Assembly: GCF_900323545.1 (NCBI RefSeq)
Contig: NZ_OOHN01000008.1
Location: 2,788,938-2,852,937, forward strand
Source: Actinomyces sp. Marseille-P3109
GTDB lineage: Bacteria; Actinomycetota; Actinomycetes; Actinomycetales; Actinomycetaceae
Length of the DNA: 64,000 nucleotides
Direction: 5' to 3'
This document shows, one piece after another, positions 1 through 64,000 of this stretch. The notes under the pieces are model-generated. The model saw only the letters and a list, made by a program, of their open reading frames with translations, did no database searches and was not told where the DNA came from. Made by a program: the position numbers and the translations under genes. Position 1 is the stretch's first letter. Each line of letters begins with the position of its first letter.

Positions 1-93
1 GTCGTGGCGCCCGGCTGGGACGGGATGTGCGAGCGCATGGCCGAGCGCATCGAGGCCCTGGGCTGGGACCACTTCACCTATCGCCCGGCGTAG
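1..93 (+). CDS. C-terminal end of an unidentified protein (partial)
   Basis: An open frame enters from the left edge and ends at TAG 91-93, giving 30 codons with GC-rich actinobacterial codon use. The visible tail is short, with a Trp-Asp-Gly-Met segment and an Arg-Pro-Ala end, and matches no family I can name. The start and catalytic parts lie outside the window, so no function is assigned. A run of about 100 bases without a gene follows before the next start. Confidence 0.5.
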   Translation, partial: VVAPGWDGMCERMAERIEALGWDHFTYRPA

Positions 94-184
94 AGCGCCA
101 CCAGCGAGCACCAGGAGGTGGTTGATCCGCTGACGTGGGTCGCCGTGGGGAGCGGTGTCCATGGTTGGTGGCGGGGCGCGCTCC

Positions 185-190
185 TAGCCT
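185..190 (+). promoter_or_regulatory. -10 box of a probable leaderless promoter
   Basis: TAGCCT lies exactly 6 bases before the ATG at 197, and no Shine-Dalgarno sequence precedes that ATG. The arrangement TAnnnT-N6/7-start recurs at several genes in this window, which supports transcription starting at the start codon. No clear -35 is visible. Confidence 0.5.
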
Positions 191-196
191 CGGGGC

Positions 197-583
197 ATGA
201 GCTACGACATCCTGATCTTCGAGCCGGCGGCGGTCTCAGACAAGGACTTCCCGCAGTGGTGGAAGCGGGTCTCCCGATGGGAGGAGCCGCACGACTACGA
301 CACCACCGAGGGCTCCACCCCGGCGATCAGGTCCTTCTTTCGCGAGCTCATCCGCACCTTCCCACCGATCAACGGTCCCTACGCTCTGACTGATGAGGAG
401 GTCGACGCGAGGGAGGCCGAGGGGCTGCCGATCGGCGACTACGTTATCGGCGCCGACTTCATCTACGCCGGCGTCGGCTGGTCGGACGCGAACGTATTCG
501 CTAAAACCGTCGGCCAGCTGGCATGGACGCAGCGGCTCGCGGTCGCCTACCTCAGTGAGGACGGCTCGATCTTCCGGCCGTAG
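197..583 (+). CDS. Small conserved hypothetical protein
   Basis: 128 residues, no signal peptide or membrane segment. The sequence begins MSYDILIFEP, has a Trp-rich region near residue 22 (QWW), then a TFPPINGP stretch and later GADFIYAGVGWSDA. This pattern resembles a widespread family of small cytoplasmic proteins of unknown role that begin MSYDxxxFxP and contain a 'PPxNGP' segment. The family name is not certain to me. Some relatives sit in polymorphic-toxin or immunity contexts, but nothing here proves that role. The start is supported by a -10 box 6 bases upstream. It stands alone between a partial gene and a secreted glycosidase. Confidence 0.65.
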   Translation: MSYDILIFEPAAVSDKDFPQWWKRVSRWEEPHDYDTTEGSTPAIRSFFRELIRTFPPINGPYALTDEEVDAREAEGLPIGDYVIGADFIYAGVGWSDANVFAKTVGQLAWTQRLAVAYLSEDGSIFRP

Positions 584-676
584 GGGCTGGTGCGGTCCGT
601 CGTCGAGTGGCCTTCTGCGGTTGTTCACCTCTCAACTGGATGGTTAGGCTGAACCGCACGCCAGAAGGAGACGACC

Positions 677-1696
677 GTGAAGACCAGACGAGTAACCCAG
701 CTCCTCATGACCGCGGGGCTCGCCGTTGCGACGGCCACCGCATGCCTGCCGATCCAGCCTCAAGGAGGTGACCCGGGCGCGGCCGCGTCATCGGCCGGCG
801 CCCGCACCGAGCAGCCGTCCCCGAGCAGTTCCGCCGGCGCTACGGCGTCGTCGTCACCGGGTGACGCACCATCCGTGCCAGCGGCTCCGTCGTCGAGCGC
901 CGAGCAGCCGACCGACGGCGGCCCGTCGGGCGAGCCGTCCGCCTCCGCCTCGCCGTCCGACGCCGGAACGGCGACGCCCTCACAGCCGTCTGGTCAGGGG
1001 CGATCCGATGCGCAGATCAACGGCTGGAGCATCGACTACTTCGAGGGCTTCGACTCCTCCCTTGAGGATCTGGGCTGGGAGCACTACGGCTGGGGCGATC
1101 CGTCTGTTGGGCACGGGGCCATGGGAGTGATGTCGCGGAAGAACTCCTTCACCCAGAACGGAGAACTGATCGTCCGCACCCAGTACCAGGACGGTCAGTG
1201 GAGCGCCGGCGGCACCTCGAGCGAGAACGTCTTCGCGGCCTCACGCGGCCGGTGGGAGGTCCGCGCCAAGTTCCCCCGGGCCAAGGGGATCGGGTACGTC
1301 TTCCTGCTGTGGCCGCAGGACCAGGGCTGGCCCCCGGAGATCGACTTCGCCGAGGGCCGGGTCAACGGTCCGCGTGTGGAGGGCACCTACCACTGGGACC
1401 CCGATAACAAGCAGGCGCAGCAGGTCCTCGATAACGACGACATGGGTGGCTGGCACACCTACGGCGTCATCGTGGAGGACAACCTCATCACCTTCACCCT
1501 CGACGGCCAGGAGTGGGGTCGGATCGAGCGGAGCATCACCGACAAACGGATGTTCTTCGGGGTCCAGACCGGGGCGATGGACCCCAACGGCGACGCGAAG
1601 CAGTACGAGACCGTTGACGGCGGTGTCCCCGGCCCGCTCACCCCGGCCGTCTCCGACATCCAGATCGACTACGTCGCCCACTACACCAGGGGGTAG
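677..1696 (+). CDS. Secreted lipoprotein, glycoside hydrolase family 16 (laminarinase-like)
   Basis: 339 residues. GTG start at 677 with GAAGGAG 6 bases upstream. A lipoprotein signal peptide ends at a lipobox with Cys23 (ATAC). Residues about 25-110 are a Ser/Pro/Ala/Gly-rich linker of the kind that spans the cell wall. From about residue 115 to the end is a GH16 domain. The catalytic motif E-I-D-F-A-E is at 221-226, with E221 as expected nucleophile, D223 as assisting residue and E226 as acid/base. GH16 enzymes hydrolyse beta-1,3(-1,4)-glucans or galactans, so the likely role is hydrolysis of yeast or plant beta-glucan at the cell surface. The exact substrate cannot be read from the sequence. 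Monocistronic. Confidence 0.85.
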   Translation: MKTRRVTQLLMTAGLAVATATACLPIQPQGGDPGAAASSAGARTEQPSPSSSAGATASSSPGDAPSVPAAPSSSAEQPTDGGPSGEPSASASPSDAGTATPSQPSGQGRSDAQINGWSIDYFEGFDSSLEDLGWEHYGWGDPSVGHGAMGVMSRKNSFTQNGELIVRTQYQDGQWSAGGTSSENVFAASRGRWEVRAKFPRAKGIGYVFLLWPQDQGWPPEIDFAEGRVNGPRVEGTYHWDPDNKQAQQVLDNDDMGGWHTYGVIVEDNLITFTLDGQEWGRIERSITDKRMFFGVQTGAMDPNGDAKQYETVDGGVPGPLTPAVSDIQIDYVAHYTRG

Positions 1697-1882
1697 CTCG
1701 GTGCGCCGGCGTGGTGCTGCCTCTCGATCCTCGGCCAGCCCGGAGCCGATGAGGCTGCGCGGTTCATCATGGATGCTCACGTGAAGGATCGGTCGGTCTC
1801 CTCCTGCCTGCTCAAGGTGGAGATGGCGCGGGCGGTGCTTCGCGAGCACGGCCTGGGCGTAGCCGACCCGCTGGGCTCATAG
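1697..1882 (+). pseudogene. Possible PIN-domain (VapC-like) toxin remnant
   Basis: The reading frame after the GH16 stop stays open from 1697 to TAG 1880-1882 with no obvious start or ribosome site. It contains ILGQPGADEAARFIMDA followed by VSSCLLKVEMARAVLREHG. This resembles the acidic helix and 'S-S-x-L-x-x-x-E-x-x-R-A' region of VapC PIN-domain ribonucleases, where the Glu is a metal ligand. The N-terminal Asp strand and the C-terminal half are absent, so this would be a non-functional fragment. It overlaps the 3' end of the convergent nitroreductase by 6 bases. Assignment is by motif resemblance only. Confidence 0.3.
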
Positions 1883-2515
1883 CACCCGGTATACCTCCTC
1901 GAAGGGCAGGCGCGGGTTGCGCTCCTGGTAGGCGTCCGGCCCTGGGTGACCGACGTTGATGACCAACAGCATCTCCACGTCTTGACCGGCGAAGAACTCG
2001 GCCGCCAACGCCTCGGCGTCATCGGCGTTCATGGGGCCGGCTGCCAGCCCGACGGCGCGAATCGCCTGGATGACGTAGGCCGTCTGAACCAGTGCTGAGG
2101 CGCGCGCCCACCGTGCCCGCATGTCCGGCCCGCCCTCCTCCAGCAGCTGCTGGTAGCGCTCGGCGCGCGGGTGCAGTCGCGGTAGGGACCCGGCGAAGGA
2201 TCGATCGGCTGCGCAGACGAGTGTGAGAGGCGCCCCTGCTGCCTGCTCGCGATTGCCGCGAGGAAGACAGGGCAGTAACCGTTCCCGGGCGGCGGGTGAC
2301 TGCACGGCCGCCACCCGCAATGGTTGGGCGTTGACCGCCGTCGGTGCCCACTTGGCCAGCTCGTGGATCGCCCGCAGCTGGGCGTCCGTCACCGGTTCAT
2401 CGGTGAAGCTGTAGGCGGTGCGTGCGCCGCCAAACAGCAGCGAGGCATCGGACTCGGTCAGGACGGACTCGCCGGGCACGGGGCCCGGAACCGGAACGGG
2501 GGAGACGACTGCCAT
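1877..2515 (-). CDS. Nitroreductase family protein (RutE/HadB-like)
   Basis: 212 residues from the Met at 2515, chosen because homologues start shortly before the conserved 'LFGGARTAYSFTDEPV' stretch; a longer frame starts at 2605 but adds an atypical leader. Conserved features are the N-terminal RTAYSF segment, the 'KWAPTAVNAQPLR' FMN-phosphate-binding segment, and a C-terminal 'NVGHPGPDAYQERNPRLPFEEV' type ending, close to malonic-semialdehyde reductase/NADPH nitroreductases. Such enzymes use FMN to reduce nitro groups, quinones or small aldehydes in the cytoplasm. The physiological substrate is not deducible. A 17-bp tandem repeat lies about 80 bases upstream. Confidence 0.8.
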   Translation of the reverse strand: MAVVSPVPVPGPVPGESVLTESDASLLFGGARTAYSFTDEPVTDAQLRAIHELAKWAPTAVNAQPLRVAAVQSPAARERLLPCLPRGNREQAAGAPLTLVCAADRSFAGSLPRLHPRAERYQQLLEEGGPDMRARWARASALVQTAYVIQAIRAVGLAAGPMNADDAEALAAEFFAGQDVEMLLVINVGHPGPDAYQERNPRLPFEEVYRVL

Positions 2516-2592
2516 GCCTCGATTGAAGCACGTGCCGTCTCCCCCGAGCAGGCCGGTCGGCGCGCCACCTGGAACACCGACCGCCTCGGGCG

Positions 2593-2626
2593 GAGACCGT
2601 CCCATAAGGGAGACCGTCCCATAAGG
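2593..2626. repeat. Perfect 17-bp tandem duplication upstream of the nitroreductase
   Basis: Two abutting identical copies (2593-2609 and 2610-2626) of GAGACCGTCCCATAAGG. They lie 78-111 bases upstream of the nitroreductase start. This could be a tandem regulator site or simple slippage. Confidence 0.6.
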
Positions 2627-3349
2627 CAGCCTTGACGACCTCCGCCCTCGCTGGCCTCGACCCCGACTCAGGCCTCCTAGCCGATCTCCGTCGCGCGGTC
2701 AATCCGCGCGGTTCTGGAGAACGTGTGTGCTGTGAGTGCCTGGGTCCCACCGTTCAAGGAGTAGCCGTTCTTCTCGATGGGAGGGCGAGGTTCCGATCCG
2801 AGTTCGCCGTAGGCAATAGGGCAGGAAGTATGGAGGAGAATGCCGTTCCCGGCGTTCGGTGTGATCTTGGTTCTTGGCATCGCCTCCTTGTGCTTTGTTG
2901 CTGGTGCGGCGCGTCGGGCGCCGTCCGTCGTGAAACGGTCGAGGACAAGACAACCGAAGCCGGTGTTGCGAGGACGTTGGCACCCATCAGTTCCATGTGC
3001 TTCGTTCGCTACTCCCAGGCGTAGCGAACGAAGCACATCCGGTTGGGGCGGCCTGTGGGGCCTTGTTTGAGGAGTGTGACGTTTGCTCACATCGCGTGAG
3101 CTGAGATGGCGCGGATTGAGCAGAGGCGGACCGAGTCGGCAAGGAGTATCGAGACGCGTTAACCCCGCAGCGGCCAGAGGGCTGCAATGGGAATGATCTT
3201 CAGGGATCAGGTTCTCTTTGCACTCCAGGAGGCAGCTTGTGGATTGCGGTGTGGTTGCATTTTATGGTTCTTCAGGTTATTAGCCTCGCTGAAGTGCTTC
3301 AATTCTCTCGGCTAGCCGCCATGCTCTCTTCTCGTGACTTGAGGTACCA
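2627..3349. other. Long intergenic region without a convincing gene
   Basis: About 720 bases between the divergent nitroreductase and Excalibur genes. Frames are open on both strands, but none has a credible start, ribosome site or recognisable motif. The plus frame starting near 2840 has a hydrophobic N-terminus but runs through a perfect hairpin (2995-3038). The last 150 bases, before the GTG at 3350, are AT-richer and probably hold the promoter of the next gene. Confidence 0.5.
2995..3038. terminator. Perfect 18-bp hairpin, terminator-like
   Basis: Arms 2995-3012 and 3021-3038 are exact inverted repeats around an 8-base loop. There is no T-run on either side. It may be an intrinsic terminator of the U-less actinobacterial type, or the end of a decayed gene. 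Confidence 0.5.
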
Positions 3350-3910
3350 GTGAACACCTCCCCTTCGTCTCCCTTCCCACCAGTATTCTCTGACGCTGGG
3401 GCCGGCTGGTCCTATCGGCCGACGTCGAGGCGCCGGAAGTTCTTGGGGAAGTCCGTCCCTTATGTCGTGACGTTTATTCTCGGGGCCGGGGTTGGTGCTG
3501 CTGGCGCGTCGGATGATGCGCCGCCTCAGCCGGAGGCGACTCCTGTGCCCACCGTGGTCTATTTGCCAACCCCTGTCCCCACGGTTGTTGACAGCCCGTC
3601 GCCGGTGCCAACGGTGATCTACTTGCCGTCGCCGGTGCCGGCAACGGAGCCTCCCACAGCCCCGCCAGCGGCCCCCGCTGCTCCGGGGGCGGAGCAGGGC
3701 TCAGGCGCGAGTGAGGGAGATACCGGACCCGGGGCCTCGCCCGGCGCGGGCGAGGCCCCGGTACGGCCCGAGTCCGACTCGGGCGGCGCCTACTACCGCA
3801 ACTGCACGGCGGCTCGTGATGCCGGTGCGGCGCCGCTCTATCGAGGCCAGCCCGGCTACCGGCCCGAGCTGGACCGCGACAAGGACGGCATCGCCTGCGA
3901 GTGGAAGTAG
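3350..3910 (+). CDS. Membrane-anchored Excalibur calcium-binding domain protein
   Basis: 186 residues; GTG start with GAGG just upstream. Residues about 33-52 form a single hydrophobic segment that would leave a short cytoplasmic Arg/Lys-rich tail inside. Next is a Pro/Val-rich stalk with three imperfect copies of P-V-P-T-V-(V/I)-Y-L-P (about residues 64-98), then a Gly/Pro/Ala/Glu linker. The C-terminal 38 residues are a complete Excalibur domain: YYRNCTAARDAGAAPL, YRPELDRDKDGIACE, with the D-x-D-x-D-G calcium loop and paired Cys. Excalibur domains are extracellular and often accompany surface nucleases, but here the domain stands alone on a stalk. Precise role unknown. Confidence 0.75.
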   Translation: MNTSPSSPFPPVFSDAGAGWSYRPTSRRRKFLGKSVPYVVTFILGAGVGAAGASDDAPPQPEATPVPTVVYLPTPVPTVVDSPSPVPTVIYLPSPVPATEPPTAPPAAPAAPGAEQGSGASEGDTGPGASPGAGEAPVRPESDSGGAYYRNCTAARDAGAAPLYRGQPGYRPELDRDKDGIACEWK

Positions 3911-4001
3911 GAGCGATCGACGGCTGCGTCGAGGCTTACACGGGACGCTCCCTCGATCGACTGGGCGAGGACTGACACAGCAACCGTGTCCTGACGAACA
4001 G

Positions 4002-4042
4002 GGCGGGGTTCCAAGCAGAGCTAATCTGCTTGGAACCCCGCC
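4002..4042. terminator. Bidirectional terminator between convergent genes
   Basis: Arms 4002-4019 and 4025-4042 are perfect 18-bp inverted repeats around a 5-base loop, followed by a TTGTCT stretch on the plus side. It lies between the Excalibur gene and the convergent surface-protein gene. Its core GGGGTTCCAAGCA closely resembles that of the hairpin after the paralogous gene (6351-6396). Confidence 0.8.
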
Positions 4043-4087
4043 TTGTCTGTGACCGTTCCTCAGGTCAGATCAGGGTGGTCTCCGACG

Positions 4088-5896
4088 TCATCGGATGAGT
4101 GCACCACTGTTGTGGAAGTAGAACCGGCCGCCGTCGATCGTGGCCCAGCCGGTGGTCACGGAACCGTTGGGCTGGAGGTAGTACCAGACGCCGTCGACCT
4201 GCTTCCAGCCGGTCGCCATGGAACCGTTGGCGTTGAGGTAGTACCAACGGCCTCCGTCCTTGACCCAGCCGGTTGCCATGGAGCCGTCCGTGTTGAGGTA
4301 GTACCAGACGCCGTCGACCTGCTTCCAGCCGGTCGCGATCGCGCCGTCGGCGTTGGCGTAGTACCAGTGGCCGTCCACGTCCAGCCACTTTCCGGTGGCC
4401 ATTGCGCCGGACTCCTCCAGGTAGTACCACTGTCCGCCGGAGGCGACCCAGCCCTTGGAGGTCATGACACCCTCACCGTTGAAGTGGTACCAGGTGTTGT
4501 CGACCTGCTTCCAGCCGGTGGCGATGGCTCCATCGGCGTTGGCGTAGTACCAGGCGTTGTCGGCGTTCACCCAGCGACCGTCGGCCATGGCGCCGTTTGC
4601 GGGGTCGAGGTAGTAGCGGGTGCCGTCGACGGTGACCAGGCCGGTCTCCATCTTGCCGTCGGCGTTGAAGTGGTACCAGGCGCCGTCGATGGACTTCCAG
4701 GTGCTGGAGGCCAGGTCGCCGTTGGGGTTGGCGTAGTACCAGGTGTCCTTGTCCTTGACCCACTTGTTGGCCTGCATGGCTCCCATGTCGTCGAAGGAGT
4801 ACAGGACGTCCTTGACCTTCTGAGTTCCGGTGACCGCGGCGCCATCGGTGCCGAAGTAGTACCACGTGCCCTCGATCTGGGCCCAGTCCTTCTTCAGCTC
4901 ACCCTTCTCGTAGTAGTAGCGGTGGCCGTCCTTGGTCTCCCAGCCGGTCTTGGGTTCCTCAGGATTGTTGCTGGGGTCGGCCGAAGGGGCTGCGGTGGGG
5001 TCAGCGGACGGTGCGGTGCTGGGGTCGGCCGACGGTGCCGTGCTGGGGTCAGCGGACGGTGCGGTGCTGGGGTTGGCCGACGGTGCTGTGCTGGGGTTGG
5101 CCGACGGCGCCGTGGTGGGGTCAGCGGACGGTGCGGTGCTGGGGTTGGCCGACGGCGCCGTGGTGGGGTCAGCGGACGGTGCGGTGCTGGGGTTGGCCGA
5201 CGGCGCCGTGCTGGGGCTGGCCGACGGTGCGGTGCTGGGGTTGGCCGACGGCGCCGTGCTGGGGCTGGCCGACGGGGCTGCGGTGGGGTCAGCCGACGGC
5301 GCCGTGCTGGGGCTGGCCGACGGGGTTGTGGTGGGCTTGGTGCTGGGCGCCGTGGACGGGGTGGAGGCGGCCTGGGTGATGGCCCACCCCAGCAGGGGGG
5401 CGAGGCCGCCGCCACCCAGCAGGCGACCTCTCAGCCGGCAACACAAACTGACGCCACAACCGCCGCCACCCAGGCCGCCGGGGACACCGCCCAGCAGGGT
5501 GGCGGTGGCCTCGGTGGGCTTGGTGCTGGGCTCCGTCGCGGTGGTCGGCTCCGTGGTGGGCTTGGTCGGCGCTGCGGCGGTTGTGGCGTCAGTCTGTGGT
5601 GCCGGCTGAGAGGTCGCCTGCTGGGTGGAGGTGGCCTCGGTGGGCTTGGTGCTGGGCTCCGTGGACGGGGTGGAGGCGGCCTCGCCCCCCTGCTGGGCGG
5701 TGTCCTCAGTGGCCTGGGTGGCGGTGGTTGTGGCGTCAGTTTGTGTTGCCGGCTGAGAGGTCGCCTGCTGGGTGGCGGCGGCCTCGCCCCCCTGCTGGGT
5801 GGGGCCATCACTCTGGGCCAGGGCTGCGGGACCTGCCAGTCCCACGAGCGTCATCGCCGCGAGTGTGCCGATCATGTATCGGCCAGTGCGCTTCAT
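4088..5896 (-). CDS. Secreted choline/glucan-binding-repeat surface protein, with an inverted segment in its stalk
   Basis: 602 residues. Start taken as the second of two adjacent ATGs (5896), 5 bases from a perfect AAGGAGG. Signal peptide with probable cleavage after ALA at 27. Residues 29-175 are Thr/Gln/Ala/Pro-rich with repeated 'TQQATSQPA-QTDATT' units. About 180-310 is a Pro-Ser-Ala stalk of 8-residue repeats. The C-terminal half is about 13 aromatic repeats of the type G-W-x-x-x-x-x-x-W-Y-Y-x-x-x-x-G-x-M-x-T, the family that binds phosphocholine on teichoic acids or alpha-glucans. No catalytic domain is present, so it is probably an adhesin or matrix-binding protein. Residues 133-173 are Leu/Gly/Cys-rich and foreign to the stalk; they come from an inverted copy of residues 29-70. 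Paralogue of the next gene. Confidence 0.8.
   Translation of the reverse strand: MKRTGRYMIGTLAAMTLVGLAGPAALAQSDGPTQQGGEAAATQQATSQPATQTDATTTATQATEDTAQQGGEAASTPSTEPSTKPTEATSTQQATSQPAPQTDATTAAAPTKPTTEPTTATEPSTKPTEATATLLGGVPGGLGGGGCGVSLCCRLRGRLLGGGGLAPLLGWAITQAASTPSTAPSTKPTTTPSASPSTAPSADPTAAPSASPSTAPSANPSTAPSASPSTAPSANPSTAPSADPTTAPSANPSTAPSADPTTAPSANPSTAPSANPSTAPSADPSTAPSADPSTAPSADPTAAPSADPSNNPEEPKTGWETKDGHRYYYEKGELKKDWAQIEGTWYYFGTDGAAVTGTQKVKDVLYSFDDMGAMQANKWVKDKDTWYYANPNGDLASSTWKSIDGAWYHFNADGKMETGLVTVDGTRYYLDPANGAMADGRWVNADNAWYYANADGAIATGWKQVDNTWYHFNGEGVMTSKGWVASGGQWYYLEESGAMATGKWLDVDGHWYYANADGAIATGWKQVDGVWYYLNTDGSMATGWVKDGGRWYYLNANGSMATGWKQVDGVWYYLQPNGSVTTGWATIDGGRFYFHNSGALIR
4976..5340 (-). 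repeat. 24-bp tandem repeats encoding a PSTAPSAD-type stalk
   Basis: About 15 imperfect in-frame copies of a 24-bp unit encode PSTAPSA(D/N/S). Variation is mainly at the eighth residue and at Ser/Thr of position 2. Arrays like this expand and contract by slippage and set the reach of a surface protein from the cell wall. Confidence 0.8.
5376..5811. repeat. 124-bp inverted repeat within the stalk-coding sequence
   Basis: Left arm 5376-5499 and right arm 5688-5811 are reverse complements with 6 mismatches by hand alignment, separated by 188 bases. The right arm encodes the normal stalk, residues 29-70. The left arm is the same sequence in the opposite orientation, so the minus frame reads it as a Leu/Gly/Cys-rich segment without stops. 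This implies an inversion or fold-back duplication, or an assembly artefact. No recombinase gene is nearby. Confidence 0.85.
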
Positions 5897-6350
5897 CATG
5901 TCCTCCTTGAGGAAATGGTTCTCTTCCTTGTGAACGTCTCCGTCGCAACCGGCCGGTCAACAGTCTTCTCTGGCCTTTTCTCCGGAGGGCGGATACAGAG
6001 AATATACGAGCCCGCGATGCTGTTTAACTAGCTGTTATGCATGGATATGGCATCAGTTTGGTTAAGTTCTTGTGTCTCTTCAAATGGTTATCCGCATGGT
6101 TTATTACGGTTCAACGCATGGAGTAGTCTGTCTCGTTCTCTCGTGGTGCGCTCAGGCGAGGGATTGAAGATCCGTAGAGCGGCAAGCACGGTGCGGCGGG
6201 CTCCTGAAGGCCCTCGATCCCGAGTGTTTCTACATCTGTCACAAAGGCTTTGAGGAACCCCAGCGAGGGGAAGCGAGACTGCATGATCCCGAGGGTCTCG
6301 GACAAGTGCGATCGACGTGCGGGCCTCTTTGCGGCAGATGTGGACACGTA
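5897..6350. other. Promoter region of the first repeat protein and unassigned sequence
   Basis: The part near 5900-6130 is AT-richer than its surroundings and should hold the promoter of the minus-strand gene starting at 5896. From 6150 to 6350 small frames are open on both strands, but none has a recognisable motif, and several run through the downstream palindrome. I see no supportable gene. Confidence 0.4.
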
Positions 6351-6396
6351 GCCCATGGGGTCCCAAGCAAACGCGTTTGCTTGGGACCCCATGGGC
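6351..6396. terminator. Perfect 46-bp palindrome, terminator of the second repeat-protein gene
   Basis: Positions 6351-6373 and 6374-6396 are exact reverse complements with no spacer, so the RNA forms a very stable hairpin. It lies about 70 bases after the stop of the minus-strand gene. Its core GGGGTCCCAAGCAAA matches the hairpin at 4002-4042 that follows the paralogue, so gene and terminator were probably duplicated together. Confidence 0.7.
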
Positions 6397-6466
6397 CTGG
6401 ATCTCGGTCAGTCGCCGGTGGGGCGATCCTCCCGGGACTCATTCAGTTGTGGTGAGTGTGGTCGGG

Positions 6467-8128
6467 TCACCGCTTGGCGGCCCGGAAGCCGGCGGCCACC
6501 GCCTGTGTGTCGGTGGAGAAGCATGCCTCGGGCTTGGTCTCGCTGTAGGACTGGTTCCACGGGTGGTGGTAGATCTTGCTGCTCGCATTGCCCTTGATCG
6601 GGGCCCACGCGGGGCAGCTGTAGCCCCCGTTGTTGACGGTGATCCACCGACCGTTGCCGTCGAAGGCGTAGGTCCAGCCATCGATCGTTCTGGTGGTGCT
6701 GACCAGCATCGCGCCGCTTCCATCGACGTAGAAGGTGCCCTCGATCCACTTCATAGTGGCCATCGCGCCGCCACTGTTGAAGTAGTACCAGGTGCTGCCG
6801 ATCTGCTGCCAGCCGGTGGTCATTGCCCCGTTGCCGCCCAGGTAGTACCAGGTGCCGCCGATCTGCTGCCACCCGGTCGCCATGGTGCCGCCGGCGCCGA
6901 GGTAGTACCAGGTGCTGCCGATCTGCTGCCATCCGCTCGCCATGATGCCGCTGCCGTGGAAGTAGTACCAGGCGCCGCCGATCTGCTGCCAGCCGGTGAC
7001 CATGGCGCCGGTCCCGTCGACGTAGTACCAGTGGCCATCCGGCGAGATCCACTTCCCGGCAGCCATTGCGCCGGAGCCCTCGAGGTAGAACCACTGTCCG
7101 CCGTTGGAGACCCAGGTGCTTGAGCGCATGGCGCCAGTGGTGTCGAAGTAGTACCAGGAACCGTCGACCCGTGCCCAGCCGGTGGTCATCGCCCCGTTGC
7201 CGCCCAGGTAGTACCGGTGGCCGTCCGGTGAGATCCAGCCGGTGCTCATGACGCCGTCGTTATTGAAGTGGAACCAGGTGCCGTCGATCTGCTGCCAGCC
7301 GGTGGCCATGGCGCCGTCGGCGTTGGCGTAGTACCAGTGATCGCTCACCTGCTTCCAGGTGCTCGCGGTCATGGAGCCGTCGTTGTTGAAGTGGTACCAG
7401 CTCGCCCCGACCTTCACCAGGCCGATGGACTTGGCGCCGACTTCGTTGACATAGAACCATTTGTCGCCCAGGTGCAGCCACGTGCTGGTGGCGATGACAC
7501 CGGAACCCTGGACGTAGAAACTGACTCCGTCCTGGTCGATCCACCGGTTGGCCTGCATGACGCCGTCGTTGTCGAAGTAGTAGTCGGCGTTGTCGACGCT
7601 CCGTCTGCCCGTGAGGGCAGCGCCGTGGGCGTCGGCGTAGTACCGCTTGCCCTCCAGTTGCAGCCAGGTGCTGGTCTGCAGGGTGCCGTCGGCGCCGACG
7701 TAGTACTTGCGGCCTCCGTCGAGGACCCAGGTGCTGGTCTTCTTGACGCCGTTCTCGTAGTAGTACAGCTTGCCGTTCTCCTCCCGCCATTCCTTCTTGG
7801 GCTCGGCGGGCGGGTCGGAGGGCCTGTCCGAGGGGGTGGGATCTTCAGAGGGCGCGGCGCTCGGTGCCTCACTCGGTGAAGCAGCGGGCGCGGGAGAGTC
7901 GGAGGGCTGGGCGGAGGGTGCTTCGCTTGCCGCCACGGGTGCCGGGGGAGTGGCGGGAACGGCTGGTGAAGCCTCGGCCGGGGCGACCGGCGGGGCTGCT
8001 GGTTGCTTGGCGACGACGTCGCTTGCCGGGGGTGCGGTTGGCTCTTCGGCTAGAGCGGTGGGACTGGCGAGTCCCACGAGCGTCATCGCTGCGAGCGCGC
8101 CGACCATGGATCGACAGGAGCGCTTCAT
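6467..8128 (-). CDS. Secreted choline/glucan-binding-repeat protein with a C-terminal Cys/His 'sunset'-like domain
   Basis: 553 residues; ATG 5 bases after AAGGAGG. The signal peptide is nearly the same as its neighbour's (MTLVGLA then PTALA, cleavage near 28). A Pro/Ala/Ser/Glu stalk runs to about 115, followed by roughly 18 aromatic W-Y-Y/G-A-M-x-T-G-W repeats (about 110-480). The last about 55 residues differ: CPAWAPIKGNASSKIYHHP, then YSETKPEACFSTDTQAV and AAGFRAAKR. This matches the short extracellular module I know as the sunset domain, related in style to Ada/Excalibur Cys-His modules. It probably binds metal or nucleic acid, but that is not shown. Likely an adhesin or matrix protein; no hydrolase domain. 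Confidence 0.8.
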   Translation of the reverse strand: MKRSCRSMVGALAAMTLVGLASPTALAEEPTAPPASDVVAKQPAAPPVAPAEASPAVPATPPAPVAASEAPSAQPSDSPAPAASPSEAPSAAPSEDPTPSDRPSDPPAEPKKEWREENGKLYYYENGVKKTSTWVLDGGRKYYVGADGTLQTSTWLQLEGKRYYADAHGAALTGRRSVDNADYYFDNDGVMQANRWIDQDGVSFYVQGSGVIATSTWLHLGDKWFYVNEVGAKSIGLVKVGASWYHFNNDGSMTASTWKQVSDHWYYANADGAMATGWQQIDGTWFHFNNDGVMSTGWISPDGHRYYLGGNGAMTTGWARVDGSWYYFDTTGAMRSSTWVSNGGQWFYLEGSGAMAAGKWISPDGHWYYVDGTGAMVTGWQQIGGAWYYFHGSGIMASGWQQIGSTWYYLGAGGTMATGWQQIGGTWYYLGGNGAMTTGWQQIGSTWYYFNSGGAMATMKWIEGTFYVDGSGAMLVSTTRTIDGWTYAFDGNGRWITVNNGGYSCPAWAPIKGNASSKIYHHPWNQSYSETKPEACFSTDTQAVAAGFRAAKR

Positions 8129-8550
8129 AACTTCCTCCTTGAGGGCACGGTCCTCAATCGTGTGAACAGTGCATCCACCGATGTTTACCTGTGCACAGTC
8201 CTCGCCAAGTACATGCGTCGAGGTGGGTGCAGAGCAATTTTACTGTGCGACTACTTTGGTGGAAGGGGTTGAAGTTCCTAAAAAATGTTTCATTTCGGCC
8301 AACATATACTCGTCAGGTGAATTTTTCTGGCTCGCGGAATACCTGTCCTCTGCGAGATGCAAGAGCGAGTCGATGCTTTTGGTGGGTAACCCCACACTTT
8401 GATCTATCTAAGTGTTTCGAGTTCTATACGTAAATAACAATACGCCAACAACTTCGGGATGTGTGTCGAAATATATAGGGGAAGGAGTGGGGGAGATCTA
8501 GGATGTCGGAATCGATGAGGTTGTTGTTCCGAGACAGTCAGTGAGGACTT
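8129..8550. other. AT-rich intergenic region, left flank of a likely acquired segment
   Basis: 420 bases with base composition unlike the rest of the window. Many A/T runs occur around 8230-8480. No gene is supported. The left part carries the promoter of the minus-strand repeat-protein gene, and the right part that of the nuclease-like gene at 8551. The composition shift begins near 8200, which is a candidate left boundary of transferred DNA. Confidence 0.5.
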
Positions 8551-9630
8551 ATGTCATTCGAAGATGCATTGCTCAACATAGCGAATCGTGTGCAAGATTA
8601 TGCTGGTTCGCTTGAGACGGAAGAAGCTACCAAAAATGCCATCATCATGCCCTTCATTCAGAGTGTTCTAGGCTATGATGTCTTCAATCCGGATGAGGTG
8701 GTGCCTGAGTTTGTTGCCGATGTTGGCAGTCGTAAAGCAGAAAAAATTGACTATGCAATTAAGCGTGAAGAGTCTATACAGATTCTAGTCGAGGCCAAAA
8801 AGATTGGGGAACCCCTATCTCTTGAGCATGCCAGTCAGCTTGTTCGCTACTTTTCAGTTTCTAATGCGCGAATCGGCGTTCTGACTAATGGAAGATATTG
8901 GCAGTTCTACACTGATTTGGACAAGCCAAATATTATGGACTCCAGACCGTTCCTTCGTTTGGATCTTATGAATGTCGACACCTACATTCTTCCAGAGCTG
9001 AAAAAACTCACCAAGGCGACTTTCGATCTTGATTCGGTGTTGACGGCAGCCGAAGAACTCAAGTATGTGTCTTCTACGAAAACCGAGATTGCCCAAACTT
9101 TCAGTAATCCTGACGCTGATTTTGTTCAACTGTTTGCGCGCCGCGTGTATGATGGTGCGCTGACCGCGAAGATGCGAGACTTCTTCCAAGGGGTTGTGGA
9201 GAAGGCGTGTAGGCAGTTCCTTGCGGAGCAAGTTAATGAACGTCTGAAAAATGCTCTCGCCGAATCTACTTCTGTGTCAACAGAAAGTCAAAATGAGGTG
9301 TCTCGAGTAGATGTTGATGTCGAGGATAAAAAAGCTGGTATTGTAACTACCGAGGAGGAGAGACAGGCGTACATGATTGTCCGCGCAATTGTAGCTGTGG
9401 AGATTCCGTTGGAACGTATCGTCGATCGTGACACCAAGAGTTATTTTGGTGTTCTAGTTGACAACTCAAACCGCAAGCCTGTGTGTCGTTTTCATTTTAA
9501 TGGGAAGAGTAAGAAGTACCTTGGTCTGCTTGATGAACACAAGGCAGAGACTCGTCACGAAATTGAGCGACTGGAAGACATTTACCAGTATGCTGAACAG
9601 CTTCGCGAGGCCGCTCGTCGTTATCGGTGA
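8551..9630 (+). CDS. Orphan HsdR-N-type (PD-(D/E)xK) restriction endonuclease-like protein
   Basis: 359 residues; ATG preceded by GAGGAC. The N-terminal half is a type I restriction HsdR N-terminal nuclease fold. Asp67 (KIDYAI) and Glu81-x-Lys83 (VEAKK) give the D...ExK active site, followed by HASQLVRYFS and TNGRYWQFY, typical of this family. There is no helicase motor, and no HsdM or HsdS gene is adjacent. The C-terminal half (about 240-359) is unassigned. Such stand-alone proteins are widespread and are suspected defence nucleases, but their targets are unknown. The gene is strongly AT-rich with A/T-ending codons (27 G+C in the 60 bases at 8761-8820, counted by hand), a clear sign of horizontal transfer. 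Its 3' end overlaps the convergent gene. Confidence 0.8.
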   Translation: MSFEDALLNIANRVQDYAGSLETEEATKNAIIMPFIQSVLGYDVFNPDEVVPEFVADVGSRKAEKIDYAIKREESIQILVEAKKIGEPLSLEHASQLVRYFSVSNARIGVLTNGRYWQFYTDLDKPNIMDSRPFLRLDLMNVDTYILPELKKLTKATFDLDSVLTAAEELKYVSSTKTEIAQTFSNPDADFVQLFARRVYDGALTAKMRDFFQGVVEKACRQFLAEQVNERLKNALAESTSVSTESQNEVSRVDVDVEDKKAGIVTTEEERQAYMIVRAIVAVEIPLERIVDRDTKSYFGVLVDNSNRKPVCRFHFNGKSKKYLGLLDEHKAETRHEIERLEDIYQYAEQLREAARRYR

Positions 9631-10081
9631 GGTTAGCTGAGTAAGTGGAGGGCGAATGCTTACTGGTAGCGATGCTAGCTGCATCGGCTGCCGTCGGCGC
9701 CTGGGTCTGAATGGTCCAGGCGCCGATTGCGGTTTCCAAGCGGCGACGGCCCGGGATCACGGCAACAGGCTCTCGTTGACCATCCTTCATTGTTCCGACG
9801 ACGGTGAACCAGGTGGGCCTGCCGAGGCGATGGAGCAAGTCGGCTCCTTCGGGCTCCGCTGCCAGATGGTCCATGACGACGTCGAGTGCTGCTCTCCAAG
9901 TCTGCATCTCGATCCCTGTCTCAGCGTGCGCGCGTAGGAGATCCGCGACGAGCAGCATGATGTCGTCTCGGTCGGCGTCGTTCGTGGGGTGCCAGTGCTT
10001 GCCGACGGTGGCGGCGAGTCGATCGGCATGTTCGAGCACCGCCGTCTCGGCTTCGGTCGCGATGTCGCGTGGATAGATCAT
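9497..10081 (-). CDS. Hypothetical protein with a probably aberrant C-terminal tail
   Basis: 194 residues from ATG 10081, preceded by GAAGGAG with 6-base spacing. The first about 140 residues look like a compact soluble protein (MIYPRDIATEAETAV, then DRDDIMLLVADLLRAH, TWRAALDVVMDHLAA, RPTWFTVVGTMKDG) of no family I recognise. From about residue 145 the frame runs into the antisense of the AT-rich nuclease gene and overlaps it by 134 bases. The composition changes there and the tail (TSKHSPSTYSANLTDND onward) is low-quality. The original stop was probably lost when the AT-rich segment inserted. It lies 68 bases downstream of the HNH nuclease gene on the same strand, possibly as an operon. Confidence 0.55.
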   Translation of the reverse strand: MIYPRDIATEAETAVLEHADRLAATVGKHWHPTNDADRDDIMLLVADLLRAHAETGIEMQTWRAALDVVMDHLAAEPEGADLLHRLGRPTWFTVVGTMKDGQREPVAVIPGRRRLETAIGAWTIQTQAPTAADAASIATSKHSPSTYSANLTDNDERPREAVQHTGKCLPVAQFRDESLPCVHQADQGTSYSSH

Positions 10082-10149
10082 GATGGGCTCCTTCGAATAG
10101 TGAGGGCCCATTCTCTGGAACCGCGCGTAGCTTGTCGGAAGCTTTGAGC

Positions 10150-11094
10150 CTATCGGGTCATTTGAGCCTCTGCCCTGAGAAAGTCTTCGAAGTGCTCGGC
10201 AAGACGGTCGCCATCGGGATGCATTTGTTTGGAGGTCGGCACGTGCGTGAGGGAGTGGCCCTCGAATTTCAGCAATCCGGTTTGTAGGTGGGTAGTCTCG
10301 ATACTCTTTGCTCTTGTTGCCACGTGGATGCGGCGGTCGGCGTCGATGCCGAGGAGGTGACGGTCGTAGGCGGTGTGGTGGAGCCTGCACAGTGCCAAGC
10401 CGTTGCTGACCTCAGGGACGCCGGTTTCCTTGGAATCGGCGATGATGTGTGAGGCCTCAAGGAGCTGTGCGTGCGGAAGATCGCAGACTGCGCAGGAGAT
10501 CTTGTAGGCGCTGAGTACATGCTCCCGGAAGTCGTGCTGATGGATGCGCGCCTTTGTCCACCTGGAAACGTATTTCTTCTCGATCTGCCCAGAGTCCTTG
10601 TGGTCTGCGGTGGGCGGTGTCGTCTCGTCGATGGCGATCATGAACTCTCCGTTGCGGTTGTCGATGTCGACGATGTAGGCGGGGAATCGGGCGTAATAGA
10701 ATAGTGTTGAAGGGGTTGGTTTGACTCCCACGAGCCAAGCGAGTGGATAACGTCTCTGTGCGGCCACCTTCATAGCGTCATTCGCCCACTTCTTCGTCTC
10801 TGAGAACTTGTAGCGAAGTAGTCCGCTGTCGTCGATCCTGTCGGCGTATGGCGCTTCTTTTCCGGGGGTTGGGGCTGCGGTTTTGAATGTCAGTGCTGCA
10901 GCAAAGGGTTGTGGCTTCCAGATCCCTTGAGACTGATGGGTGAGGCGGAAGTGGTGACCGTGCCAGGAGAACCCGTCCATCAACTCCTTGTGAGTCAAGA
11001 GCTCATGGCCGCTCATCTGCTGCGCCTCGAACCACTGCATGGCGGCGAAATGTGCGTCGCGCTCCTCTTCGGGAGTAAAAATTTCCCTGTCCAT
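10150..11094 (-). CDS. HNH endonuclease, predicted restriction enzyme type
   Basis: 314 residues from the ATG at 11094, chosen over two upstream Mets because GAGGGA lies 8 bases before it. The N-terminal two thirds match the non-catalytic region of 'putative restriction endonuclease' HNH proteins: RLTHQSQGIWKP, a DGLLRYKFS-like segment (here DSGLLRYKFSE) and PAYIVDID. The C-terminal HNH domain has Cys-x2-Cys (CAVC), EASHI, NGLALCRLHH and AYDRH, so the catalytic His, Asn and His and the structural zinc Cys are all present. Expected role: a metal-dependent double-strand nuclease, possibly acting on modified or foreign DNA. It sits next to an HsdR-N-like nuclease, giving a small candidate defence cluster. 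No methyltransferase is visible. Confidence 0.8.
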   Translation of the reverse strand: MDREIFTPEEERDAHFAAMQWFEAQQMSGHELLTHKELMDGFSWHGHHFRLTHQSQGIWKPQPFAAALTFKTAAPTPGKEAPYADRIDDSGLLRYKFSETKKWANDAMKVAAQRRYPLAWLVGVKPTPSTLFYYARFPAYIVDIDNRNGEFMIAIDETTPPTADHKDSGQIEKKYVSRWTKARIHQHDFREHVLSAYKISCAVCDLPHAQLLEASHIIADSKETGVPEVSNGLALCRLHHTAYDRHLLGIDADRRIHVATRAKSIETTHLQTGLLKFEGHSLTHVPTSKQMHPDGDRLAEHFEDFLRAEAQMTR

Positions 11095-11306
11095 GGTGGC
11101 TTCCCTCATGAAATGAGCAGGTGAGAAATAGGGGGTGCCTGCCAACGGTGGCAGAGCGCTTCGGCAGAAGTATAGCGCGCTGAAACGATACTGAGTGTTC
11201 GGGGGTTCGCTCGGTAAGGGGTAGAGGCGGGAGTGTCCTCACTCGCTTCCACCCTTAGCTTTGATCGGCGTCGTCAGTTTTCGCAGTCAGGCGCCCTTTC
11301 TTCTCC

Positions 11307-11663
11307 TCACGCATTCGCTCGCTGCAGCCGGGCTATGCCGGCGGCCTGGGCGACCGTCGCCCAGGCCAGGGCGGTCCACGCCAGGTGACCGCGGGCCGTG
11401 CGCGAAGGGTGAGCACCCGAGCCGTCGAGCACCGCCCCCACGGCACGCAGCGGCTCGCGCAGCTCACGGTAGTGGAGACCACTGATGAGCGCCCGCCCGT
11501 CGTCAACTCGGTCCGGGTCCAGCAGGCACCGCAGGGTCGAGGACTTTCCGGCGCCATTCGGCCCCACGAATCCGGTGACGCGGCCCGGGCGCGCCTCCAG
11601 GTTCACGCCGTGAAGGACCTCCCGCGAGCCGTGCCGTCTGGCGAGATTCTCAATACTGACCAT
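11307..11663 (-). pseudogene. Truncated ABC transporter ATP-binding protein
   Basis: The frame opens with MVSIENLARRHG and a perfect Walker A (GPNGAGKSST) and continues to about residue 90 (GAHPSRTARGHL) as a normal ABC-2 export ATPase. It then passes into an unrelated Ala-rich tail and stops at 118 residues. The signature LSGGQ, Walker B and switch His are missing. This is a gene cut short by deletion or frameshift and should not work as an ATPase. It diverges from the two-component pair at 11794, which suggests that pair once controlled an ABC exporter. Confidence 0.75.
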
Positions 11664-11781
11664 GCGCCTGCTTCGGTTCGCCGGGTGGCCGCGCGCATCG
11701 GCCGCCGGGCCGACGCCGCGTCGCCGCCTCAGACCCGGGTCCGTCAGACCCTGGTTCGATGAACCGCCCGAGCCTCCTTTC

Positions 11782-11787
11782 TAGACT
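11782..11787 (+). promoter_or_regulatory. -10 box of a probable leaderless promoter for the sensor kinase
   Basis: TAGACT lies 6 bases before the GTG at 11794, with no Shine-Dalgarno. Same layout as at 185, 21742, 30097 and 31619. Confidence 0.45.
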
Positions 11788-11793
11788 GGCCGA

Positions 11794-12948
11794 GTGTCAG
11801 CTCCTGACGTCCCACCGCGCCACTCCCTGCTTGCACGCGCCATCACCGGGCTGACTGTGGTTGTCGTTGGCCTGGGTGTCCTCGTCGGCTTCTCCCCGGA
11901 TCCCTCCCGGCACGCCCAGCTGACGATGCTGCTCGTCATGGCTGCCCTCGTGGTCGTCTCCCTGTGGCTACGGCGGCGCGACCGCCGCGCCTACGAGCGC
12001 CGCCTGGCGCAGGAGACTGCCGCGCGCGCCGTCGCCGAGGACCGCCTTGTCATCGCCCGCGAGCTGCACGACGCCGTCTCCGGCAACCTTGGTGCCATCA
12101 CCGTGCGCTGCGCCGTGGCCCAGCGCCTCGAGACCAACCCCGACGGACTGCGCGGCGCGCTCAGCGACGTCGAGGCCGCCTCCCGCGAGGCCACCGACGC
12201 GCTGCGGCGCATGCTCGCCGTCCTGCGCGACGAGCACACGCCCCCGACACCCGGGGCAGTGACGGCGGTCTCGGCTGCTGCGGGAACCTCTGTGGTCGGC
12301 GCGGATGCAGCAGGCGCGCCGGTCGGTTCGGGACCCCAGCCGAGTGAGGAACCTACTGAGGGCCTCGCTGCCAGTCTCGCTGAGGTCGTCGACCGGGCTC
12401 GACGCTCCGGTGTCACGGTCGAGGTCGATGCCGACACTGGTGCAGGTGCAGAGACGGACACAGCCCCAGGTGCGGCCGACCCTGCCGAAACGACGGATGA
12501 AGGGGCTCGAGGCCTTTCCACCTTGACCGGCCTCTCCATCCCAGTGAGCCGGGCCGCCGTCCGGGTCGTCGCTGAGGCCTTGGCCAACACAGCCCGTCAC
12601 GCCGGCCCCACGCGCGTCCGCGTCGTCCTTCGGCGGGCGCCGGAGCAGCTGCGCATCGCCGTCGTCGACGACGGCCCGGCCCCCGGCTGGGTGCCCCACC
12701 CCGGGGCCGGGCAAGGACTGCGCGGACTCCATGAGCGCCTGGCCGCGCTCGGCGGGACCCTGACGGCAGGCCCCTGCACCGACGCCCCCGGCTTCGCCGT
12801 CGAAGCGGTCATGCCCGTTCCGGTCGCCGCTGCCGCCCGGGCCGCCGGCAGCACCGGGCGCCCCGATCGCAGCGCGGGACCAGGGCACCGACCCGTCAAC
12901 GAGCCACCGAGTACCGGACCCGGGAGCGGAAGGGCGACCCATGACTGA
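11794..12948 (+). CDS. Two-component sensor histidine kinase, NarL/HisKA_3 type
   Basis: 384 residues with a GTG start. Two membrane helices (about 14-33 and 42-59) face the envelope with almost no extracellular loop, typical of intramembrane-sensing kinases. The HisKA_3 dimerisation domain has its H-box at 88-100 (ARELHDAVSGNLG), phospho-acceptor His92. A variable Ala/Gly/Thr-rich insert (about 150-230) precedes the HATPase domain (EALANTARHAG N-box, VVDDGPAPG, GQGLRGLHERL). Its partner is the response regulator whose gene overlaps its last 8 bases. The broken ABC ATPase upstream hints that the ancestral target was an efflux pump for envelope-active peptides, as is common for this class. Confidence 0.88.
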   Translation: MSAPDVPPRHSLLARAITGLTVVVVGLGVLVGFSPDPSRHAQLTMLLVMAALVVVSLWLRRRDRRAYERRLAQETAARAVAEDRLVIARELHDAVSGNLGAITVRCAVAQRLETNPDGLRGALSDVEAASREATDALRRMLAVLRDEHTPPTPGAVTAVSAAAGTSVVGADAAGAPVGSGPQPSEEPTEGLAASLAEVVDRARRSGVTVEVDADTGAGAETDTAPGAADPAETTDEGARGLSTLTGLSIPVSRAAVRVVAEALANTARHAGPTRVRVVLRRAPEQLRIAVVDDGPAPGWVPHPGAGQGLRGLHERLAALGGTLTAGPCTDAPGFAVEAVMPVPVAAAARAAGSTGRPDRSAGPGHRPVNEPPSTGPGSGRATHD

Positions 12949-13663
12949 TCCCACCGGCGCGCCGACCGGCAGGACCGACGGGGCTCCCGGCGCCCCCATC
13001 CGGGTGCTGATCGCCGAGGACCAGGCCCTCCTGCGCACCACACTGGCCGCCCTCCTTCAGCCCGAGCCCGGCATGAGCGTCGTCGGCCTGGCCGAGGACG
13101 GCGCCCGCGCGGTCGCCCTGGCCGCCGAGCTGCGCCCCGACGTCGTCCTCATGGACATCCAGATGCCGGGCCTCACCGGCATCGAGGCCACCAGTCGAAT
13201 CTGCGCCGATCCGGCGCTCGCCGCCACGCGCGTCCTCATCCTCACCATGTTCGAGGTCGACGACTACGTTCTGGGCGCCCTGCGCGCCGGCGCCTGCGGC
13301 TTCCTGCTCAAGGACACCGATCCGCAGTCCCTCGTCGATGCCGTGCGCACCGTCCACGAGGGCCAGTCGCTGCTCAGCCCTCAGGTGCTGGCACGACTCG
13401 TGGCCCGTATGCCGCGCGCGGTGGCGGCCGGAGCCCCCGGCATCGCCCGGGCCGACGACGTCGAGGCCCTCACGCCCCGCCAGCGCGAGGTGCTCCTGCT
13501 CATCGCCCGGGGCCTGTCCAACAGCGAGATCGAGGTCGAGCTCGGCATCACCCGGGCCACCTGCCGCAGCCACATCACCGCGCTCCTGGCCCGCCTCGGT
13601 GCCCGGGACCGCGCCCAGCTCGTCATCGCCGCCTACGAGTCCGGCCTCGTCGACCCCCACTGA
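12941..13663 (+). CDS. Response regulator, NarL/FixJ family
   Basis: 240 residues. The ATG at 12941 overlaps the kinase gene by 8 bases, so translation is coupled. A receiver domain occupies about 20-135 with acidic pocket Glu26/Asp27 and phospho-acceptor Asp72 (VVLMDIQMPG), Thr in LTMFE, and Lys in FLLKDT. The C-terminal LuxR-type helix-turn-helix is about 170-232 (LTPRQREVLLLIARGLSN, EIEVELGITRATCRSHI). It should bind DNA as a dimer after phosphorylation by the adjacent kinase. Targets cannot be read here; no long downstream operon remains, since a hairpin follows directly. Confidence 0.9.
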   Translation: MTDPTGAPTGRTDGAPGAPIRVLIAEDQALLRTTLAALLQPEPGMSVVGLAEDGARAVALAAELRPDVVLMDIQMPGLTGIEATSRICADPALAATRVLILTMFEVDDYVLGALRAGACGFLLKDTDPQSLVDAVRTVHEGQSLLSPQVLARLVARMPRAVAAGAPGIARADDVEALTPRQREVLLLIARGLSNSEIEVELGITRATCRSHITALLARLGARDRAQLVIAAYESGLVDPH

Positions 13664-13684
13664 GGTCCACTGGAGCGATCTGGC

Positions 13685-13756
13685 TCGAGTTCGTACCTTA
13701 AGGTTCGAGGTCGTACCCTCTACCCCTCGAACTCGAGCCTTAAGGTACGAACTCGA
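13685..13756. terminator. 25-bp inverted repeat, bidirectional terminator between convergent genes
   Basis: Arms 13685-13709 and 13732-13756 match except for one base, around a 22-base spacer. It lies just after the response regulator stop and before the convergent glycosyltransferase stop. Each arm also contains the partial palindrome CCTTAAGG, so a regulator site cannot be excluded. Confidence 0.6.
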
Positions 13757-13856
13757 TGGCGGCAGTACAGTGCCCTCGGGGACGACGCCGGCACATCGAC
13801 TCCAAGGGCACGGCTATCCGAGGAGCACCCCGCTGGGAGATCCCGGCCGGTCGATC

Positions 13857-15005
13857 TCATCCCCGCTCTGTGAAGACCAGCCGGCGCTGCGCCACATAGC
13901 TGGCCACGTAGATGGCCCCGTCACCGAGGACCTTGGCGATCCCCAGTGGGATCCCGATCGCGGTGAGCGCCTTGAGCGCGACGTAGCTGGCCGCCATCAG
14001 ACTCACCGCCAGGATCACGTAGCGCACCGCCGTGCGCACCACGGTGCCGCGGCGGGCCTTGAAGATGCGGCGGTTCATGAAGAAGTTCGCGGTCCCGGAG
14101 ATCAGCCGCGCCCCCACGACCGCCGCCAGCAGGTTGCCGGTCATCGCGAAGATGACCATGACGCCCAGCCAGTCGATCCCGAAGCTCGCCAGCGACGCCC
14201 CCGTGAACCGCAGCAGCGGGGCGTAGATCCGCGCCGAGTCCTGCAACGGCCGGAAGTGGGAGGAGGTGTTGCCCGGCTCGTAGACCGTGGCGATCTCCAC
14301 CTGCTCCACCACCAGCCCCAGCTCGTGGGCGCGCAGCAGGGCGGAGAGCTCGTACTCGTAGCGGTCGCCGGGCACGCTCTGCAACCAGGTCAGGTGCCCT
14401 GCGGGATAGCCGCGCAGGCCCGTCTGGGTGTCGCCCAGCTTCCAGCCGGTCGCGCCGCGGAACAGCAGGGCGGTCACGTCGTTGCCGATCCGGCTGCGCA
14501 GCGGCACCGGCCCGGTGAACCGCCGCACCCCCAGGGTCATGTGCCCGGTCTCGCGCACCCTCGCGGCCACGGCCTCGATGTCCGACGGCGTGTGCTGCCC
14601 GTCGGCGTCGGCGCACACCACATCCGCATCGGGCCAGGTGTCGGCCGCGTGAGCCAGACCCGTGCGCAGCGCCTGACCCTTGCCCTGGTTGACCGGGTAG
14701 CTGACCACCTGGGCTCCGCGGGCACGGGCGGCGGCGAAGAACGGTGCGTACCGCGGCCCCGAGCCGTCGTCGACGACGAGTACCGCGCAGTCCCGGCGCG
14801 CCCCGCGCAGCTGGGCCACGAGCGCGGCCAGGCGCTCATCGGGCTTGTAGGCCGGGATGAGGACCACCAGCGTCACTGCCGTCAGAGGTCGGGGAGCGGT
14901 GGTGGCGCGCAGTGCCACCCGATTGACGGCGGTCCGGTTCGCCGGGACGATGACCCGCGGCAGCACCCGCGGCGAGGTCTGAAGGGCTGTGTCGGTGCCG
15001 CTCAT
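13857..15005 (-). CDS. Bifunctional GT2 glycosyltransferase / GtrA-like membrane protein
   Basis: 382 residues. About 45-250 is a GT-A fold family 2 domain: VVLIPAYKPDERL, VLVVDDGSG, the DADGQH motif for nucleotide-sugar/metal, then GDTQTGLRGYP and DRYEYEL. About 265-380 is a GtrA-like domain with four membrane helices (FGIDWLGVMVIFAMTG, FFMNRRIF and SYVAQRRLVFTERG mark it). The fusion resembles dolichol-phosphate-sugar synthases with a GtrA flippase-like module, which charge a polyprenyl lipid with a sugar and present it outside. Likely role: glycosylation of a cell-wall polymer or surface protein. The gene starts 1 base after the stop of the upstream phosphodiester-glycosidase gene, so they form an operon. 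Confidence 0.85.
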   Translation of the reverse strand: MSGTDTALQTSPRVLPRVIVPANRTAVNRVALRATTAPRPLTAVTLVVLIPAYKPDERLAALVAQLRGARRDCAVLVVDDGSGPRYAPFFAAARARGAQVVSYPVNQGKGQALRTGLAHAADTWPDADVVCADADGQHTPSDIEAVAARVRETGHMTLGVRRFTGPVPLRSRIGNDVTALLFRGATGWKLGDTQTGLRGYPAGHLTWLQSVPGDRYEYELSALLRAHELGLVVEQVEIATVYEPGNTSSHFRPLQDSARIYAPLLRFTGASLASFGIDWLGVMVIFAMTGNLLAAVVGARLISGTANFFMNRRIFKARRGTVVRTAVRYVILAVSLMAASYVALKALTAIGIPLGIAKVLGDGAIYVASYVAQRRLVFTERG

Positions 15006-15006
15006 C

Positions 15007-16041
15007 TCAGGATCCGTTCGCGATGTAGAGGATGTCGGAGGTGTCGCGCTCGCCCCCGTTGGAGGGCTGGTTGATGATCGAGCCGTTGAAGTACATGGCC
15101 GACGAGCCGCCGCCGTCGATGTTGTAGGCGCAGGCGCATCCCAGGTCGGCCATGATCTGGGCGAGCTCGGTCATCGTCACGCCGCGCGAGTAACCCTCGC
15201 TGCGGCCGTCGACGACGACGAGCTTGAGGTGGTTCGTCTCCACCCACCCCACGGCGGTGCGCGGTTGCTTGCCCTGGATGGAGTGGTTGCCGACGTTCGT
15301 GTCGACCTCGACCTGGTCGATGCCGGAGAGCACCTGGCTGTTGTCGACCAGCGCCGGCCCGAAGGACAACGTGTTCCACACACCCGCGTCCAGGAGTGTC
15401 TGGGCGTTGGTGGTGGTCTCGTCGTAGACCTCGACGCGCCCGTCGGTGTAGAAGGCCATGCCGTCTCGCTTGCCGCTGTCGCGGTAGATGACCCCGTTGC
15501 GGATAAGGATGCCGTCGCTGCGGAAGCCGTAGTAGTCGCCATTGATGGCCAGGATCGCGTCGTGCTCGGAGGCCATCGCGGTGGGCTTGGCGACGATGTT
15601 GGTGCCGTAGGAGTTGTTGGCGAAGGCGCTGCGCAGGTCGGTGGCGTTGGTGAGCTTGACGTCGGCCACGTAGTAGGTGACGGTGTCGCTGCCCGATCCG
15701 GTGGAGACCTGCTGGATCTCGATGCTCGTGTTGGATGAGGAGTAGGAGTTCTCTGCGACCGTCACGTTGGTGGCCGGGGCGGCCGAGGAGCCGGCGACGG
15801 CGTTGTGGGCCTTGGCCTCCAGGGAGGTGACGTCGCCAACCTCGACGTGGTCGATGACGAACCGGTTGAGCGCCCAGGCGCTGGTGCCGGTGGCGGCCAG
15901 GCCCAGGACGGCGGCGCCGCCCAGGAGGAAGCGGCGGCGCGGGTGCTTGCGGGACTTCGTGGAGTGGGAGTGCCGGCCGGACTGGTGATCCTGGTCCGCC
16001 TGGGGCGGCTCGGCCGGGTTGAGGGTGTCGGAGCTGTGCAT
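15007..16041 (-). CDS. Phosphodiester glycosidase (NAGPA/DUF2233-type) exported protein
   Basis: 344 residues. A basic N-terminus with RRRFLLGG and a hydrophobic stretch (about 38-57) forms a Tat-like signal or signal anchor. From about 110 the protein has the PF09992-type fold: AINGDYYGF, PRTAVGW, then NIDGGGSSAMYF near the end, which are the signature and presumed catalytic residues. The family includes N-acetylglucosamine-1-phosphodiester alpha-N-acetylglucosaminidase and sporulation or exopolysaccharide proteins. It cleaves sugar-phosphate diester links, probably on wall teichoic acid or a capsule. Operonic with the GT2-GtrA gene, consistent with remodelling of a surface glycopolymer. Substrate inferred only. 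Confidence 0.82.
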   Translation of the reverse strand: MHSSDTLNPAEPPQADQDHQSGRHSHSTKSRKHPRRRFLLGGAAVLGLAATGTSAWALNRFVIDHVEVGDVTSLEAKAHNAVAGSSAAPATNVTVAENSYSSSNTSIEIQQVSTGSGSDTVTYYVADVKLTNATDLRSAFANNSYGTNIVAKPTAMASEHDAILAINGDYYGFRSDGILIRNGVIYRDSGKRDGMAFYTDGRVEVYDETTTNAQTLLDAGVWNTLSFGPALVDNSQVLSGIDQVEVDTNVGNHSIQGKQPRTAVGWVETNHLKLVVVDGRSEGYSRGVTMTELAQIMADLGCACAYNIDGGGSSAMYFNGSIINQPSNGGERDTSDILYIANGS

Positions 16042-16284
16042 GGCTCAACCGTGTCGGCCCCGTGTATGTCAGGCGTAGGTTGTCCTTGTGGGTCTCCTGT
16101 GAAGCTGCGGATCCCGGAATGGCACGGGAAAGCGGCGCCGCGTCAGATGTCAATACTTCTGGAAGGTGAGATGCTTGCGCCGAGATGGTCCCTGAAGTGC
16201 ATCCCTGAGGTCCGGCCCGGGCCTACAGTGATGGGGGCAAGTAGCTGGTTCCCGCCGTGGGAATCTGCGAAGAAGGAGGCAACC

Positions 16285-16491
16285 GTGTTGACGGGACGGA
16301 CTCTACGCATCTTCCGCATTGTCATCGTGGTGCTCAATATTGTGGTGGCCGTCGTCTCCTTCCGGCGGGGAGACACATTGGCCATGGTCATCGCCATCGC
16401 TGTTGCGGCGCTCTTCCTGATCCAGGTGATCCGTCCATCCATTGGCGGCGGGCGTGACGACCGAGACGACCGGACGCCCCCGAGCTCATGA
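16285..16491 (+). CDS. Small two-helix membrane protein
   Basis: 68 residues from GTG 16285, which has a perfect AAGGAGG 5 bases upstream (16273-16279); the longer frame reaching back to 15805 lacks such a site. Two hydrophobic helices (about 10-26 and 32-49) are joined by a short loop FRRGDT, with a charged Gly/Asp/Arg C-terminus. No family is recognised. Its stop overlaps the ATG of the ABC ATPase (ATGA), so it belongs to that operon and may be a small accessory subunit. Confidence 0.7.
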   Translation: MLTGRTLRIFRIVIVVLNIVVAVVSFRRGDTLAMVIAIAVAALFLIQVIRPSIGGGRDDRDDRTPPSS

Positions 16492-17198
16492 ACGTCGACG
16501 ACGACGCCCGTCTCCTTGAGGTCGAGGGCCTGTCCGCCTGGTACGAGCGCAACCGGCCGGTCCTCACCGACGTCTCCTTCGCCCTCGAGGCCGGCGAGGC
16601 CGTGGGCCTCATCGGCCTCAACGGCGCCGGCAAGACCACGATGCTCACCTCCCTGTGCGACGTCCACCGCGGAGCACGCTTGAGCGTTCTGCGCTACCAA
16701 GGCCGGGACGTGCGCCCGGGCGACGAGCACTTCAAGGCCGCCCGCTACCTCAGCCTCGCCGACGACTCCTCCTTCCCCACCTGGAACCTGGAGGCCTTCA
16801 TCGGCTTCCTCGAGCACGCCTATCGCCTGCGCCCGGACCGCGGCCGCCTCGAGGAGCTGATCGAGGGATTCGACTACGGCCGTTACCGGACCACCTCCTT
16901 CTCCCGCCTCTCCAGCGGCTCACGTAAGAAGGCCAACCTCATCGCCGCCTTCTACCTGACCACGCCCCTCCTCCTCCTGGATGAGCCCGTCGACTTCCTC
17001 GACTTCACCGCCACCGAGTTCCTGTACCGCAGCATCAACGACGCCACCGCATCCGGCCGCTCGGTCCTGCTCAGCTCCCACATCGCCGAGTCCTTCACCC
17101 GCTGCACCCGGCGCCTCTACGTGCTCTGCGCCGGCCGGATGACCGGCCCTTTCGCCACCCCCGAGGACTCCGATGCCGTGGCGGCGCTGGTCAGTTAG
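16488..17198 (+). CDS. ABC transporter ATP-binding protein
   Basis: 236 residues. Walker A is GLNGAGKTT (about 44-52), the signature is degenerate as LSSGSRKK, Walker B is LLLLDEPVDFLD, and the switch His is in LLSSHIAES. The sequence resembles ATPases of ABC-2-type exporters or antibiotic/lantibiotic resistance pumps. It overlaps the small membrane protein by 4 bases and the permease by 26 bases, so all three are translationally coupled. The atypical signature (S-S-G-S in place of S-G-G-Q) is seen in some divergent exporters. Substrate unknown. Confidence 0.85.
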   Translation: MNVDDDARLLEVEGLSAWYERNRPVLTDVSFALEAGEAVGLIGLNGAGKTTMLTSLCDVHRGARLSVLRYQGRDVRPGDEHFKAARYLSLADDSSFPTWNLEAFIGFLEHAYRLRPDRGRLEELIEGFDYGRYRTTSFSRLSSGSRKKANLIAAFYLTTPLLLLDEPVDFLDFTATEFLYRSINDATASGRSVLLSSHIAESFTRCTRRLYVLCAGRMTGPFATPEDSDAVAALVS

Positions 17199-18315
17199 CC
17201 GGGCCGCCCTGAGGGCGGTGACCGGGCAGTTCGTGGGGCGCCAGACCGTCCTGAGCGCAGCCATCCTGTGCGCCCTGGCCGCCTGGTTCGGGGCGTCGGC
17301 CGATCTCCGCGTCAACCCGCGCGTCGCTGTCATCGGACTGGTTCTGGCCCCCATTGGCCTGTCGGCCACCATCGCCTCGACGTGGATCGGCTCCGGCCGC
17401 TGGGACGACCTGGCCCGCTTCCCGCTCCGGCGCGACGAGCTCGCCCGCGCCACCCACCTCGTGGCCAACGCCGTCATCCTCCTCGAGGCGGTCGCGCCCA
17501 TCACCCTGTTCGTCCTGCTGGCCGACAGCGGGAGAGGTGGCCCGAGCTCCGAGGCGGGCGTTGCCGCGACGACGGCCGTGGAGATGGTCGTCGTCGGGCT
17601 CGGAGCCTCGTCGCTGGGGCTGACCCTGTGGGCGGGGGAGAGGGTCGGGCTGCGCTGGGCGGCCGGTGGGGCTCTCGTCGTCGGGACGCTCCTCTGGTGG
17701 CTCGCGCCCGTGGCCTCGGCCGTCCTCTTCGCCGCCTGCGTCTTGACGATGCTCGGCTGCACCGATGGGTTGCGGGCGCGGCGCACGCAGGTGGGAACCG
17801 TTGGAGGCGGCCGCCACAGCCTGGTCCTGGGCGAGCTGGCCACCGTGCGCACCACGCAGGTCAACACTCTCATGATGCTCGTCGTCGGTCTTTTCTTCAC
17901 CTACACCATGGCCCGCCGCGCTCTGACGGTCTCGCTGTCCATGGCGCTCATCGTCACCAACACGCCGTTGAACGCCTACTTCTCCCGCTATCTCAGCACT
18001 CGCGCGGTGGTGCTGGCGGCGCCCGGATCGAGGCGGGTCTTCATGGCCTACGCCAGAGACCTCACGCTGTTGTACATGGCGTCGAACTGTCTGGTGGGTG
18101 CGCTGATCGTCTGGCTGGGAGGCGGCCTTGTGGGGGCGGCTGCAGCCGGAGCGGCAGCCTCACTCGCCGGGGCGACGACCGCGGTCCTCCTGGAGGTCTA
18201 CCGGCCGCTGACGAGCTGGAAGTCCGAACGCGACGTCATGCGTCACCCGCGCAAGTACCTCCCTCCGGCCGCGGCACTGCTCGCCGTCATAGTCGTCCAC
18301 GCGCTCGCGCCGTGA
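17173..18315 (+). CDS. ABC transporter permease, multi-spanning membrane protein
   Basis: 380 residues, with about nine to ten hydrophobic helices spread over the whole length (for example 27-40, 50-70, 93-112, 125-150, 160-195, 230-265, 300-345, 360-378). There are no extracellular domains of note. The start at 17173 lies inside the ATPase gene; this and the strict synteny identify it as the transmembrane partner. Sequence-family assignment is weak, and similar proteins are annotated only as ABC permeases in Actinomyces-like genomes. With no substrate-binding protein present, export is more likely than import. Confidence 0.75.
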   Translation: MPWRRWSVSRAALRAVTGQFVGRQTVLSAAILCALAAWFGASADLRVNPRVAVIGLVLAPIGLSATIASTWIGSGRWDDLARFPLRRDELARATHLVANAVILLEAVAPITLFVLLADSGRGGPSSEAGVAATTAVEMVVVGLGASSLGLTLWAGERVGLRWAAGGALVVGTLLWWLAPVASAVLFAACVLTMLGCTDGLRARRTQVGTVGGGRHSLVLGELATVRTTQVNTLMMLVVGLFFTYTMARRALTVSLSMALIVTNTPLNAYFSRYLSTRAVVLAAPGSRRVFMAYARDLTLLYMASNCLVGALIVWLGGGLVGAAAAGAAASLAGATTAVLLEVYRPLTSWKSERDVMRHPRKYLPPAAALLAVIVVHALAP

Positions 18316-18456
18316 TCGCCTCGCAGGGCCTGCGCGCTCCGCAGCAGGTCCTCGCTCGGGCTGCTCGCCGTCGGCCCTCGGACGTGCCGGATGTGCCTCA
18401 AGGCCCTTGAGCGTCTTTGTGGTGTGGGCACAAAAGGCGCCTGTCGTCTTGGCGAA

Positions 18457-18475
18457 TTAAGTTAGCCACACCTAA
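18457..18475. promoter_or_regulatory. DtxR/IdeR-type iron box
   Basis: TTAAGTTAGCCACACCTAA matches the 19-bp DtxR consensus TTAGGTTAGSCTAACCTAA at most positions, including both outer half-sites. It lies 49 bases before the start of the iron-type substrate-binding lipoprotein. Iron-loaded DtxR/IdeR would repress the importer operon here. Confidence 0.8.
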
Positions 18476-18523
18476 TATCCTCGTGCGTCAGCTCTGACGC
18501 CCACCTGCGAACAAAGGACTTCT

Positions 18524-19696
18524 ATGCGCCGTCGTACCCTGCTCATGGCCCTCCCACTCACTGCCGTCCTCGCCAGCTGCGGAGTCACCTCCCGCGCCGG
18601 CAAGGGCTCCAGCGGTGGCGCTTCCGCGAGCGCGTCGAGCGGTGGTTTCGAGGTCACCGACATCGTCGGCCGCAAGGTCGCCTTCGACGCCCAGCCGAAG
18701 AACATCGTCCTGAGCGAGTCCCGCCACGTCTACTCCCTCGCCTTCCTCAACAAGGCCAACCCCGTCGACAAGGTGGTCGCCTGGGGCGAGGACCTCCAGA
18801 AGGCCGCCCCCGACTTCTACGAGAAGATCGTGGCGGTCTCCCCCAAGGCCGCCGAGCTGCCGACCATCGGCTCCATCGCCAAGGACGGCCTGCCCATCGA
18901 GACCCTGGTGCAGTACAAGCCCGACGTCTTCGTCATGACCCTGGACGTCTACAACGCCGCGAAGGAGAAGGGCTACCTTGAGAAGCTGGACGGCCAGCAG
19001 ATCAAGTACGTCGTCACTGACTTCCGACGCGACCCGGTCAAGAACACCGTCCCCTCGGTCACCCTCATGGGCGACCTCTTCGACAAGCGCAAGGAGGCCG
19101 AGACCTTCGTCTCATTCTACAAGAAGCAGGTCGACCCCATCGTTGAGAAGGTGAAGTCCCTGACCACCAAGCCCACCACCTTCCTGTGGCGCGGCCCGGG
19201 CGTCAACGACCCCGGCTCCACCTACTCCACCGCCAACCTGGGGTCGATCATCACGGCGACCGGCGGCACCAACATCGCCGACAGCCTCCTGTCCGGCGAG
19301 GAGGGCGTGCTCACTCCCGAGCAGGTCATCGCCTCCAACCCCCAGAACATCATCGCCACCGGCGGTGAGTGGCAGCAGCAGAAGATCAAGGACACCGCCC
19401 AGACCAGCTACGTCCACCTCGGCTACAAGGCCGATGAGGCCTCCGCCAAGGCCAGCCTGGAACAGCTGAAGAACCAGCCCGGCTACGACCAGATCCAGGC
19501 CTTCGTCGACGGGCACGTCTACGGCGTCTACCACCAGTTCTACGACGCCCCCTACAACTTCATCGCCTACCTGACCTTCGCCAAGTGGCAGAACCCCGAG
19601 GCCTTCAGCGACATCGACCCCGACGCCGTCTGGAAGTCCTTCCACGATGAGTACATGCCCTGGAAGGCCGAGGGCGTCTTCTTCACGTCCATCTGA
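18524..19696 (+). CDS. Iron/siderophore-type ABC transporter substrate-binding lipoprotein
   Basis: 390 residues. Lipoprotein signal with lipobox VLASC, Cys19 the lipidated residue. A short Ser/Gly/Ala linker leads to a class III (FecB/BtuF-like) periplasmic-binding fold from about 45: FEVTDIVGRKVAFDAQPKNIV is the typical first strand, with a long linking helix and a second lobe from about 210. It captures an iron chelate or haem outside the membrane and hands it to the FecCD-type permease. First gene of a three-gene operon (overlaps of 1 and 4 bases) under an iron box. Which chelate it binds cannot be read from the sequence. Confidence 0.88.
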   Translation: MRRRTLLMALPLTAVLASCGVTSRAGKGSSGGASASASSGGFEVTDIVGRKVAFDAQPKNIVLSESRHVYSLAFLNKANPVDKVVAWGEDLQKAAPDFYEKIVAVSPKAAELPTIGSIAKDGLPIETLVQYKPDVFVMTLDVYNAAKEKGYLEKLDGQQIKYVVTDFRRDPVKNTVPSVTLMGDLFDKRKEAETFVSFYKKQVDPIVEKVKSLTTKPTTFLWRGPGVNDPGSTYSTANLGSIITATGGTNIADSLLSGEEGVLTPEQVIASNPQNIIATGGEWQQQKIKDTAQTSYVHLGYKADEASAKASLEQLKNQPGYDQIQAFVDGHVYGVYHQFYDAPYNFIAYLTFAKWQNPEAFSDIDPDAVWKSFHDEYMPWKAEGVFFTSI

Positions 19697-20882
19697 TGGG
19701 CGCTCCGAACGCTCAGGTCTCCGTCGACGACGCCGCTGACGGAACGGTCGCCCAAGCCGACGGCGCGGTGACCGGTGCGACTGTCCCGGCCGCTCAGGCG
19801 GCCGGGACCGAGGCCGCCCCCGCAGACAGTGCGGACAGCGCGTCGTCGGCCTACGCCTCCTACCGCCGTCGGACCTTTCGACGCATCGCGATGCTGACGG
19901 GGCTGACCTCCCTGCTCCTGGCCGTCTTCCTCATGGCCCTCATGGTGGGGCCGCTGGGGTTCAGCCCGGTCCAGGTGCTCGGCTCCATCTTCTACGCCGA
20001 CTACGACCCGTGGGTCGCCAATATCGTCATCAACCTGCGCCTGCCCCCGGCGCTCCTGGCGGTTCTGGTGGGTGGAGCGCTGTCCCTGGCCGGAGTCCAG
20101 ATGCAGACGATCCTCGACAACCCGCTGGCCGAGCCCTTCACCCTGGGGATCTCGGCGGCCTCGGCCCTCGGTGCGGCGCTGGCGATCGTCACGGGCCTCG
20201 TGCTGCCCGTGGCCACCGGGGCCACCCTGCCGATCGTGGCGATGACAGCGGGACTGGCGGCCTCTCTCACCATCGCGATGGTCTCGAGGCTGCCCTCGGT
20301 GACCAAGGAGATGACGATCCTGCTGGGGATCGCCCTGGTCTTCAGCTGTCAGGCGCTCCTGGCGCTCGTGCAGTACCGGGCCTCCACCGAGAGCCTACAG
20401 CAGATCGTCTTCTGGTCGATGGGCTCGCTCATGCGCGCCACCTGGCCGGCCGTGGCCACCGTCTCGGTGGCCCTGCTCGTGGCCACGCCCGTGTTCTGGG
20501 TCAACGGCTGGCGACTGACCGCCATCACCCTGGGGGAGGCGCGCGCCGCGGCCATGGGCATCAACGTGGCGCGCCTGCGCGCGTGGACCCTGGTCGGGGT
20601 CTCGCTGCTGGCCGCCCTGTCCGTGGCCTTCGTGGGGATCATCGGCTTCGTGGGGCTCGTGGGACCGCACATGGCCCGCGGCCTGGTGGGGGAGGATCAG
20701 CGCTTCCTCGTACCCGCCTCCATCCTGGCCGGCTCCACCCTGCTGACCGCCGCGCACGCCACCAGCCAGGTCATCGTCCCGGGAGTGGCCGTGCCCGTCG
20801 GCATCCTGACCGCCCTCGTGGGCGTGCCGGTGTTCCTCACCATCATCTTCGGACGCCAGCGCTCGGCGGTCAGGAGCGGTTC

Positions 20883-20886
<4 letters not shown>
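19696..20886 (+). CDS. Iron chelate ABC transporter permease (FecCD family)
   Basis: 396 residues. TGATG overlap with the upstream gene. The first about 55 residues are an unusual Ala/Asp/Gly-rich cytoplasmic extension. Then come about nine to ten membrane helices with FecCD hallmarks: NLRLPPALLAVLVGGALSLAG, GVQMQTILDNPLAEPFTLG, the EMTILLGIALVFS region, and GIIGFVGLVGPHMARGLVG, which includes the ATPase-coupling loop. It forms the membrane channel as a dimer for the adjacent substrate-binding lipoprotein and ATPase. The N-terminal extension is longer than usual for the family. Confidence 0.9.
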
Positions 20887-21641
<755 letters not shown>

Positions 21642-21741
21642 GCCGGTGGCGTGCCGCTCGGGTGCCCGGCCGGTGCTCGACGTCGTCGGGCGTGCACGGC
21701 GTCACGCGCTCACGCACTGACGCACCGGCCGGAAACCTCCC

Positions 21742-21747
21742 TACGCT
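21742..21747 (+). promoter_or_regulatory. -10 box of a probable leaderless promoter for the MFS gene
   Basis: TACGCT lies 6 bases before the ATG at 21754, with no Shine-Dalgarno. The separate promoter suggests that this gene is not part of the iron operon. Confidence 0.5.
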
Positions 21748-21753
21748 CAGGGC

Positions 21754-23061
21754 ATGACGCCAACGCCGGGTACCCCCGCCAACAGCGGGTTGAGGGCGGC
21801 CTTCCCCACTACGCTCCTCATCGCCCTGGCCGCGCTCGCGGCCGTCGCGCCCCTGGCCACCGACGCCTACCTGCCGGCCTTCGCCCAGATGGCCGACGAC
21901 CTGGCGGTCTCCGCCTCCAGCGTCCAGCTGACGATGACGACCTTCCTCGTGGGGATCGCCCTGGGACAGCTGACCATCGGGGTCCTGTCCGACCGCTTCG
22001 GCCGGCGTCCCCTCCTGCTGTGGGGCAGCATGCTCGCCCTGGCCGCCAGCATCGGCGCCGCCCTGGCCCCGAGCCTGCCCGTCCTCCTGGGGGCCCGCTT
22101 CCTGCAGGGACTGGGCGGGGCGGCCGGCATGGTCCTGGGCCGGGCCGTCATCTCCGACCGCTCCCGCGGCATCACCGCCGCTCAGGCCCTCAGCGTCGTC
22201 ATGGCAATTCAGGGGATCGCCCCCGTGGTCGCCCCGATCCTCGGCGGTGTGCTCGTCGAGCCCATCGGGTGGCGCGGGATCCTGGGGGTCGTTGCCGCCT
22301 TCACCGGGGTGCTCGTGGTCATGGTGACCCTCTGGGTGCCCGAGTCCCTGCCCGCCGAGCAGCGACACGACGGCGGCCTGCGGATCCTGCTCGACGGCAC
22401 CCGCGAGCTGGCCCGCGACCGCGTCCTCGTGCGCCTCCTGCTCATCAACGCCCTGTCCTTCGGGCTGCTCATGGCCTACCTGTCCGCCGCGCCCTTCGTG
22501 CTGCGCAACGTGCTGGGTATGGGGACGGTGGCATACACAGCGGTCTTCGGTCTGTGCGGGGCGACGGTCACGGTGACGATCGCGGTGGCGGCCTCCCTGG
22601 TGCGCCGGTTCTCCCAGGCTCGGCAGGTGCGGATCGGCCTCATCGCGGTGATGGTCGTCGACGTCGTCTTCGCCGCGGTCTGTCTGGTCTGGCTGCGCGA
22701 ACCGGTGACGGGAGCCTCGCGGATGCCGCTGCTCGTTGTCGTGGTGGTGCTCTTCCTGGCGCACGTGGCCTGCCTGGGGTTGTCGATGGGCAACGCGCCG
22801 GCGCTTGCGCTCGACCGCACCGGCCGGTGGGCGGGAACCGGGTCCGCGCTGCTCGGCTTCCTCCAGTTCGTCGTCGGCGGGCTCGTCAGCCCGCTGGTGG
22901 GGCTGACCGGGGAGGCCAGTGGGGCGGCCTTCGGCGTCGTCATCGTGGCCGTCGGCGTCATCGCCAACGTCCTCGCGGTCTTCGGACTGCGCGAGAGGGG
23001 CGAGAAGGAGCGCCGGGCCGCCCGGAAGGCCGAGCGCCGACAGCGCCGCCTGGGGCAGTGA
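21754..23061 (+). CDS. MFS drug exporter, Bcr/CflA family
   Basis: 435 residues with twelve predicted membrane helices. Family marks include PLATDAYLPAFAQMADDL in helix 1, GQLTIGVLSDRFGRRPLLL (the MFS motif A between helices 2 and 3) and ARFLQGLGGAAGMVLGRAVI (motif C region). A cytoplasmic basic tail (RERGEKERRAARKAERR) ends the protein. Bcr/CflA pumps use the proton gradient to expel antibiotics, sulfonamides or amino-acid derivatives. Being next to the siderophore importer it might export a siderophore, as some relatives do, but its own promoter argues for an independent role. Confidence 0.87.
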   Translation: MTPTPGTPANSGLRAAFPTTLLIALAALAAVAPLATDAYLPAFAQMADDLAVSASSVQLTMTTFLVGIALGQLTIGVLSDRFGRRPLLLWGSMLALAASIGAALAPSLPVLLGARFLQGLGGAAGMVLGRAVISDRSRGITAAQALSVVMAIQGIAPVVAPILGGVLVEPIGWRGILGVVAAFTGVLVVMVTLWVPESLPAEQRHDGGLRILLDGTRELARDRVLVRLLLINALSFGLLMAYLSAAPFVLRNVLGMGTVAYTAVFGLCGATVTVTIAVAASLVRRFSQARQVRIGLIAVMVVDVVFAAVCLVWLREPVTGASRMPLLVVVVVLFLAHVACLGLSMGNAPALALDRTGRWAGTGSALLGFLQFVVGGLVSPLVGLTGEASGAAFGVVIVAVGVIANVLAVFGLRERGEKERRAARKAERRQRRLGQ

Positions 23062-23125
23062 CAACTCGGGTCCGTCTGTGTCCGCCGGTCGATGCGTCCG
23101 AGCTGGTGCTGGTGGCAGCCACCGC

Positions 23126-23538
23126 TCAGGGCGCGGGGCGCAGTCGCGTCGTCGGCAGGGGCAGCTCGATGCTGCCGACGAGGTCTACGAACTTGGCGAT
23201 GCTGGTGGCCGACAGGTCCTCCATCGCCCTGGCGACGATGACGCGGTCCCGGTGGATCTCACGGATCCTGACCCGTGCCCAGGTCTCCTCGCCCGTCTGC
23301 GGATCCTCCTCCTGAAGGAGCCGGCTCGTCGGCATGCGCCTGGATCTCGTCAACAGTGCAGGGCATCGTCATCACCTTTCAGTGTCAGGTCAAGTGTGGC
23401 TGCAGTGCGCCGGCGTTGAGCGGCCCAAGCGAATTCCTCTAGCCATCGGTTGAGATCAGGGTGACCGCAGTCGAAGACTGTCGTGTCATCGTCCGGTCCC
23501 AGTGGTCGCACGCGCAACGAGTGCGACTCCATGTTCAT
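23126..23538 (-). pseudogene. Remnant of a GNAT-type (TacT/AtaT-like) toxin gene with adjoining hypothetical frame
   Basis: From ATG 23538 the minus strand reads a GNAT toxin N-terminus: LRVRPLGPDDD, then TVFDCGHPDLNRWLEEFA and AAQRRRTAATLDL. This matches the 'F-D-C-G-x-P-x-L-N-x-W-L' opening of Gcn5-type tRNA-acetylating toxins. It stops after 62 residues at 23350, before any acetyl-CoA motif. A second frame (23353 to 23126, 75 codons; RLLQEEDPQTGEETWARVR and VARAMEDLSATSIAKF) continues but resembles no acetyltransferase. No ribbon-helix-helix antitoxin is visible upstream. Most likely a broken toxin-antitoxin locus. Confidence 0.5.
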
Positions 23539-23929
23539 AGCCCGATGTTCTTCTGCGCGCGCGTGAGCCCGTGCCATCGCAGGAGTTTGACAGATGGATG
23601 CAGGTGGATTTGGTGTGGCGCACGTAGTGCTGCATGTGCTCGGAGGTGGGGGTGAATGCGGTGCTCGAGGACGTGTTTTCGTCGTGAGGACTGCGTTTTG
23701 TCGTCGATCTGAAACGCCGTCCTCGAAGGAGATCGCAGTCCTCGATGTACTGGCGCGATGGGATGTGCGCCGGGACGTGCGGTGGAGAGAGCCGGAGGAC
23801 CGTCTTCCCGTCGCTGGAACCGCTCGCCCTGCCGCCGGGAGCGGATGCTCCGCGACGGGTGTTGCTCGCGATGCAGCGCGCGTGTCGCAGGTCACCTGCT
23901 GTCTGTGGAATGGATCGTCCCGCCCCAAG
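23539..23929. other. Intergenic region upstream of the heat-shock operon, no gene seen
   Basis: About 390 bases between the GNAT remnant and the HspR sites. Frames on both strands are open, but they lack starts and motifs, and those on the minus strand only extend the antisense of dnaK. A true antitoxin for the GNAT fragment would be expected here but is not recognisable. Confidence 0.45.
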
Positions 23930-24013
23930 GTTGAGCCAGTCAGACTCAAGGTTGGGTGCCATCGAGTTGACAGAGCCCGACTCAACCACAATCCTGAGTG
24001 CATACGACTCAAC
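23930..24013. promoter_or_regulatory. Three HAIR-like HspR operators before dnaK
   Basis: The HAIR consensus is CTTGAGT-N7-ACTCAAG. Found here: GTTGAGC-N7-ACTCAAG at 23930-23950, GTTGACA-N7-ACTCAAC at 23966-23986 (weakest), and CCTGAGT-N7-ACTCAAC at 23993-24013. All keep the 7-base spacer. Three sites within 84 bases should give tight repression by the HspR encoded at the end of the operon. Confidence 0.85.
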
Positions 24014-24090
24014 CTGAAGTCGCCGGAGCAACCGGCCTTCACCTCAGACATCGACTGACAACGACTCAGCAAACACAAGGAGCACACCAC

Positions 24091-25953
24091 ATGGCACGCG
24101 CTGTCGGTATCGACCTCGGTACTACCAACTCTGCTATCGCCGTCCTCGAGGGTGGCGAGCCCACCATCATCCCGAACGCAGAGGGCGGCCGCACCACCCC
24201 CTCCGTCGTGGCCTTCTCCAAGTCCGGCGAGATCCTCGTCGGTGAGATCGCCAAGCGCCAGGCGGTCACCAACGTCGACCGCACCATCTCCTCGGTCAAG
24301 CGCCACATGGGCACCAGCTGGTCCGTCGAGATCGACGGCAAGAAGTACACCGCCCAGGAGATCAGCGCCCGCATCCTGGCCAAGCTCAAGACCGACGCCG
24401 AGGCCTACCTGGGTGAGCCCGTCACCAACGCGGTCATCACCGTCCCGGCCTACTTCAACGACGCCGAGCGCCAGGCCACCAAGGAGGCCGGCACCATCGC
24501 GGGCCTGACCGTGGACCGCATCGTCAACGAGCCCACTGCTGCGGCCCTGGCCTACGGCCTGGACAAGGGCAAGGAGGACGAGCTCATCCTCGTCTTCGAC
24601 CTCGGTGGCGGTACCTTCGACGTCTCCCTGCTCGAGGTGGGCAAGGACGACGACGGCTTCTCCACCATCCAGGTGCGCGCCACCAACGGCGACAACCGCC
24701 TGGGCGGCGACGACTGGGACGCCCGCATCGTCGACTGGCTGGTCAAGCAGGTCAAGAGCAAGGACGGCGTGGACCTGTCCAAGGACAAGATCGCCATGCA
24801 GCGCCTCAAGGACGCCGCCGAGCAGGCCAAGAAGGAGCTGTCCTCGGCGACCTCCACGAACATCAACCTGCAGTACCTCTCCATGAGCGAGTCCGGCCCC
24901 ATCCACCTTGATGAGAAGCTCACCCGCTCCAACTTCCAGGAGATGACCGCGGACCTGCTCGAGCGCACCAAGATCCCCTTCCACAACGTCATCAAGGACG
25001 CCGGGGTCAAGGTCTCCGAGATCGACCACGTGGTCCTCGTGGGCGGTTCCACCCGCATGCCCGCCGTCACCGAGGTGGTGCGCGAGCTGACCGGTAAGGA
25101 GCCCAACAAGGGCGTCAACCCCGACGAGGTCGTCGCCGTCGGCGCGGCCCTCCAGGCCGGCGTCATCCAGGGCGACCGCAGCGACGTCCTGCTCATCGAC
25201 GTCACGCCGCTGTCCCTGGGCATCGAGACCAAGGGCGGGGTCATGACCAAGCTCATCGAGCGCAACACGGCCATCCCGACCAAGCGCTCCGAGGTCTTCT
25301 CCACCGCCGAGGACAACCAGCCCTCCGTGCTCATCCAGGTCTACCAGGGCGAGCGCGAGTTCGCCCGGGACAACAAGCCGCTGGGCACCTTCGAGCTGAC
25401 CGGCATCGCCCCGGCCCCCCGCGGCGTGCCCCAGATCGAGGTCTCCTTCGACATCGACGCCAACGGCATCGTCCACGTCTCGGCCAAGGACCGCGGAACC
25501 GGCAAGGAGCAGTCCATGACCATCTCCGGCGGCTCCGCCCTGCCCAAGGAGGACATCGACCGCATGGTCAAGGATGCCGAGGCCCACGCCGAGGAGGACA
25601 AGAAGCGCCGCGAGGACGCCGAGACCCGCAACTCCGCCGAGCAGCAGGCCTACTCCATCGAGAAGCTCCTCAAGGACAACAAGGACAAGCTGCCCGAGGA
25701 CGTCCACTCCGAGGTCTCCGAGGCCGTCAACGACCTCAAGAAGGCCCTCGAGGGCGACGACATCGAGCCGGTCAAGACCGCTCAGGAGAAGCTGAACTCG
25801 GTGGCTCAGAAGGTCGGCGAGGCCATCTACCAGGCCGACGCCGCCTCCCAGGGCGCGGCCGACTCCAGCTCCACCTCCGCCGGCGGCTCCACGTCCTCCG
25901 ATGACGAGGACATCGTGGACGCCGAGATCGTCGACGACGAGGACTCCAAGTGA
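24091..25953 (+). CDS. dnaK: Chaperone DnaK (Hsp70)
   Basis: 620 residues from ATG 24091 (AAGGAG 8 bases upstream); the longer frame from 23998 crosses an operator and is rejected. The ATPase domain, about 1-360, has [13 protein letters not shown] (phosphate 1), [12 protein letters not shown] (phosphate 2) and the [12 protein letters not shown] adenosine motif. The hydrophobic linker [16 protein letters not shown] is followed by the substrate-binding beta domain (to about 490) and the helical lid. The tail is acidic ([17 protein letters not shown]). It refolds and protects proteins in ATP-driven cycles with DnaJ and GrpE, encoded just downstream. Lacks the 20-30-residue insert of Gram-negative DnaK, as expected. 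Regulated by HspR through three HAIR-like sites. Confidence 0.98.
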
Positions 25954-26585
25954 CCCCGGCCGGCCCCACCCCCGAGGACGAGGGCATCGACCCCGAGCTC
26001 CAGGCGGCCGTCGAGTCGGCCTTCGAGGAGGTGCCCGACGACGTCCGTGACGAACTCGCCCAGGGCACGCCCGAGGGCGCGGCCGGCCAGTCCGACGCCG
26101 CCTCCTCGTCCGAGGAGGCGGCGGGGGACAGCCCCCTGGCCCAGGCTCAGGCCCAGGCCGCTCAGGCGGCCGACGACCTGGCCCGGGCCCGGGCGGACCT
26201 CTACAACCTCCAGCAGGAGTACCAGGGGTTCGTGCGCCGGTCCCGCGAGGGTGCGGCCTCCCACCGTGAGGCCGGTGCCGCCGGCGTCGTCGAGTCCCTC
26301 ATCCCGGTCCTCGACGAGATCGAGCTGGCCCGCCAGCACGGCGACCTGACCGGAACCTTCGAGACCACGGCCGGCAAGCTCGAGTCGATCCTGGCCGAGA
26401 AGTACTCCCTGGAGCGCTTCGGCGCCGTGGGCGAGGTCTTCGACCCCACGCTGCACGAGGCCCTCATGGCCACCGAGTCCAGCGAGGTCACCGAGCCCAC
26501 CATCGCCGCGGTCCTCCAGCCCGGATACCGCCTGGGTGAGCGCGTCGTGCGCGCCGCCCGCGTCCAGGTCGCCAACCCGGCCTGA
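25950..26585 (+). CDS. grpE: Nucleotide exchange factor GrpE
   Basis: 211 residues; GTG start in a GTGA overlap with the dnaK stop. The first about 65 residues are acidic and disordered. A long coiled-coil (about 70-125: [19 protein letters not shown], then [16 protein letters not shown]) makes the dimer stalk, and the C-terminal beta-wing has [10 protein letters not shown] and [20 protein letters not shown], the GrpE signature. It releases ADP from DnaK. Its place between dnaK and dnaJ is the standard actinobacterial order. Confidence 0.96.
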
Positions 26586-26846
26586 GCGGTATCCACCGCA
26601 CATTCACTGCACCGATCCGATTCACCAACCCCGGTCCGACGGCGGACCCGGCCCCGCCAGAAACGCTGGCTCGGGTCCGCCGTCGGCCGGGAGGCATCAT
26701 CGGGACGCCCGAGGGCACCAGGGCCTGCCGGAGATGCGCCCCACGACTTTCAGGCGTCGCCGCTCATCGGTGACAAGCAGCAGTCATCAGTAATTATCAG
26801 TAAGGAAAACCCACGATCACCCGGATAAGGAGGCGGTGACACGAAC
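26586..26846. other. grpE-dnaJ spacer containing a 15-bp hairpin
   Basis: 260 bases without a gene. Perfect inverted repeats at 26636-26650 and 26672-26686 (21-base loop) can form an attenuator, partial terminator or RNA-processing site. It may set the lower level of dnaJ-hspR relative to dnaK-grpE. No HAIR site is visible here, so dnaJ probably depends mainly on read-through. Confidence 0.6.
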
Positions 26847-27887
26847 ATGGCCAGTCAGGACTGGATGACGAAGGACTTCTACGCGGTCCTCGGCGTGAGT
26901 AAGGACGCCGACGCCGCCGCCATCAAGAAGGCCTACCGTACGCTCGCAAAGAAGTACCACCCCGACCGTAACCCCGACGACGCCGCGGCGGCAGAGAAGT
27001 TCAAGGAGATCGGGGAGGCGTACGCCGTCCTGTCCGACGAGGCCGAGCGCAAGCAGTACGACGCGATCCGCTCCATGGCCGGAGGCGGAGCCCGCTTCCA
27101 GGCCGGGGGCCCGGGTGGCGCTGGCGGCGCGACAGGATTCGAGGACATCTTCTCCTCCATGTTCGGCGGCCAAAGCGGAGGCGTCCGCTTCGAGACCGCC
27201 GGCGGTGCCGGCGCCCAGCCCGACCTCGACGACCTGCTGCGCATGTTCGGCGGTACTCCCAGCCCCACCCGCTCCGGCGGGCGCCCCGGGCCCTTCGGGT
27301 TCGGCGGCTTCGGCTCCCAGCCCCAGCCGCAGAAGGGCTCCGACGTCCTGACCTCGGCCGCGCTGGACCTGCGCGACGCCGTCGCCGGCACCACCGTGGA
27401 GCTGACCGCGGACGGACGCACCATGAAGGTCCGCATCCCGGCGGGCGTGCGCGACGGCCAGAAGATCCGCCTGCGCGGCAAGGGCAGGGCCGGCCTCAAC
27501 GGTGGCGAGAACGGCGACATGGTGGTGACCATCAGCGTCAACAAGCACCCGGTGTACTCCATCGACCCGGTCGACGGCGCCAACCTGCGCATGGACCTGC
27601 CGGTCACCCTGCGCGAGGCCGCCCTGGGCGCCACGGTCGAGGTCCCGCTGCTCGACGGCGGTACCTCCAAGATCAAGATCAAGCCCGGTACCTCCTCGGG
27701 CACCGTCATGCGCCTGCGCGGCAAGGGCGCCATCACCCGCAAGAAGACCGGCGACCTGCTGGTAACCATCGAGGTGGCCGTCCCCAAGAAGCTCTCCAAG
27801 GCCGCCAAGGAGGCGCTCAAGGCCTTCGATGAGGCCATGGGTGACACCGATCCGCGGGCCACCCTCATGGAGGAGGCCGGCAAGTGA
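26847..27887 (+). CDS. dnaJ: DnaJ-family co-chaperone without a zinc finger
   Basis: 346 residues. The J domain is at about 5-72 with the HPD tripeptide (KKYHPDRNP) that stimulates DnaK ATPase. A long Gly/Phe-rich region follows (about 75-160: [24 protein letters not shown]). The four CxxCxGxG zinc repeats of class A DnaJ are absent, and the chain goes straight into the two C-terminal beta domains ([38 protein letters not shown]). It is therefore a class B (CbpA-like) J protein in the operon slot of dnaJ. The strong AAGGAGG is 13 bases from the ATG, unusually far. Confidence 0.9.
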
Positions 27888-28420
27888 GCCGGCGTCGCGC
27901 CGGGCAGGGCCTGGGCTACCTGGCCGAGGACGCGGCCGAGCGCGCGGTCTACGTGGTCTCGGTGGCGGCCGAGCTGGCAGGGATGCACCCCCAGACCCTG
28001 CGCCAGTACGACCGGCTCGGACTGGTCAGCCCCGCCCGGACCCGCGGGCGGGGCCGGCGCTACTCCCACCGCGACGTCGAGCGCCTGCGCCGTATCCAGG
28101 CCCTGTCCCAGGAGGGCATCAACCTCGAGGGCATCCGCCGCATCCTCGACCTGGAGGCCCGCGTTGAGGAGCTGGAGACCGACAACGCCCGCATGCGCAG
28201 CCGAGAGGCGGTCGTCCAGCGGATCTTCGCCGCGGCCGCCGACGGCGAGGTCCAGGTCGTCGCGCCCGGTCGGCGGGGTCGTGGGCCCGCAGAGCACCGC
28301 CCCGAGCGGGGAGGTGAGCGCCCCATGAACATGGCTAACACAGCGAGCACAGCGGGTACCAGGGGCACTGTGAGCACTGCGCTCGTGCCCACACGGTCCA
28401 TACGGTTCCCGCAGCGCTGA
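27884..28420 (+). CDS. hspR: Heat-shock repressor HspR (MerR family)
   Basis: 178 residues; GTG start in a GTGA overlap with dnaJ. The MerR-type winged helix at about 22-90 contains [33 protein letters not shown] and [14 protein letters not shown], the standard HspR sequence. A coiled-coil follows ([20 protein letters not shown]). The last about 60 residues are a low-complexity Arg/Gly/Thr-rich tail. HspR binds HAIR sites with DnaK as co-repressor and is released when DnaK is titrated by unfolded protein. HAIR-like sites are visible before dnaK and before clpB in this window. Confidence 0.95.
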
Positions 28421-28485
28421 CACCTCGGCCCACGCGGTTGCTCACACGGTGGATGCCGGTGGACGCCATCGCGACCGACGCCACC

Positions 28486-28524
28486 AGGGGCACTGCTCAA
28501 GGCTGTGCCCCTCTTTTTCTTTCG
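28486..28524 (+). terminator. Rho-independent terminator of the dnaK operon
   Basis: Stem AGGGGCAC (28486-28493) with GTGCCCCT (28505-28512), followed at once by CTTTTTCTTTC. This is the clearest T-tailed terminator in the window. Confidence 0.88.
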
Positions 28525-28572
28525 GAATTGCGGGAAATGATATCCATGTGATGGAGCGCGGATCGCTTCAAA

Positions 28573-28578
28573 TATAAT
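28573..28578 (+). promoter_or_regulatory. -10 box TATAAT before the first DUF418 gene
   Basis: A perfect TATAAT ends 9 bases before the ATG at 28588, placing the transcript start at or just before the start codon. No Shine-Dalgarno is present. Confidence 0.6.
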
Positions 28579-28587
28579 ATGTGCCAC

Positions 28588-29901
28588 ATGCGGATGATGG
28601 TCTCCTTCACGGGTCGGGGCGTGCGCTACCCGGCCCCCGACGTGGCCCGAGGTTTCATGCTGCTGCTCGTGGCGGTGGCCAATGTCCCGGTATGGAACAA
28701 GGCGCTGGTCGGCATTGACGGAACATCACGGGCGTCGGCGGTCGATGCCTGGTGGTTGTTCGTGCGCGCGCTCATCGTGGACCACCGCGCCTACCCGTTG
28801 TTCGCGATGCTGTTCGGGTTCGGGCTGATGACCATGATCAACCGGCGCATCGCCTCCGGGACGCAGGCCTACCTCAAGTCTCTGGCCGGCGTGGAGGCGG
28901 GCCGTGAGCCGACGGCGCAGGAGGAGGCCTGGGCGCGCGAGCAGGCCACCGTGGACGCGCGCCGACTGGTGCGGCGCCGGGGCTGGTGGATGATCCTGTT
29001 CGGGTTCGTCCACGGCATCTTCTTCCCCGGCGACATCATCGGCGCCTACGGTCTGGTCGCCGTCATCTTCGCCGGGTGGTTGGCCCGCAAGCGGTATACC
29101 CGTCTGTACGTCGTCGGCGCCGTCATCATGCTGATAGCCGCCGGCAGCTTCCTGGCGATGGGCTTCGCCTCTCCGGAGACCATGGAATGGTCCGGTGCTC
29201 AGGGGAACCAGGCCGCGATGGCGCTGCCCTGGTTCGTCACCAATATCGTGGGGTGGACCGTCGGACTGTTCGCACAGGTCCTCGTCGCGCTCATCGTCCC
29301 CGCCGCAGTGATCGGCGCCCGCCTGGCCGACACCGACATCGTCACCCAGCCGGATCGGCACCGCGGCCTGCTCATCTCGACTGGGATCGGCGGACTGGCC
29401 CTGGGAGCCCTCGCGGCGCTCCACAGTGCTCTGGCCAACGTGCTGCTCGGCACGCTGTGGCCGTGGGACTTCGCCGTCAAGGAGCTCTTCGGAATCGTCG
29501 GTGCCTGCGGCTGGTTGGCGCTGCTGGCCCTCTACGCCGGTGGGCCGACGCCGGACGGCCGGTTGACGGGTCTGCGTCGGCTGGCCTCCGCGGTGGGGCG
29601 GCGTTCCATGACCGTCTACCTGAGTCAGACGATCCTGTTCGGGACCATCTTCGTCATCATCCCCGTCCTCGCCACAGGCGAGCGCCTGTGGGTGGGCGAG
29701 GCCGCGGCCGCGCTCATCGCGCTGGGGGTCTGGCTGGTCACGGTGGTCCTGTGCGTGGCGCTGGAGCGCGGTGGGCATGCCGGTCCGTTCGAGACCCTGC
29801 TGCGCACCGCCGTGGCCCGCAGCGAGCGCAAGCGGGCGATGGCTCCGCCGCCGGCCGTCCGACCCGCTGACGCCCGGTCGGAGGCAGTGCCGGGTGGATG
29901 A
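28588..29901 (+). CDS. DUF418 (YeiB-like) multi-spanning membrane protein, copy 1
   Basis: 437 residues from ATG 28588, chosen because it aligns with the starts of the two paralogues (MRMMVSFTG against MKLATSFTG); an ATG 9 bases earlier is possible. Ten or so membrane helices. It begins RYPAPDVARGFMLLLVAVAN, continues PLFAMLFGFGL, and has LVRRRGWWMILFGFVHG and a C-terminal DUF418 block with SAVGRRSMTVYLSQTILFG. Family function is unknown; DUF418 proteins resemble acyltransferase-3-like membrane proteins. First of three tandem copies, each with its own promoter and terminator. It is the most divergent of the three. Confidence 0.82.
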   Translation: MRMMVSFTGRGVRYPAPDVARGFMLLLVAVANVPVWNKALVGIDGTSRASAVDAWWLFVRALIVDHRAYPLFAMLFGFGLMTMINRRIASGTQAYLKSLAGVEAGREPTAQEEAWAREQATVDARRLVRRRGWWMILFGFVHGIFFPGDIIGAYGLVAVIFAGWLARKRYTRLYVVGAVIMLIAAGSFLAMGFASPETMEWSGAQGNQAAMALPWFVTNIVGWTVGLFAQVLVALIVPAAVIGARLADTDIVTQPDRHRGLLISTGIGGLALGALAALHSALANVLLGTLWPWDFAVKELFGIVGACGWLALLALYAGGPTPDGRLTGLRRLASAVGRRSMTVYLSQTILFGTIFVIIPVLATGERLWVGEAAAALIALGVWLVTVVLCVALERGGHAGPFETLLRTAVARSERKRAMAPPPAVRPADARSEAVPGG

Positions 29902-29983
29902 TGATCCCACGGCGGCTGCTCGCCGGTGTTGGAGCCCGCGCCTTGCGGGGCGTCAGTGCGCGATCAGGCGGCCGTCGGGATGA

Positions 29984-30022
29984 GGGGCCCTGGTCCTCCG
30001 GGAGGAGTCGTCGGGGCCTTTT
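29984..30022 (+). terminator. Hairpin terminator after DUF418 copy 1
   Basis: GGGGCCCTGGTCCTCC pairs imperfectly with the following GGAGTCGTCGGGGCC and is followed by TTTTC. The same spacer block, more regular, follows copy 2. Confidence 0.6.
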
Positions 30023-30096
30023 CTCGCCCCTCAGGTGGAGAGGTCCGATGCTGGTGAACAGGCTTTGCGGGGGAGGCGTGGATCACAGGGGCTTCC

Positions 30097-30102
30097 TAGC
30101 GT
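30097..30102 (+). promoter_or_regulatory. -10 box of leaderless promoter, DUF418 copy 2
   Basis: TAGCGT is 7 bases before the ATG at 30110, with no Shine-Dalgarno. The matching box before copy 3 is TACCGT at the same distance. Confidence 0.5.
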
Positions 30103-30109
30103 GGTGGGC

Positions 30110-31423
30110 ATGAAACTCGCGACATCGTTCACCGGTACCCGGGGGGTGCGCTATCCCTCCCCTGATGTGGCCCGTGGCTTCATGCTCCTGCTCATCGCGC
30201 TGGCCAATGTCCCCTTCTGGACCGGCGTGACAAGGACCTCCGCTCCCAGCGATGCCGTCGACACGGTCTGGCTGTGGGTGCGCACGCTGTTCGTCGACGG
30301 GCGGTCCTACCCGCTGTTCGCGATGCTGTTCGGGTTCGGGCTGGCCACTATGGTCAACCGGCGCATCGCCGCCGGCACCAGGTCCTACCTCGAGTCCCTG
30401 CCCGGTGTGGAGGCGGGCCGTGAGCCGACGTCGCAGGAGGAGGCCTGGGCGCGTGAGCAGGCCACCGTGGACGCGCGCCGCCTGGTGCGGCGTCGGGGTC
30501 TGTGGATGATTCTCTTCGGCGCTGTTCACGCCTTGGTCTTCTCCGGTGACGTCATCGGCGCCTACGGTCTGGTCGCCGTCATCTTCGCCGGGTGGATCGC
30601 CCGCAAGCACTGGAAGCGGGCAGCGGTCCTCTGCACCGTCTCCGTCGTTGTCGGCGTCGTCATCACCTTCGTCATGCTCAGTGTCATGGTCTCCCAAGGC
30701 ATGACCTCGACAGCGGATATGCGCCAGGGGGCCTCCGGCTCGACCACTACGCTCCTGTCCTATGTCTCCCACGGTCTCACCGCCTGGGCCGTAAACGCGG
30801 GTACAGGGCTGGTGTCATTGATGGGGCCGGCGATGTTCCTCGGGGCTCGCCTGGCCGACACCGACCTCATCGCCCATCCCGAGCGGCACCGCCGCCTCCT
30901 GGCCGCCGTCGGCCTGGGCGGCCTGGGGATCGGGGCCGTGGGCGGCATTGGGCTCGCCGTGTGGGCCACGGGTGGGCCCCTGGTCGTCTGGACCATTCCT
31001 CTTGGCCAGGTGGCGGGACTGGCCGGTGCCTGTGGCTGGTTGGCGCTGCTGGCCCTCTACGCCGGTGGGCCGACGCCGGACGGGCGGCTGACGGGGCTGC
31101 GCAAGCCGGCCTCGGCCGTGGGCCGCCGCTCCATGACCGCCTACCTCTCCCAGACCCTCCTCTTCGCCGCCGTCTTCCTGCTCCTTCCCGCCCTGACAGG
31201 TATTCAGCTCCATCTGGGCGAGGCGCGGACCGCGGGGATCGCGGTGGTGGTCTGGCTGGTCACCGTGGTCCTGTGCACCCTCCTGGAGCGCGGCGGTCAC
31301 GCGGGTCCGTTCGAGACCCTGCTGCGCACCGCCGTCGTCCGCAGCGAGCGCAAGCGGGCGATGGCTCCGCCGCCGGCCGTCCGACCCGCTGATGCCCGGT
31401 CGGAGGCGGTGCTGAGCGGATGA
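30110..31423 (+). CDS. DUF418 (YeiB-like) membrane protein, copy 2
   Basis: 437 residues from ATG 30110, in a longer frame that opens at 30035. Same architecture as its neighbours: RYPSPDVARGFMLLLIALAN, PLFAMLFGFGLATMVNRRIA, LESLPGVEAGREPTSQEEAW, ARLADTDLIAHPERHRRLL, SAVGRRSMTAYLSQTLLF. Very close to copy 3 through most of its length, diverging in the middle loop (about 185-235) and at helix ends. The C-terminal tail (RSERKRAMAPPPAVRPADA) is identical to that of copy 1. Function unknown; membrane protein, possibly of acyl-transfer or transport type. Confidence 0.82.
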   Translation: MKLATSFTGTRGVRYPSPDVARGFMLLLIALANVPFWTGVTRTSAPSDAVDTVWLWVRTLFVDGRSYPLFAMLFGFGLATMVNRRIAAGTRSYLESLPGVEAGREPTSQEEAWAREQATVDARRLVRRRGLWMILFGAVHALVFSGDVIGAYGLVAVIFAGWIARKHWKRAAVLCTVSVVVGVVITFVMLSVMVSQGMTSTADMRQGASGSTTTLLSYVSHGLTAWAVNAGTGLVSLMGPAMFLGARLADTDLIAHPERHRRLLAAVGLGGLGIGAVGGIGLAVWATGGPLVVWTIPLGQVAGLAGACGWLALLALYAGGPTPDGRLTGLRKPASAVGRRSMTAYLSQTLLFAAVFLLLPALTGIQLHLGEARTAGIAVVVWLVTVVLCTLLERGGHAGPFETLLRTAVVRSERKRAMAPPPAVRPADARSEAVLSG

Positions 31424-31505
31424 TGACCCCGCGGCGGCTGCTCCCCGCCGTCGGAGCCCGTGCCTTCAGGGGCGTCAGTGCGCGATCAGGCGGCCGTCGG
31501 GATGA

Positions 31506-31540
31506 GGGGCCCTGGTCCTCCGGGAGGAGGGCCAGGGCCT
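31506..31540 (+). terminator. Hairpin terminator after DUF418 copy 2
   Basis: GGGGCCCTGGTCCTCC pairs with GGAGGAGGGCCAGGGCC, followed by TTCCTC. It lies in the duplicated spacer that also follows copy 1. Confidence 0.65.
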
Positions 31541-31618
31541 TCCTCACCCCCTCGGGTGGGAGAGGATCAAGGCCGGAGAACAGCCCTGGCGGGGGAGGTG
31601 CGCGACACCGCTGCTTCC

Positions 31619-31624
31619 TACCGT
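31619..31624 (+). promoter_or_regulatory. -10 box of leaderless promoter, DUF418 copy 3
   Basis: TACCGT is 7 bases before the ATG at 31632; no Shine-Dalgarno is present. Confidence 0.5.
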
Positions 31625-31631
31625 GGAAGAC

Positions 31632-32963
31632 ATGAAACTCGCGATCTCCTTCACCGGCTCTCAGGGCCAGCGCTTCCCGGCCCCGGACGTCTCCCGTGGC
31701 TTCATGCTCCTGTTCATCGCGCTGGCCAACATCCCCTTCTGGTTGGCGACGACGCACTCCTCGGCTCCCAGCGATGCCGTAGACACGGCCTGGCTGTGGA
31801 CACGCACCCTCCTGGTTGACCACCGCGCCTACCCGCTGTTCGCCCTCCTGTTCGGTTTCGGGCTGGCCACCATGGTCAACCGGCGCATCGCCGCCGGCAC
31901 CAGGTCCTACCTCGAGTCCCTGCCCGGCATCGAGGCCGGACGCGAGCCAACGTCGCAGGAGCAGGCCTGGGCCCGTGAGCAGGCCACCGTGGACGCGCGC
32001 CGCCTGGTACGGCGTCGGGGTCTGTGGATGATCCTCTTCGGCGCCGCCCACGCCTTGGTCTTCTCCGGCGACATCATCGGCGTTTACGGCCTGGCCGCCG
32101 CCGTCTTCGCCGGATGGCTGACCCGCAAGCACCGCAAGCGGGCCATGGCCTTCAGCGTCGTCGTCACCATCGCCGTCATCACGACGATGTACGCCATGGG
32201 CAGCCATGTTGCGGCCCAGGGCCTGACCGCTGCGGCGGCCATGCAGCAGGGGGCCGGCGAATCGGCTACGACCCTCTTGTCCTACGTCTCGGGCTCCATC
32301 ACCTCCTGGGCCGGGAACTCTGTTGCAACGGTGCTCTTCTCGATGGTGGTGCCGGCGATGTTCCTCGGGGCCCGCCTGGCCGACACCGACCTCCTCGCCC
32401 ACCCCGAGCGGCACCGCCGCCTCCTGGCCGCCATCGGCCTGGGCGGCCTGGGGATCGGGGCCCTGGGCGGCATTGGGTACGGCATCTGGGCCACGGGCGG
32501 GACCCTGGCTGCCTGGACGTCTCCGCTTCACGAGGTGACGGGACTGGCCGGTGCCTGCGGCTGGTTGGCGCTGCTGGCCCTCTACGCCGGTGGGCCGACG
32601 ACGGACGGCCGGCTCACGGGCCTGCGCCGGTTGGCCTCGGCCGTGGGCCGCCGCTCCATGACGGCCTACCTCTCCCAGACCTTCCTCTTCGCCGCCGTCT
32701 TCCTCGCCCTTCCCGCCCTGAGCGGCATCGAGCTCCACCTGGGCGAGGCCCGGGCCGCGGGAATCGCGCTGGCGGTCTGGCTGACGACCGTGAGCCTGTG
32801 TGCGGCGCTGGAGCGCGGTGGGCATGCCGGCCCCTTCGAGACCCTGCTGCGCACCGCCGTCGCCCGCAGCGAGCGCCGTCGCCGGCTCCCGGCTCCTCCC
32901 ACTCCGGTGGCGGCCCCCGCGGATCCCGTTGCGCCTGCGTCCGCCTACGAGCTGGTCCGCTGA
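31632..32963 (+). CDS. DUF418 (YeiB-like) membrane protein, copy 3
   Basis: 443 residues from ATG 31632 (MKLAISFTG). About ten membrane helices with the same landmarks as copies 1 and 2: RFPAPDVSRGFMLLFIALAN, PLFALLFGFGLATMVNRRIA, LRRLASAVGRRSMTAYLSQTF. The central region (about 180-235) and the C-terminal tail (RRRLPAPPTPVAAPADPVAP) are specific to this copy, while the core is nearly shared with copy 2. This suggests recent tandem duplication followed by drift or gene conversion. Function unknown. Confidence 0.82.
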   Translation: MKLAISFTGSQGQRFPAPDVSRGFMLLFIALANIPFWLATTHSSAPSDAVDTAWLWTRTLLVDHRAYPLFALLFGFGLATMVNRRIAAGTRSYLESLPGIEAGREPTSQEQAWAREQATVDARRLVRRRGLWMILFGAAHALVFSGDIIGVYGLAAAVFAGWLTRKHRKRAMAFSVVVTIAVITTMYAMGSHVAAQGLTAAAAMQQGAGESATTLLSYVSGSITSWAGNSVATVLFSMVVPAMFLGARLADTDLLAHPERHRRLLAAIGLGGLGIGALGGIGYGIWATGGTLAAWTSPLHEVTGLAGACGWLALLALYAGGPTTDGRLTGLRRLASAVGRRSMTAYLSQTFLFAAVFLALPALSGIELHLGEARAAGIALAVWLTTVSLCAALERGGHAGPFETLLRTAVARSERRRRLPAPPTPVAAPADPVAPASAYELVR

Positions 32964-33222
32964 GAAACGGGGATCACGCCCCGGTGCGCGGGTCGATGGG
33001 GAGAGCTTCCTTCCTGGCGGCGGAAGCGCACCGGGCCCCGCCTCCCCAGGGCACCCGCATGGCGGAATGGCGGATGGGCGCCCCTGCGGCGCGTCATCCC
33101 GCCATCTCGGAAGGATTGTGAGTCGCATCGCAAGACGTGAGGGTTGACCTGTCCGTTTCACAGGGCACCGTAGACGCGGTAGCCTGCCTGCGTCCCCAAC
33201 ACTGAAGGAAGCGAACAGTCTC

Positions 33223-33657
33223 ATGACTCAGCCCCCCAACCCCGGTCAGCCCTTCTACCACCCGCCCCAGCAGCAGTTCCAGGCGGCTCCCGGTACTCCT
33301 GGCGCTCCGGGTGCCCCTGGCCAGCCCTTCCCTCCTGCGGCTTCGGGTGAGTCCCTCTTCGGCAACCTCTTCGACACCTCCAAGGAGTTCGTGACGAAGT
33401 ACAGCCGGATCGTGTTCATCGTCGCCTCGATCGCCGTCGGCCTGGGGTGGCTCGGCGTCGGTTACATGGGAGGCAAGATGGGCGCTGTGGCCAGCGCCAT
33501 CTCCGACCCCCGCAACTACGACGGCTCCACCTTCGACGGTTTGTCCTTCATCCTGAGCCTTCTGTTCTCCGCGCCGGCGTACCTCACGGTTCTCTTCATG
33601 ATCCGCCTCTTCATCGAGCTGGTGTCCAACTCCGTCAAGACGAACCAGCAGATCTGA
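33223..33657 (+). CDS. Small membrane protein, DUF4282-like
   Basis: 144 residues. The first 45 are a Pro/Gln/Ala/Gly-rich cytoplasmic stretch with PGTPGAPGAPGQP repeats. Then SLFGNLFDTSKEFVTKYSRI leads into two membrane helices (about 63-82 and 105-130) and a short charged end. This N-terminal 'LFD-S---FVT--' pattern followed by two helices fits the DUF4282 family of actinobacterial membrane proteins of unknown role. The ATG lies 11 bases after AAGGAAG. Its 3' side is a strong hairpin shared with the convergent kinase gene. Confidence 0.7.
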   Translation: MTQPPNPGQPFYHPPQQQFQAAPGTPGAPGAPGQPFPPAASGESLFGNLFDTSKEFVTKYSRIVFIVASIAVGLGWLGVGYMGGKMGAVASAISDPRNYDGSTFDGLSFILSLLFSAPAYLTVLFMIRLFIELVSNSVKTNQQI

Positions 33658-33705
33658 CGCGACGCTCCGCTCCATCGATCGACCTGCGCGCCCGAAACCG
33701 GTTTC

Positions 33706-33742
33706 CTGACGGCCGCCAACCACGCCGGTTGGCGGCCGTCAG
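33706..33742. terminator. 16-bp hairpin terminator between convergent genes
   Basis: Perfect arms 33706-33721 and 33727-33742 around ACGCC. The stop codon of the minus-strand kinase (33739-33741) lies inside the right arm. Confidence 0.8.
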
Positions 33743-34995
33743 CTATTGGTGTCCGGTGTGCGGGAGCCGGGTTCGACCTCGCCCCTGGGCAGCTCAAGGA
33801 CGGCTGTCAGCCCGCCCGTGGGGTTGGCACTCAGGTGGAGCTCGCCGCCGTGGGCGGTGGCCACGGCCGTCACGATCGCCAGGCCCAGCCCGTGGCCGGA
33901 GCCACGGGTCCGCCCTCGCCCCTCACCGCGAACGAAGGCCTCGCGCAGCGAGTCGAGCTTGTCCGCCGGTACGGCGGGGCCGTCGTTGCGGATCGTCAGC
34001 CGGACGCCGTCGTCCAGATGCGCCATGTCCACCGTGATCCGGCCGCCGTCAACGTTGTACCGGGCCGCGTTGCGCAGGAGGTTGGAGACGCTCTGGCGCA
34101 GGAGGACCGGGTCGCCCGGCACCTGGATGGCCCGCAGGTGGGAGGAGACGTGCAGGTCCCGCTCGGCGACCTCCGGGGCGATGACGCCCAGGGCGTCGCG
34201 GACCGTCGCCTCCATGTCCACGTTCTCACGAGCCAGCTTGCCGGACTGGGCGTCGGCCAGGTCCAGGAGGGCGTCGATCGTCTCCCGGTTGGCGCGATTC
34301 GTCTCCAGCACCCGGGTGAGTACCGTGCGCAGGTCCTCGGCCGAGGCCTGAGGGTCGGACAGGGCGACGTCGATCATCGTCTGTGTCGTGGCCAGGGGCG
34401 TGCGCAGCTCGTGGGAGGCATTGGCCGCGAAGCGGCGGTGGACGGAGAAGGAGCGCTCCAGGGAGGCCAGCATGTTGTCGAAGGTGTCCGCCAGGTCGTG
34501 GATCTCATCGCGCGGGCCGGACAGCGCCAGGCGCTGGCTGAGGTCGCCCGAGGCGGCCCGCTTGGCCGCCTCGTTCATCGAGGACAGCGGCTGCAGCATC
34601 CGCCCCGCCAGGATCCACCCGACCGTCCCGGAGAGCACCACGAGCAGCGCCAGCGCGCCGACGGCCGAGCGCATGATGCTGCTGAGCAGGTCGAACAGGT
34701 TCGTGTCCACCTGAGTGACTTCGCTGGCCTGTGAGGCCGGCACGGCAGCGGTGTCCCCGACCGGCCCACCGATCTCGATGCTGAGCGTGACATAGCGCGT
34801 GTAGAAGTAGACCAGGGCGATGAGGACCGCACCTGCGGCCGTCACCAGCCCGGCGTAGGTCAGGGTCAGGCGAACCCGGATACTCAGGCGCCGGGGGCGG
34901 CGGAACCGTTCCTCGCGCCCTGGCCGGGCACCGCTGGTGCCGTCGTGCTGCGCCGCGTCGTCGGGCAGAGCCGTCTGCGCCCCCTGCCCGCTCAT
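33739..34995 (-). CDS. Sensor histidine kinase, OmpR/EnvZ type
   Basis: 418 residues. Membrane helices at about 46-66 and 110-132 flank a small extracellular domain of about 45 residues. The HAMP domain is at about 132-185, the HisKA with H-box ASHELRTPLA at about 194-203 (phospho-acceptor His195), and the HATPase has the N-box LRNAARYN, DGPAVPADK and GHGLGLAIV. It phosphorylates the response regulator encoded immediately upstream (4-base overlap). Divergent to it is a lipoprotein/adaptor/MacB-like operon, the probable target, separated by a large dyad at 35693-35770. Confidence 0.92.
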   Translation of the reverse strand: MSGQGAQTALPDDAAQHDGTSGARPGREERFRRPRRLSIRVRLTLTYAGLVTAAGAVLIALVYFYTRYVTLSIEIGGPVGDTAAVPASQASEVTQVDTNLFDLLSSIMRSAVGALALLVVLSGTVGWILAGRMLQPLSSMNEAAKRAASGDLSQRLALSGPRDEIHDLADTFDNMLASLERSFSVHRRFAANASHELRTPLATTQTMIDVALSDPQASAEDLRTVLTRVLETNRANRETIDALLDLADAQSGKLARENVDMEATVRDALGVIAPEVAERDLHVSSHLRAIQVPGDPVLLRQSVSNLLRNAARYNVDGGRITVDMAHLDDGVRLTIRNDGPAVPADKLDSLREAFVRGEGRGRTRGSGHGLGLAIVTAVATAHGGELHLSANPTGGLTAVLELPRGEVEPGSRTPDTNS

Positions 34996-35651
34996 GCGCT
35001 GAACCTGTAACCGGCGCCGGGAACCGTCTGGATGACCCAGGGCTCGCCGAGCTTGCGGCGCAGGTGGGAGATCGTCACCCGGGTGGAGTTGGTGAAGGGG
35101 TCCGCGTTGGCGTCCCAGGCCTTCTCCAGGAGCGTCTCGGCGCTGAGGACCCCGCCCTCGGCCTCCATGAGGACCTGCAGGACCGCGAACTCCTTGGGGC
35201 TCAAGTGGATGAAGCGCCCGTCGCGGTAGACCTCCCGGCGGAAGGGATCCAGGCGCACCCCGTGGGCCTCAATGACCGGAGTGCGAGCCGGCTGGCTGCG
35301 CCGCTCCAGGGCCCGCAGCCGGGCCACCAGCTCGGGGAACTCGAAGGGCTTGGTGAGATAGTCGTCCGCCCCCAGCTCGAATCCGCCCACGCGCGCCTCC
35401 AGCGCCCGTGAGGCGGTCAGCATGAGGACCCGAGTCCTGGGGTGCTCGCTGACGACCCGGCGGCAGACCTCGTCCCCGTGGATCACGGGCAGGTCGCGGT
35501 CCAGGACGAGGATGTCGTAGTCGTTGGTCGCCACGTGCTCCAGGGCGCTGGCCCCGTCGCCGACGACGTCGACGGCCATCGCCTCGCGCCGCAGCCCGGT
35601 GGCGATGGCCTCTGCCAGGTACTCCTCATCCTCCACGACGAGTACGCGCAT
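34992..35651 (-). CDS. Response regulator, OmpR/PhoB family
   Basis: 219 residues. Receiver domain 1-115 with VVEDEE at the start, phospho-acceptor Asp51 (ILVLDRDLPVIHG), Thr in MLTAS and Lys in YLTKPF. The winged-helix DNA-binding domain is at about 125-218 (LSPKEFAVLQVLMEAEGG, NSTRVTISHLRRKLGEP). Overlaps the kinase gene by 4 bases. It should bind direct or inverted repeats near its own promoter; the symmetric element at 35693-35770 is the obvious candidate and would also control the divergent efflux operon. Confidence 0.93.
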   Translation of the reverse strand: MRVLVVEDEEYLAEAIATGLRREAMAVDVVGDGASALEHVATNDYDILVLDRDLPVIHGDEVCRRVVSEHPRTRVLMLTASRALEARVGGFELGADDYLTKPFEFPELVARLRALERRSQPARTPVIEAHGVRLDPFRREVYRDGRFIHLSPKEFAVLQVLMEAEGGVLSAETLLEKAWDANADPFTNSTRVTISHLRRKLGEPWVIQTVPGAGYRFSA

Positions 35652-35692
35652 TGCCCTGTGTCTCCTTCGCTGTGGTGTATGCGGCCGGTCCT

Positions 35693-35770
35693 ACAGCCAA
35701 CCAGCCCTCGTGTTGCCACAACATAAGCGAAATCGTGAACCTCGTGGCAACACCGGTCCCGGTTGGCTGT
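35693..35770. promoter_or_regulatory. 78-bp compound dyad in the divergent promoter region
   Basis: Two nested perfect inverted repeats: ACAGCCAACC (35693-35702) with GGTTGGCTGT (35761-35770), and GTGTTGCCAC (35710-35719) with GTGGCAACAC (35744-35753). The outer and inner elements are 7 bases apart on both sides, and 24 AT-richer bases lie at the centre. It sits midway between the response regulator and the divergent lipoprotein start. Such precise symmetry suggests cooperative binding that controls both promoters. Confidence 0.75.
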
Positions 35771-35830
35771 TCCCCGAACGAACGGGCGTCACCGCACCCC
35801 GACCCACGCGAGCCGAAAGGACCCTCTCCC

Positions 35831-36301
35831 ATGAAGAAGCCCCTCAACACCCGGATCATCACCCGCACCGCCACGGTCCTGACCTGCGCCGTGTGCGCCG
35901 TCGGTCTCATGACCGGATGCTCCCAGGGCTCGAAGGCGGACTCGGCCGCGGCCTCCGCCTCCGCCACCAGTGGGGACGACTACCTGCTCAAGATGGCTCA
36001 GTGCATGCGCGACAAGGGCATCGACGTCTCCGACCCCGACTCCAACGGAAACATGCAGTTCCCCGAGACCGACGCCGCCTACAAGGCCGCCGAGGAGTGC
36101 GAGAAGACCGTCGGCCCCGCTCCGGGGACCGAGGACCTCGCCAAGCCCGAGACGCAGCAGGACCTCGTCAAGGCCGCCGAGTGCCTGCGCAAGGAGGGCT
36201 ACGACGTCCCCGACCCCGAGGCCGGCAAGGGGATCCAGCTCAATGGCGACATCCCCCAGGACGTCATGGGCAAGTGCTTCTCCGAGCTCGGGAACAAGTA
36301 A
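35831..36301 (+). CDS. Lipoprotein of an efflux operon
   Basis: 156 residues from ATG 35831, with AAAGGA 9 bases upstream; the frame open from 35651 has no such site. Lipobox LMTGC with Cys30. The mature part has two similar Cys-bearing units: MAQCMRDKGIDVSDPDSNG and AAECLRKEGYDVPDPEAGKG, each followed by a short acidic segment and another Cys. This is an internal duplication probably held by disulphides. It matches a family found in actinobacteria beside peptidoglycan-binding adaptor proteins and MacB-like ABC transporters, of unknown exact role. First gene of the operon, divergent to the two-component pair. Confidence 0.78.
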   Translation: MKKPLNTRIITRTATVLTCAVCAVGLMTGCSQGSKADSAAASASATSGDDYLLKMAQCMRDKGIDVSDPDSNGNMQFPETDAAYKAAEECEKTVGPAPGTEDLAKPETQQDLVKAAECLRKEGYDVPDPEAGKGIQLNGDIPQDVMGKCFSELGNK

Positions 36302-36384
36302 CGCGGCGCCCTTACGGGTACTGACAGACCACTGGCTCGCGCGGCCGGGCCGCCGCGCAGACACACACTCAGACAGGCATGCAC

Positions 36385-37578
36385 ATGGATCAGACCACCA
36401 CCTCCACTCAGGTCGACGGCGGCTCGACCACCGGCTCGACCGGCACGGTGGACAACCTGGGCGCGGCGCGCCACACCCGGCGCCGGGCCTTCCTGGCCGT
36501 GGGGGCCGCCGCGGTCCTGGCCGCGGGGGCGGGCGCAGGCGCCTTCGCCTCCAAGTCGGGCCCCTTCGCCGCCAAGGCCAAGCCGACGACGTCGACCTTC
36601 AACGGCGCCACCGACACCATCACCAAGGGGGACCTTCAGGGCCAGACCTCCGTGACCGGGACCCTGCGCTACTCCGACTCACGCAAGTTCAAGTCGGGTT
36701 TCGAGGGCATCCTCATCCAGGTGCCCGAATCCGGAACCGTCCTGACCCAGGGCGACGTCCTCTACCGCACGGGCACCGAGATCGCCTACCTCATGCACGG
36801 CTCCCTGCCCGCCTGGCGCGCCTTCGAGGCCGGGATGGACAACGGCGAGGACATCCGCCAGCTCGAGACCCTCCTGCGCGACATGGGCTACTTCGACTAC
36901 GAGCCCGACAACCACTTCAGCTGGGCCACCACCAGCGCCATCATGAAGTGGCAGAAGGCGGTCGGGCTGCCCCAGACCGGGACCATCCCGCTGGGGCGCA
37001 TGGTCTTCACCCCCGGGGACCTGCGCGTGGGGACGGTCACCGCCCGGGTGGGAGACCGCATCGCCGCCGACACCGAGCTCTACGACGTCACCTCCACCAC
37101 CCAGGTGGTCGACGCCAACATCAAGCTCTCCGACCAGAAGCTCGCCGTCGTCGGCACCGCCGTGACCATCAAGCTGCCCGACGCCAACACCACCACCGGC
37201 ACCATCACCTCCGTGGGCACGCCCACCGAGAAGTCCTCCGGCTCCGGATCGGGGTCCGGTTCCGGCTCCGGCTCCAGTGACTCCAAGGAACGGGTCATCC
37301 CCATCACCGTCACCCTCACCGACGCCTCGGCGACCACCAACTTCCAGGAGGTCTCCGTCACCGTCGACCTGCCCAGCGAGAAGCGAGAGGGCGTCCTGTC
37401 GGTGCCGATCGGGGCCCTGCTGGCCCTGAGCCCCGACCAGTACGGCGTCGAGATCGTCGAGTCCGACGGCACCACCCGCAAGGTGCCGGTCACCGTCGGG
37501 CTGTTCGCCGGCGGGCGCGTGGAGGTCTCCGGCGAGGGCGTCTCCGAGGGACAGCGAGTGGTGGTGCCGCAGACATGA
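36385..37578 (+). CDS. Efflux adaptor with a peptidoglycan-binding domain (MacA-like)
   Basis: 397 residues from ATG 36385; another ATG lies 6 bases upstream. A signal or anchor helix (about 33-57, after RRRAFLAVG) is followed by a barrel-sandwich-like strand region. A PG_binding_1 domain at about 145-210 contains EDIRQLETLLRDMGYFD and AIMKWQKAVGLPQTG. After it come beta-rich barrel and membrane-proximal segments ending VTVGLFAGGRVEVSGEGVSEG-, as in MacA/RND adaptors. A Ser/Gly linker lies near 290. It probably couples the MacB-like pump to the wall. Its stop overlaps the ATPase start (ATGA). Confidence 0.82.
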   Translation: MDQTTTSTQVDGGSTTGSTGTVDNLGAARHTRRRAFLAVGAAAVLAAGAGAGAFASKSGPFAAKAKPTTSTFNGATDTITKGDLQGQTSVTGTLRYSDSRKFKSGFEGILIQVPESGTVLTQGDVLYRTGTEIAYLMHGSLPAWRAFEAGMDNGEDIRQLETLLRDMGYFDYEPDNHFSWATTSAIMKWQKAVGLPQTGTIPLGRMVFTPGDLRVGTVTARVGDRIAADTELYDVTSTTQVVDANIKLSDQKLAVVGTAVTIKLPDANTTTGTITSVGTPTEKSSGSGSGSGSGSGSSDSKERVIPITVTLTDASATTNFQEVSVTVDLPSEKREGVLSVPIGALLALSPDQYGVEIVESDGTTRKVPVTVGLFAGGRVEVSGEGVSEGQRVVVPQT

Positions 37579-38288
37579 GCCGCATCCTGTCCCTGCGTGA
37601 CGTGCAGCGAACCTACGGGGAGCCGCCCGTGGCCGCCTGCGCGGGCGTGAGCCTGGAGATCGACGACGGCGAGTTCGTCGCCATCGTCGGCCCCTCGGGC
37701 TCGGGCAAGTCCACGCTCCTCAACCTCATCGGCACCCTGGACCGGCCCAGCGCGGGCACCGTCGAGATCGACGGCGTCGACGTCGGCTCCCTGTCCGACG
37801 CCAAGCTCTCGGCCCTACGGGCCAGCCGCATCGGCTTCGTCTTCCAGCAGTTCCACCTGGCCGACGGCGTCAACGCGGTCGACAACGTCGCCGACGGCCT
37901 GCTCTACAGCGGGATCCCCCGCTCCGAGCGGCGCCGCCGAGCCCGAGCCGCCCTCGAGCGCGTCGGCCTGGCCCACCGGCTCGACCACCGCCCCCACCAG
38001 ATGAGCGGCGGCGAGCGCCAGCGCGTGGCCATCGCCCGGGCCGTCGTCGGCGAGCCCCCGCTGCTGCTGGCCGACGAGCCCACCGGGAACCTCGACTCCA
38101 CCTCCGGGGCCTCGATCGTCGAGCTCCTCCACGAGCTCCACTCTCAGGGCACCACGATCATCGTCATCACCCACGACAACGAGCTGGCCGCCCAGCTTCC
38201 CCGGCAGATCGCCATCCGTGACGGCCGCATCGTGGGGGACTCAAGCCAGAAGGAGATCGTCCATGACGACGTCTACGCTCCGGCGTGA
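37575..38288 (+). CDS. ABC transporter ATP-binding protein, MacB/LolD type
   Basis: 237 residues. Walker A GPSGSGKST, Q-loop FVFQQFHL, signature MSGGERQRV, Walker B LLLADEPTGNLD and switch His ITHDNEL are all canonical for the MacB/LolD/FtsE group, which drives mechanotransmission rather than classical substrate translocation. Start overlaps the adaptor stop by 4 bases; the 3' end overlaps the permease start by 26 bases. Works with the FtsX-like permease and the adaptor in drug or peptide efflux. Confidence 0.93.
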   Translation: MSRILSLRDVQRTYGEPPVAACAGVSLEIDDGEFVAIVGPSGSGKSTLLNLIGTLDRPSAGTVEIDGVDVGSLSDAKLSALRASRIGFVFQQFHLADGVNAVDNVADGLLYSGIPRSERRRRARAALERVGLAHRLDHRPHQMSGGERQRVAIARAVVGEPPLLLADEPTGNLDSTSGASIVELLHELHSQGTTIIVITHDNELAAQLPRQIAIRDGRIVGDSSQKEIVHDDVYAPA

Positions 38289-39522
38289 CCGGTCCGCGGC
38301 CGAGCAGGCCAACAGGCCCGACTCCCCGACCCGGCGGCTCCAGCGCTCGCGGCTGCGCCTGGCCGACGTGCTGCGCCTGGGAGGCACCGGCATCAGGGCC
38401 CGCCCCACCCGCGCCTTCCTGTCCGCCCTGGGGATCGCCATCGGCATCGCCGCCATGATCTCGGTGGTGGGCATCTCGGCCTCCAGCCGCGCTCAGCTCT
38501 CCGCCCAGCTCGACTCCCTGGGGACCAACCTGCTGACGGCCACCGCCGGCCAGGACCTCTTCGGCAACTCCTCCTCCCTGCCGCAGGACACCGTCGGCAA
38601 GGTCCGGCTCATCGACAACGTCCAGAGCGCCTCGAGCACCGGCCTGGTCAAGAACGCGCTGGTCTACCGCAGCCCGCTCATCGACAAGAACGCCTCCGGC
38701 GGCATCACCACCCTGGCCGCGGACAAGTCGCTGCTCGACGTCGTGGCCGGGCAGGTGGACAAGGGCACCTGGCTCAACGAGGCCACCAGCCAGTACCCGG
38801 CCACGGTCCTGGGGCAGACGGCGGCCCAGCGCCTGGGCGTCGTCACGCCGGGCACCAAGGTGTGGATCGGCGGCAGCTGGTTCACGGTGGTCGGCATCCT
38901 CAAGCCGGTGGTGCTGGCGCCCGAGCTCAACAACGCCGCCCTCATCGGTCAGGGCGTGGCCAGCAGCCTGCTAGGGCACGACGCCAAGCCGACGACGGTC
39001 TACACACGCAGCCAGGACGCCGCCGTCTCCACGGTGCGCAAGGTGCTCGCGCCGTCGATCTCGCCGCAGGCCCCCAACGAGGTCAAGGTCTCGCGCCCCT
39101 CGGATGCGCTGGAGGCCAAGAACGCGGCCGACAAGGCCTTCACCAGCCTGCTGCTGGGCGTGGGCTCGATCGCCCTGCTCGTCGGCGGCATCGGGGTCGC
39201 CAACACGATGATCATCTCGGTGCTCGAGCGCCGACGGGAGATCGGGCTGAGACGTTCTCTGGGGGCCATGCGCGGCCACATCCTGGTGCAGTTCATGACC
39301 GAGGCGCTCCTGCTGGCCTCCCTGGGCGGCGCCCTGGGCTGCGTCATCGGTGTCGGGGTGACGGCTGCGATGTCGGCCGCCAACGGCTGGCCCTTCTCCC
39401 TGCCGGTGATCGCCGTCGCCGGCGGGCTGGGAGTCACCATCGTCATCGGCGCCCTGGCCGGCGTGTACCCGGCCGTTCGAGCCTCCCGCACTCCTCCGAC
39501 CGCTGCGCTCAACGCGCAGTAG
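38263..39522 (+). CDS. ABC transporter permease, MacB/FtsX type
   Basis: 419 residues from ATG 38263 (AAGGAG 8 bases upstream), chosen over the frame start at 38218. A cytoplasmic N-terminus carries one helix (ALGIAIGIAAMISVVGIS), followed by a large MacB periplasmic-type domain (about 75-280). Three C-terminal helices make the FtsX domain (LLLGVGSIALLVGGIGVANT, MTEALLLASLGGALGC, GVYPAVRASRTPPTAAL). The terminal 'P-A-x-R-A-S-R-x-x-P-x-x-A-L' is typical of MacB. It forms the membrane part of the efflux complex, whose likely controller is the two-component pair encoded upstream. Confidence 0.92.
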   Translation: MTTSTLRRDRSAAEQANRPDSPTRRLQRSRLRLADVLRLGGTGIRARPTRAFLSALGIAIGIAAMISVVGISASSRAQLSAQLDSLGTNLLTATAGQDLFGNSSSLPQDTVGKVRLIDNVQSASSTGLVKNALVYRSPLIDKNASGGITTLAADKSLLDVVAGQVDKGTWLNEATSQYPATVLGQTAAQRLGVVTPGTKVWIGGSWFTVVGILKPVVLAPELNNAALIGQGVASSLLGHDAKPTTVYTRSQDAAVSTVRKVLAPSISPQAPNEVKVSRPSDALEAKNAADKAFTSLLLGVGSIALLVGGIGVANTMIISVLERRREIGLRRSLGAMRGHILVQFMTEALLLASLGGALGCVIGVGVTAAMSAANGWPFSLPVIAVAGGLGVTIVIGALAGVYPAVRASRTPPTAALNAQ

Positions 39523-39651
39523 AGGCGGCCGGGGAGAGGCGGATCAAGACGTCCCGGCGGGAGACGACTGGGCCCTCGTACCGACGGCGCCGGACTGCGG
39601 TGGCCGACGTCGCAGGAACATGGGAGAGGGGCCCAGATGGACCGGGACCGC

Positions 39652-39687
39652 ACGAGGGCCCCGCACTGAGCAGTGCGGGGCCCTCGT
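39652..39687. terminator. Strong 16-bp hairpin after the efflux operon
   Basis: Perfect arms 39652-39667 and 39672-39687 around GAGC, followed by TCCTGC. Serves the efflux operon (plus) and possibly the convergent small antitoxin-like gene. Confidence 0.8.
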
Positions 39688-39739
39688 TCCTGCGATCAGA
39701 AGACCGCGGTGCTTGGGGTCAAGCAGGCTCTCAGCCGGA

Positions 39740-39922
39740 TCATTCCGTGCCGAGCTTGCCGTCGACGGCGTCGCGGGCGGAGTCGATCTTGTCGTCGTAC
39801 TTGCCGCCGGTCGCCTTCTTGGCCGCGCCGGCTGCGGCGTCGAGCGCCTTATCGCTGATCGCCTCGGCCTTGTCGGAGTTGAGAGCGTCACCGGCCTTCT
39901 TCGCCAGGTCGTCAAGTCCCAT
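39740..39922 (-). CDS. MT0933/Rv0909-type antitoxin-like small protein
   Basis: 60 residues; ATG preceded by GAAGGAG. Sequence MGLDDLAKKAGDALNSDKAE, followed by an Ala/Lys/Asp-rich helical stretch with KYDDKIDSARDAVDGKLG, matches the MT0933 antitoxin family, named after an Mtb protein paired with an SRPBCC-fold toxin (Rv0910). No toxin gene is adjacent here, and many actinobacterial members are found alone, where they look more like general stress proteins (CsbD-like composition). Role therefore uncertain. Confidence 0.75.
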   Translation of the reverse strand: MGLDDLAKKAGDALNSDKAEAISDKALDAAAGAAKKATGGKYDDKIDSARDAVDGKLGTE

Positions 39923-40177
39923 GTGTGTCTCCTTCCGTCGGGTGGCCGGACGTCGGATGACGGCAGCCTCGCCTGAATAGTGCCAGGTTTATGCACGTAC
40001 GTCACCCACGGGGCGTTCCGCGGGTCTTGCCCTCCCATCCCGTGCCTGTTCTCGCCGACGTCGACATTGTGCGCAGCCGGGGACGTTTCCTCTCAGCTGG
40101 GGGCGTTCGACGCCGTCGGGGGCGGGGAACCCGTCTCCGTACGCGTGGAAGGTCCCCGTCGGGAAGCTGTCAGTCCG

Positions 40178-40654
40178 TCACCACTGCCAGGTGGGGCGGG
40201 CGGGGGTGCCGGCGGCGTCGGCCAGGAGGACGGCCTCGCGCACGCGTCGGGTCAGGAGGGACAGGACGAGCCGGTAGGAGTCCTCGACCATGTCAGCGGC
40301 GTCGTCGGAGCGGTAGTCGGGGCTGGTGAGGTCGATGCTCGCCCAGTGCCGCTTGGACTGGTGGAAGCCCGGCTCCACCCAGCTGTAGGCCTCCCGTACG
40401 GCGACGACGTCCTCGGGATCGAGCTTGACGTTGGCCAGCAGCCGGCCGTCGGTGTGGGGGATGAGCAGCAGGAACAGGCGGGTCCCCACTGAGGCCACGG
40501 GGATGTCCCACTCGGGCTTGTCGCCCGCCCAGGCGCCGCGCAGGCCGGCCGCATGGGCCAGGAGGGCGTCGCGGCGGGCGGCCACGGTGGCGTCGTCGAC
40601 GCGGGTGGGGCGGGCCTCGTCGGATTGAGGGGCGAGGCGGAGCGGATCGGTCAT
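40178..40654 (-). CDS. MmcQ/YjbR family protein
   Basis: 158 residues from ATG 40654. A TAGGCT box lies 8 bases upstream, and the open frame extends further to 40723. About 20-130 is a CyaY-like MmcQ/YjbR domain: WAGDKPEWDIPVASVG, LFLLLIPHTDGRLLANVKLD, VREAYSWVEPGFHQSKRHW and IDLTSPDY. Members are small cytoplasmic proteins proposed to bind DNA through a double-wing fold; physiological role unclear. The two conserved features seen in the family, the 'KxxW' region and the 'Y/FHxxKRHW' segment, are both present. Confidence 0.78.
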   Translation of the reverse strand: MTDPLRLAPQSDEARPTRVDDATVAARRDALLAHAAGLRGAWAGDKPEWDIPVASVGTRLFLLLIPHTDGRLLANVKLDPEDVVAVREAYSWVEPGFHQSKRHWASIDLTSPDYRSDDAADMVEDSYRLVLSLLTRRVREAVLLADAAGTPARPTWQW

Positions 40655-40734
40655 CGACGTCGAGCCTACGTTCTCCTCCCGGCCGGCATCGAGGACGCCT
40701 GTTGGGCGAGGCTCCCGGGACACTCACGGGGCGG

Positions 40735-40944
40735 TCAGTCCGGGACGACCTCCAGCAGCTCGCCGACCGAGCACTCCAGGGCCTCGCAGATGGCGCAGAG
40801 CGTGGAGTAGCGGATGGCCTTGGCGCGGTCGTTCTTGAGCACTGAGAGGTTGACGGTGGTGACCCCGACCTTCTCGGAGAGCTCCACGAGCGTCATCCCT
40901 CGGGCGGCCAGCAACTCGTCGAGGTGGCAGACGACGCGGCTCAC
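40735..40944 (-). CDS. Small Xre-family helix-turn-helix regulator
   Basis: 69 residues from a GTG at 40944 that overlaps the stop of the DUF2975 gene (GTGA). The whole protein is one HTH domain of the YozG type: CHLDELLAARGMTLVELSEK, TVNLSVLKNDRAKAIRYSTL, CAICEALECSVGELLEVVPD. Such regulators are regularly paired with DUF2975 membrane proteins and probably autoregulate the pair. The perfect palindrome before the DUF2975 gene (41733-41768) is the likely operator. Confidence 0.88.
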   Translation of the reverse strand: MSRVVCHLDELLAARGMTLVELSEKVGVTTVNLSVLKNDRAKAIRYSTLCAICEALECSVGELLEVVPD

Positions 40945-41723
40945 ACGAGTCCCTCGGTCTCTTCGCGCAGCACGGTGTTCTCCGCGGCCAGGGCGCTGGT
41001 GCGCTGGTAGAGGCGGTGCAGGGCGAGCAGCAGGTGCGTCGCGAGGATGAGGATGATGGTGCCCTTGAGGATCGGCAGGTCGATGCCGGTGGGGATTGTT
41101 CCGTCCAGTGTCAACGTATCCGAGGCGCCGCGGGTGAAGTGCTGGGAGGAGAACGTTGTGCCGATCATCAGCAGTGCCCAGGAGCTCAGCACCTGTCCCA
41201 GGAGGAGCCAGAACAGGTGCCCGCCCCGGGTGAAGAGCTGGTCGACGAATCCCGGTCGGCCCGGGCGGATCGCGGCGATGAACCGGACGAAGGCGACGGC
41301 GCAGGCTGCGATGAGGACGAGGTGGATGGCGATGAACAGGCCGATGAAGAACCGTGCGCTGCCGGACAGCCCGTGCACGGTCCCGTAGCTCACGGAGTAG
41401 CCGGTGATCATCTCCACCGTCGTGCGCCCGAAGGACAGGCGCTGGTCCAGCGCGGGGTCGCTGTCGGTGAACTCCAGGAGCAGCCCGCGGCCGTTGATGA
41501 GGTCCCACAGGTTCGATCCGAGCATGTAGAAGGGGGACAGGCACAGCAGGGACAGCAGGAATGAGGTGAAAGCGAGGCTGCCGGGGCCGACGCCGGCGTC
41601 CTGGCCAGGGGCGATGTCGTCAGCGGCATCGTCGTGGAGGAGGTGATCGACGGCGGCCTCGCCGCCATCGCTGGTGCATGAATCGGTGTTCGAGTCTGAG
41701 GAGGCTTCGGTGCTGGCAGCCAT
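40941..41723 (-). CDS. DUF2975 membrane protein
   Basis: 260 residues. The first about 45 are acidic and cytoplasmic. Four membrane helices follow (about 50-70, 125-150, 165-190 and 222-242), with extracellular-side loops such as RLSFGRTTVEMITGYSVSYG. The C-terminal region (LYQRTSALAAENTVLREETE) is a short coiled-coil. The family's function is unknown; its constant partner is the small Xre regulator that follows with overlap. The pair may act as a membrane sensor with a cytoplasmic repressor, but no signal is known. Confidence 0.82.
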   Translation of the reverse strand: MAASTEASSDSNTDSCTSDGGEAAVDHLLHDDAADDIAPGQDAGVGPGSLAFTSFLLSLLCLSPFYMLGSNLWDLINGRGLLLEFTDSDPALDQRLSFGRTTVEMITGYSVSYGTVHGLSGSARFFIGLFIAIHLVLIAACAVAFVRFIAAIRPGRPGFVDQLFTRGGHLFWLLLGQVLSSWALLMIGTTFSSQHFTRGASDTLTLDGTIPTGIDLPILKGTIILILATHLLLALHRLYQRTSALAAENTVLREETEGLV

Positions 41724-41732
41724 GGTGACACT

Positions 41733-41768
41733 CCATATCGACTATCGATGTATCGATAGTCGATATGG
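41733..41768. promoter_or_regulatory. Perfect 17-bp palindrome, probable Xre operator
   Basis: Arms 41733-41749 and 41752-41768 are exact reverse complements separated by 2 bases, with ATCGAT and TATCGA steps repeated inside. It lies 9 bases before the DUF2975 start codon, so a bound regulator would block transcription or initiation. Confidence 0.78.
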
Positions 41769-41902
41769 TGCGCCTGTGCATCGCGCGCTGTCAAATATCT
41801 CCTGGGGGTCGAGATCGACGTCGTCGGCTGGTGCCGACGACGTCTCGCCGAGGTGGCGCACACGGCCGGGGGCGTTCTGCGCGTAAGGGGGCGGTGGGTC
41901 GG

Positions 41903-42610
41903 TCAGTGGGCCGTTGCGACGATGGTGGACACGATGGTGTCGACCTCCTCCGCGCTGCCGGCCGTCACGGCGATGCGCGCGTAGGTGCCCGACGACGTCG
42001 GAACGGCAACGACCGCACCCGGCGTCTGAATGCCGTGGATCGACACGGTCGAGGTGTCGACTGCGGCCTCGCCGTAGGGGGCCTGCTTGGTGGAGTAGCC
42101 CGTCGGCGTCCCGCCCCGCTGTGTGATGAACTCATCCAGGTTCGCCTGGGACGGCGGCGTCGACGACGTCTCGGCCTCCTTGGCGACGGCGGCGCTGTTG
42201 AAGGAGCGGCTGCCCTGCGAGAACAGCCCGTAGAAGGCGTCGGTGCTGCTGATCCTCTCGGAGAGGGTCGAGGGGTCCGTGCCCTGGATCCGGGCGATCA
42301 GCGCCTTCTGGTCCTCGGTGAGGGCGTTGAGGTCCTGCCAGTCCTCGGGCACCGCGAAGGTGATGCCGACCGTGGGGGCGGTGATCGCCTGGTGGCCCGC
42401 CGGGACGGAGGGGGTGGCGCTCGCGCCGCCGGAGGCGCTGGGCTGTGAGGTTGTTTTGGAGCTGCTCGACGCCGTCGCCGCAACCGTGGCGGCGGAGGTG
42501 GTCGCCCCGGCCGACCCCGCAGACGAGGGATCGCCCTGGGAGCAAGCCGCCAGGATGAGGGCGGTGGCGAAAGCGGTGGTCACAGTGGAAGCGGTGCGCA
42601 TCGGTGTCAT
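41903..42610 (-). CDS. Lipoprotein of unknown function
   Basis: 235 residues; ATG with GGAG 5 bases upstream. Lipobox ILAAC, Cys23. A Ser/Thr/Ala-rich linker (about 25-75) leads to a folded domain (ITAPTVGITFAVPEDWQDL, then STDAFYGLFSQGSRSF, and a C-terminal TYARIAVTAGSAEEVDTIV). The domain recalls LpqN/PsbP-like 'exported lipoprotein' folds, which begin with a 'xxGxxFxVPxxW' strand. Membrane-anchored outside the cell. No partner gene is obvious; it lies between the DUF2975 pair and clpB on the opposite strand. Confidence 0.75.
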   Translation of the reverse strand: MTPMRTASTVTTAFATALILAACSQGDPSSAGSAGATTSAATVAATASSSSKTTSQPSASGGASATPSVPAGHQAITAPTVGITFAVPEDWQDLNALTEDQKALIARIQGTDPSTLSERISSTDAFYGLFSQGSRSFNSAAVAKEAETSSTPPSQANLDEFITQRGGTPTGYSTKQAPYGEAAVDTSTVSIHGIQTPGAVVAVPTSSGTYARIAVTAGSAEEVDTIVSTIVATAH

Positions 42611-42773
42611 GGTTTCTCCGGGGTGAGGGCGTTATCGTGACGTGACCTTACCTGCGTCGTCTCGCGGCGACGTTTCAAGGCGGTCGGTTGATGTGCCGGA
42701 AGTGAGCGGGGTCGTCGTCGTGCTCCGCCTTCGCCGCTCTCTGGCGTAGTCTACGTCACCGCCTGTCCAAGAA

Positions 42774-42794
42774 GTTGAGTGGAATAGACTCAAC
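42774..42794. promoter_or_regulatory. HAIR operator of clpB
   Basis: GTTGAGT-N7-ACTCAAC is a perfect inverted repeat that differs from the HAIR consensus only at the outermost base of each arm. It ends 60 bases before the clpB start and links clpB to HspR control. Confidence 0.9.
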
Positions 42795-42854
42795 TCTGCG
42801 AAGGTTGAGGTGGCCAGAAGACGCAAGGCATGACCACTCTCAAAGGAGATCCGT

Positions 42855-45533
<2,679 letters not shown>

Positions 45534-45589
45534 GCCGGGACGACCGCCCGATTCGGCCCCGTCCGACGGGAGGGACGGTGAGGGGACGA

Positions 45590-45630
45590 CGAGGGGGCGG
45601 GGCCACCTGCGCGGTGGCCCCGCCCCCTCG
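45590..45630. terminator. Perfect 18-bp hairpin between clpB and DUF3152 gene
   Basis: Arms 45590-45607 and 45613-45630 around TGCGC. It lies between convergent stops at 45533 and 45654, so it is a bidirectional terminator. Confidence 0.82.
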
Positions 45631-45653
45631 CGCTGCCGGCGGCGTCGTGCGCC

Positions 45654-46694
45654 TCAGCCGGGCTGGTTGTCCTGCGTGGGCCAGGCGTTGTAGACGCAGC
45701 CGCCGGCGATGTCGTGGCTCTGCTGCGCCATAAGAGGGGCCTTGAGACCGGCCCCGGCGCAGAACTCGTGCTCGTGGCCGAGGAAGTGGCCCACCTCGTG
45801 GTTGGTGACGTAGGTGCGGTAGGAGTCGACGTCTGGATGGGTGATGGCTCCCCAGTTCCAGCGGTCGGAGTTGATGACCACGTTGTTGGCGTTGCGGCAG
45901 CTCCACATGCCGGAGGTTTCCAGCGGCGCGCACAGGGCGTCCGCGGTGGGCGGTGTGGCGATGTTGAAGGTGAAGTCGGCGGCGGCGGGGTCGGCCACCG
46001 GCTCGAAGGACGTGTTCTGCGCGGTGGGCCAGCCGCGCTCGTCATTGAGGGTGCGCTCGACGATGGGGGCCGCCGCTGCGGCGTCGACGTGGGTGCCCCC
46101 CTCGACCTGGAGCGCGTATCGGTAGACGGTCCCGGCCGCGGGACGCGAGACGGGCACGGCCGGCGCGATCGTCCAGGTGCCGTCGCCGACGGCGTCGGAG
46201 TGCGCGAACCCCTCAGCGTCCAGGCGCGGGGCCGGAAGCGTCGAGGCCGACGGGGTGGGCGACGCCGACGGTGAGGTCGTGCCGCTCCCACTCGGTCCGG
46301 CGGATCGTGGGGCCGCCTCCGCCGGAGCGGGTGAGGGCGTTGTGGTCGTGTCGGTGCTCAGCGGCAGGGCGAAACCGGGGCGGAGTTCCCAGGCGCGCAG
46401 GCCGACGACGATCAGGACGATCGCCGCGAGGAGGGTGGTGCCGTAGAGGAGTCGGCTGCGGGTGCGGCGTCGCTGGCGCTCGCGCCGAGCGACGACGAGA
46501 GCCCGTCGACTGGCGGGGTCGGGCTCAATCGACGAACGTCGATGCGTGGAGTGCTGGCCGGCCGGGCTGCGGCGCGGGGAGCCGCCAGGAGCGGTCCGCC
46601 GTCCGGAAGCCGACGACGAGTCACGGCCGGCGCCCCGTCTGGGGCGGGAGGGGCGCCGCGGCGGCTGCGGGGTCGAGGGGCGCATACCTCCCAT
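45654..46694 (-). CDS. DUF3152 protein, predicted extracytoplasmic zinc protease
   Basis: 346 residues from ATG 46694; a second ATG follows 9 bases later, and the frame stays open upstream to 46814. The first about 85 residues are very Arg/Pro/Ser-rich (cytoplasmic). A single membrane helix (about 88-106, LLYGTTLLAAIVLIVVGL) is followed by a Pro/Ser/Thr linker and the DUF3152 domain (about 165-340). That domain holds HEVGHFLGHEHEFC, the HExxHxxxxxH zinc site of metzincin-like proteases, then PLMAQQSHD, a Met-turn-like segment. It is thus anchored with its catalytic domain outside. Substrate unknown. Confidence 0.83.
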   Translation of the reverse strand: MGGMRPSTPQPPRRPSRPRRGAGRDSSSASGRRTAPGGSPRRSPAGQHSTHRRSSIEPDPASRRALVVARRERQRRRTRSRLLYGTTLLAAIVLIVVGLRAWELRPGFALPLSTDTTTTPSPAPAEAAPRSAGPSGSGTTSPSASPTPSASTLPAPRLDAEGFAHSDAVGDGTWTIAPAVPVSRPAAGTVYRYALQVEGGTHVDAAAAAPIVERTLNDERGWPTAQNTSFEPVADPAAADFTFNIATPPTADALCAPLETSGMWSCRNANNVVINSDRWNWGAITHPDVDSYRTYVTNHEVGHFLGHEHEFCAGAGLKAPLMAQQSHDIAGGCVYNAWPTQDNQPG

Positions 46695-46839
46695 CGTAGG
46701 GTGCTCGAGCTCGGTTAACCTGCCGGGCGGTACCGAAGCGCGCACAAGGTCACATGTGACCTCCAGGCGCCGAAACCATCCTCCGAGGCGACTTTCGGTT
46801 GATTTCCAAGACAAAAGTCGTGCGCTGCCGGGTGCTGAC

Positions 46840-47089
46840 TCAGACGATCTCGTAGCCGATCTCGGGTGCGAGTGCTGTCAGGAGGGCGTAGATCGTCGCG
46901 TCGGCCAGCGGCGCCGCATCCCGGGGCAGTGCTGGCAGGCTGTCCTGCGCCGGGGAGAACAGCACCGTCATGTCGTCCCCGGTCATCGTCGAGCGGGTGC
47001 GGCCCCCAGGTTCTCAACCCGCTCCATGGCAGAGGGTGAGGGCTGTACGCAGAGGCGATGCGGGCGAGCTCGGCGTGCTCGACCGTCAC
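46840..47089 (-). pseudogene. Broken RES-domain toxin gene
   Basis: A GTG at 47089 overlaps the stop of the upstream antitoxin gene (GTGA), as expected for a coupled toxin. It reads EHAELARIASAYSPHPLPWS, then GLRTWGPHP, like the N-terminus of RES toxins ('PHP-W--FR-WGP'). The frame then becomes Arg/Asp/Gly-rich nonsense. Another frame with FSPAQDSLPALPRDAAP runs to a stop at 46840. There is only about 250 bases before the next gene, much less than the about 500 needed, so the toxin is frameshifted and shortened. Assignment rests on a short motif plus context. Confidence 0.5.
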
Positions 47090-47574
47090 CAGGTCCTCCG
47101 GGCCTCGATAGTGGCCGGCGTCAGCCCCTCCCGCAGAGCCGGCACGAGCATCGCCAGCCCTGGGATCGGGCGGCCGTCGTGGAACTGCCAGGTGGGGAAC
47201 CTCAGCGCCCTTCCCTCGGAGTAGGCGTAGAGGGTGCGCCCGGCTGCGCGGGTGATCGTCGTCGTCGCGCGGCCGAGCAGAGCGGTGACCTGGCGTGTAC
47301 TCAGGGAACGAGCCAGGTCGCAGGCGGCCCGGACGGCCTCATGCTGGGCGGTGAGCTGTTCGGCATGGACGCGATCCGAGAGGATCCGCTCCACCTTGCG
47401 TGCCGTGGCCTTGCTTCGTCCGCGGGGAGTGGTCCGGGCCAGGAAGTCAGTGATGCTGGCTGTCAGCGGTCCGACGCCGTCTCGCGATGTGCGGGCTGTG
47501 GCCTCGCGCATCGCTTCCGCAAGCTCCTGGGCGCTGAGGTCCAGGTCATCGAGCAGTCCTGCAAGAACAGTCAT
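47086..47574 (-). CDS. MbcA/Xre-type antitoxin of a RES toxin system
   Basis: 162 residues from the ATG at 47574 (an upstream ATG at 47607 lies in the operator). Mostly helical. The C-terminal region LRFPTWQFHDGRPIPGLAML, followed by VPALREGLTPATIEA, matches the conserved 'FP-WQF--GRP-PGL' block of MbcA/ParS-like antitoxins that pair with NAD-degrading RES toxins. The middle has a helix-turn-helix-like segment (LSTRQVTALLGRATTTITRA). It seems intact, while its toxin partner is damaged. A palindrome (47586-47619) just before its start fits autoregulation. Confidence 0.68.
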   Translation of the reverse strand: MTVLAGLLDDLDLSAQELAEAMREATARTSRDGVGPLTASITDFLARTTPRGRSKATARKVERILSDRVHAEQLTAQHEAVRAACDLARSLSTRQVTALLGRATTTITRAAGRTLYAYSEGRALRFPTWQFHDGRPIPGLAMLVPALREGLTPATIEARRTW

Positions 47575-47585
47575 GGCACAAGCAC

Positions 47586-47619
47586 GACGCATCGAGTCTG
47601 CATGCATACATGATGCGTC
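47586..47619. promoter_or_regulatory. Inverted repeat before the antitoxin gene
   Basis: GACGCATC (47586-47593) and GATGCGTC (47612-47619) are exact 8-bp inverted repeats with an 18-base centre containing GCATGC. It lies 12-45 bases upstream of the antitoxin start; probable autoregulatory operator. Confidence 0.5.
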
Positions 47620-47739
47620 TCGTTGATTCTGGGTGGGTGCCGATTCACGAAGCGAAGCATGAGATCCTCGCCGTCACGGCCCGGACCCCGATCGAACCGA
47701 GGGCACCCGGCTCGCTGCGAGTATCTCGGGTGGCGGGCG

Positions 47740-48040
47740 CGAACGGAGCGTCTCAGCATCTCGCGCGACGTGCACCCGGGCGGTCCCGATCCTCTACGTC
47801 ACCAACAACTCCTCCCAGGCGACCCTGACCAGCTGCACGCTGACCACCACCGGCGGCCTGGACACCGCGGTCGAGGACCGCTGGGGGACGGCCGGATCCA
47901 ACGGAGGCGTCCTCGCCCTGACCATGGACGCCACCACCTCCGACGGTGCTATCACGGCCGGATCAGCGTCCTCCTCCATCGCGGTGGTGACCGCCAACGG
48001 CGGGGCGGCCACCGGGCCGATCCGACGGCCTGGCCGCTGG
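47740..48040 (+). pseudogene. Fragment of a Thr/Ser-rich secreted-type protein
   Basis: One plus frame shows good actinobacterial codon structure over about 270 bases. It reads VPILYVTNNSSQATLTSCTL, TTTGGLDTAVEDRWGTAGSN, GGVLALTMDATTSDGAITAG and SASSSIAVVTANGGA, then dissolves into Arg-rich nonsense. There is no start, ribosome site or signal peptide. The composition (Thr, Ser, Gly, Asn, Ala, beta-rich) resembles the interior of a surface beta-helix or adhesin. Probably a relic of a larger surface-protein gene. No family is identified. Confidence 0.35.
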
Positions 48041-48465
48041 CGGCGTCGCCGTCTCCTGAGGGGCGGTGACGGTCCCGCCCGATCGGCGTCGGCCCTCTCC
48101 GTGGTGGGGCCCGGGAGGCTCGTCTGTGGGAGAGGGGCGCCGCCGGTATTTGAACCGGAAACAAGATTGCCACAAGTGTTACGTAACTGTGATCCTGATG
48201 GACATGCCATGCGCTCCTGGGTGTCTTCATAAGAAGTTCTGGGTGACGAGTGGAAGAGAGGATGGGCGGAGATCCCAGCTGCCGCAACAGACCGCCCGGT
48301 CGGGGGCGTCTGTGCTGGTAGGAGCCGGTTAATTATGTGAAAACAGAGATCAAGTCGTCACTCACGTCACGAGCAGGGCACGTGGAGGTCACACTTGAGC
48401 GGATTATTCCGATGAGCGCCTTTCTGCCTTGCAATTCCCTTACTGGAAGGTGCCATGATTCGGCC
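48041..48465. other. Intergenic region, AT-richer, no gene
   Basis: Contains no supportable gene. A short T-arm-like palindrome near 48140-48160 does not extend to a tRNA. A possible promoter for the TetR gene is TTGCAA (48429-48434) and CATGAT (48454-48459), 6 bases before the start codon. Confidence 0.45.
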
Positions 48466-49272
48466 ATGAACACTGTCAGTACCCCGACTCCGCCCCCAGT
48501 TGCCCCGGCTAGGCGGCGTGGACCCGGGCGCCCCCGAGCGGGCAGTGAGGACAAGCGCGTGCGCATCCTCAACGAAGCCGTGGTTCTCTTCGGAGAGCAC
48601 GGGTATGCCGGCACCTCCCTGGCCGACATCGCCAACGCAGCAGATATTTCCAAGGCCGGACTGCTGCACCACTTCTCCTCCAAGGACGAGCTCTTCGCCA
48701 AGGTGCTCGAGCGCCGTGACCAGGAGGACGCCCTGAGCATCCTCGTGGACTCCCCGGCCACCGAGGAGGACGTCGTCGAGGCCCCCGTTGACACCGTCGG
48801 CAACCTGGACACCCTGGGTGCCGCCGACCCCGCCGGGGAGTTCGAGGTCGATCCCTGGGCGCTGCTGGACCGCTACATCGAGCTGCTCGAGCGCAACGTC
48901 GCCCATCGGGACCTCACGGCGATCTACACCGCCACGGCGGTCTCGGTCCTCGACGCCGCGCACCCCGCGCACCGTTGGATGGCCGACCACCTCAACGGTG
49001 CCGTTGAGCGGTTCGAGTCCAGCTTCGAGGCCGGCAAGGCCGCCGGGCTCGTGGACCCGCAGATGCCCTCACGTCTCGTGGCGCGCAGCCTGGTCGCCCT
49101 CACCGACGGGCTCCAGCTCCAGTGGCTGTGCTCGACGACGCCCGAGACGGCCGCCTCGGAGTCCCTGGGCACCGACCTGGTGGCGGAGATCCGCCTCTAC
49201 GCCGACTGCCTGCGCAGCCAGTGGGAGCTCCAGGAGACACCGGAGACCCCGCAGCGGCCCAAGGCCGCCTGA
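48466..49272 (+). CDS. TetR-family transcriptional regulator
   Basis: 268 residues from ATG 48466; the frame is open from 48337 but lacks a start signal there, and a -10-like CATGAT is 6 bases before 48466. After a Pro/Ala/Arg-rich N-terminal extension of about 25 residues, the HTH is at about 28-75 (RVRILNEAVVLFGEHGYAGT, SLADIANAADISKAGLLHHF, SSKDELFAKVL). The long ligand-binding domain contains an acidic insert (about 90-125, ATEEDVVEAPVDTVGNL) not usual for the family. Neighbours give no clear target; a HAD phosphatase is convergent. Probably a repressor responding to a small ligand. Confidence 0.85.
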   Translation: MNTVSTPTPPPVAPARRRGPGRPRAGSEDKRVRILNEAVVLFGEHGYAGTSLADIANAADISKAGLLHHFSSKDELFAKVLERRDQEDALSILVDSPATEEDVVEAPVDTVGNLDTLGAADPAGEFEVDPWALLDRYIELLERNVAHRDLTAIYTATAVSVLDAAHPAHRWMADHLNGAVERFESSFEAGKAAGLVDPQMPSRLVARSLVALTDGLQLQWLCSTTPETAASESLGTDLVAEIRLYADCLRSQWELQETPETPQRPKAA

Positions 49273-49336
49273 AGACCGGGCACCGGGCGGCTGAGACCGC
49301 CACCTGACCATCCTCAACGAATCCCTACCGTCCCAT

Positions 49337-49368
49337 CCGGCTCGGGAACCCCGTGGTTCCCGGGCCGG
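49337..49368. terminator. Hairpin terminator between TetR and HAD genes
   Basis: Arms 49337-49350 and 49355-49368 pair with one G-T wobble around a 4-base loop, between convergent stops. Confidence 0.6.
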
Positions 49369-49452
49369 TCCTACGTCTGGTGGCCGCGGCGCTGGCCGTG
49401 AGCGCGGCCGCCCGTCATTCCGGACGGCGCTCCACAACCCCGTCGGTGCTCG

Positions 49453-50133
49453 TCAGCGCTGCGCCCACAGCAGCAGGTGCGGGGTGATCGAGGCCAGGTC
49501 CGGGACCACGACGAGGCCGGGATCGGCCGGGAAGTGCTTCTGCGCCCCGATCTGCACGACGTGGATCCCGTTGCCCCTGGCCGAGGCCGCTCCGGTCGGG
49601 GAGTCCTCAACGACGACGCAGTCCTCGGGCCGCAGGTCGAGGCGCTCGACCGCCGTGGCGTAGGGCAGCGGGTCCGGCTTGGCCCCGACGCCGTCGTCAC
49701 CGGTGACCAGGACCGCGAAGACGTCACCGAGTGCGGAGGCCACCTTCTCGACGATCTTGCGCGGCGAGGCCGAGACGATCGCCTGGGCCAGTCCCACCTC
49801 CGCCAGTGCCGAGGTGATCCGCAGGGCCCCGGGCAGCAGGGGCGGCGCGGCGGCCACGGAGGCCTCGACATCGTGTGCGATCGCCTCGAAGACCTCCTGC
49901 GTGGCCGGATCGTCCCAGGAGCTCGTGGCGCCGGTGGCGGCGATGAGCTCGCGGGCCTTGCGGATCGAGGCGCCGGTCATCTGGGCGACGAGCTCGGGGC
50001 GCGGGTCGCCGCCGAGGGACTGGCAGTGGTGGATGAAGGCCTCGTCCCAGAAGGGCTGGGAGTCCATGAGGGTGCCGTCCATGTCCCACAGGACGGCACG
50101 CACCGTGAAGTTGGGAGTGGGGGTTGTTGTCAC
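49453..50133 (-). CDS. HAD-superfamily phosphatase (subfamily IA, phosphoglucomutase-like)
   Basis: 226 residues from GTG 50133 (leaderless box 7 bases upstream); the longer frame to 50274 lacks family support. Motif I is LWDMDGTLMDSQPFW (Asp nucleophile and Asp acid/base), followed by a helical cap, motif II IVSASPRK, motif III Lys in GAKPDPLPY, and motif IV VVVEDSPTGAASA. This set fits HAD IA enzymes of the beta-phosphoglucomutase/sugar-phosphate phosphatase group. Probably removes phosphate from a sugar phosphate. Located divergently next to the LacI regulator, so sugar metabolism is plausible. Confidence 0.87.
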   Translation of the reverse strand: MTTTPTPNFTVRAVLWDMDGTLMDSQPFWDEAFIHHCQSLGGDPRPELVAQMTGASIRKARELIAATGATSSWDDPATQEVFEAIAHDVEASVAAAPPLLPGALRITSALAEVGLAQAIVSASPRKIVEKVASALGDVFAVLVTGDDGVGAKPDPLPYATAVERLDLRPEDCVVVEDSPTGAASARGNGIHVVQIGAQKHFPADPGLVVVPDLASITPHLLLWAQR

Positions 50134-50140
50134 GGGAACC

Positions 50141-50146
50141 AGCCTA
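50141..50146 (-). promoter_or_regulatory. -10 box of leaderless promoter for the HAD gene
   Basis: TAGGCT (minus strand) is 7 bases from the GTG at 50133. No Shine-Dalgarno. Confidence 0.45.
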
Positions 50147-50336
50147 ACGGTTACGTGCGCCAGCGCACAGGCGGAGGTCTGCGGCGGCGCGCAGCGACCC
50201 AATCTCTTGCCGCTCAGGGTTATGCGCCGCGTCGTCGTCCTGGCAGACTTCCACCAAGCCGCCGGCCGGCGCACGTGCCGGATCCAGCCGGGCCGGGCGA
50301 GTGGCGGCGGATCCGAAGGGGCCGGGAGGAGACGGG

Positions 50337-51347
50337 GTGAACGACACCTACAGGACCACGATGGAAGACGTGGCCCGGGCCGCGGGCGTCTCGCGCACCA
50401 CCGTGTCCTTCGTTCTCAACAACCGCGACGGCGCCCGTATCGCCCCGGAGACGCGCGAACGCGTTCACCAGGTGGCTGTCGAGCTCGGCTACCGACCACA
50501 CGGCGGGGCACGCGCCCTGGCGTCACGACGCTCCTCCCTCATCGGACTGGTCTCTGAGATCGTCACCAGCCCTTTCGGCGCCGCGACGATCCGCGGGATC
50601 CAGGACACGGTGCGGCGCGCCGGCTACACTCTGTTCATCGTGCCGACCTCCACCGAGGCGGAGATGGACTCCGACGCCTTCGAGACCCTCCTGAAGTCCC
50701 GGGTCGAGGGCATCATCTACGCCACCGGGTGGAATTGCCGGGTCCGTATGCCCGTGCAGGCCCGCGAGATTCCCACCGTTCTGGTCCACTGCATCGACCC
50801 GGTCTCCGGCCTGCCCTGCGTGCGCCCCGACGAGGAGCAGATGGGACGCCTGGCCGCCCAGGCCCTCCTGGAGGGACACCACCGGGACATCGGCGTCATC
50901 GAGCTGGACCCGAACGACGGTGAGGCGGCGCCCGGCCGGCGCGCCGGCTGCGAGGCCTACCTGGAGCGGGCCGGCATCCCCTGGAGCACCGTGAGTTCCG
51001 CCATCGGCCACGGCACCACCAGGGGCGGGTACGCGGCCGCCGCCCGTCTCCTGACTGATCACCCGTGGCTCACCGGCCTGGTGTGCGGCAACGACCGCAT
51101 GGCCATGGGTGCCTACGACGCCATCCGCGAGCGGGGCCTGCGGGTGCGCGAGGACGTGGCCGTCATCGGGATCGATGATCAGGAGCTCATCGCCGACCAG
51201 GTCCACCCGGCCCTGACGACAGTGGCCCTGCCCTTCGAGGAGATGGGGCAGGTGGCCGTCTCCCACCTGCTGGACCTCATGGCGGGCGAGGAGGTGCCCG
51301 CCGAGACACTCCTTCCCGGGCAGATCATCCGCCGCTCCTCGGCCTGA
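50337..51347 (+). CDS. LacI-family transcriptional regulator, probable regulator of fructan use
   Basis: 336 residues from GTG 50337 with GGGAGGA 7 bases upstream. N-terminal LacI HTH: TMEDVARAAGVSRTTVSFVL, then IAPETRERVHQVAVELGYRP with a hinge helix GARALASRRS. A periplasmic-binding-like effector domain follows (ISEIVTSPFGA-like start, GLVCGNDRMAMGAYDAIRER, VAVIGIDDQELIADQ, PALTTVALPFEEMGQ). It lies convergent to the levanase gene, 76 bases apart. Near-identical LacI-type palindromes stand before the levanase (54424) and before the PTS operon (57773), making these the likely targets. Effector unknown; fructose or fructose phosphate is a guess. Confidence 0.88.
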   Translation: MNDTYRTTMEDVARAAGVSRTTVSFVLNNRDGARIAPETRERVHQVAVELGYRPHGGARALASRRSSLIGLVSEIVTSPFGAATIRGIQDTVRRAGYTLFIVPTSTEAEMDSDAFETLLKSRVEGIIYATGWNCRVRMPVQAREIPTVLVHCIDPVSGLPCVRPDEEQMGRLAAQALLEGHHRDIGVIELDPNDGEAAPGRRAGCEAYLERAGIPWSTVSSAIGHGTTRGGYAAAARLLTDHPWLTGLVCGNDRMAMGAYDAIRERGLRVREDVAVIGIDDQELIADQVHPALTTVALPFEEMGQVAVSHLLDLMAGEEVPAETLLPGQIIRRSSA

Positions 51348-51422
51348 CAGCGCGTCGCACCGCCTCACCTGCCTGGCACTGCCTGACGCAGCCGGCCCGG
51401 TCGCGAGGGGCGAAGGTAGCGC

Positions 51423-54248
51423 TCAGGCCTGCCGACGGCGCAGGCGCAGCACGTAGGCGCCGGTCGCGGTGGCGAGCGTGGCCAGGACGCCCAGCGTCAC
51501 AGAGGCGCCGGTGCGGGCCAGCGGGAACCCGCCCGACGTGCCCTTGCCGGCGGCCGCCGCGGCTGGGCTCGCCGCCCCTGCGGCCTCCGCCTGACCGTGG
51601 CCAGCCGGCTTCTGCGCGGCCGGCCGGCCCGGCCCGGGGGAGTCGGGCTCTTCAGCGGCGCCACCGGCGTCCTCGGCCGATCCCAGGTGCCACAGGCTCA
51701 AGTTGTTCAGACGTGCGGTGCCGCCCTCGGCGTGGAGCGAGACGTTCGTGGCGCCCTCCTTGGGATAGACCGTCTCGGTGATGACAGGGGTGCCGTCGGC
51801 GGCGAAGACCTCCACGGAGTGGGCGTCGACGACGATGCGCAGGTGGACCTGCCCGTTGCTGTCCGGCGACAGCGGGGCGGTGGAGCGGTTGGGGAACTTC
51901 GGGGAGAAGTCGGTGACCCCGGAGCGCGTGCGGTCCACGACGAGCTGCTTGGTCGTGGAGTCGTACCCGATGAGGGTGTACTGCTCGCCGTTGTCGAGGA
52001 CCTTGAGACCGGCGAGGCTGGACGTGCCCGGGCTCAGGTCGACGCTGATGTCCAGGGAGCTGCCCTGCGCCGCCTGGCCGAGCGAGGTGTCGCCCGCCGG
52101 GATGTCGCTGTCCTTCCGGGTGACCTCCTGGCCGGTGCGCAGGGACTCCAGGGCGGTGATCGGCTCGGCGGTCAGCCGCAGCTTGCCGTCCTTTCGGGTC
52201 AGACCCAGCTCGCGCACCGTTGACATGGCGGTGCGCCAGGTGGTGGTGGGCAGGTCGCGCGCGTAGGCCCAGTTGCTCATCCAGCCCACCTGGTAGCGCT
52301 TGCCGTCGGGGGTGTTGTTCCAGGTGACGGCCGCGTAGTAGTCCTTTCCGTAGTCCAGGCGCGGGACGACGTCGGCCCCTGAGAAGGCCTTCGTGTCGGA
52401 CTGAATGATCTGGTCGACCATGAGGTGGCCCCAGTCCTCGGCGTTACCGTTGTGGTCCTCGATGACGAGCCGGGCCTTGCGGCCCTTGTAGGCCGAGACG
52501 TCCATGCTCGTCCAGTCCAGGGTCCCGGAGTTGTTGCCGGTGGCGGAGGCGACGACCTTGCCGTCGACGACGAGGTTGACTGAGGTGTTGTCCGCGATGG
52601 GGGAGGCCTTCGTGTCCGAGGCGCGCACCTCGTCCAGGAGGATATGGCCCCAGGGGCCGGTGGCCGTGTCGGTGACGACGATCTGGGCGGACTTGCCCTT
52701 GAGATCGCTGACGTCCCAGCTCTGCCAGTTGAGCTCCTCCAGGTTGCGGCCGGTGGCCGAGCGCACCACCTTGCCGTCGACGACGAGCTCGACGACGGTC
52801 GCTCCGGAGTCCTCGCCGGCGCCACCCTCGGGGCGCGGGTTGCTGCCGCCGCCCATGAGGAGGTTGAGGTAGGTGGAGTCGATGGTGAAGGTCGGGGAGG
52901 TGGCGGTGCCGGTGGTGGCGTCCGAGCCCTGCCCGTTGCCGGCGTCGAAGTAGGTGTTGAGCAGCCCGGCGCTGGAGTGGTTGACCAGCGGCTGTTGGCC
53001 CGGGGTGGCGCCCTGAGGGGGCGTGGCCCCGAAGGCGTTGCCCTCCATGGCCCAGCCGTCCCAGGAGCCGTCGAAGCCGGCCAGGAGCCTGCCACCGCCG
53101 TTGTCGCCGGTGGCCTGGGGGTTGTAGGGGTGCTTGCCTCCGGCGGTGCGCAGGTTGATGTAGGACGAGGAGACGGTGAACTCGTCCGAGGTCAGCGTGC
53201 CGGTGTCGGCGTCGCCACTGCCGAAGGAGTCCACGTAGGCCTTGCCCTGGTGACCGGGCAGGTCCCCGGTGGCTGGGCCGGAGCCGAAGGCGGCGCCGTC
53301 GGGCTTCCAACCGGTGTAGCCGTTCTCGAAGTCGGCCAGGGTGGTGCCCTCCTCGCCGGTGTAGTGGGGGATCTCCTCGGGTGTGAAGGTGGAGCCGTCC
53401 CAGCTGCCCACGAAGTACTGGGCGGAGTCGGCCACCGTGACCACGAGGACCCACTTGGTCTCATTGGAGCTGCCCTCGACCGGCAGCGGGAAGAAGTCCG
53501 GGCACTCCCACACCGCCGAGGTGATGCCCTCGCCCCCGAAGCTGGACTGCTCGGTCCAGTGGATGAGGTCGGGGGAGGAGTAGAAGGAGATGCGGTGCTC
53601 GGTGGCGTGGGAGACCACCATCGTCCAGCGCCCGGATGTCTCGTCCCAGAAGACCTTGGGGTCGCGGAACTCGTTGGAGCCGATGTCCAGGACCGGGTCG
53701 CCGTTGTTGTAGAGGTTCCAGGTGCGGCCCTTGTCCGTGGAGTAGGCCAGCGACTGCGACTGGTTGCCGCCGACGTCGGCGCGCGTCCACAGCGCCACCA
53801 TGGCCGGGTTGTCCGGGCTGCCCAGACCGGAGGTGTTCTGGGTGTCGATGACCGCCGAGCCGGAGAACACCCCGTACTGGGAGGTGTGCGGGATCGCCAC
53901 GCCCAGCTCCTCCCAGTGGACGAGGTCCTTGGAGACCGCGTGACCCCAGGACATGTTGCCCCAGTCCGAGCCCTCGGGGTTGTACTGGTAGAACATGTGG
54001 TACTCGCCGGCGTAGTAGACGAGCCCGTTGGGGTCGTTCATCCAGTTCTTCTGCGGGGTGTAGTGGCTCTGCGGGCGCCACTGCTCGCCGGCCTGGTCGG
54101 CGTTCGGGGCCGCTGGGGCGGCCGGGGCGACGGGGGCCAGTCGGGCCTGGTGGCCGGTTGCGGCTGCGGGCATGGAGACCAGCGTAGATCCGGCTGCGAG
54201 CAGGCAGAAAGCGGTCAGGGCGCTGAGTGGTCGGGTGATCCGACTCAT
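51423..54248 (-). CDS. levJ: Cell-wall-anchored levanase/fructan hydrolase, GH32
   Basis: 941 residues from ATG 54248 (GGAGGA 6 bases upstream). Signal peptide cleaved near residue 30. The GH32 propeller has nucleophile Asp72 in WMNDPNG (69-75), FRDPK (194-198) and acid/base Glu248 in ECPD (248-251). A block of about 320 residues (about 300-620) with two similar beta-sandwich units (each with VDGKVV-SATG and WDVS/MDVS-K-G motifs) is inserted before the final blade (LDYGKDYYAAVTW). The GH32 C-terminal module follows. The end has a Pro/Ala linker, LARTG, a hydrophobic helix and RLRRRQA: an LAxTG-type sortase signal. Hydrolyses levan/inulin outside the cell to fructose. Resembles Actinomyces LevJ; symbol given on that similarity. 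Confidence 0.9.
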   Translation of the reverse strand: MSRITRPLSALTAFCLLAAGSTLVSMPAAATGHQARLAPVAPAAPAAPNADQAGEQWRPQSHYTPQKNWMNDPNGLVYYAGEYHMFYQYNPEGSDWGNMSWGHAVSKDLVHWEELGVAIPHTSQYGVFSGSAVIDTQNTSGLGSPDNPAMVALWTRADVGGNQSQSLAYSTDKGRTWNLYNNGDPVLDIGSNEFRDPKVFWDETSGRWTMVVSHATEHRISFYSSPDLIHWTEQSSFGGEGITSAVWECPDFFPLPVEGSSNETKWVLVVTVADSAQYFVGSWDGSTFTPEEIPHYTGEEGTTLADFENGYTGWKPDGAAFGSGPATGDLPGHQGKAYVDSFGSGDADTGTLTSDEFTVSSSYINLRTAGGKHPYNPQATGDNGGGRLLAGFDGSWDGWAMEGNAFGATPPQGATPGQQPLVNHSSAGLLNTYFDAGNGQGSDATTGTATSPTFTIDSTYLNLLMGGGSNPRPEGGAGEDSGATVVELVVDGKVVRSATGRNLEELNWQSWDVSDLKGKSAQIVVTDTATGPWGHILLDEVRASDTKASPIADNTSVNLVVDGKVVASATGNNSGTLDWTSMDVSAYKGRKARLVIEDHNGNAEDWGHLMVDQIIQSDTKAFSGADVVPRLDYGKDYYAAVTWNNTPDGKRYQVGWMSNWAYARDLPTTTWRTAMSTVRELGLTRKDGKLRLTAEPITALESLRTGQEVTRKDSDIPAGDTSLGQAAQGSSLDISVDLSPGTSSLAGLKVLDNGEQYTLIGYDSTTKQLVVDRTRSGVTDFSPKFPNRSTAPLSPDSNGQVHLRIVVDAHSVEVFAADGTPVITETVYPKEGATNVSLHAEGGTARLNNLSLWHLGSAEDAGGAAEEPDSPGPGRPAAQKPAGHGQAEAAGAASPAAAAAGKGTSGGFPLARTGASVTLGVLATLATATGAYVLRLRRRQA

Positions 54249-54569
54249 GGCATGTCCTCCGGGAAACAGGATCGGCACAGATGTCGGTGTGGCCAGGGGT
54301 CTCTGTGCGTGGGCGAATCGAGAGTGAATCGTGGACGAATGCGGACGAATACGGAATGACGGTGGAACGGGTTTGAATGAGGCGGTGCGGGGCGGGAGGC
54401 CTGAACGCCCTCCGACTCTCCTTCGCTAACGCGCGTTATCTACAGGAGCAAACTACGCGGACGTCCGTCCTGGATCAAGCGCTCAGGGACGAGTCCCGAG
54501 GAACATCGGGGACTTCTCAGGGTGCTCCCCGATGGCGGGTGACGAGCCATCCCAGCCAGACTTGTTGTC
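54249..54569. other. Divergent promoter region of levanase and PspC genes
   Basis: 320 bases with no gene. Contains the LacI-type palindrome at 54424-54440. An antisense frame to pspC opens here but has no start signal. Confidence 0.5.
54424..54440. promoter_or_regulatory. LacI-type operator upstream of the levanase
   Basis: CGCTAACGCGCGTTATC, whose core TAACGCGCGTTA is a perfect 12-bp palindrome with central CG steps, as in LacI/GalR operators. It differs at 2 of 17 positions from the site before the PTS operon. It lies about 180 bases upstream of the levanase start. Confidence 0.75.
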
Positions 54570-54869
54570 ATGACACAGCAGCAGCACCCCGGTCAGTTCA
54601 GCCAGTCCGCCCGCTCCGAGGGCGACGCCGGCTCCTCCTTCGGGCGGTCCGGTGAGTTCTCCCGCTTCCGTGGCTCCCTGCCCCGCCGCTCCCGCGAGCA
54701 CCGCATCCTGGGCGGTGTCTGCGGAGGGCTGGCTGAGGCCTGGGGCATGCCCGTGACCGCGGTACGCGTCGGGGCGATCCTGGCCTGCCTCCTGCCCGGC
54801 CCGATGTGCCTGGTCTACGTCGCGGCCTGGTGCCTCATGCTGGACGAGCCGGCCCCCGCCCAGTCCTGA
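54570..54869 (+). CDS. PspC-domain small membrane protein
   Basis: 99 residues. The first about 40 are Gln/Ser/Arg-rich and cytoplasmic. The PspC domain (about 44-95) has REHRILGGVCGGLAEAWGM, then PVTAVRVGAILACLLPGP and a membrane helix ending CLMLDEP. PspC proteins sense or respond to envelope stress; in actinobacteria they also occur fused or near two-component kinases, but here the gene is alone. The ATG has no clear ribosome site, so the start is by homology. Confidence 0.82.
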   Translation: MTQQQHPGQFSQSARSEGDAGSSFGRSGEFSRFRGSLPRRSREHRILGGVCGGLAEAWGMPVTAVRVGAILACLLPGPMCLVYVAAWCLMLDEPAPAQS

Positions 54870-55395
54870 CTCCAGTACTGACTGTTCCCAACCCGCCCGG
54901 GCCTGCCTGGGCCGGCCGGGGGTGGTTCGCCACGACCCCTCGGCGGCCTTGAACGCCGCGGCAACACGGCCCGTACCAGACTCACGACCACTGAAACCCG
55001 CGGGCGGCATCGGGCCGTCCGGGCTCATTGAAAGAAAGGTGATCACTGTTTCCTCACTGCTTGTCTCCTCTTGCCTCTTCGTCACTCGTTTTCTCCTGGC
55101 ATGTGTCCGTCCCGGCCGTCACCGGTTCCAGGCGGTGCCTCGGGTACATGCGTGAGTGCAGAGCTGCGCCCACCTCGTCGCCCCCGGTTCCACGGGTGAC
55201 GTGGTGGGCGCAGCGTGCTGCTGGATGGGCGCCGTCGACGCGCACAGGGACGGAGCTCCGGTCCCCGACGGCGCCGAATGCCCCCGACGGCGATGACGAG
55301 GACGAGTTGTGGACACGATGGAGCGGGCCGACTCGCTGGTCATCCTGAGGAGCGGTGGTCTCGCAGGAAGGCGCCGTCGATGGGAGGATCGAGTC
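54870..55395. other. Intergenic region before nadE, no gene
   Basis: About 525 bases. A pyrimidine-rich stretch (about 55050-55100) and several open but unsupported frames are present. The frame of NAD synthetase is open from 55309, but the GTG at 55396 is the better start. Confidence 0.45.
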
Positions 55396-57681
55396 GTGAC
55401 CGACACCGTGAATGACACCGCGAGCACCTCTGCGACTGACTCCGCGACCGACTCTGCGACCGACTCCGCGACCGACATTGAGTTCCTCTCCGCCTACGAT
55501 CAGGGCTTCGCCCGCGTCGCCGCCGTCACCCTGCCCGTGGTGCCGGTCGATCCGGCCGCCAATGCCGCCGCCATCATCGAGCAGGCCCGGTCCCTGACCG
55601 ACGACGGTGTCTGCCTGGCCGCCTTCCCCGAGCTGTGCCTGACCGGCTACGCCATCGACGACCTCCTGCTGTCCGACGTCCTGCTGTCCGACGTCCTCGC
55701 TGCCATCGAGACCCTGCGCGCCGCCAGCGCCGGTCTCCTGCCCGCCCTCGTCGTCGGTGCGCCCCTGCGCCTGGGCGACCGCCTCTACAACTGCGCCCTG
55801 GTCATCCAGGGCGGGCGGGTGCGCGGCGTCGCCCCCAAGTCCTACCTGCCCACCTACCGGGAGTTCTACGAGAAGCGGCACTTCGCCCCCGGCGACGCCC
55901 TGCCCGCCGGGGTGGAGACCATCGAGCTGCCCGGCGTGCACGGTGGCTCCGACGACGCCGAGCCGGTCGCCCGGGTCCCCTTCGGTGCGAACCTCCTGTT
56001 CGAGGTCGATGACGTCCCCGGCCTGACCTTCCACGTCGAGGTCTGCGAGGACATGTGGGTACCCGTCCCGCCGTCGTCGCTGGCGGCCCTGGCCGGGGCG
56101 ACGGTCCTGGTCAACATCTCCGGCTCGCCCATCACCGTGGGGCGGGCCGAGGACCGCGAGCTGCTGGCCCGCTCGTCGTCGGCCCGGGGCCTGGCCGCCT
56201 ACGTCTACGCCGCCGCCGGGCAGGGCGAGTCCTCCACGGACCTGGCCTGGGACGGCCAGACCCTCGTCTACGAGAACGGCGAGCTGCTCGGCTCCACCGA
56301 GCGCTTCCCGGACGGGCCGCGCGCCACCGTCGTCGACGTCGACGTCGAGGGGCTGCGTGCCGAGCGCCTGCGCCAGGGGACCTTCGCCGACAACGCCCGC
56401 ACCCTGTCCCTTGCGGCCCCGGGCGGCACGGCCCCGGCCGGCACCTTCACCGACCCGGCGGCCTTCCGGCGAGTCAGCATCGGTGGCGCCGACCTGGCGG
56501 CCCCGCGCACCGATATCGGGCTGCGCCGCCGCGTGGACCGCTTCCCGTTCGTGCCCGATGACCCGGCCCGCCTCGCCCAGGACTGCTACGAGGCCTACAA
56601 CATCCAGGTGGCCGCCCTCGCCCAGCGCCTCGGGGCCATCGGCAACCCCAAGATCGTCATCGGAGTCAGCGGCGGCCTGGACTCCACCCACGCCCTCATC
56701 GTCGCCGCCCGCGCCATGGACCGTCTGGGCCGGCCCCGCTCCGACATCCACGCCATCACCATGCCCGGCTTCGCCACGAGTGCCGGCACCCGCCGCAACG
56801 CCGAGGACCTCGCCGTCGGCCTGGGCTGCACCTTCGAGGAGCTCGACATCCGGGCCACCGCCACCCAGATGCTCACCGAGATGGGCCACCCCTACGGCGA
56901 GTACGCCCGCACCGGCGTTCTGCCCGACGGTGCGGGCGAGACCGACCTCTACGACGTCACCTTCGAGAACGTCCAGGCGGGCCTGCGCACCGACTTCCTC
57001 TTCCGCATCGCCAACCACCGCGGCGGCATCGTCCTGGGCACCGGCGACCTGTCCGAGCTCGCTCTGGGGTGGTGCACCTTCGGCGTGGGTGACCAGATGG
57101 CCCACTACGGCGTCAACGCCGGCATCCCCAAGACCCTCATCCAGCACCTCATCCGCTGGGTGGTCGCCGAGGAGCTGTTCGACGACGCCGTCGGGCGCAC
57201 CCTGCTGTCCATCCTGGACACCGAGATCAGCCCCGAGCTGGTTCCGGCCGGGGCCGGTGGGGCCATCCAGTCCACCCAGGCCAAGATCGGCCCCTACGCC
57301 CTGCAGGACTTCACCCTGTGGCACGTGCTGCGCCGCGGATCGCGCCCCAGCCGTATCGCCTTCCTGGCGCACAAGGCGTGGTCGGACGCGGACGGGGGCG
57401 ACTGGCCCGAGGGGCTGCCGCAGGCGGAGAGGGTCGCCTACCAGCTCCCCGAGATCCGCCACTGGCTCGAGCTGTTCCACCGGCGCTTCTTCACCAGCCA
57501 GTTCAAGCGCTCCACCCTGCCCAATGGGCCCAAGGTGGTGGCCGGAGGCTCGCTGTCGCCCCGCGGGGACTGGCGTATGCCCTCCGACGTCTCAGCGACG
57601 GCCTGGCTGGCCGAGCTCGAGCGCAACGTGCCCGGTAGCGCCCCCACCGACGAGAATCGGGACCATCGTCCCGCAGTGTGA
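55396..57681 (+). CDS. nadE: Glutamine-dependent NAD+ synthetase
   Basis: 761 residues from GTG 55396 (GGGAGG 8 bases upstream). A short N-terminal Asp-Ser-Ala-Thr repeat (T-D-S-A-T-D) precedes the fold. The glutaminase (nitrilase-like) domain has Glu in AFPELCLTGYAIDDL, Lys in APKSYLPTYREFYE and the nucleophile Cys in FHVEVCEDMW. The synthetase domain has the PP-loop VSGGLDSTHAL, the TMPGFATSAGT motif and GTGDLSELALGW. It amidates nicotinic-acid adenine dinucleotide using glutamine and ATP, the last step of NAD synthesis. Length is as expected for the two-domain actinobacterial enzyme. Stand-alone gene. Confidence 0.95.
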   Translation: MTDTVNDTASTSATDSATDSATDSATDIEFLSAYDQGFARVAAVTLPVVPVDPAANAAAIIEQARSLTDDGVCLAAFPELCLTGYAIDDLLLSDVLLSDVLAAIETLRAASAGLLPALVVGAPLRLGDRLYNCALVIQGGRVRGVAPKSYLPTYREFYEKRHFAPGDALPAGVETIELPGVHGGSDDAEPVARVPFGANLLFEVDDVPGLTFHVEVCEDMWVPVPPSSLAALAGATVLVNISGSPITVGRAEDRELLARSSSARGLAAYVYAAAGQGESSTDLAWDGQTLVYENGELLGSTERFPDGPRATVVDVDVEGLRAERLRQGTFADNARTLSLAAPGGTAPAGTFTDPAAFRRVSIGGADLAAPRTDIGLRRRVDRFPFVPDDPARLAQDCYEAYNIQVAALAQRLGAIGNPKIVIGVSGGLDSTHALIVAARAMDRLGRPRSDIHAITMPGFATSAGTRRNAEDLAVGLGCTFEELDIRATATQMLTEMGHPYGEYARTGVLPDGAGETDLYDVTFENVQAGLRTDFLFRIANHRGGIVLGTGDLSELALGWCTFGVGDQMAHYGVNAGIPKTLIQHLIRWVVAEELFDDAVGRTLLSILDTEISPELVPAGAGGAIQSTQAKIGPYALQDFTLWHVLRRGSRPSRIAFLAHKAWSDADGGDWPEGLPQAERVAYQLPEIRHWLELFHRRFFTSQFKRSTLPNGPKVVAGGSLSPRGDWRMPSDVSATAWLAELERNVPGSAPTDENRDHRPAV

Positions 57682-57943
57682 TGTAGAACATAACTAACCG
57701 GTTCTGGCATTCTCTGTTCGAGGTTGGTGTATTTAAAATGCGTATTCACGCCAGATTCTCGAGGTGTTCACGCGCTAACGCGTGTTAGCAGCATTGGTTT
57801 TGTGGGTTTCTGTGTGAAACTGGTGGGCGCCTGAGTGGTGGTCATCACGCTAATCGTCCCTATCGTCGCCATGTCACACATGTCGCTGTTGCCCAGGCCT
57901 CACAAACCCTTGGCGGCAGCCCGGATGGAAAAGGTTCCCGCCC
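57682..57943. other. Promoter region of the PTS operon
   Basis: 260 bases. AT-richer around 57700-57760, holds the LacI-type palindrome at 57773-57789 and probably the promoter just after it. No gene. Confidence 0.55.
57773..57789. promoter_or_regulatory. LacI-type operator upstream of the PTS operon
   Basis: CGCTAACGCGTGTTAGC is a near-perfect palindrome (GCTAACGC/GTGTTAGC). It is nearly identical to the levanase site at 54424. It lies about 155 bases before the EIIA start. Confidence 0.75.
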
Positions 57944-58381
57944 ATGGCTTCCCTGGTCATAGCCGCTCACGGACACCTGGCTGAAGGCCTTGTCGCCTCC
58001 TCCGCGATGATCGTCGGCCCCAGTGACGACGTCGTCGCCGTCACCTTCGACCCCTCCGAGGGGCCCGACGACCTGCTGGCGAAGTACGCTGCCGCGGTCG
58101 AGGCGTCTCCCAGCCAGGAGCACCTCATCCTCGTCGACCTCTTCGGCGGCAGCCCCTACAACGCCGCGGCCCGTTTCGCGGCGGGGCGCGATGACGCCGA
58201 CGTCGTCACCGGCGTCAACCTGCCCATGGTCATCGAGGTCCTGTCCCGTCGTCTCGCCGGCGCCGGGCTCGCCGAGCTCGTTGAGGCCGCCCGGACGTCC
58301 GCCACTGACGGCGTCAAGGTCCTCTCCGAGGTCTTCACCCCTGCACCCACCACTTCTGACGATGAAGGAGACGAGCTCTGA
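57944..58381 (+). CDS. PTS EIIA component, mannose/fructose (man) family
   Basis: 145 residues. The EIIA-man fold begins MASLVIAAHGHLAEGL with phospho-His9. DLFGGSPYNAAARF and TGVNLPMVIEVL are family marks. A C-terminal acidic tail ends the protein. Accepts phosphate from HPr-His and passes it to EIIB, whose gene follows with a 1-base overlap (TGATG). The four genes A-B-C-D have the order of levDEFG. The ribosome site is weak. Confidence 0.92.
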   Translation: MASLVIAAHGHLAEGLVASSAMIVGPSDDVVAVTFDPSEGPDDLLAKYAAAVEASPSQEHLILVDLFGGSPYNAAARFAAGRDDADVVTGVNLPMVIEVLSRRLAGAGLAELVEAARTSATDGVKVLSEVFTPAPTTSDDEGDEL

Positions 58382-58872
58382 TGGATGTCAAGCTCCTGCG
58401 TATCGATTCCCGCCTGGTTCACGGACAGGTCGCCAACAACTGGGCCGGGTCCCTTGGAGCCGAGGCCATCCTCGCCGTCTCCGACGGCGCCGCCAACGAC
58501 GAGCTGCGCAAGACCCTCATGCTGCAGACCGGAGGCGGCAAGGTGAAGGTCCACGTGCTGGGCGTCGAGAAGGCCGCCCGCGTCTACAAGAACCCCAAGT
58601 ACGAGAACCTCAAGGCCGTCATCGTCGTCGAGACCCCGGCCGACATCGTCCGACTCCTGGACCTGGGCATCAAGGTCGACGACGTCAACGTCGGCGGCAT
58701 GACCTTCAAGCAGGGCACCAGCCAGGTCTCCCAGGCCGTCTACGCCAGCCCCGAGGACGTCGAGGCCTTCAAGGAGATCGACTCGCGCGGCATCAAGCAG
58801 TACATCCAGCAGGTGCCCTCCACCGCGAGCTCCGACCTCATGGGGGCCCTCAAGGACAAGGGCCTGCTCTGA
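58381..58872 (+). CDS. PTS EIIB component, man family
   Basis: 163 residues. Phospho-His14 lies in LLRIDSRLVHGQVANNW, the standard EIIB-man motif. The rest (LKAVIVVETPADIVRLLDLG, DDVNVGGMTFKQGTSQVS) follows the family fold. Takes the phosphate from EIIA and places it on the sugar carried by EIIC/EIID. Length is normal. Confidence 0.93.
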   Translation: MDVKLLRIDSRLVHGQVANNWAGSLGAEAILAVSDGAANDELRKTLMLQTGGGKVKVHVLGVEKAARVYKNPKYENLKAVIVVETPADIVRLLDLGIKVDDVNVGGMTFKQGTSQVSQAVYASPEDVEAFKEIDSRGIKQYIQQVPSTASSDLMGALKDKGLL

Positions 58873-58942
58873 GGCCCAGGGACCTCCGAGGTCTCTGACG
58901 CCGCGAGCCGCCCCTTCCCCTTCCCTCCCCGCACCTCCCTCA

Positions 58943-58989
58943 GACACTCCCATCCCGTGCCTCTCGGCTACGGGAGCAGGATGGGTGTC
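58943..58989. repeat. Inverted repeat between EIIB and EIIC genes
   Basis: GACACTCCCATCC near 58943 and GGATGGGTGTC at 58979-58989 pair with a 2-base bulge; the interior CCCGT/ACGGG pairs as well. The hairpin may set relative levels of the soluble and membrane PTS parts, as in other man-type operons. Confidence 0.55.
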
Positions 58990-59019
58990 CTGTCAACCCT
59001 CACGTGAGAGAGACATACC

Positions 59020-59952
59020 GTGCAAGACATCAACCTGATCCAGATCATTCTGGTCACGCTCGTGGCGTTCGTCGCGGGCATGGCCAGCGTCCTGGACGAG
59101 CGGCAGTTCCACCGCCCGCTCGTCGCCTGCACCCTGACCGGTATCGCTATGGGCAACCCCACCGTCGGCATCATGGTCGGTGGCTCCCTGGAGCTCCTCG
59201 CCCTGGGCTGGATGAACGTCGGCGCCGCCATGGCGCCCGACGCCGCGCTGGCCTCCACCGTCTCCACGGTCATCGCCATCGCCTCGTTGGGTGACGCCTC
59301 CTCCACCAAGGGCGCCATCGCCGCCGCCATCGGCGTGGCCGTTCCGCTGGCCATCGCCGGTCAGGCCCTGACGATCTTCGTGCGAACGATCGCCATCTTC
59401 TTCGCCCACCAGGCGGATCGCTTCGCCGAGCAGGCCAACTACCGCGGCATCGCCGTCATGCACTTCACCGCCCTGGGCCTCCAGGGTCTGCGCGTGGCCA
59501 TCCCGACCGCTGCTGTGGCGGCCCTCGCCTCCGGTGACACGGTGAAGAACGCCCTCGACATGATCCCGAAGGTCATCACCGACGGGCTCAACATCGCCGG
59601 TGGCTTCATCGTCGTCGTCGGTTACGCGATGGTCATCAACATGATGAAGGCGCGCAAGCTCATGCCCTTCTTCTTCCTGGGCTTCATCTTCGCCACCTTC
59701 GCCACCACCTACGGCGGCAAGGCCACGATCGGCGACCACAGCAAGGGCATCGACAAGTGGGTCATCGACCTCGCCCCCAACGGTGCCACCCTCGTGGCAC
59801 TGGGCATCCTGGGAGCCTGCCTGGCCGTCATCTACGTCCAGCTCAACCCCGAGTTCCACGACTCCGTGCGTCTGCCCGCCGCCTCCTCGCCCGCGGCCGG
59901 TGGCGGCTCCGGCAACGACCTGGATGACGACCTCGACGACGAGCTCGACTGA
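59020..59952 (+). CDS. PTS EIIC component, man family
   Basis: 310 residues from GTG 59020. Eight or so membrane helices, with MASVLDERQFHRPLVACTLT near the N-terminus and GNPTVGIMVGGSLELLALGW, both diagnostic of EIIC-man. The last 40 residues are a cytoplasmic Ser/Gly then Asp-rich tail (GSGNDLDDDLDDELD), an addition not found in typical EIIC. Forms the sugar channel with EIID. Confidence 0.92.
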   Translation: MQDINLIQIILVTLVAFVAGMASVLDERQFHRPLVACTLTGIAMGNPTVGIMVGGSLELLALGWMNVGAAMAPDAALASTVSTVIAIASLGDASSTKGAIAAAIGVAVPLAIAGQALTIFVRTIAIFFAHQADRFAEQANYRGIAVMHFTALGLQGLRVAIPTAAVAALASGDTVKNALDMIPKVITDGLNIAGGFIVVVGYAMVINMMKARKLMPFFFLGFIFATFATTYGGKATIGDHSKGIDKWVIDLAPNGATLVALGILGACLAVIYVQLNPEFHDSVRLPAASSPAAGGGSGNDLDDDLDDELD

Positions 59953-59970
59953 GCCGGAAGGAAGACTCTC

Positions 59971-60825
59971 ATGACTACTGAAACCGCTCCGGCGACGTCG
60001 GAGAAGATGCTCACCACCCGCGACCTGCGCCGGATGTACTGGCGCTCCACCTTCTTGCTCGGCTCCTTCAACTTCGAGCGCATGCAGGCCATGGGCTTCT
60101 GCTACACGCTCATGCCGGCCATCCGGAAGTTCTACCGCGATGACAAGACGGCCCAGGCGGCCGCCCTCAAGCGGCACTTGGAGTTCTACAACACCCATCC
60201 CTGGGTCTCCTCGGTCGTCTTCGGCGTCACCGCCGCCATGGAGGAGCAGAAGTCCAAGGGCGAGGACATCTCCGAGGAGACGATCACCTCGGTCAAGGTC
60301 GGTCTCATGGGGCCGCTGGCCGGTGTCGGTGACCCCATTTTCTGGGGAACCGCCCGCCCCGTCCTGGCGGCACTGGGTGCCTCCCTGGCCCTCAACGGAT
60401 CGATCGTCGGCCCGCTGCTGTTCTTCGTCGGCATCAATCTCCTGCGCGTTCTCACCCGCTGGTACGGCATTAAGTTCGGCTACGAGCGCGGTACTGAGAT
60501 GGTCACTGAGGTCGGCGGCGGCCAGCTCAAGAAGATCACCCAGATGGCCGCCATCATGGGTCTGTTCGTCATGGGTGCCCTGGTCTCCAAGTGGACCTCC
60601 ATCAAGTTCCCGGCGGTGGTCTCCTCGGTGAAGAACGATGACGGGATCGTCACCGACACCACCGTTCAGTCCATCCTCGACCAGCTGCTGCCCGGCCTGG
60701 CGGCGCTGGGGCTGACCTTCCTGTGCATGTGGCTGCTCAACAAGAAGGTCAACGCCCTGTGGATCATCCTGGGCATGTTCGCCGTCGGTATCGCAGGAGC
60801 CGCCACCGGCTTCCTGGGACTGTGA
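59971..60825 (+). CDS. PTS EIID component, man family
   Basis: 284 residues; ATG 9 bases after GGAAGG. Family marks: TTRDLRRMYWRSTFLLGSFN, FERMQAMGFCYTLMPAI, FNTHPWVSSV-type segment (here YNTHPWVSSVVFGVT) and GPLAGVGDPIFWGTARP. Several membrane helices lie at the C-terminus. Completes the EIIABCD complex that imports and phosphorylates a hexose. With the shared operator and levanase, fructose is the likely sugar. Confidence 0.93.
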   Translation: MTTETAPATSEKMLTTRDLRRMYWRSTFLLGSFNFERMQAMGFCYTLMPAIRKFYRDDKTAQAAALKRHLEFYNTHPWVSSVVFGVTAAMEEQKSKGEDISEETITSVKVGLMGPLAGVGDPIFWGTARPVLAALGASLALNGSIVGPLLFFVGINLLRVLTRWYGIKFGYERGTEMVTEVGGGQLKKITQMAAIMGLFVMGALVSKWTSIKFPAVVSSVKNDDGIVTDTTVQSILDQLLPGLAALGLTFLCMWLLNKKVNALWIILGMFAVGIAGAATGFLGL

Positions 60826-60864
60826 CGCAGTAGCGGACCAGCCGCAATCGTGGCGGCCCGCCTC

Positions 60865-60913
60865 GGAGCGGGGAGGGGACCGGAGGCAAGTCCTCCGGAA
60901 CCCTCCCCGCTCC
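60865..60913 (+). terminator. Two-tier hairpin terminator of the PTS operon
   Basis: Outer 13-bp arms 60865-60877 and 60901-60913 enclose an inner perfect 7-bp stem (60880-60886 with 60892-60898). A stable structure about 40 bases after the EIID stop. No T-run. Confidence 0.75.
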
Positions 60914-61037
60914 GCGCACTCGGTAGAATGCACACGGCCCCCGGGCGGATTCCATCAGCGCATCATCCGTCCTGTCCGACGTCGTCTCCCGCTCTTCTCG
61001 CCCCGCCCTCCACATCCCCCTGCAGCAAGGAACCAGC

Positions 61038-61817
61038 GTGACCCGACTCCTCGTCACCGACCTGGACGCCACCATCGTCTTCGACCGCTCCGTCTCGCCG
61101 GCCGACCGCGAGACCATGGCCCGATGGCGGGCCGCCGGCAACCTCCTGGCCGTCGACACCGGCAAGTCCTCCTTCGCCACCCGCGATGTGCTCGGGCCCC
61201 TGGGCGTCGACTTCGACTACGGCATCGTCTTCACCGGTGCGGTCCTCATCGACAGCAGCTACCGGGTCATCTCCGCCCGCTACCTGCCCGACGGCGTCGC
61301 CCGCGACGTGGCCACCCGCACCGTCGACCTGCCGGGGGTGACCACCTACGCCACCACCATCGAGACCGACTACATCCTGGCCGACAACAACAATGAGATC
61401 TCCCCGATCCTGGCGGTCTTCGAGACGATGACCCTGGAGGAGATGGGCACCCACCGCTTCATCGGCGTGCCCCTGCGCGTCACTGACGACACCCTGCGCC
61501 ACCGCCTTCAGGAGGAGATCACCCAGCGTTGGGAGGGCGTCCTGGACTGCCACCGCAACCAGGACTTCCTCGACTTCGTGCCCGCCGGGGCCACCAAGGG
61601 CTCCGGGCTGCGTGCCCTCCTGGACGGGCCCCTGTCGGGGCGGGAGGTCGAGGTGTGGACCATCGGTGACTCCTGGAACGATCTTGACATGCACGCCGTC
61701 GCCGACCACGCCGTCGCCCTGCCCTGGTCCCCACCGGAGGTGACGGCCGTGTGCGAGGCGACCGCGGGCTCCATGGCCGAGCTCATCGACACGATCATGG
61801 AGGGTGACCCGGTATGA
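61038..61817 (+). CDS. HAD-superfamily IIB phosphatase (Cof/SPP-like), copy 1
   Basis: 259 residues with a GTG start after AAGGAAC. Motif I is VTDLDATIVFD: Asp-x-Asp is kept, but the usual Gly after it is Ala. Conserved later parts are NLLAVDTGKS (motif II), ATKGSGLRALL (Lys, motif III) and TIGDSWNDLDMHAVA (motif IV), then ALPWSPPEV. HAD IIB enzymes dephosphorylate hexose phosphates or sucrose phosphate. It may act on a sugar phosphate made by the adjacent PTS. Close paralogue of the gene at 62494. 4-base overlap with the next gene. Confidence 0.87.
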   Translation: MTRLLVTDLDATIVFDRSVSPADRETMARWRAAGNLLAVDTGKSSFATRDVLGPLGVDFDYGIVFTGAVLIDSSYRVISARYLPDGVARDVATRTVDLPGVTTYATTIETDYILADNNNEISPILAVFETMTLEEMGTHRFIGVPLRVTDDTLRHRLQEEITQRWEGVLDCHRNQDFLDFVPAGATKGSGLRALLDGPLSGREVEVWTIGDSWNDLDMHAVADHAVALPWSPPEVTAVCEATAGSMAELIDTIMEGDPV

Positions 61818-62431
61818 GCGAGCACGGTAAGACGGACGGCAAGAAACCGATCGGCACCCGGGTGCGTGACTGGTTCAACGGCGGCGACCCCGACGGGCGC
61901 GCCAAGATCCGCACCTGGGTCACCGGGGAGGACGGGCAGTGGCGCGGCTACACCCACTCCATGGGCAGGTACGTCACCTGGCTCATGATCATCGCCTGCT
62001 TCCTCTACCCCTTCACCAGGGGGATCGGCTCGATCCTGGCCCTGATCGTGGCCATCTTCCTCATGGGCGGGCGGGCCATGATCGAGCGCCAGGTGCGTCG
62101 CGACGTCTCCGACCTGGAGGAGGCCAAGCGCCAGTACGGCCTCACCCGCAACCCCGAGTACCTGCGGTTCATGACCCTGCGCGCTGAGGGCCTGCTCGAG
62201 GACAATAAGATCCTCACCCCCGACTCCCGCAGGCTCCTTGAGGGCTACGTCCAGTGGGCCCAGGAGCGCCAGGAGCGCCAGGACAAGAAGCGGGCCAAGA
62301 AGGCCCGCAAGGAGGAGCAGAAGGCCCAGCGAGGCACCTCCGCCCGGGACATCGACGACAGCGAGGAACCTGACCAGTCTGATGACGGTGCCACGGCGGT
62401 CGGAGAGAATAAGAGCGCTGACGGCTCCTAG
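61814..62431 (+). CDS. Membrane protein of unknown function between the HAD genes
   Basis: 205 residues. The basic N-terminus contains GTRVRDWFNGGDPDGRAKIR and WRGYTHSMGRYVTWLM. Two hydrophobic helices (about 55-73 and 76-92, the latter LALIVAIFLMGG) are followed by a long charged helix with KRQYGLTRNPEYLRFMTLRA, then a Lys/Arg/Glu-rich coiled-coil and acidic tail. No family is recognised. Overlaps the first HAD gene by 4 bases and precedes the second by 62, so it probably belongs to the operon. Confidence 0.72.
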   Translation: MSEHGKTDGKKPIGTRVRDWFNGGDPDGRAKIRTWVTGEDGQWRGYTHSMGRYVTWLMIIACFLYPFTRGIGSILALIVAIFLMGGRAMIERQVRRDVSDLEEAKRQYGLTRNPEYLRFMTLRAEGLLEDNKILTPDSRRLLEGYVQWAQERQERQDKKRAKKARKEEQKAQRGTSARDIDDSEEPDQSDDGATAVGENKSADGS

Positions 62432-62493
62432 ACGCCTCCAAGACGGCCTCAAGAAGACTGGGTACCCGCAGGACCTGGACTGAAAGGACTCCC

Positions 62494-63330
62494 ATGCCAC
62501 GCTGGCTCATCTCCACCGACCTGGACGGCACCATCGTCTTCAACGGGACGATCCCGCTGCGTGACCGTGAGGCCATGGCCAGGTGGCGGGCGGCCGGCAA
62601 CCTCCTGGTCATCAACACGGGGAGGTCGGTCTCCGCGCTGGAGCACGTCGTCGTGCCCATGGGGCTCGAGTTCGACAACGCCATCCTCTACACGGGGGCC
62701 GCCATCGTGGACGAGCACATCAGCGTGCGTCACTCGACGGCCCTGCCGCCCGGCGTCGTCGAGGACCTTCTCGACTTCGTCGAGGGGGCGCCGGGCGTCA
62801 CCGTGTTCACCACCGGACTGGACGAGGACCTGCTCGTCTACGACACGATCGGCTCCGGATCGGACCTGCTCACCCTGTTCCGCCCAGCCACCCGGCGCGA
62901 CCTCGAGGGACGTGAGGTCGTCGGCGTGCCGATGCGCTTCACCGACCCCGAGATGGCCTCCCGCACCGAAACCTACCTGCACCAGCGCTGGGACGGGCAG
63001 GCGGTGGGCTTCCGCAACCAGGACTTCATCGACGTCGTCCCCGCGGCTGCCTCCAAGGGCGCGGGCCTCAGGCGGCTGGTGGCGAGCCTCGGCGAGACGC
63101 CCGCCCCGGACCCTGCCAGTGACGCGGCCAACCCCGCCGCCCCAGTGCTCGCCGAGCCCATCGAGACCTGGTCCATCGGGGACTCCTGGAACGACATCTC
63201 CATGCACCAGGCCGCCGACCACGCCTACGCCCTGCCCTGGTCACCGCCGGAGGTGGTGGCCCAGTGCGACGGCACGGTCTCCAGCCTGGCCGACCTCATC
63301 GACTCCCTCATGGGACGGCCGACGGCTTAG
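62494..63330 (+). CDS. HAD-superfamily IIB phosphatase (Cof/SPP-like), copy 2
   Basis: 278 residues; ATG with AAAGGA upstream. Motif I STDLDGTIVFNG (complete DxDGT), motif II NLLVINTGRS, motif III ASKGAGLRRLV, motif IV SIGDSWNDISMHQAAD and ALPWSPPEV. Matches copy 1 along its whole length except for an Ala/Pro insert of about 20 residues before motif IV (PAPDPASDAANPAAPVL). Together with copy 1 it suggests two related sugar-phosphate phosphatases of slightly different specificity. Confidence 0.88.
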   Translation: MPRWLISTDLDGTIVFNGTIPLRDREAMARWRAAGNLLVINTGRSVSALEHVVVPMGLEFDNAILYTGAAIVDEHISVRHSTALPPGVVEDLLDFVEGAPGVTVFTTGLDEDLLVYDTIGSGSDLLTLFRPATRRDLEGREVVGVPMRFTDPEMASRTETYLHQRWDGQAVGFRNQDFIDVVPAAASKGAGLRRLVASLGETPAPDPASDAANPAAPVLAEPIETWSIGDSWNDISMHQAADHAYALPWSPPEVVAQCDGTVSSLADLIDSLMGRPTA

Positions 63331-63408
63331 ACCCAACACATCGACAAAATCTTCACAAATGACGGTGGGGTCTGGTGGTGGATGCACCGCTCGTGGGAGG
63401 GGTGTTTT

Positions 63409-64000
63409 GTGTCTGGGGCTTGGTTTGGTCAGGGTGTGCGTCGTGATGCGGTGGCGCGGGTGGTGGCTGGTGAGTCGGCTTCGGCGGTGGCTCGGGATCT
63501 GGGGTGCTGTCGTGGGTCGGTGAGTCTGTGGTGCCAGGCGGTGGGGGTGGAGCTGGTAGGCGGACGACGGGGTGGGACGGTCCAGTCCGACCAGGCCAGA
63601 CGTGCCAAGGTCGCCCAGGCGGTCCTGGCCGGAGCAACGCTGACCCGGGCGGGAGCCGCGGCCGGGGTGAGCCGGGACAGCGCGAGGCGGTACTGGCACG
63701 ATCAGGCCGTGGAGAGTGCAGCAACGGCATCAAGGCGCTCATCAAGACGCTCGTTGGGGCGGCGGGGGCGTGGGGGCTGGTCGGTGTCGGCCTGCTCGGG
63801 GCGGGTCGGGCGCGGGCAGCGCGTCAGCGACGCCGAGCGGGTCCTGATCGCTCAGGGCCGGGCGCGCGGGGAGTCGGCCGCCGCCATCGCCCGCTCCTTG
63901 GGGCGGTGCCGTCAGACCGTCTCACGGGAGATCGCCCGCAACACCGGCCCTGACGGGGTCTACCGGGCCCCGGGGGCCTCGGTGGCGGCCCAGGAGCGTC
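63409..64000 (+). mobile_element. IS30-like transposase, 5' part (runs off the right edge)
   Basis: An open frame from GTG 63409 (GGAGGGG 7 bases upstream) to the last base, at least 197 codons. The first about 100 residues have two HTH-like segments (DAVARVVAGESASAVARDLG; AGATLTRAGAAAGVSRDSAR). They are followed by the IS30 N-terminal HTH: VSDAERVLIAQGRARGESAA, AIARSLGRCRQTVSREIARN, TGPDGVYRAPGAS. The catalytic DDE region is outside the window, so activity cannot be judged. The left terminal repeat should lie between 63331 and 63408 but cannot be proved without the right end. Confidence 0.8.

What the first reader, a model, noticed from the sequence alone, without database searches (positions are those of the whole stretch)
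5376..5811. Inverted duplication inside the stalk of a surface repeat protein
A 124-bp block (5376-5499) is the reverse complement of 5688-5811 with about 6 mismatches, 188 bases apart. Both lie in the same gene. The upstream copy encodes the normal Thr/Gln-rich stalk (residues 29-70). The downstream copy is read backwards and gives a Leu/Gly/Cys-rich segment (residues 133-173) foreign to the stalk, yet with no stop codon and the frame kept. It could be an invertible switch, a one-off fold-back event or a misassembly. Inversion between the arms would flip 188 bp and change the surface protein.
Basis: seen in the sequence. Interest (0 to 1): 0.82.

Follow-up and report, generated by a model that had tools for sequence, protein, structure and literature searches.

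The report
Inverted copy inside surface-protein stalk
A surface protein gene of an Actinomyces carries a backwards copy of part of its own flexible stalk, most likely a one-off copying accident (or possibly an assembly error), and nothing found here shows that it works as a genetic switch.

Summary
The inverted repeat is exactly as described: 5376-5499 and 5688-5811, 6 mismatches in 124, 188 nt apart, far beyond chance (score 101; maximum 12 in 200 codon shuffles). It lies in a 603-aa protein with a signal-peptide-like start, a Thr/Pro/Ala stalk and choline-binding-type repeats. The open frame is no surprise: the backward copy is read in the exact codon-complement phase, open in 248 of 248 stalk windows. 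The segment begins at a stalk-unit start, with CCC shared at one junction and CAC at the other, as expected if a local replication template switch copied residues ~30-71 backwards. Against a switch: the nearest match to the two recombinase families searched is 118 kb away. Assembly error stays a serious rival: the only other inverted repeat of >=40 nt, >=85% identity and <=1 kb gap in 1.264 Mb of this genome (40%) abuts an 'N' in another stalk, with almost the same spacing (315 against 307). Here there is no N and the arms have diverged. Real one-off event ~0.55, artefact ~0.33, switch ~0.06.

The parts
4088..5899 (-). CDS, 603 aa: signal-peptide-like start, Thr/Gln/Pro/Ala/Ser stalk (about residues 29-318), choline-binding-type repeat domain
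   Evidence: ORF; Pfam PF01473 E 7e-65, PF19127 E 5.3e-56, PF19085 E 2.8e-11; signal peptide and stalk limits by eye
5688..5811 (-). Forward (original) arm, residues ~30-71, directly after the signal peptide
   Evidence: its start resembles the post-signal sequence of orthologues (by eye)
5376..5499 (+). Inverted (derived) arm, residues 134-175 of the minus-strand gene, Leu/Gly/Cys-rich; the sense of the copied stalk is on the + strand
5500..5687 (-). Spacer between the arms; holds a partial forward copy of the same unit (5574-5639)
5574..5639 (-). Partial forward stalk unit (unit B), direct repeat of the forward arm at 147-nt spacing
   Evidence: families D9 and I2
5496..5502 (-). 5' junction of the inverted segment in the gene: normal stalk up to CCACCC (5502-5497), then antisense of the forward arm from 5496; shared CCC at 5497-5499
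5374..5380 (-). 3' junction of the inverted segment: antisense sequence up to GGGCCATCAC, then stalk CACCCAGGCC; shared CAC at 5376-5378
5371..5816 (.). Potential hairpin with a stem of roughly 120 bp in single-stranded DNA or mRNA
   Evidence: RNA of 5341-5899 -, z -18.7; DNA, z -24.4; predictions only
6467..8128 (-). Neighbouring paralogue, 553 aa, same domain class, no inverted repeat listed in it

Best explanation
A real, one-off inverted templated duplication in a repetitive, structurally tolerant stalk. While the third stalk unit was being replicated, the growing strand left its template at the CCCAGCAGG motif at the unit start. It then copied about 120-130 nt of the first unit backwards, up to the bases just after the signal peptide, and returned to the stalk at a CAC match. 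The event was tolerated because every stalk codon read as its reverse complement is a sense codon. The gene therefore stayed open and gained a fairly hydrophobic, Cys-containing ~42-residue segment. Shown: geometry, junctions, phase, openness. Inferred: the replication mechanism, the number of events and neutrality. Possible by-product (inferred only): the mRNA could form a ~120-bp hairpin that RNase III, which the genome appears to encode, might cut.
For: Arms match over 124 nt with 6 substitutions and no indels. The 5' junction lies at the start of a stalk unit: the stalk reads normally to CCACCC, then continues as the antisense of the first unit, sharing CCC. The 3' junction shares CAC and the normal stalk resumes in frame. 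The copied block includes the post-signal bases (SDGP codons), whose counterpart in orthologues (L043, L014) follows the signal peptide, so the forward arm is the likelier source (by eye). Codon position 1 pairs with 3 and 2 with 2, so each codon is read as its reverse complement. None of the 290 stalk codons is TTA, CTA or TCA, and 248 of 248 41-codon antisense windows are open in that phase, against 183 and 187 of 248 in the other two (the windows run over the whole stalk, inverted segment included). The divergence, with base 5462 shared with unit B rather than unit A, argues for a real, aged sequence rather than a copied read. No N in the window. RNase III family match at C8:660824; RNA fold z -18.7.
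Against: The only other arm pair of >=40 nt, >=85% identity and gap <=1 kb in 1.264 Mb of this genome abuts a single N, has almost the same centre spacing (315 against 307) and is also in a stalk. No other strain of this species could be examined. Of 3 orthologues one is complete and lacks the repeat; the other two are cut off or unread (N) in the stalk. The 74-nt identical run is longer than expected for 6 random mismatches (P 0.024 in 20,000 draws), so the arms may be a mosaic, partly homogenised or inaccurately assembled. The 5386/5387 difference is a shifted A in a run of C, which could be a sequencing error. In the part of the arm where unit B can be compared, only one base (5462) agrees with B against A. 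Three-base junction matches are weak. An in-place inversion of a third forward copy also fits the frame.
Confidence: 0.55

Rival explanations
1. Assembly or library artefact: a chimeric or wrongly oriented stretch was built into the repetitive stalk.
For: A 50-nt, 100% inverted repeat at L066 8294-8343 / 8609-8658 begins right after an N at 8608, where the two sides also overlap directly (50 nt, 96%) without being merged. Its centre spacing is 315 against 307 here, and both lie in stalks. Six single Ns occur in 1.264 Mb and 3 of 6 show such a direct overlap, so I read them as contig joins. Inverted chimeras, most of them primed at 2-21 complementary nt, were the main artefact of multiple displacement amplification (PMC1855051, outline with abstract read); whether this genome was amplified so is unknown.
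Against: No N in the window. The arms differ at 6 of 124 positions, whereas an artefact copied from the neighbouring sequence should be near 100% identical, as at L066. One difference agrees with a third repeat unit. Both flanks are in frame, and the direct repeat across the segment is only 64% identical over 55 nt (family D7), not a near-identical overlap.
Confidence: 0.33
2. Invertible switch: recombination between the arms flips the interior and changes the surface protein.
For: 74 nt of perfect inverted identity; the frame stays open after flipping the interior; surface-type protein. Intragenic DNA inversions are reported in bacteria (Chanin et al. 2024, seen only as a reference-list entry in PMC11892184).
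Against: Nearest recombinase-family match is 118 kb away: 3 resolvase-type (PF00239) and 3 phage-integrase-type (PF00589) matches in the assembly, none in the window; other recombinase families were not searched. Arms of 124 nt with mismatches do not look like the 10-40-nt sites described for invertons (introduction passage of PMC11892184). No second copy of the stalk start in the assembly. Openness after flipping is expected here.
Confidence: 0.06
3. In-place inversion of a pre-existing third forward stalk unit.
For: Flipping 5376-5499 in silico gives an in-frame stalk sequence that runs on into flank resembling the flank of the first unit. The frame alone would fit by chance one time in three.
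Against: It needs a tandem duplication carrying post-signal bases and then an inversion whose ends coincide with the ends of homology. Among 32 pairing centres scanned at the ends, only one (10886, not the required 10875) had a complementary run of 6 nt or more.
Confidence: 0.05

Closest known systems
Replication template-switch mutations (local reverse-complement copying)
   Same: A nearby segment is copied backwards by a replication template switch, which can give a hairpin stem in one event (PMC8794818: outline, abstract and opening text seen).
   Different: Here ~124 nt with a 188-nt spacer in a bacterial coding stalk; that this is longer than usual is my recollection. No ancestor is available to prove the event.
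Template switching between inverted repeats in yeast genes (PMC8604942)
   Same: Changes coding sequence through inverted repeats, homogenising arms and inverting spacers (abstract read).
   Different: There it edits existing short repeats, with up to five neighbouring amino-acid changes in a gene; here it would create a ~42-residue segment.
Intragenic invertons / gene-altering programmed inversions
   Same: Inverted repeats inside a gene whose interior could be flipped with an open frame.
   Different: No match to the two recombinase families searched within 118 kb, long imperfect arms, no flipped allele seen. The two papers are known only from a reference list; a look-up by a recalled DOI for one found it not held.
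Choline-binding-type repeat surface proteins
   Same: Signal-like start, low-complexity stalk and PF01473/PF19127 repeats.
   Different: A stalk with a backward-coded, Cys-containing segment; choline binding not tested.

Membership tests
Inverton (site-specific invertible element) | Inverted repeats flanking the segment | tested here: met
   but much longer than the 10-40 nt stated in PMC11892184 (passage)
Inverton (site-specific invertible element) | Invertase gene close by | tested here: not met
   No PF00239 or PF00589 match in the window; nearest 118 kb away. A distant enzyme or another family is not excluded
Inverton (site-specific invertible element) | Both orientations observed | not testable with these tools
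   No reads held; the assembly shows one orientation only
Template-switch mutation | Reverse-complement copy of a nearby segment | tested here: met
Template-switch mutation | Short shared bases at both switch points | tested here: met
   CCC and CAC; 3 nt each is weak and could be chance
Template-switch mutation | Known ancestral state lacking the copy | tested here: inconclusive
   One complete orthologue lacks it (L043), but its stalk is too different to serve as the ancestor
Assembly artefact | Arms (near) identical | tested here: not met
   6 of 124 mismatches
Assembly artefact | Adjacent contig join | tested here: not met
   No N in the window; an unmarked join is not excluded
Choline-binding-type repeat protein | Repeats over the Pfam cut-off | tested here: met
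   choline binding itself was not tested

The most novel reading that the evidence does not exclude
The inverted arm is a maintained regulatory feature: the ~120-bp coding hairpin makes the mRNA an RNase III target, or lets the arms recombine at low frequency, so that surface protein amount or stalk chemistry (hydrophilic against Cys/Leu/Gly-rich) varies among cells without a dedicated invertase.
Probability: 0.06. Interest if true: 0.7.

Novelty: new member of a known kind. Interest (0 to 1): 0.25.

Why it matters
If real, it is a clear bacterial example of what looks like a single copying accident adding a chemically foreign ~42-residue segment to a surface protein without breaking it, made possible by the stalk's codon usage. 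It also warns that tight inverted repeats in stalk genes of draft genomes must be checked against contig joins before being called switches.

Tried and rejected
Protein database searches gave no close relative. With the full protein, 424 hits, 120 listed, only the 7996 candidates sharing most words scored. Residues 1-190: none at E<=10 among 7993 candidates scored. Residues 313-470: 172 hits, 120 listed, at most 43% identical, no listed name from Actinomyces. Since orthologues 67-81% identical exist in public genomes and were not listed, absence there says little about other strains. Viral contigs: 51 stretches matched a pattern, none encodes a relative. The DNA search of the genus scored only 12 of up to 247 candidates a genome, so I do not rest an absence on it.

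'Frame kept and no stop' as a sign of selection was rejected: it follows from codon usage. RNA-structure maintenance was rejected as unsupported: of the 6 mismatches only one (5479) would give a G-U pair (worked out by hand). A recurrent stalk phenomenon was not found: 111 loci (349,585 bases, overlaps included) were scanned for arms of at least 35 nt, at least 80%, gap at most 2 kb; 8 loci had hits, all of them this genome's own two sites. In 400 kb from 10 relatives no pair of at least 40 nt had a gap of at most 1 kb; 5 rows with gaps of 1.3-4.4 kb were listed. In some searches and 57 sites pairing with themselves (single hairpins) and overlapping arms were dropped before the count. In-window promoter/terminator scan 5300-6500: nothing found. 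Misassembly was considered, not rejected.

Literature, open-licence papers only: Actinomyces with phase variation, invertible and inversion, 0 papers; inverted duplication with in-frame, bacterial, surface protein and repeat, 1 off-topic paper; further searches.

Full report
Observation. The arms 5376-5499 and 5688-5811 are reverse complements with 6 mismatches, no indels and 188 nt between them, exactly as stated. Extended pairings run to 129 nt at 94.6% or 134 nt at 93%. In 200 codon shuffles of the stalk the best inverted-repeat score was 12; the real stalk scores 101.

The gene. CDS 4088-5899 (-) encodes 603 aa: a signal-peptide-like start (by eye), a stalk to about residue 318 and choline-binding-type repeats (Pfam). 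A paralogue of the same domain class lies at 6467-8128. Of 49 genomes of the genus (own included), 4 have a match to the binding domain at E<=1e-60: own plus three. L043 (ZJ308) is complete and has no such repeat; L044 (oral taxon 170) starts within the stalk; the johnsonii stalk holds a run of N, a gap or a masked stretch.

Why the frame is open. Codon position 1 of the forward arm pairs with position 3 of the inverted arm, and 2 with 2, so every codon is read as its reverse complement. A stop would need TTA, CTA or TCA; the 290 stalk codons contain none. In this phase 248 of 248 sliding 41-codon antisense windows are open, and 183 and 187 of 248 in the other two; the windows cover the whole stalk, inverted segment included. 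Leu, Gly and Cys arise from CAG, ACC/GCC and ACA/GCA. Residues 133-175 hold the protein's only three Cys and have GRAVY 0.88, against -1.19 for residues 29-70.

Origin. Stalk units start with ACC-C-AGCAGG. At the third unit start the sequence instead turns into the antisense of the first unit, sharing CCC; about 120 nt later it returns to CACCCAGGCC, sharing CAC, in frame. The copied block includes the post-signal bases, so the forward arm is the likelier source. The quasi-palindromic motif CCCAGCAGG occurs 7 times in the gene and once elsewhere in the window, against 1.39 expected for the whole window; the copies in the two arms are not independent. One event of local template switching explains all this; an in-place inversion of a forward copy needs two. 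Three-base matches are weak evidence and the ancestral third unit is unknown.

Artefact test. In the window plus 60 stretches of this genome (1.264 Mb) I looked for arms of at least 30 nt, at least 85% identical, with a gap of at most 1500 nt, leaving out single hairpins. Three places came up: this one, L066 8294-8343 / 8609-8658, and L095 (65 nt, 86%, gap 1114). L066 lies in the stalk of a gene with BNR repeat-like domains ('sialidase-like' is recall). Its second arm begins directly after an N, and the two sides of the N overlap by 50 nt at 96%, so I read it as an assembly join artefact. Its centre spacing, 315, resembles 307 here, which raises the artefact probability here. Against it: no N in the window, 6 mismatches in 124, and one of them shared with unit B.

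Switch test. Resolvase-type (PF00239) matches lie at C8 22 kb, 521 kb and 1187 kb, and integrase-type (PF00589) at 948 kb, 1437 kb and 2913 kb; this gene is at 2793-2795 kb. Other recombinase families were not searched. A protein search of the whole assembly showed no second copy of the stalk start beyond the two arms. No reads were available. Flipping the interior leaves the frame open, but so would most inversions here.

Possible consequence. The mRNA segment 5899-5341 folds at -391.7 kcal/mol, z -18.7; the DNA strand z is -24.4. RNase III and SbcD family matches are present. Whether the transcript is cut is untested.

Verdict. A confirmed inverted repeat, most likely a one-off templated inverted copy tolerated by a low-complexity stalk, with assembly error as the main rival. 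Interest is modest.

Noticed in passing
L066:8294-8343 and 8609-8658 (G000:C8 ~2056.3-2056.7 kb): A 50-nt perfect inverted repeat in the stalk of a BNR-domain (sialidase-like) gene starts right after a single N, with overlapping unmerged sequence on the two sides; the reading frame changes there. Looks like an assembly join artefact.
   Followed up: yes
L066:4451-5732 and L123:14941-16219: Identical 1279-nt stretches, each bounded by single Ns. The ORF in the L066 copy has integrase-core (rve) and HTH matches, so probably a transposase placed by scaffolding; its start reads like a fused purine-synthesis gene (by eye).
   Followed up: partly
window 6351-6396: A perfect 46-bp palindrome without spacer in the intergenic region upstream of the gene; no run of T follows it, and the terminator scan did not list it.
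   Followed up: no
L044:1 and L016:1: In oral taxon 170 one contig begins inside the orthologous stalk, and the neighbouring paralogue runs off the end of the fetched stretch of another contig; the stalk start of the orthologue was not found there (one search covered the binding domain only). A hairpin or repeats may be the cause.
   Followed up: partly
L095:11944-12008 and 13123-13187: A 65-nt inverted repeat, 86% identical, gap 1114 nt, in another part of this genome.
   Followed up: no
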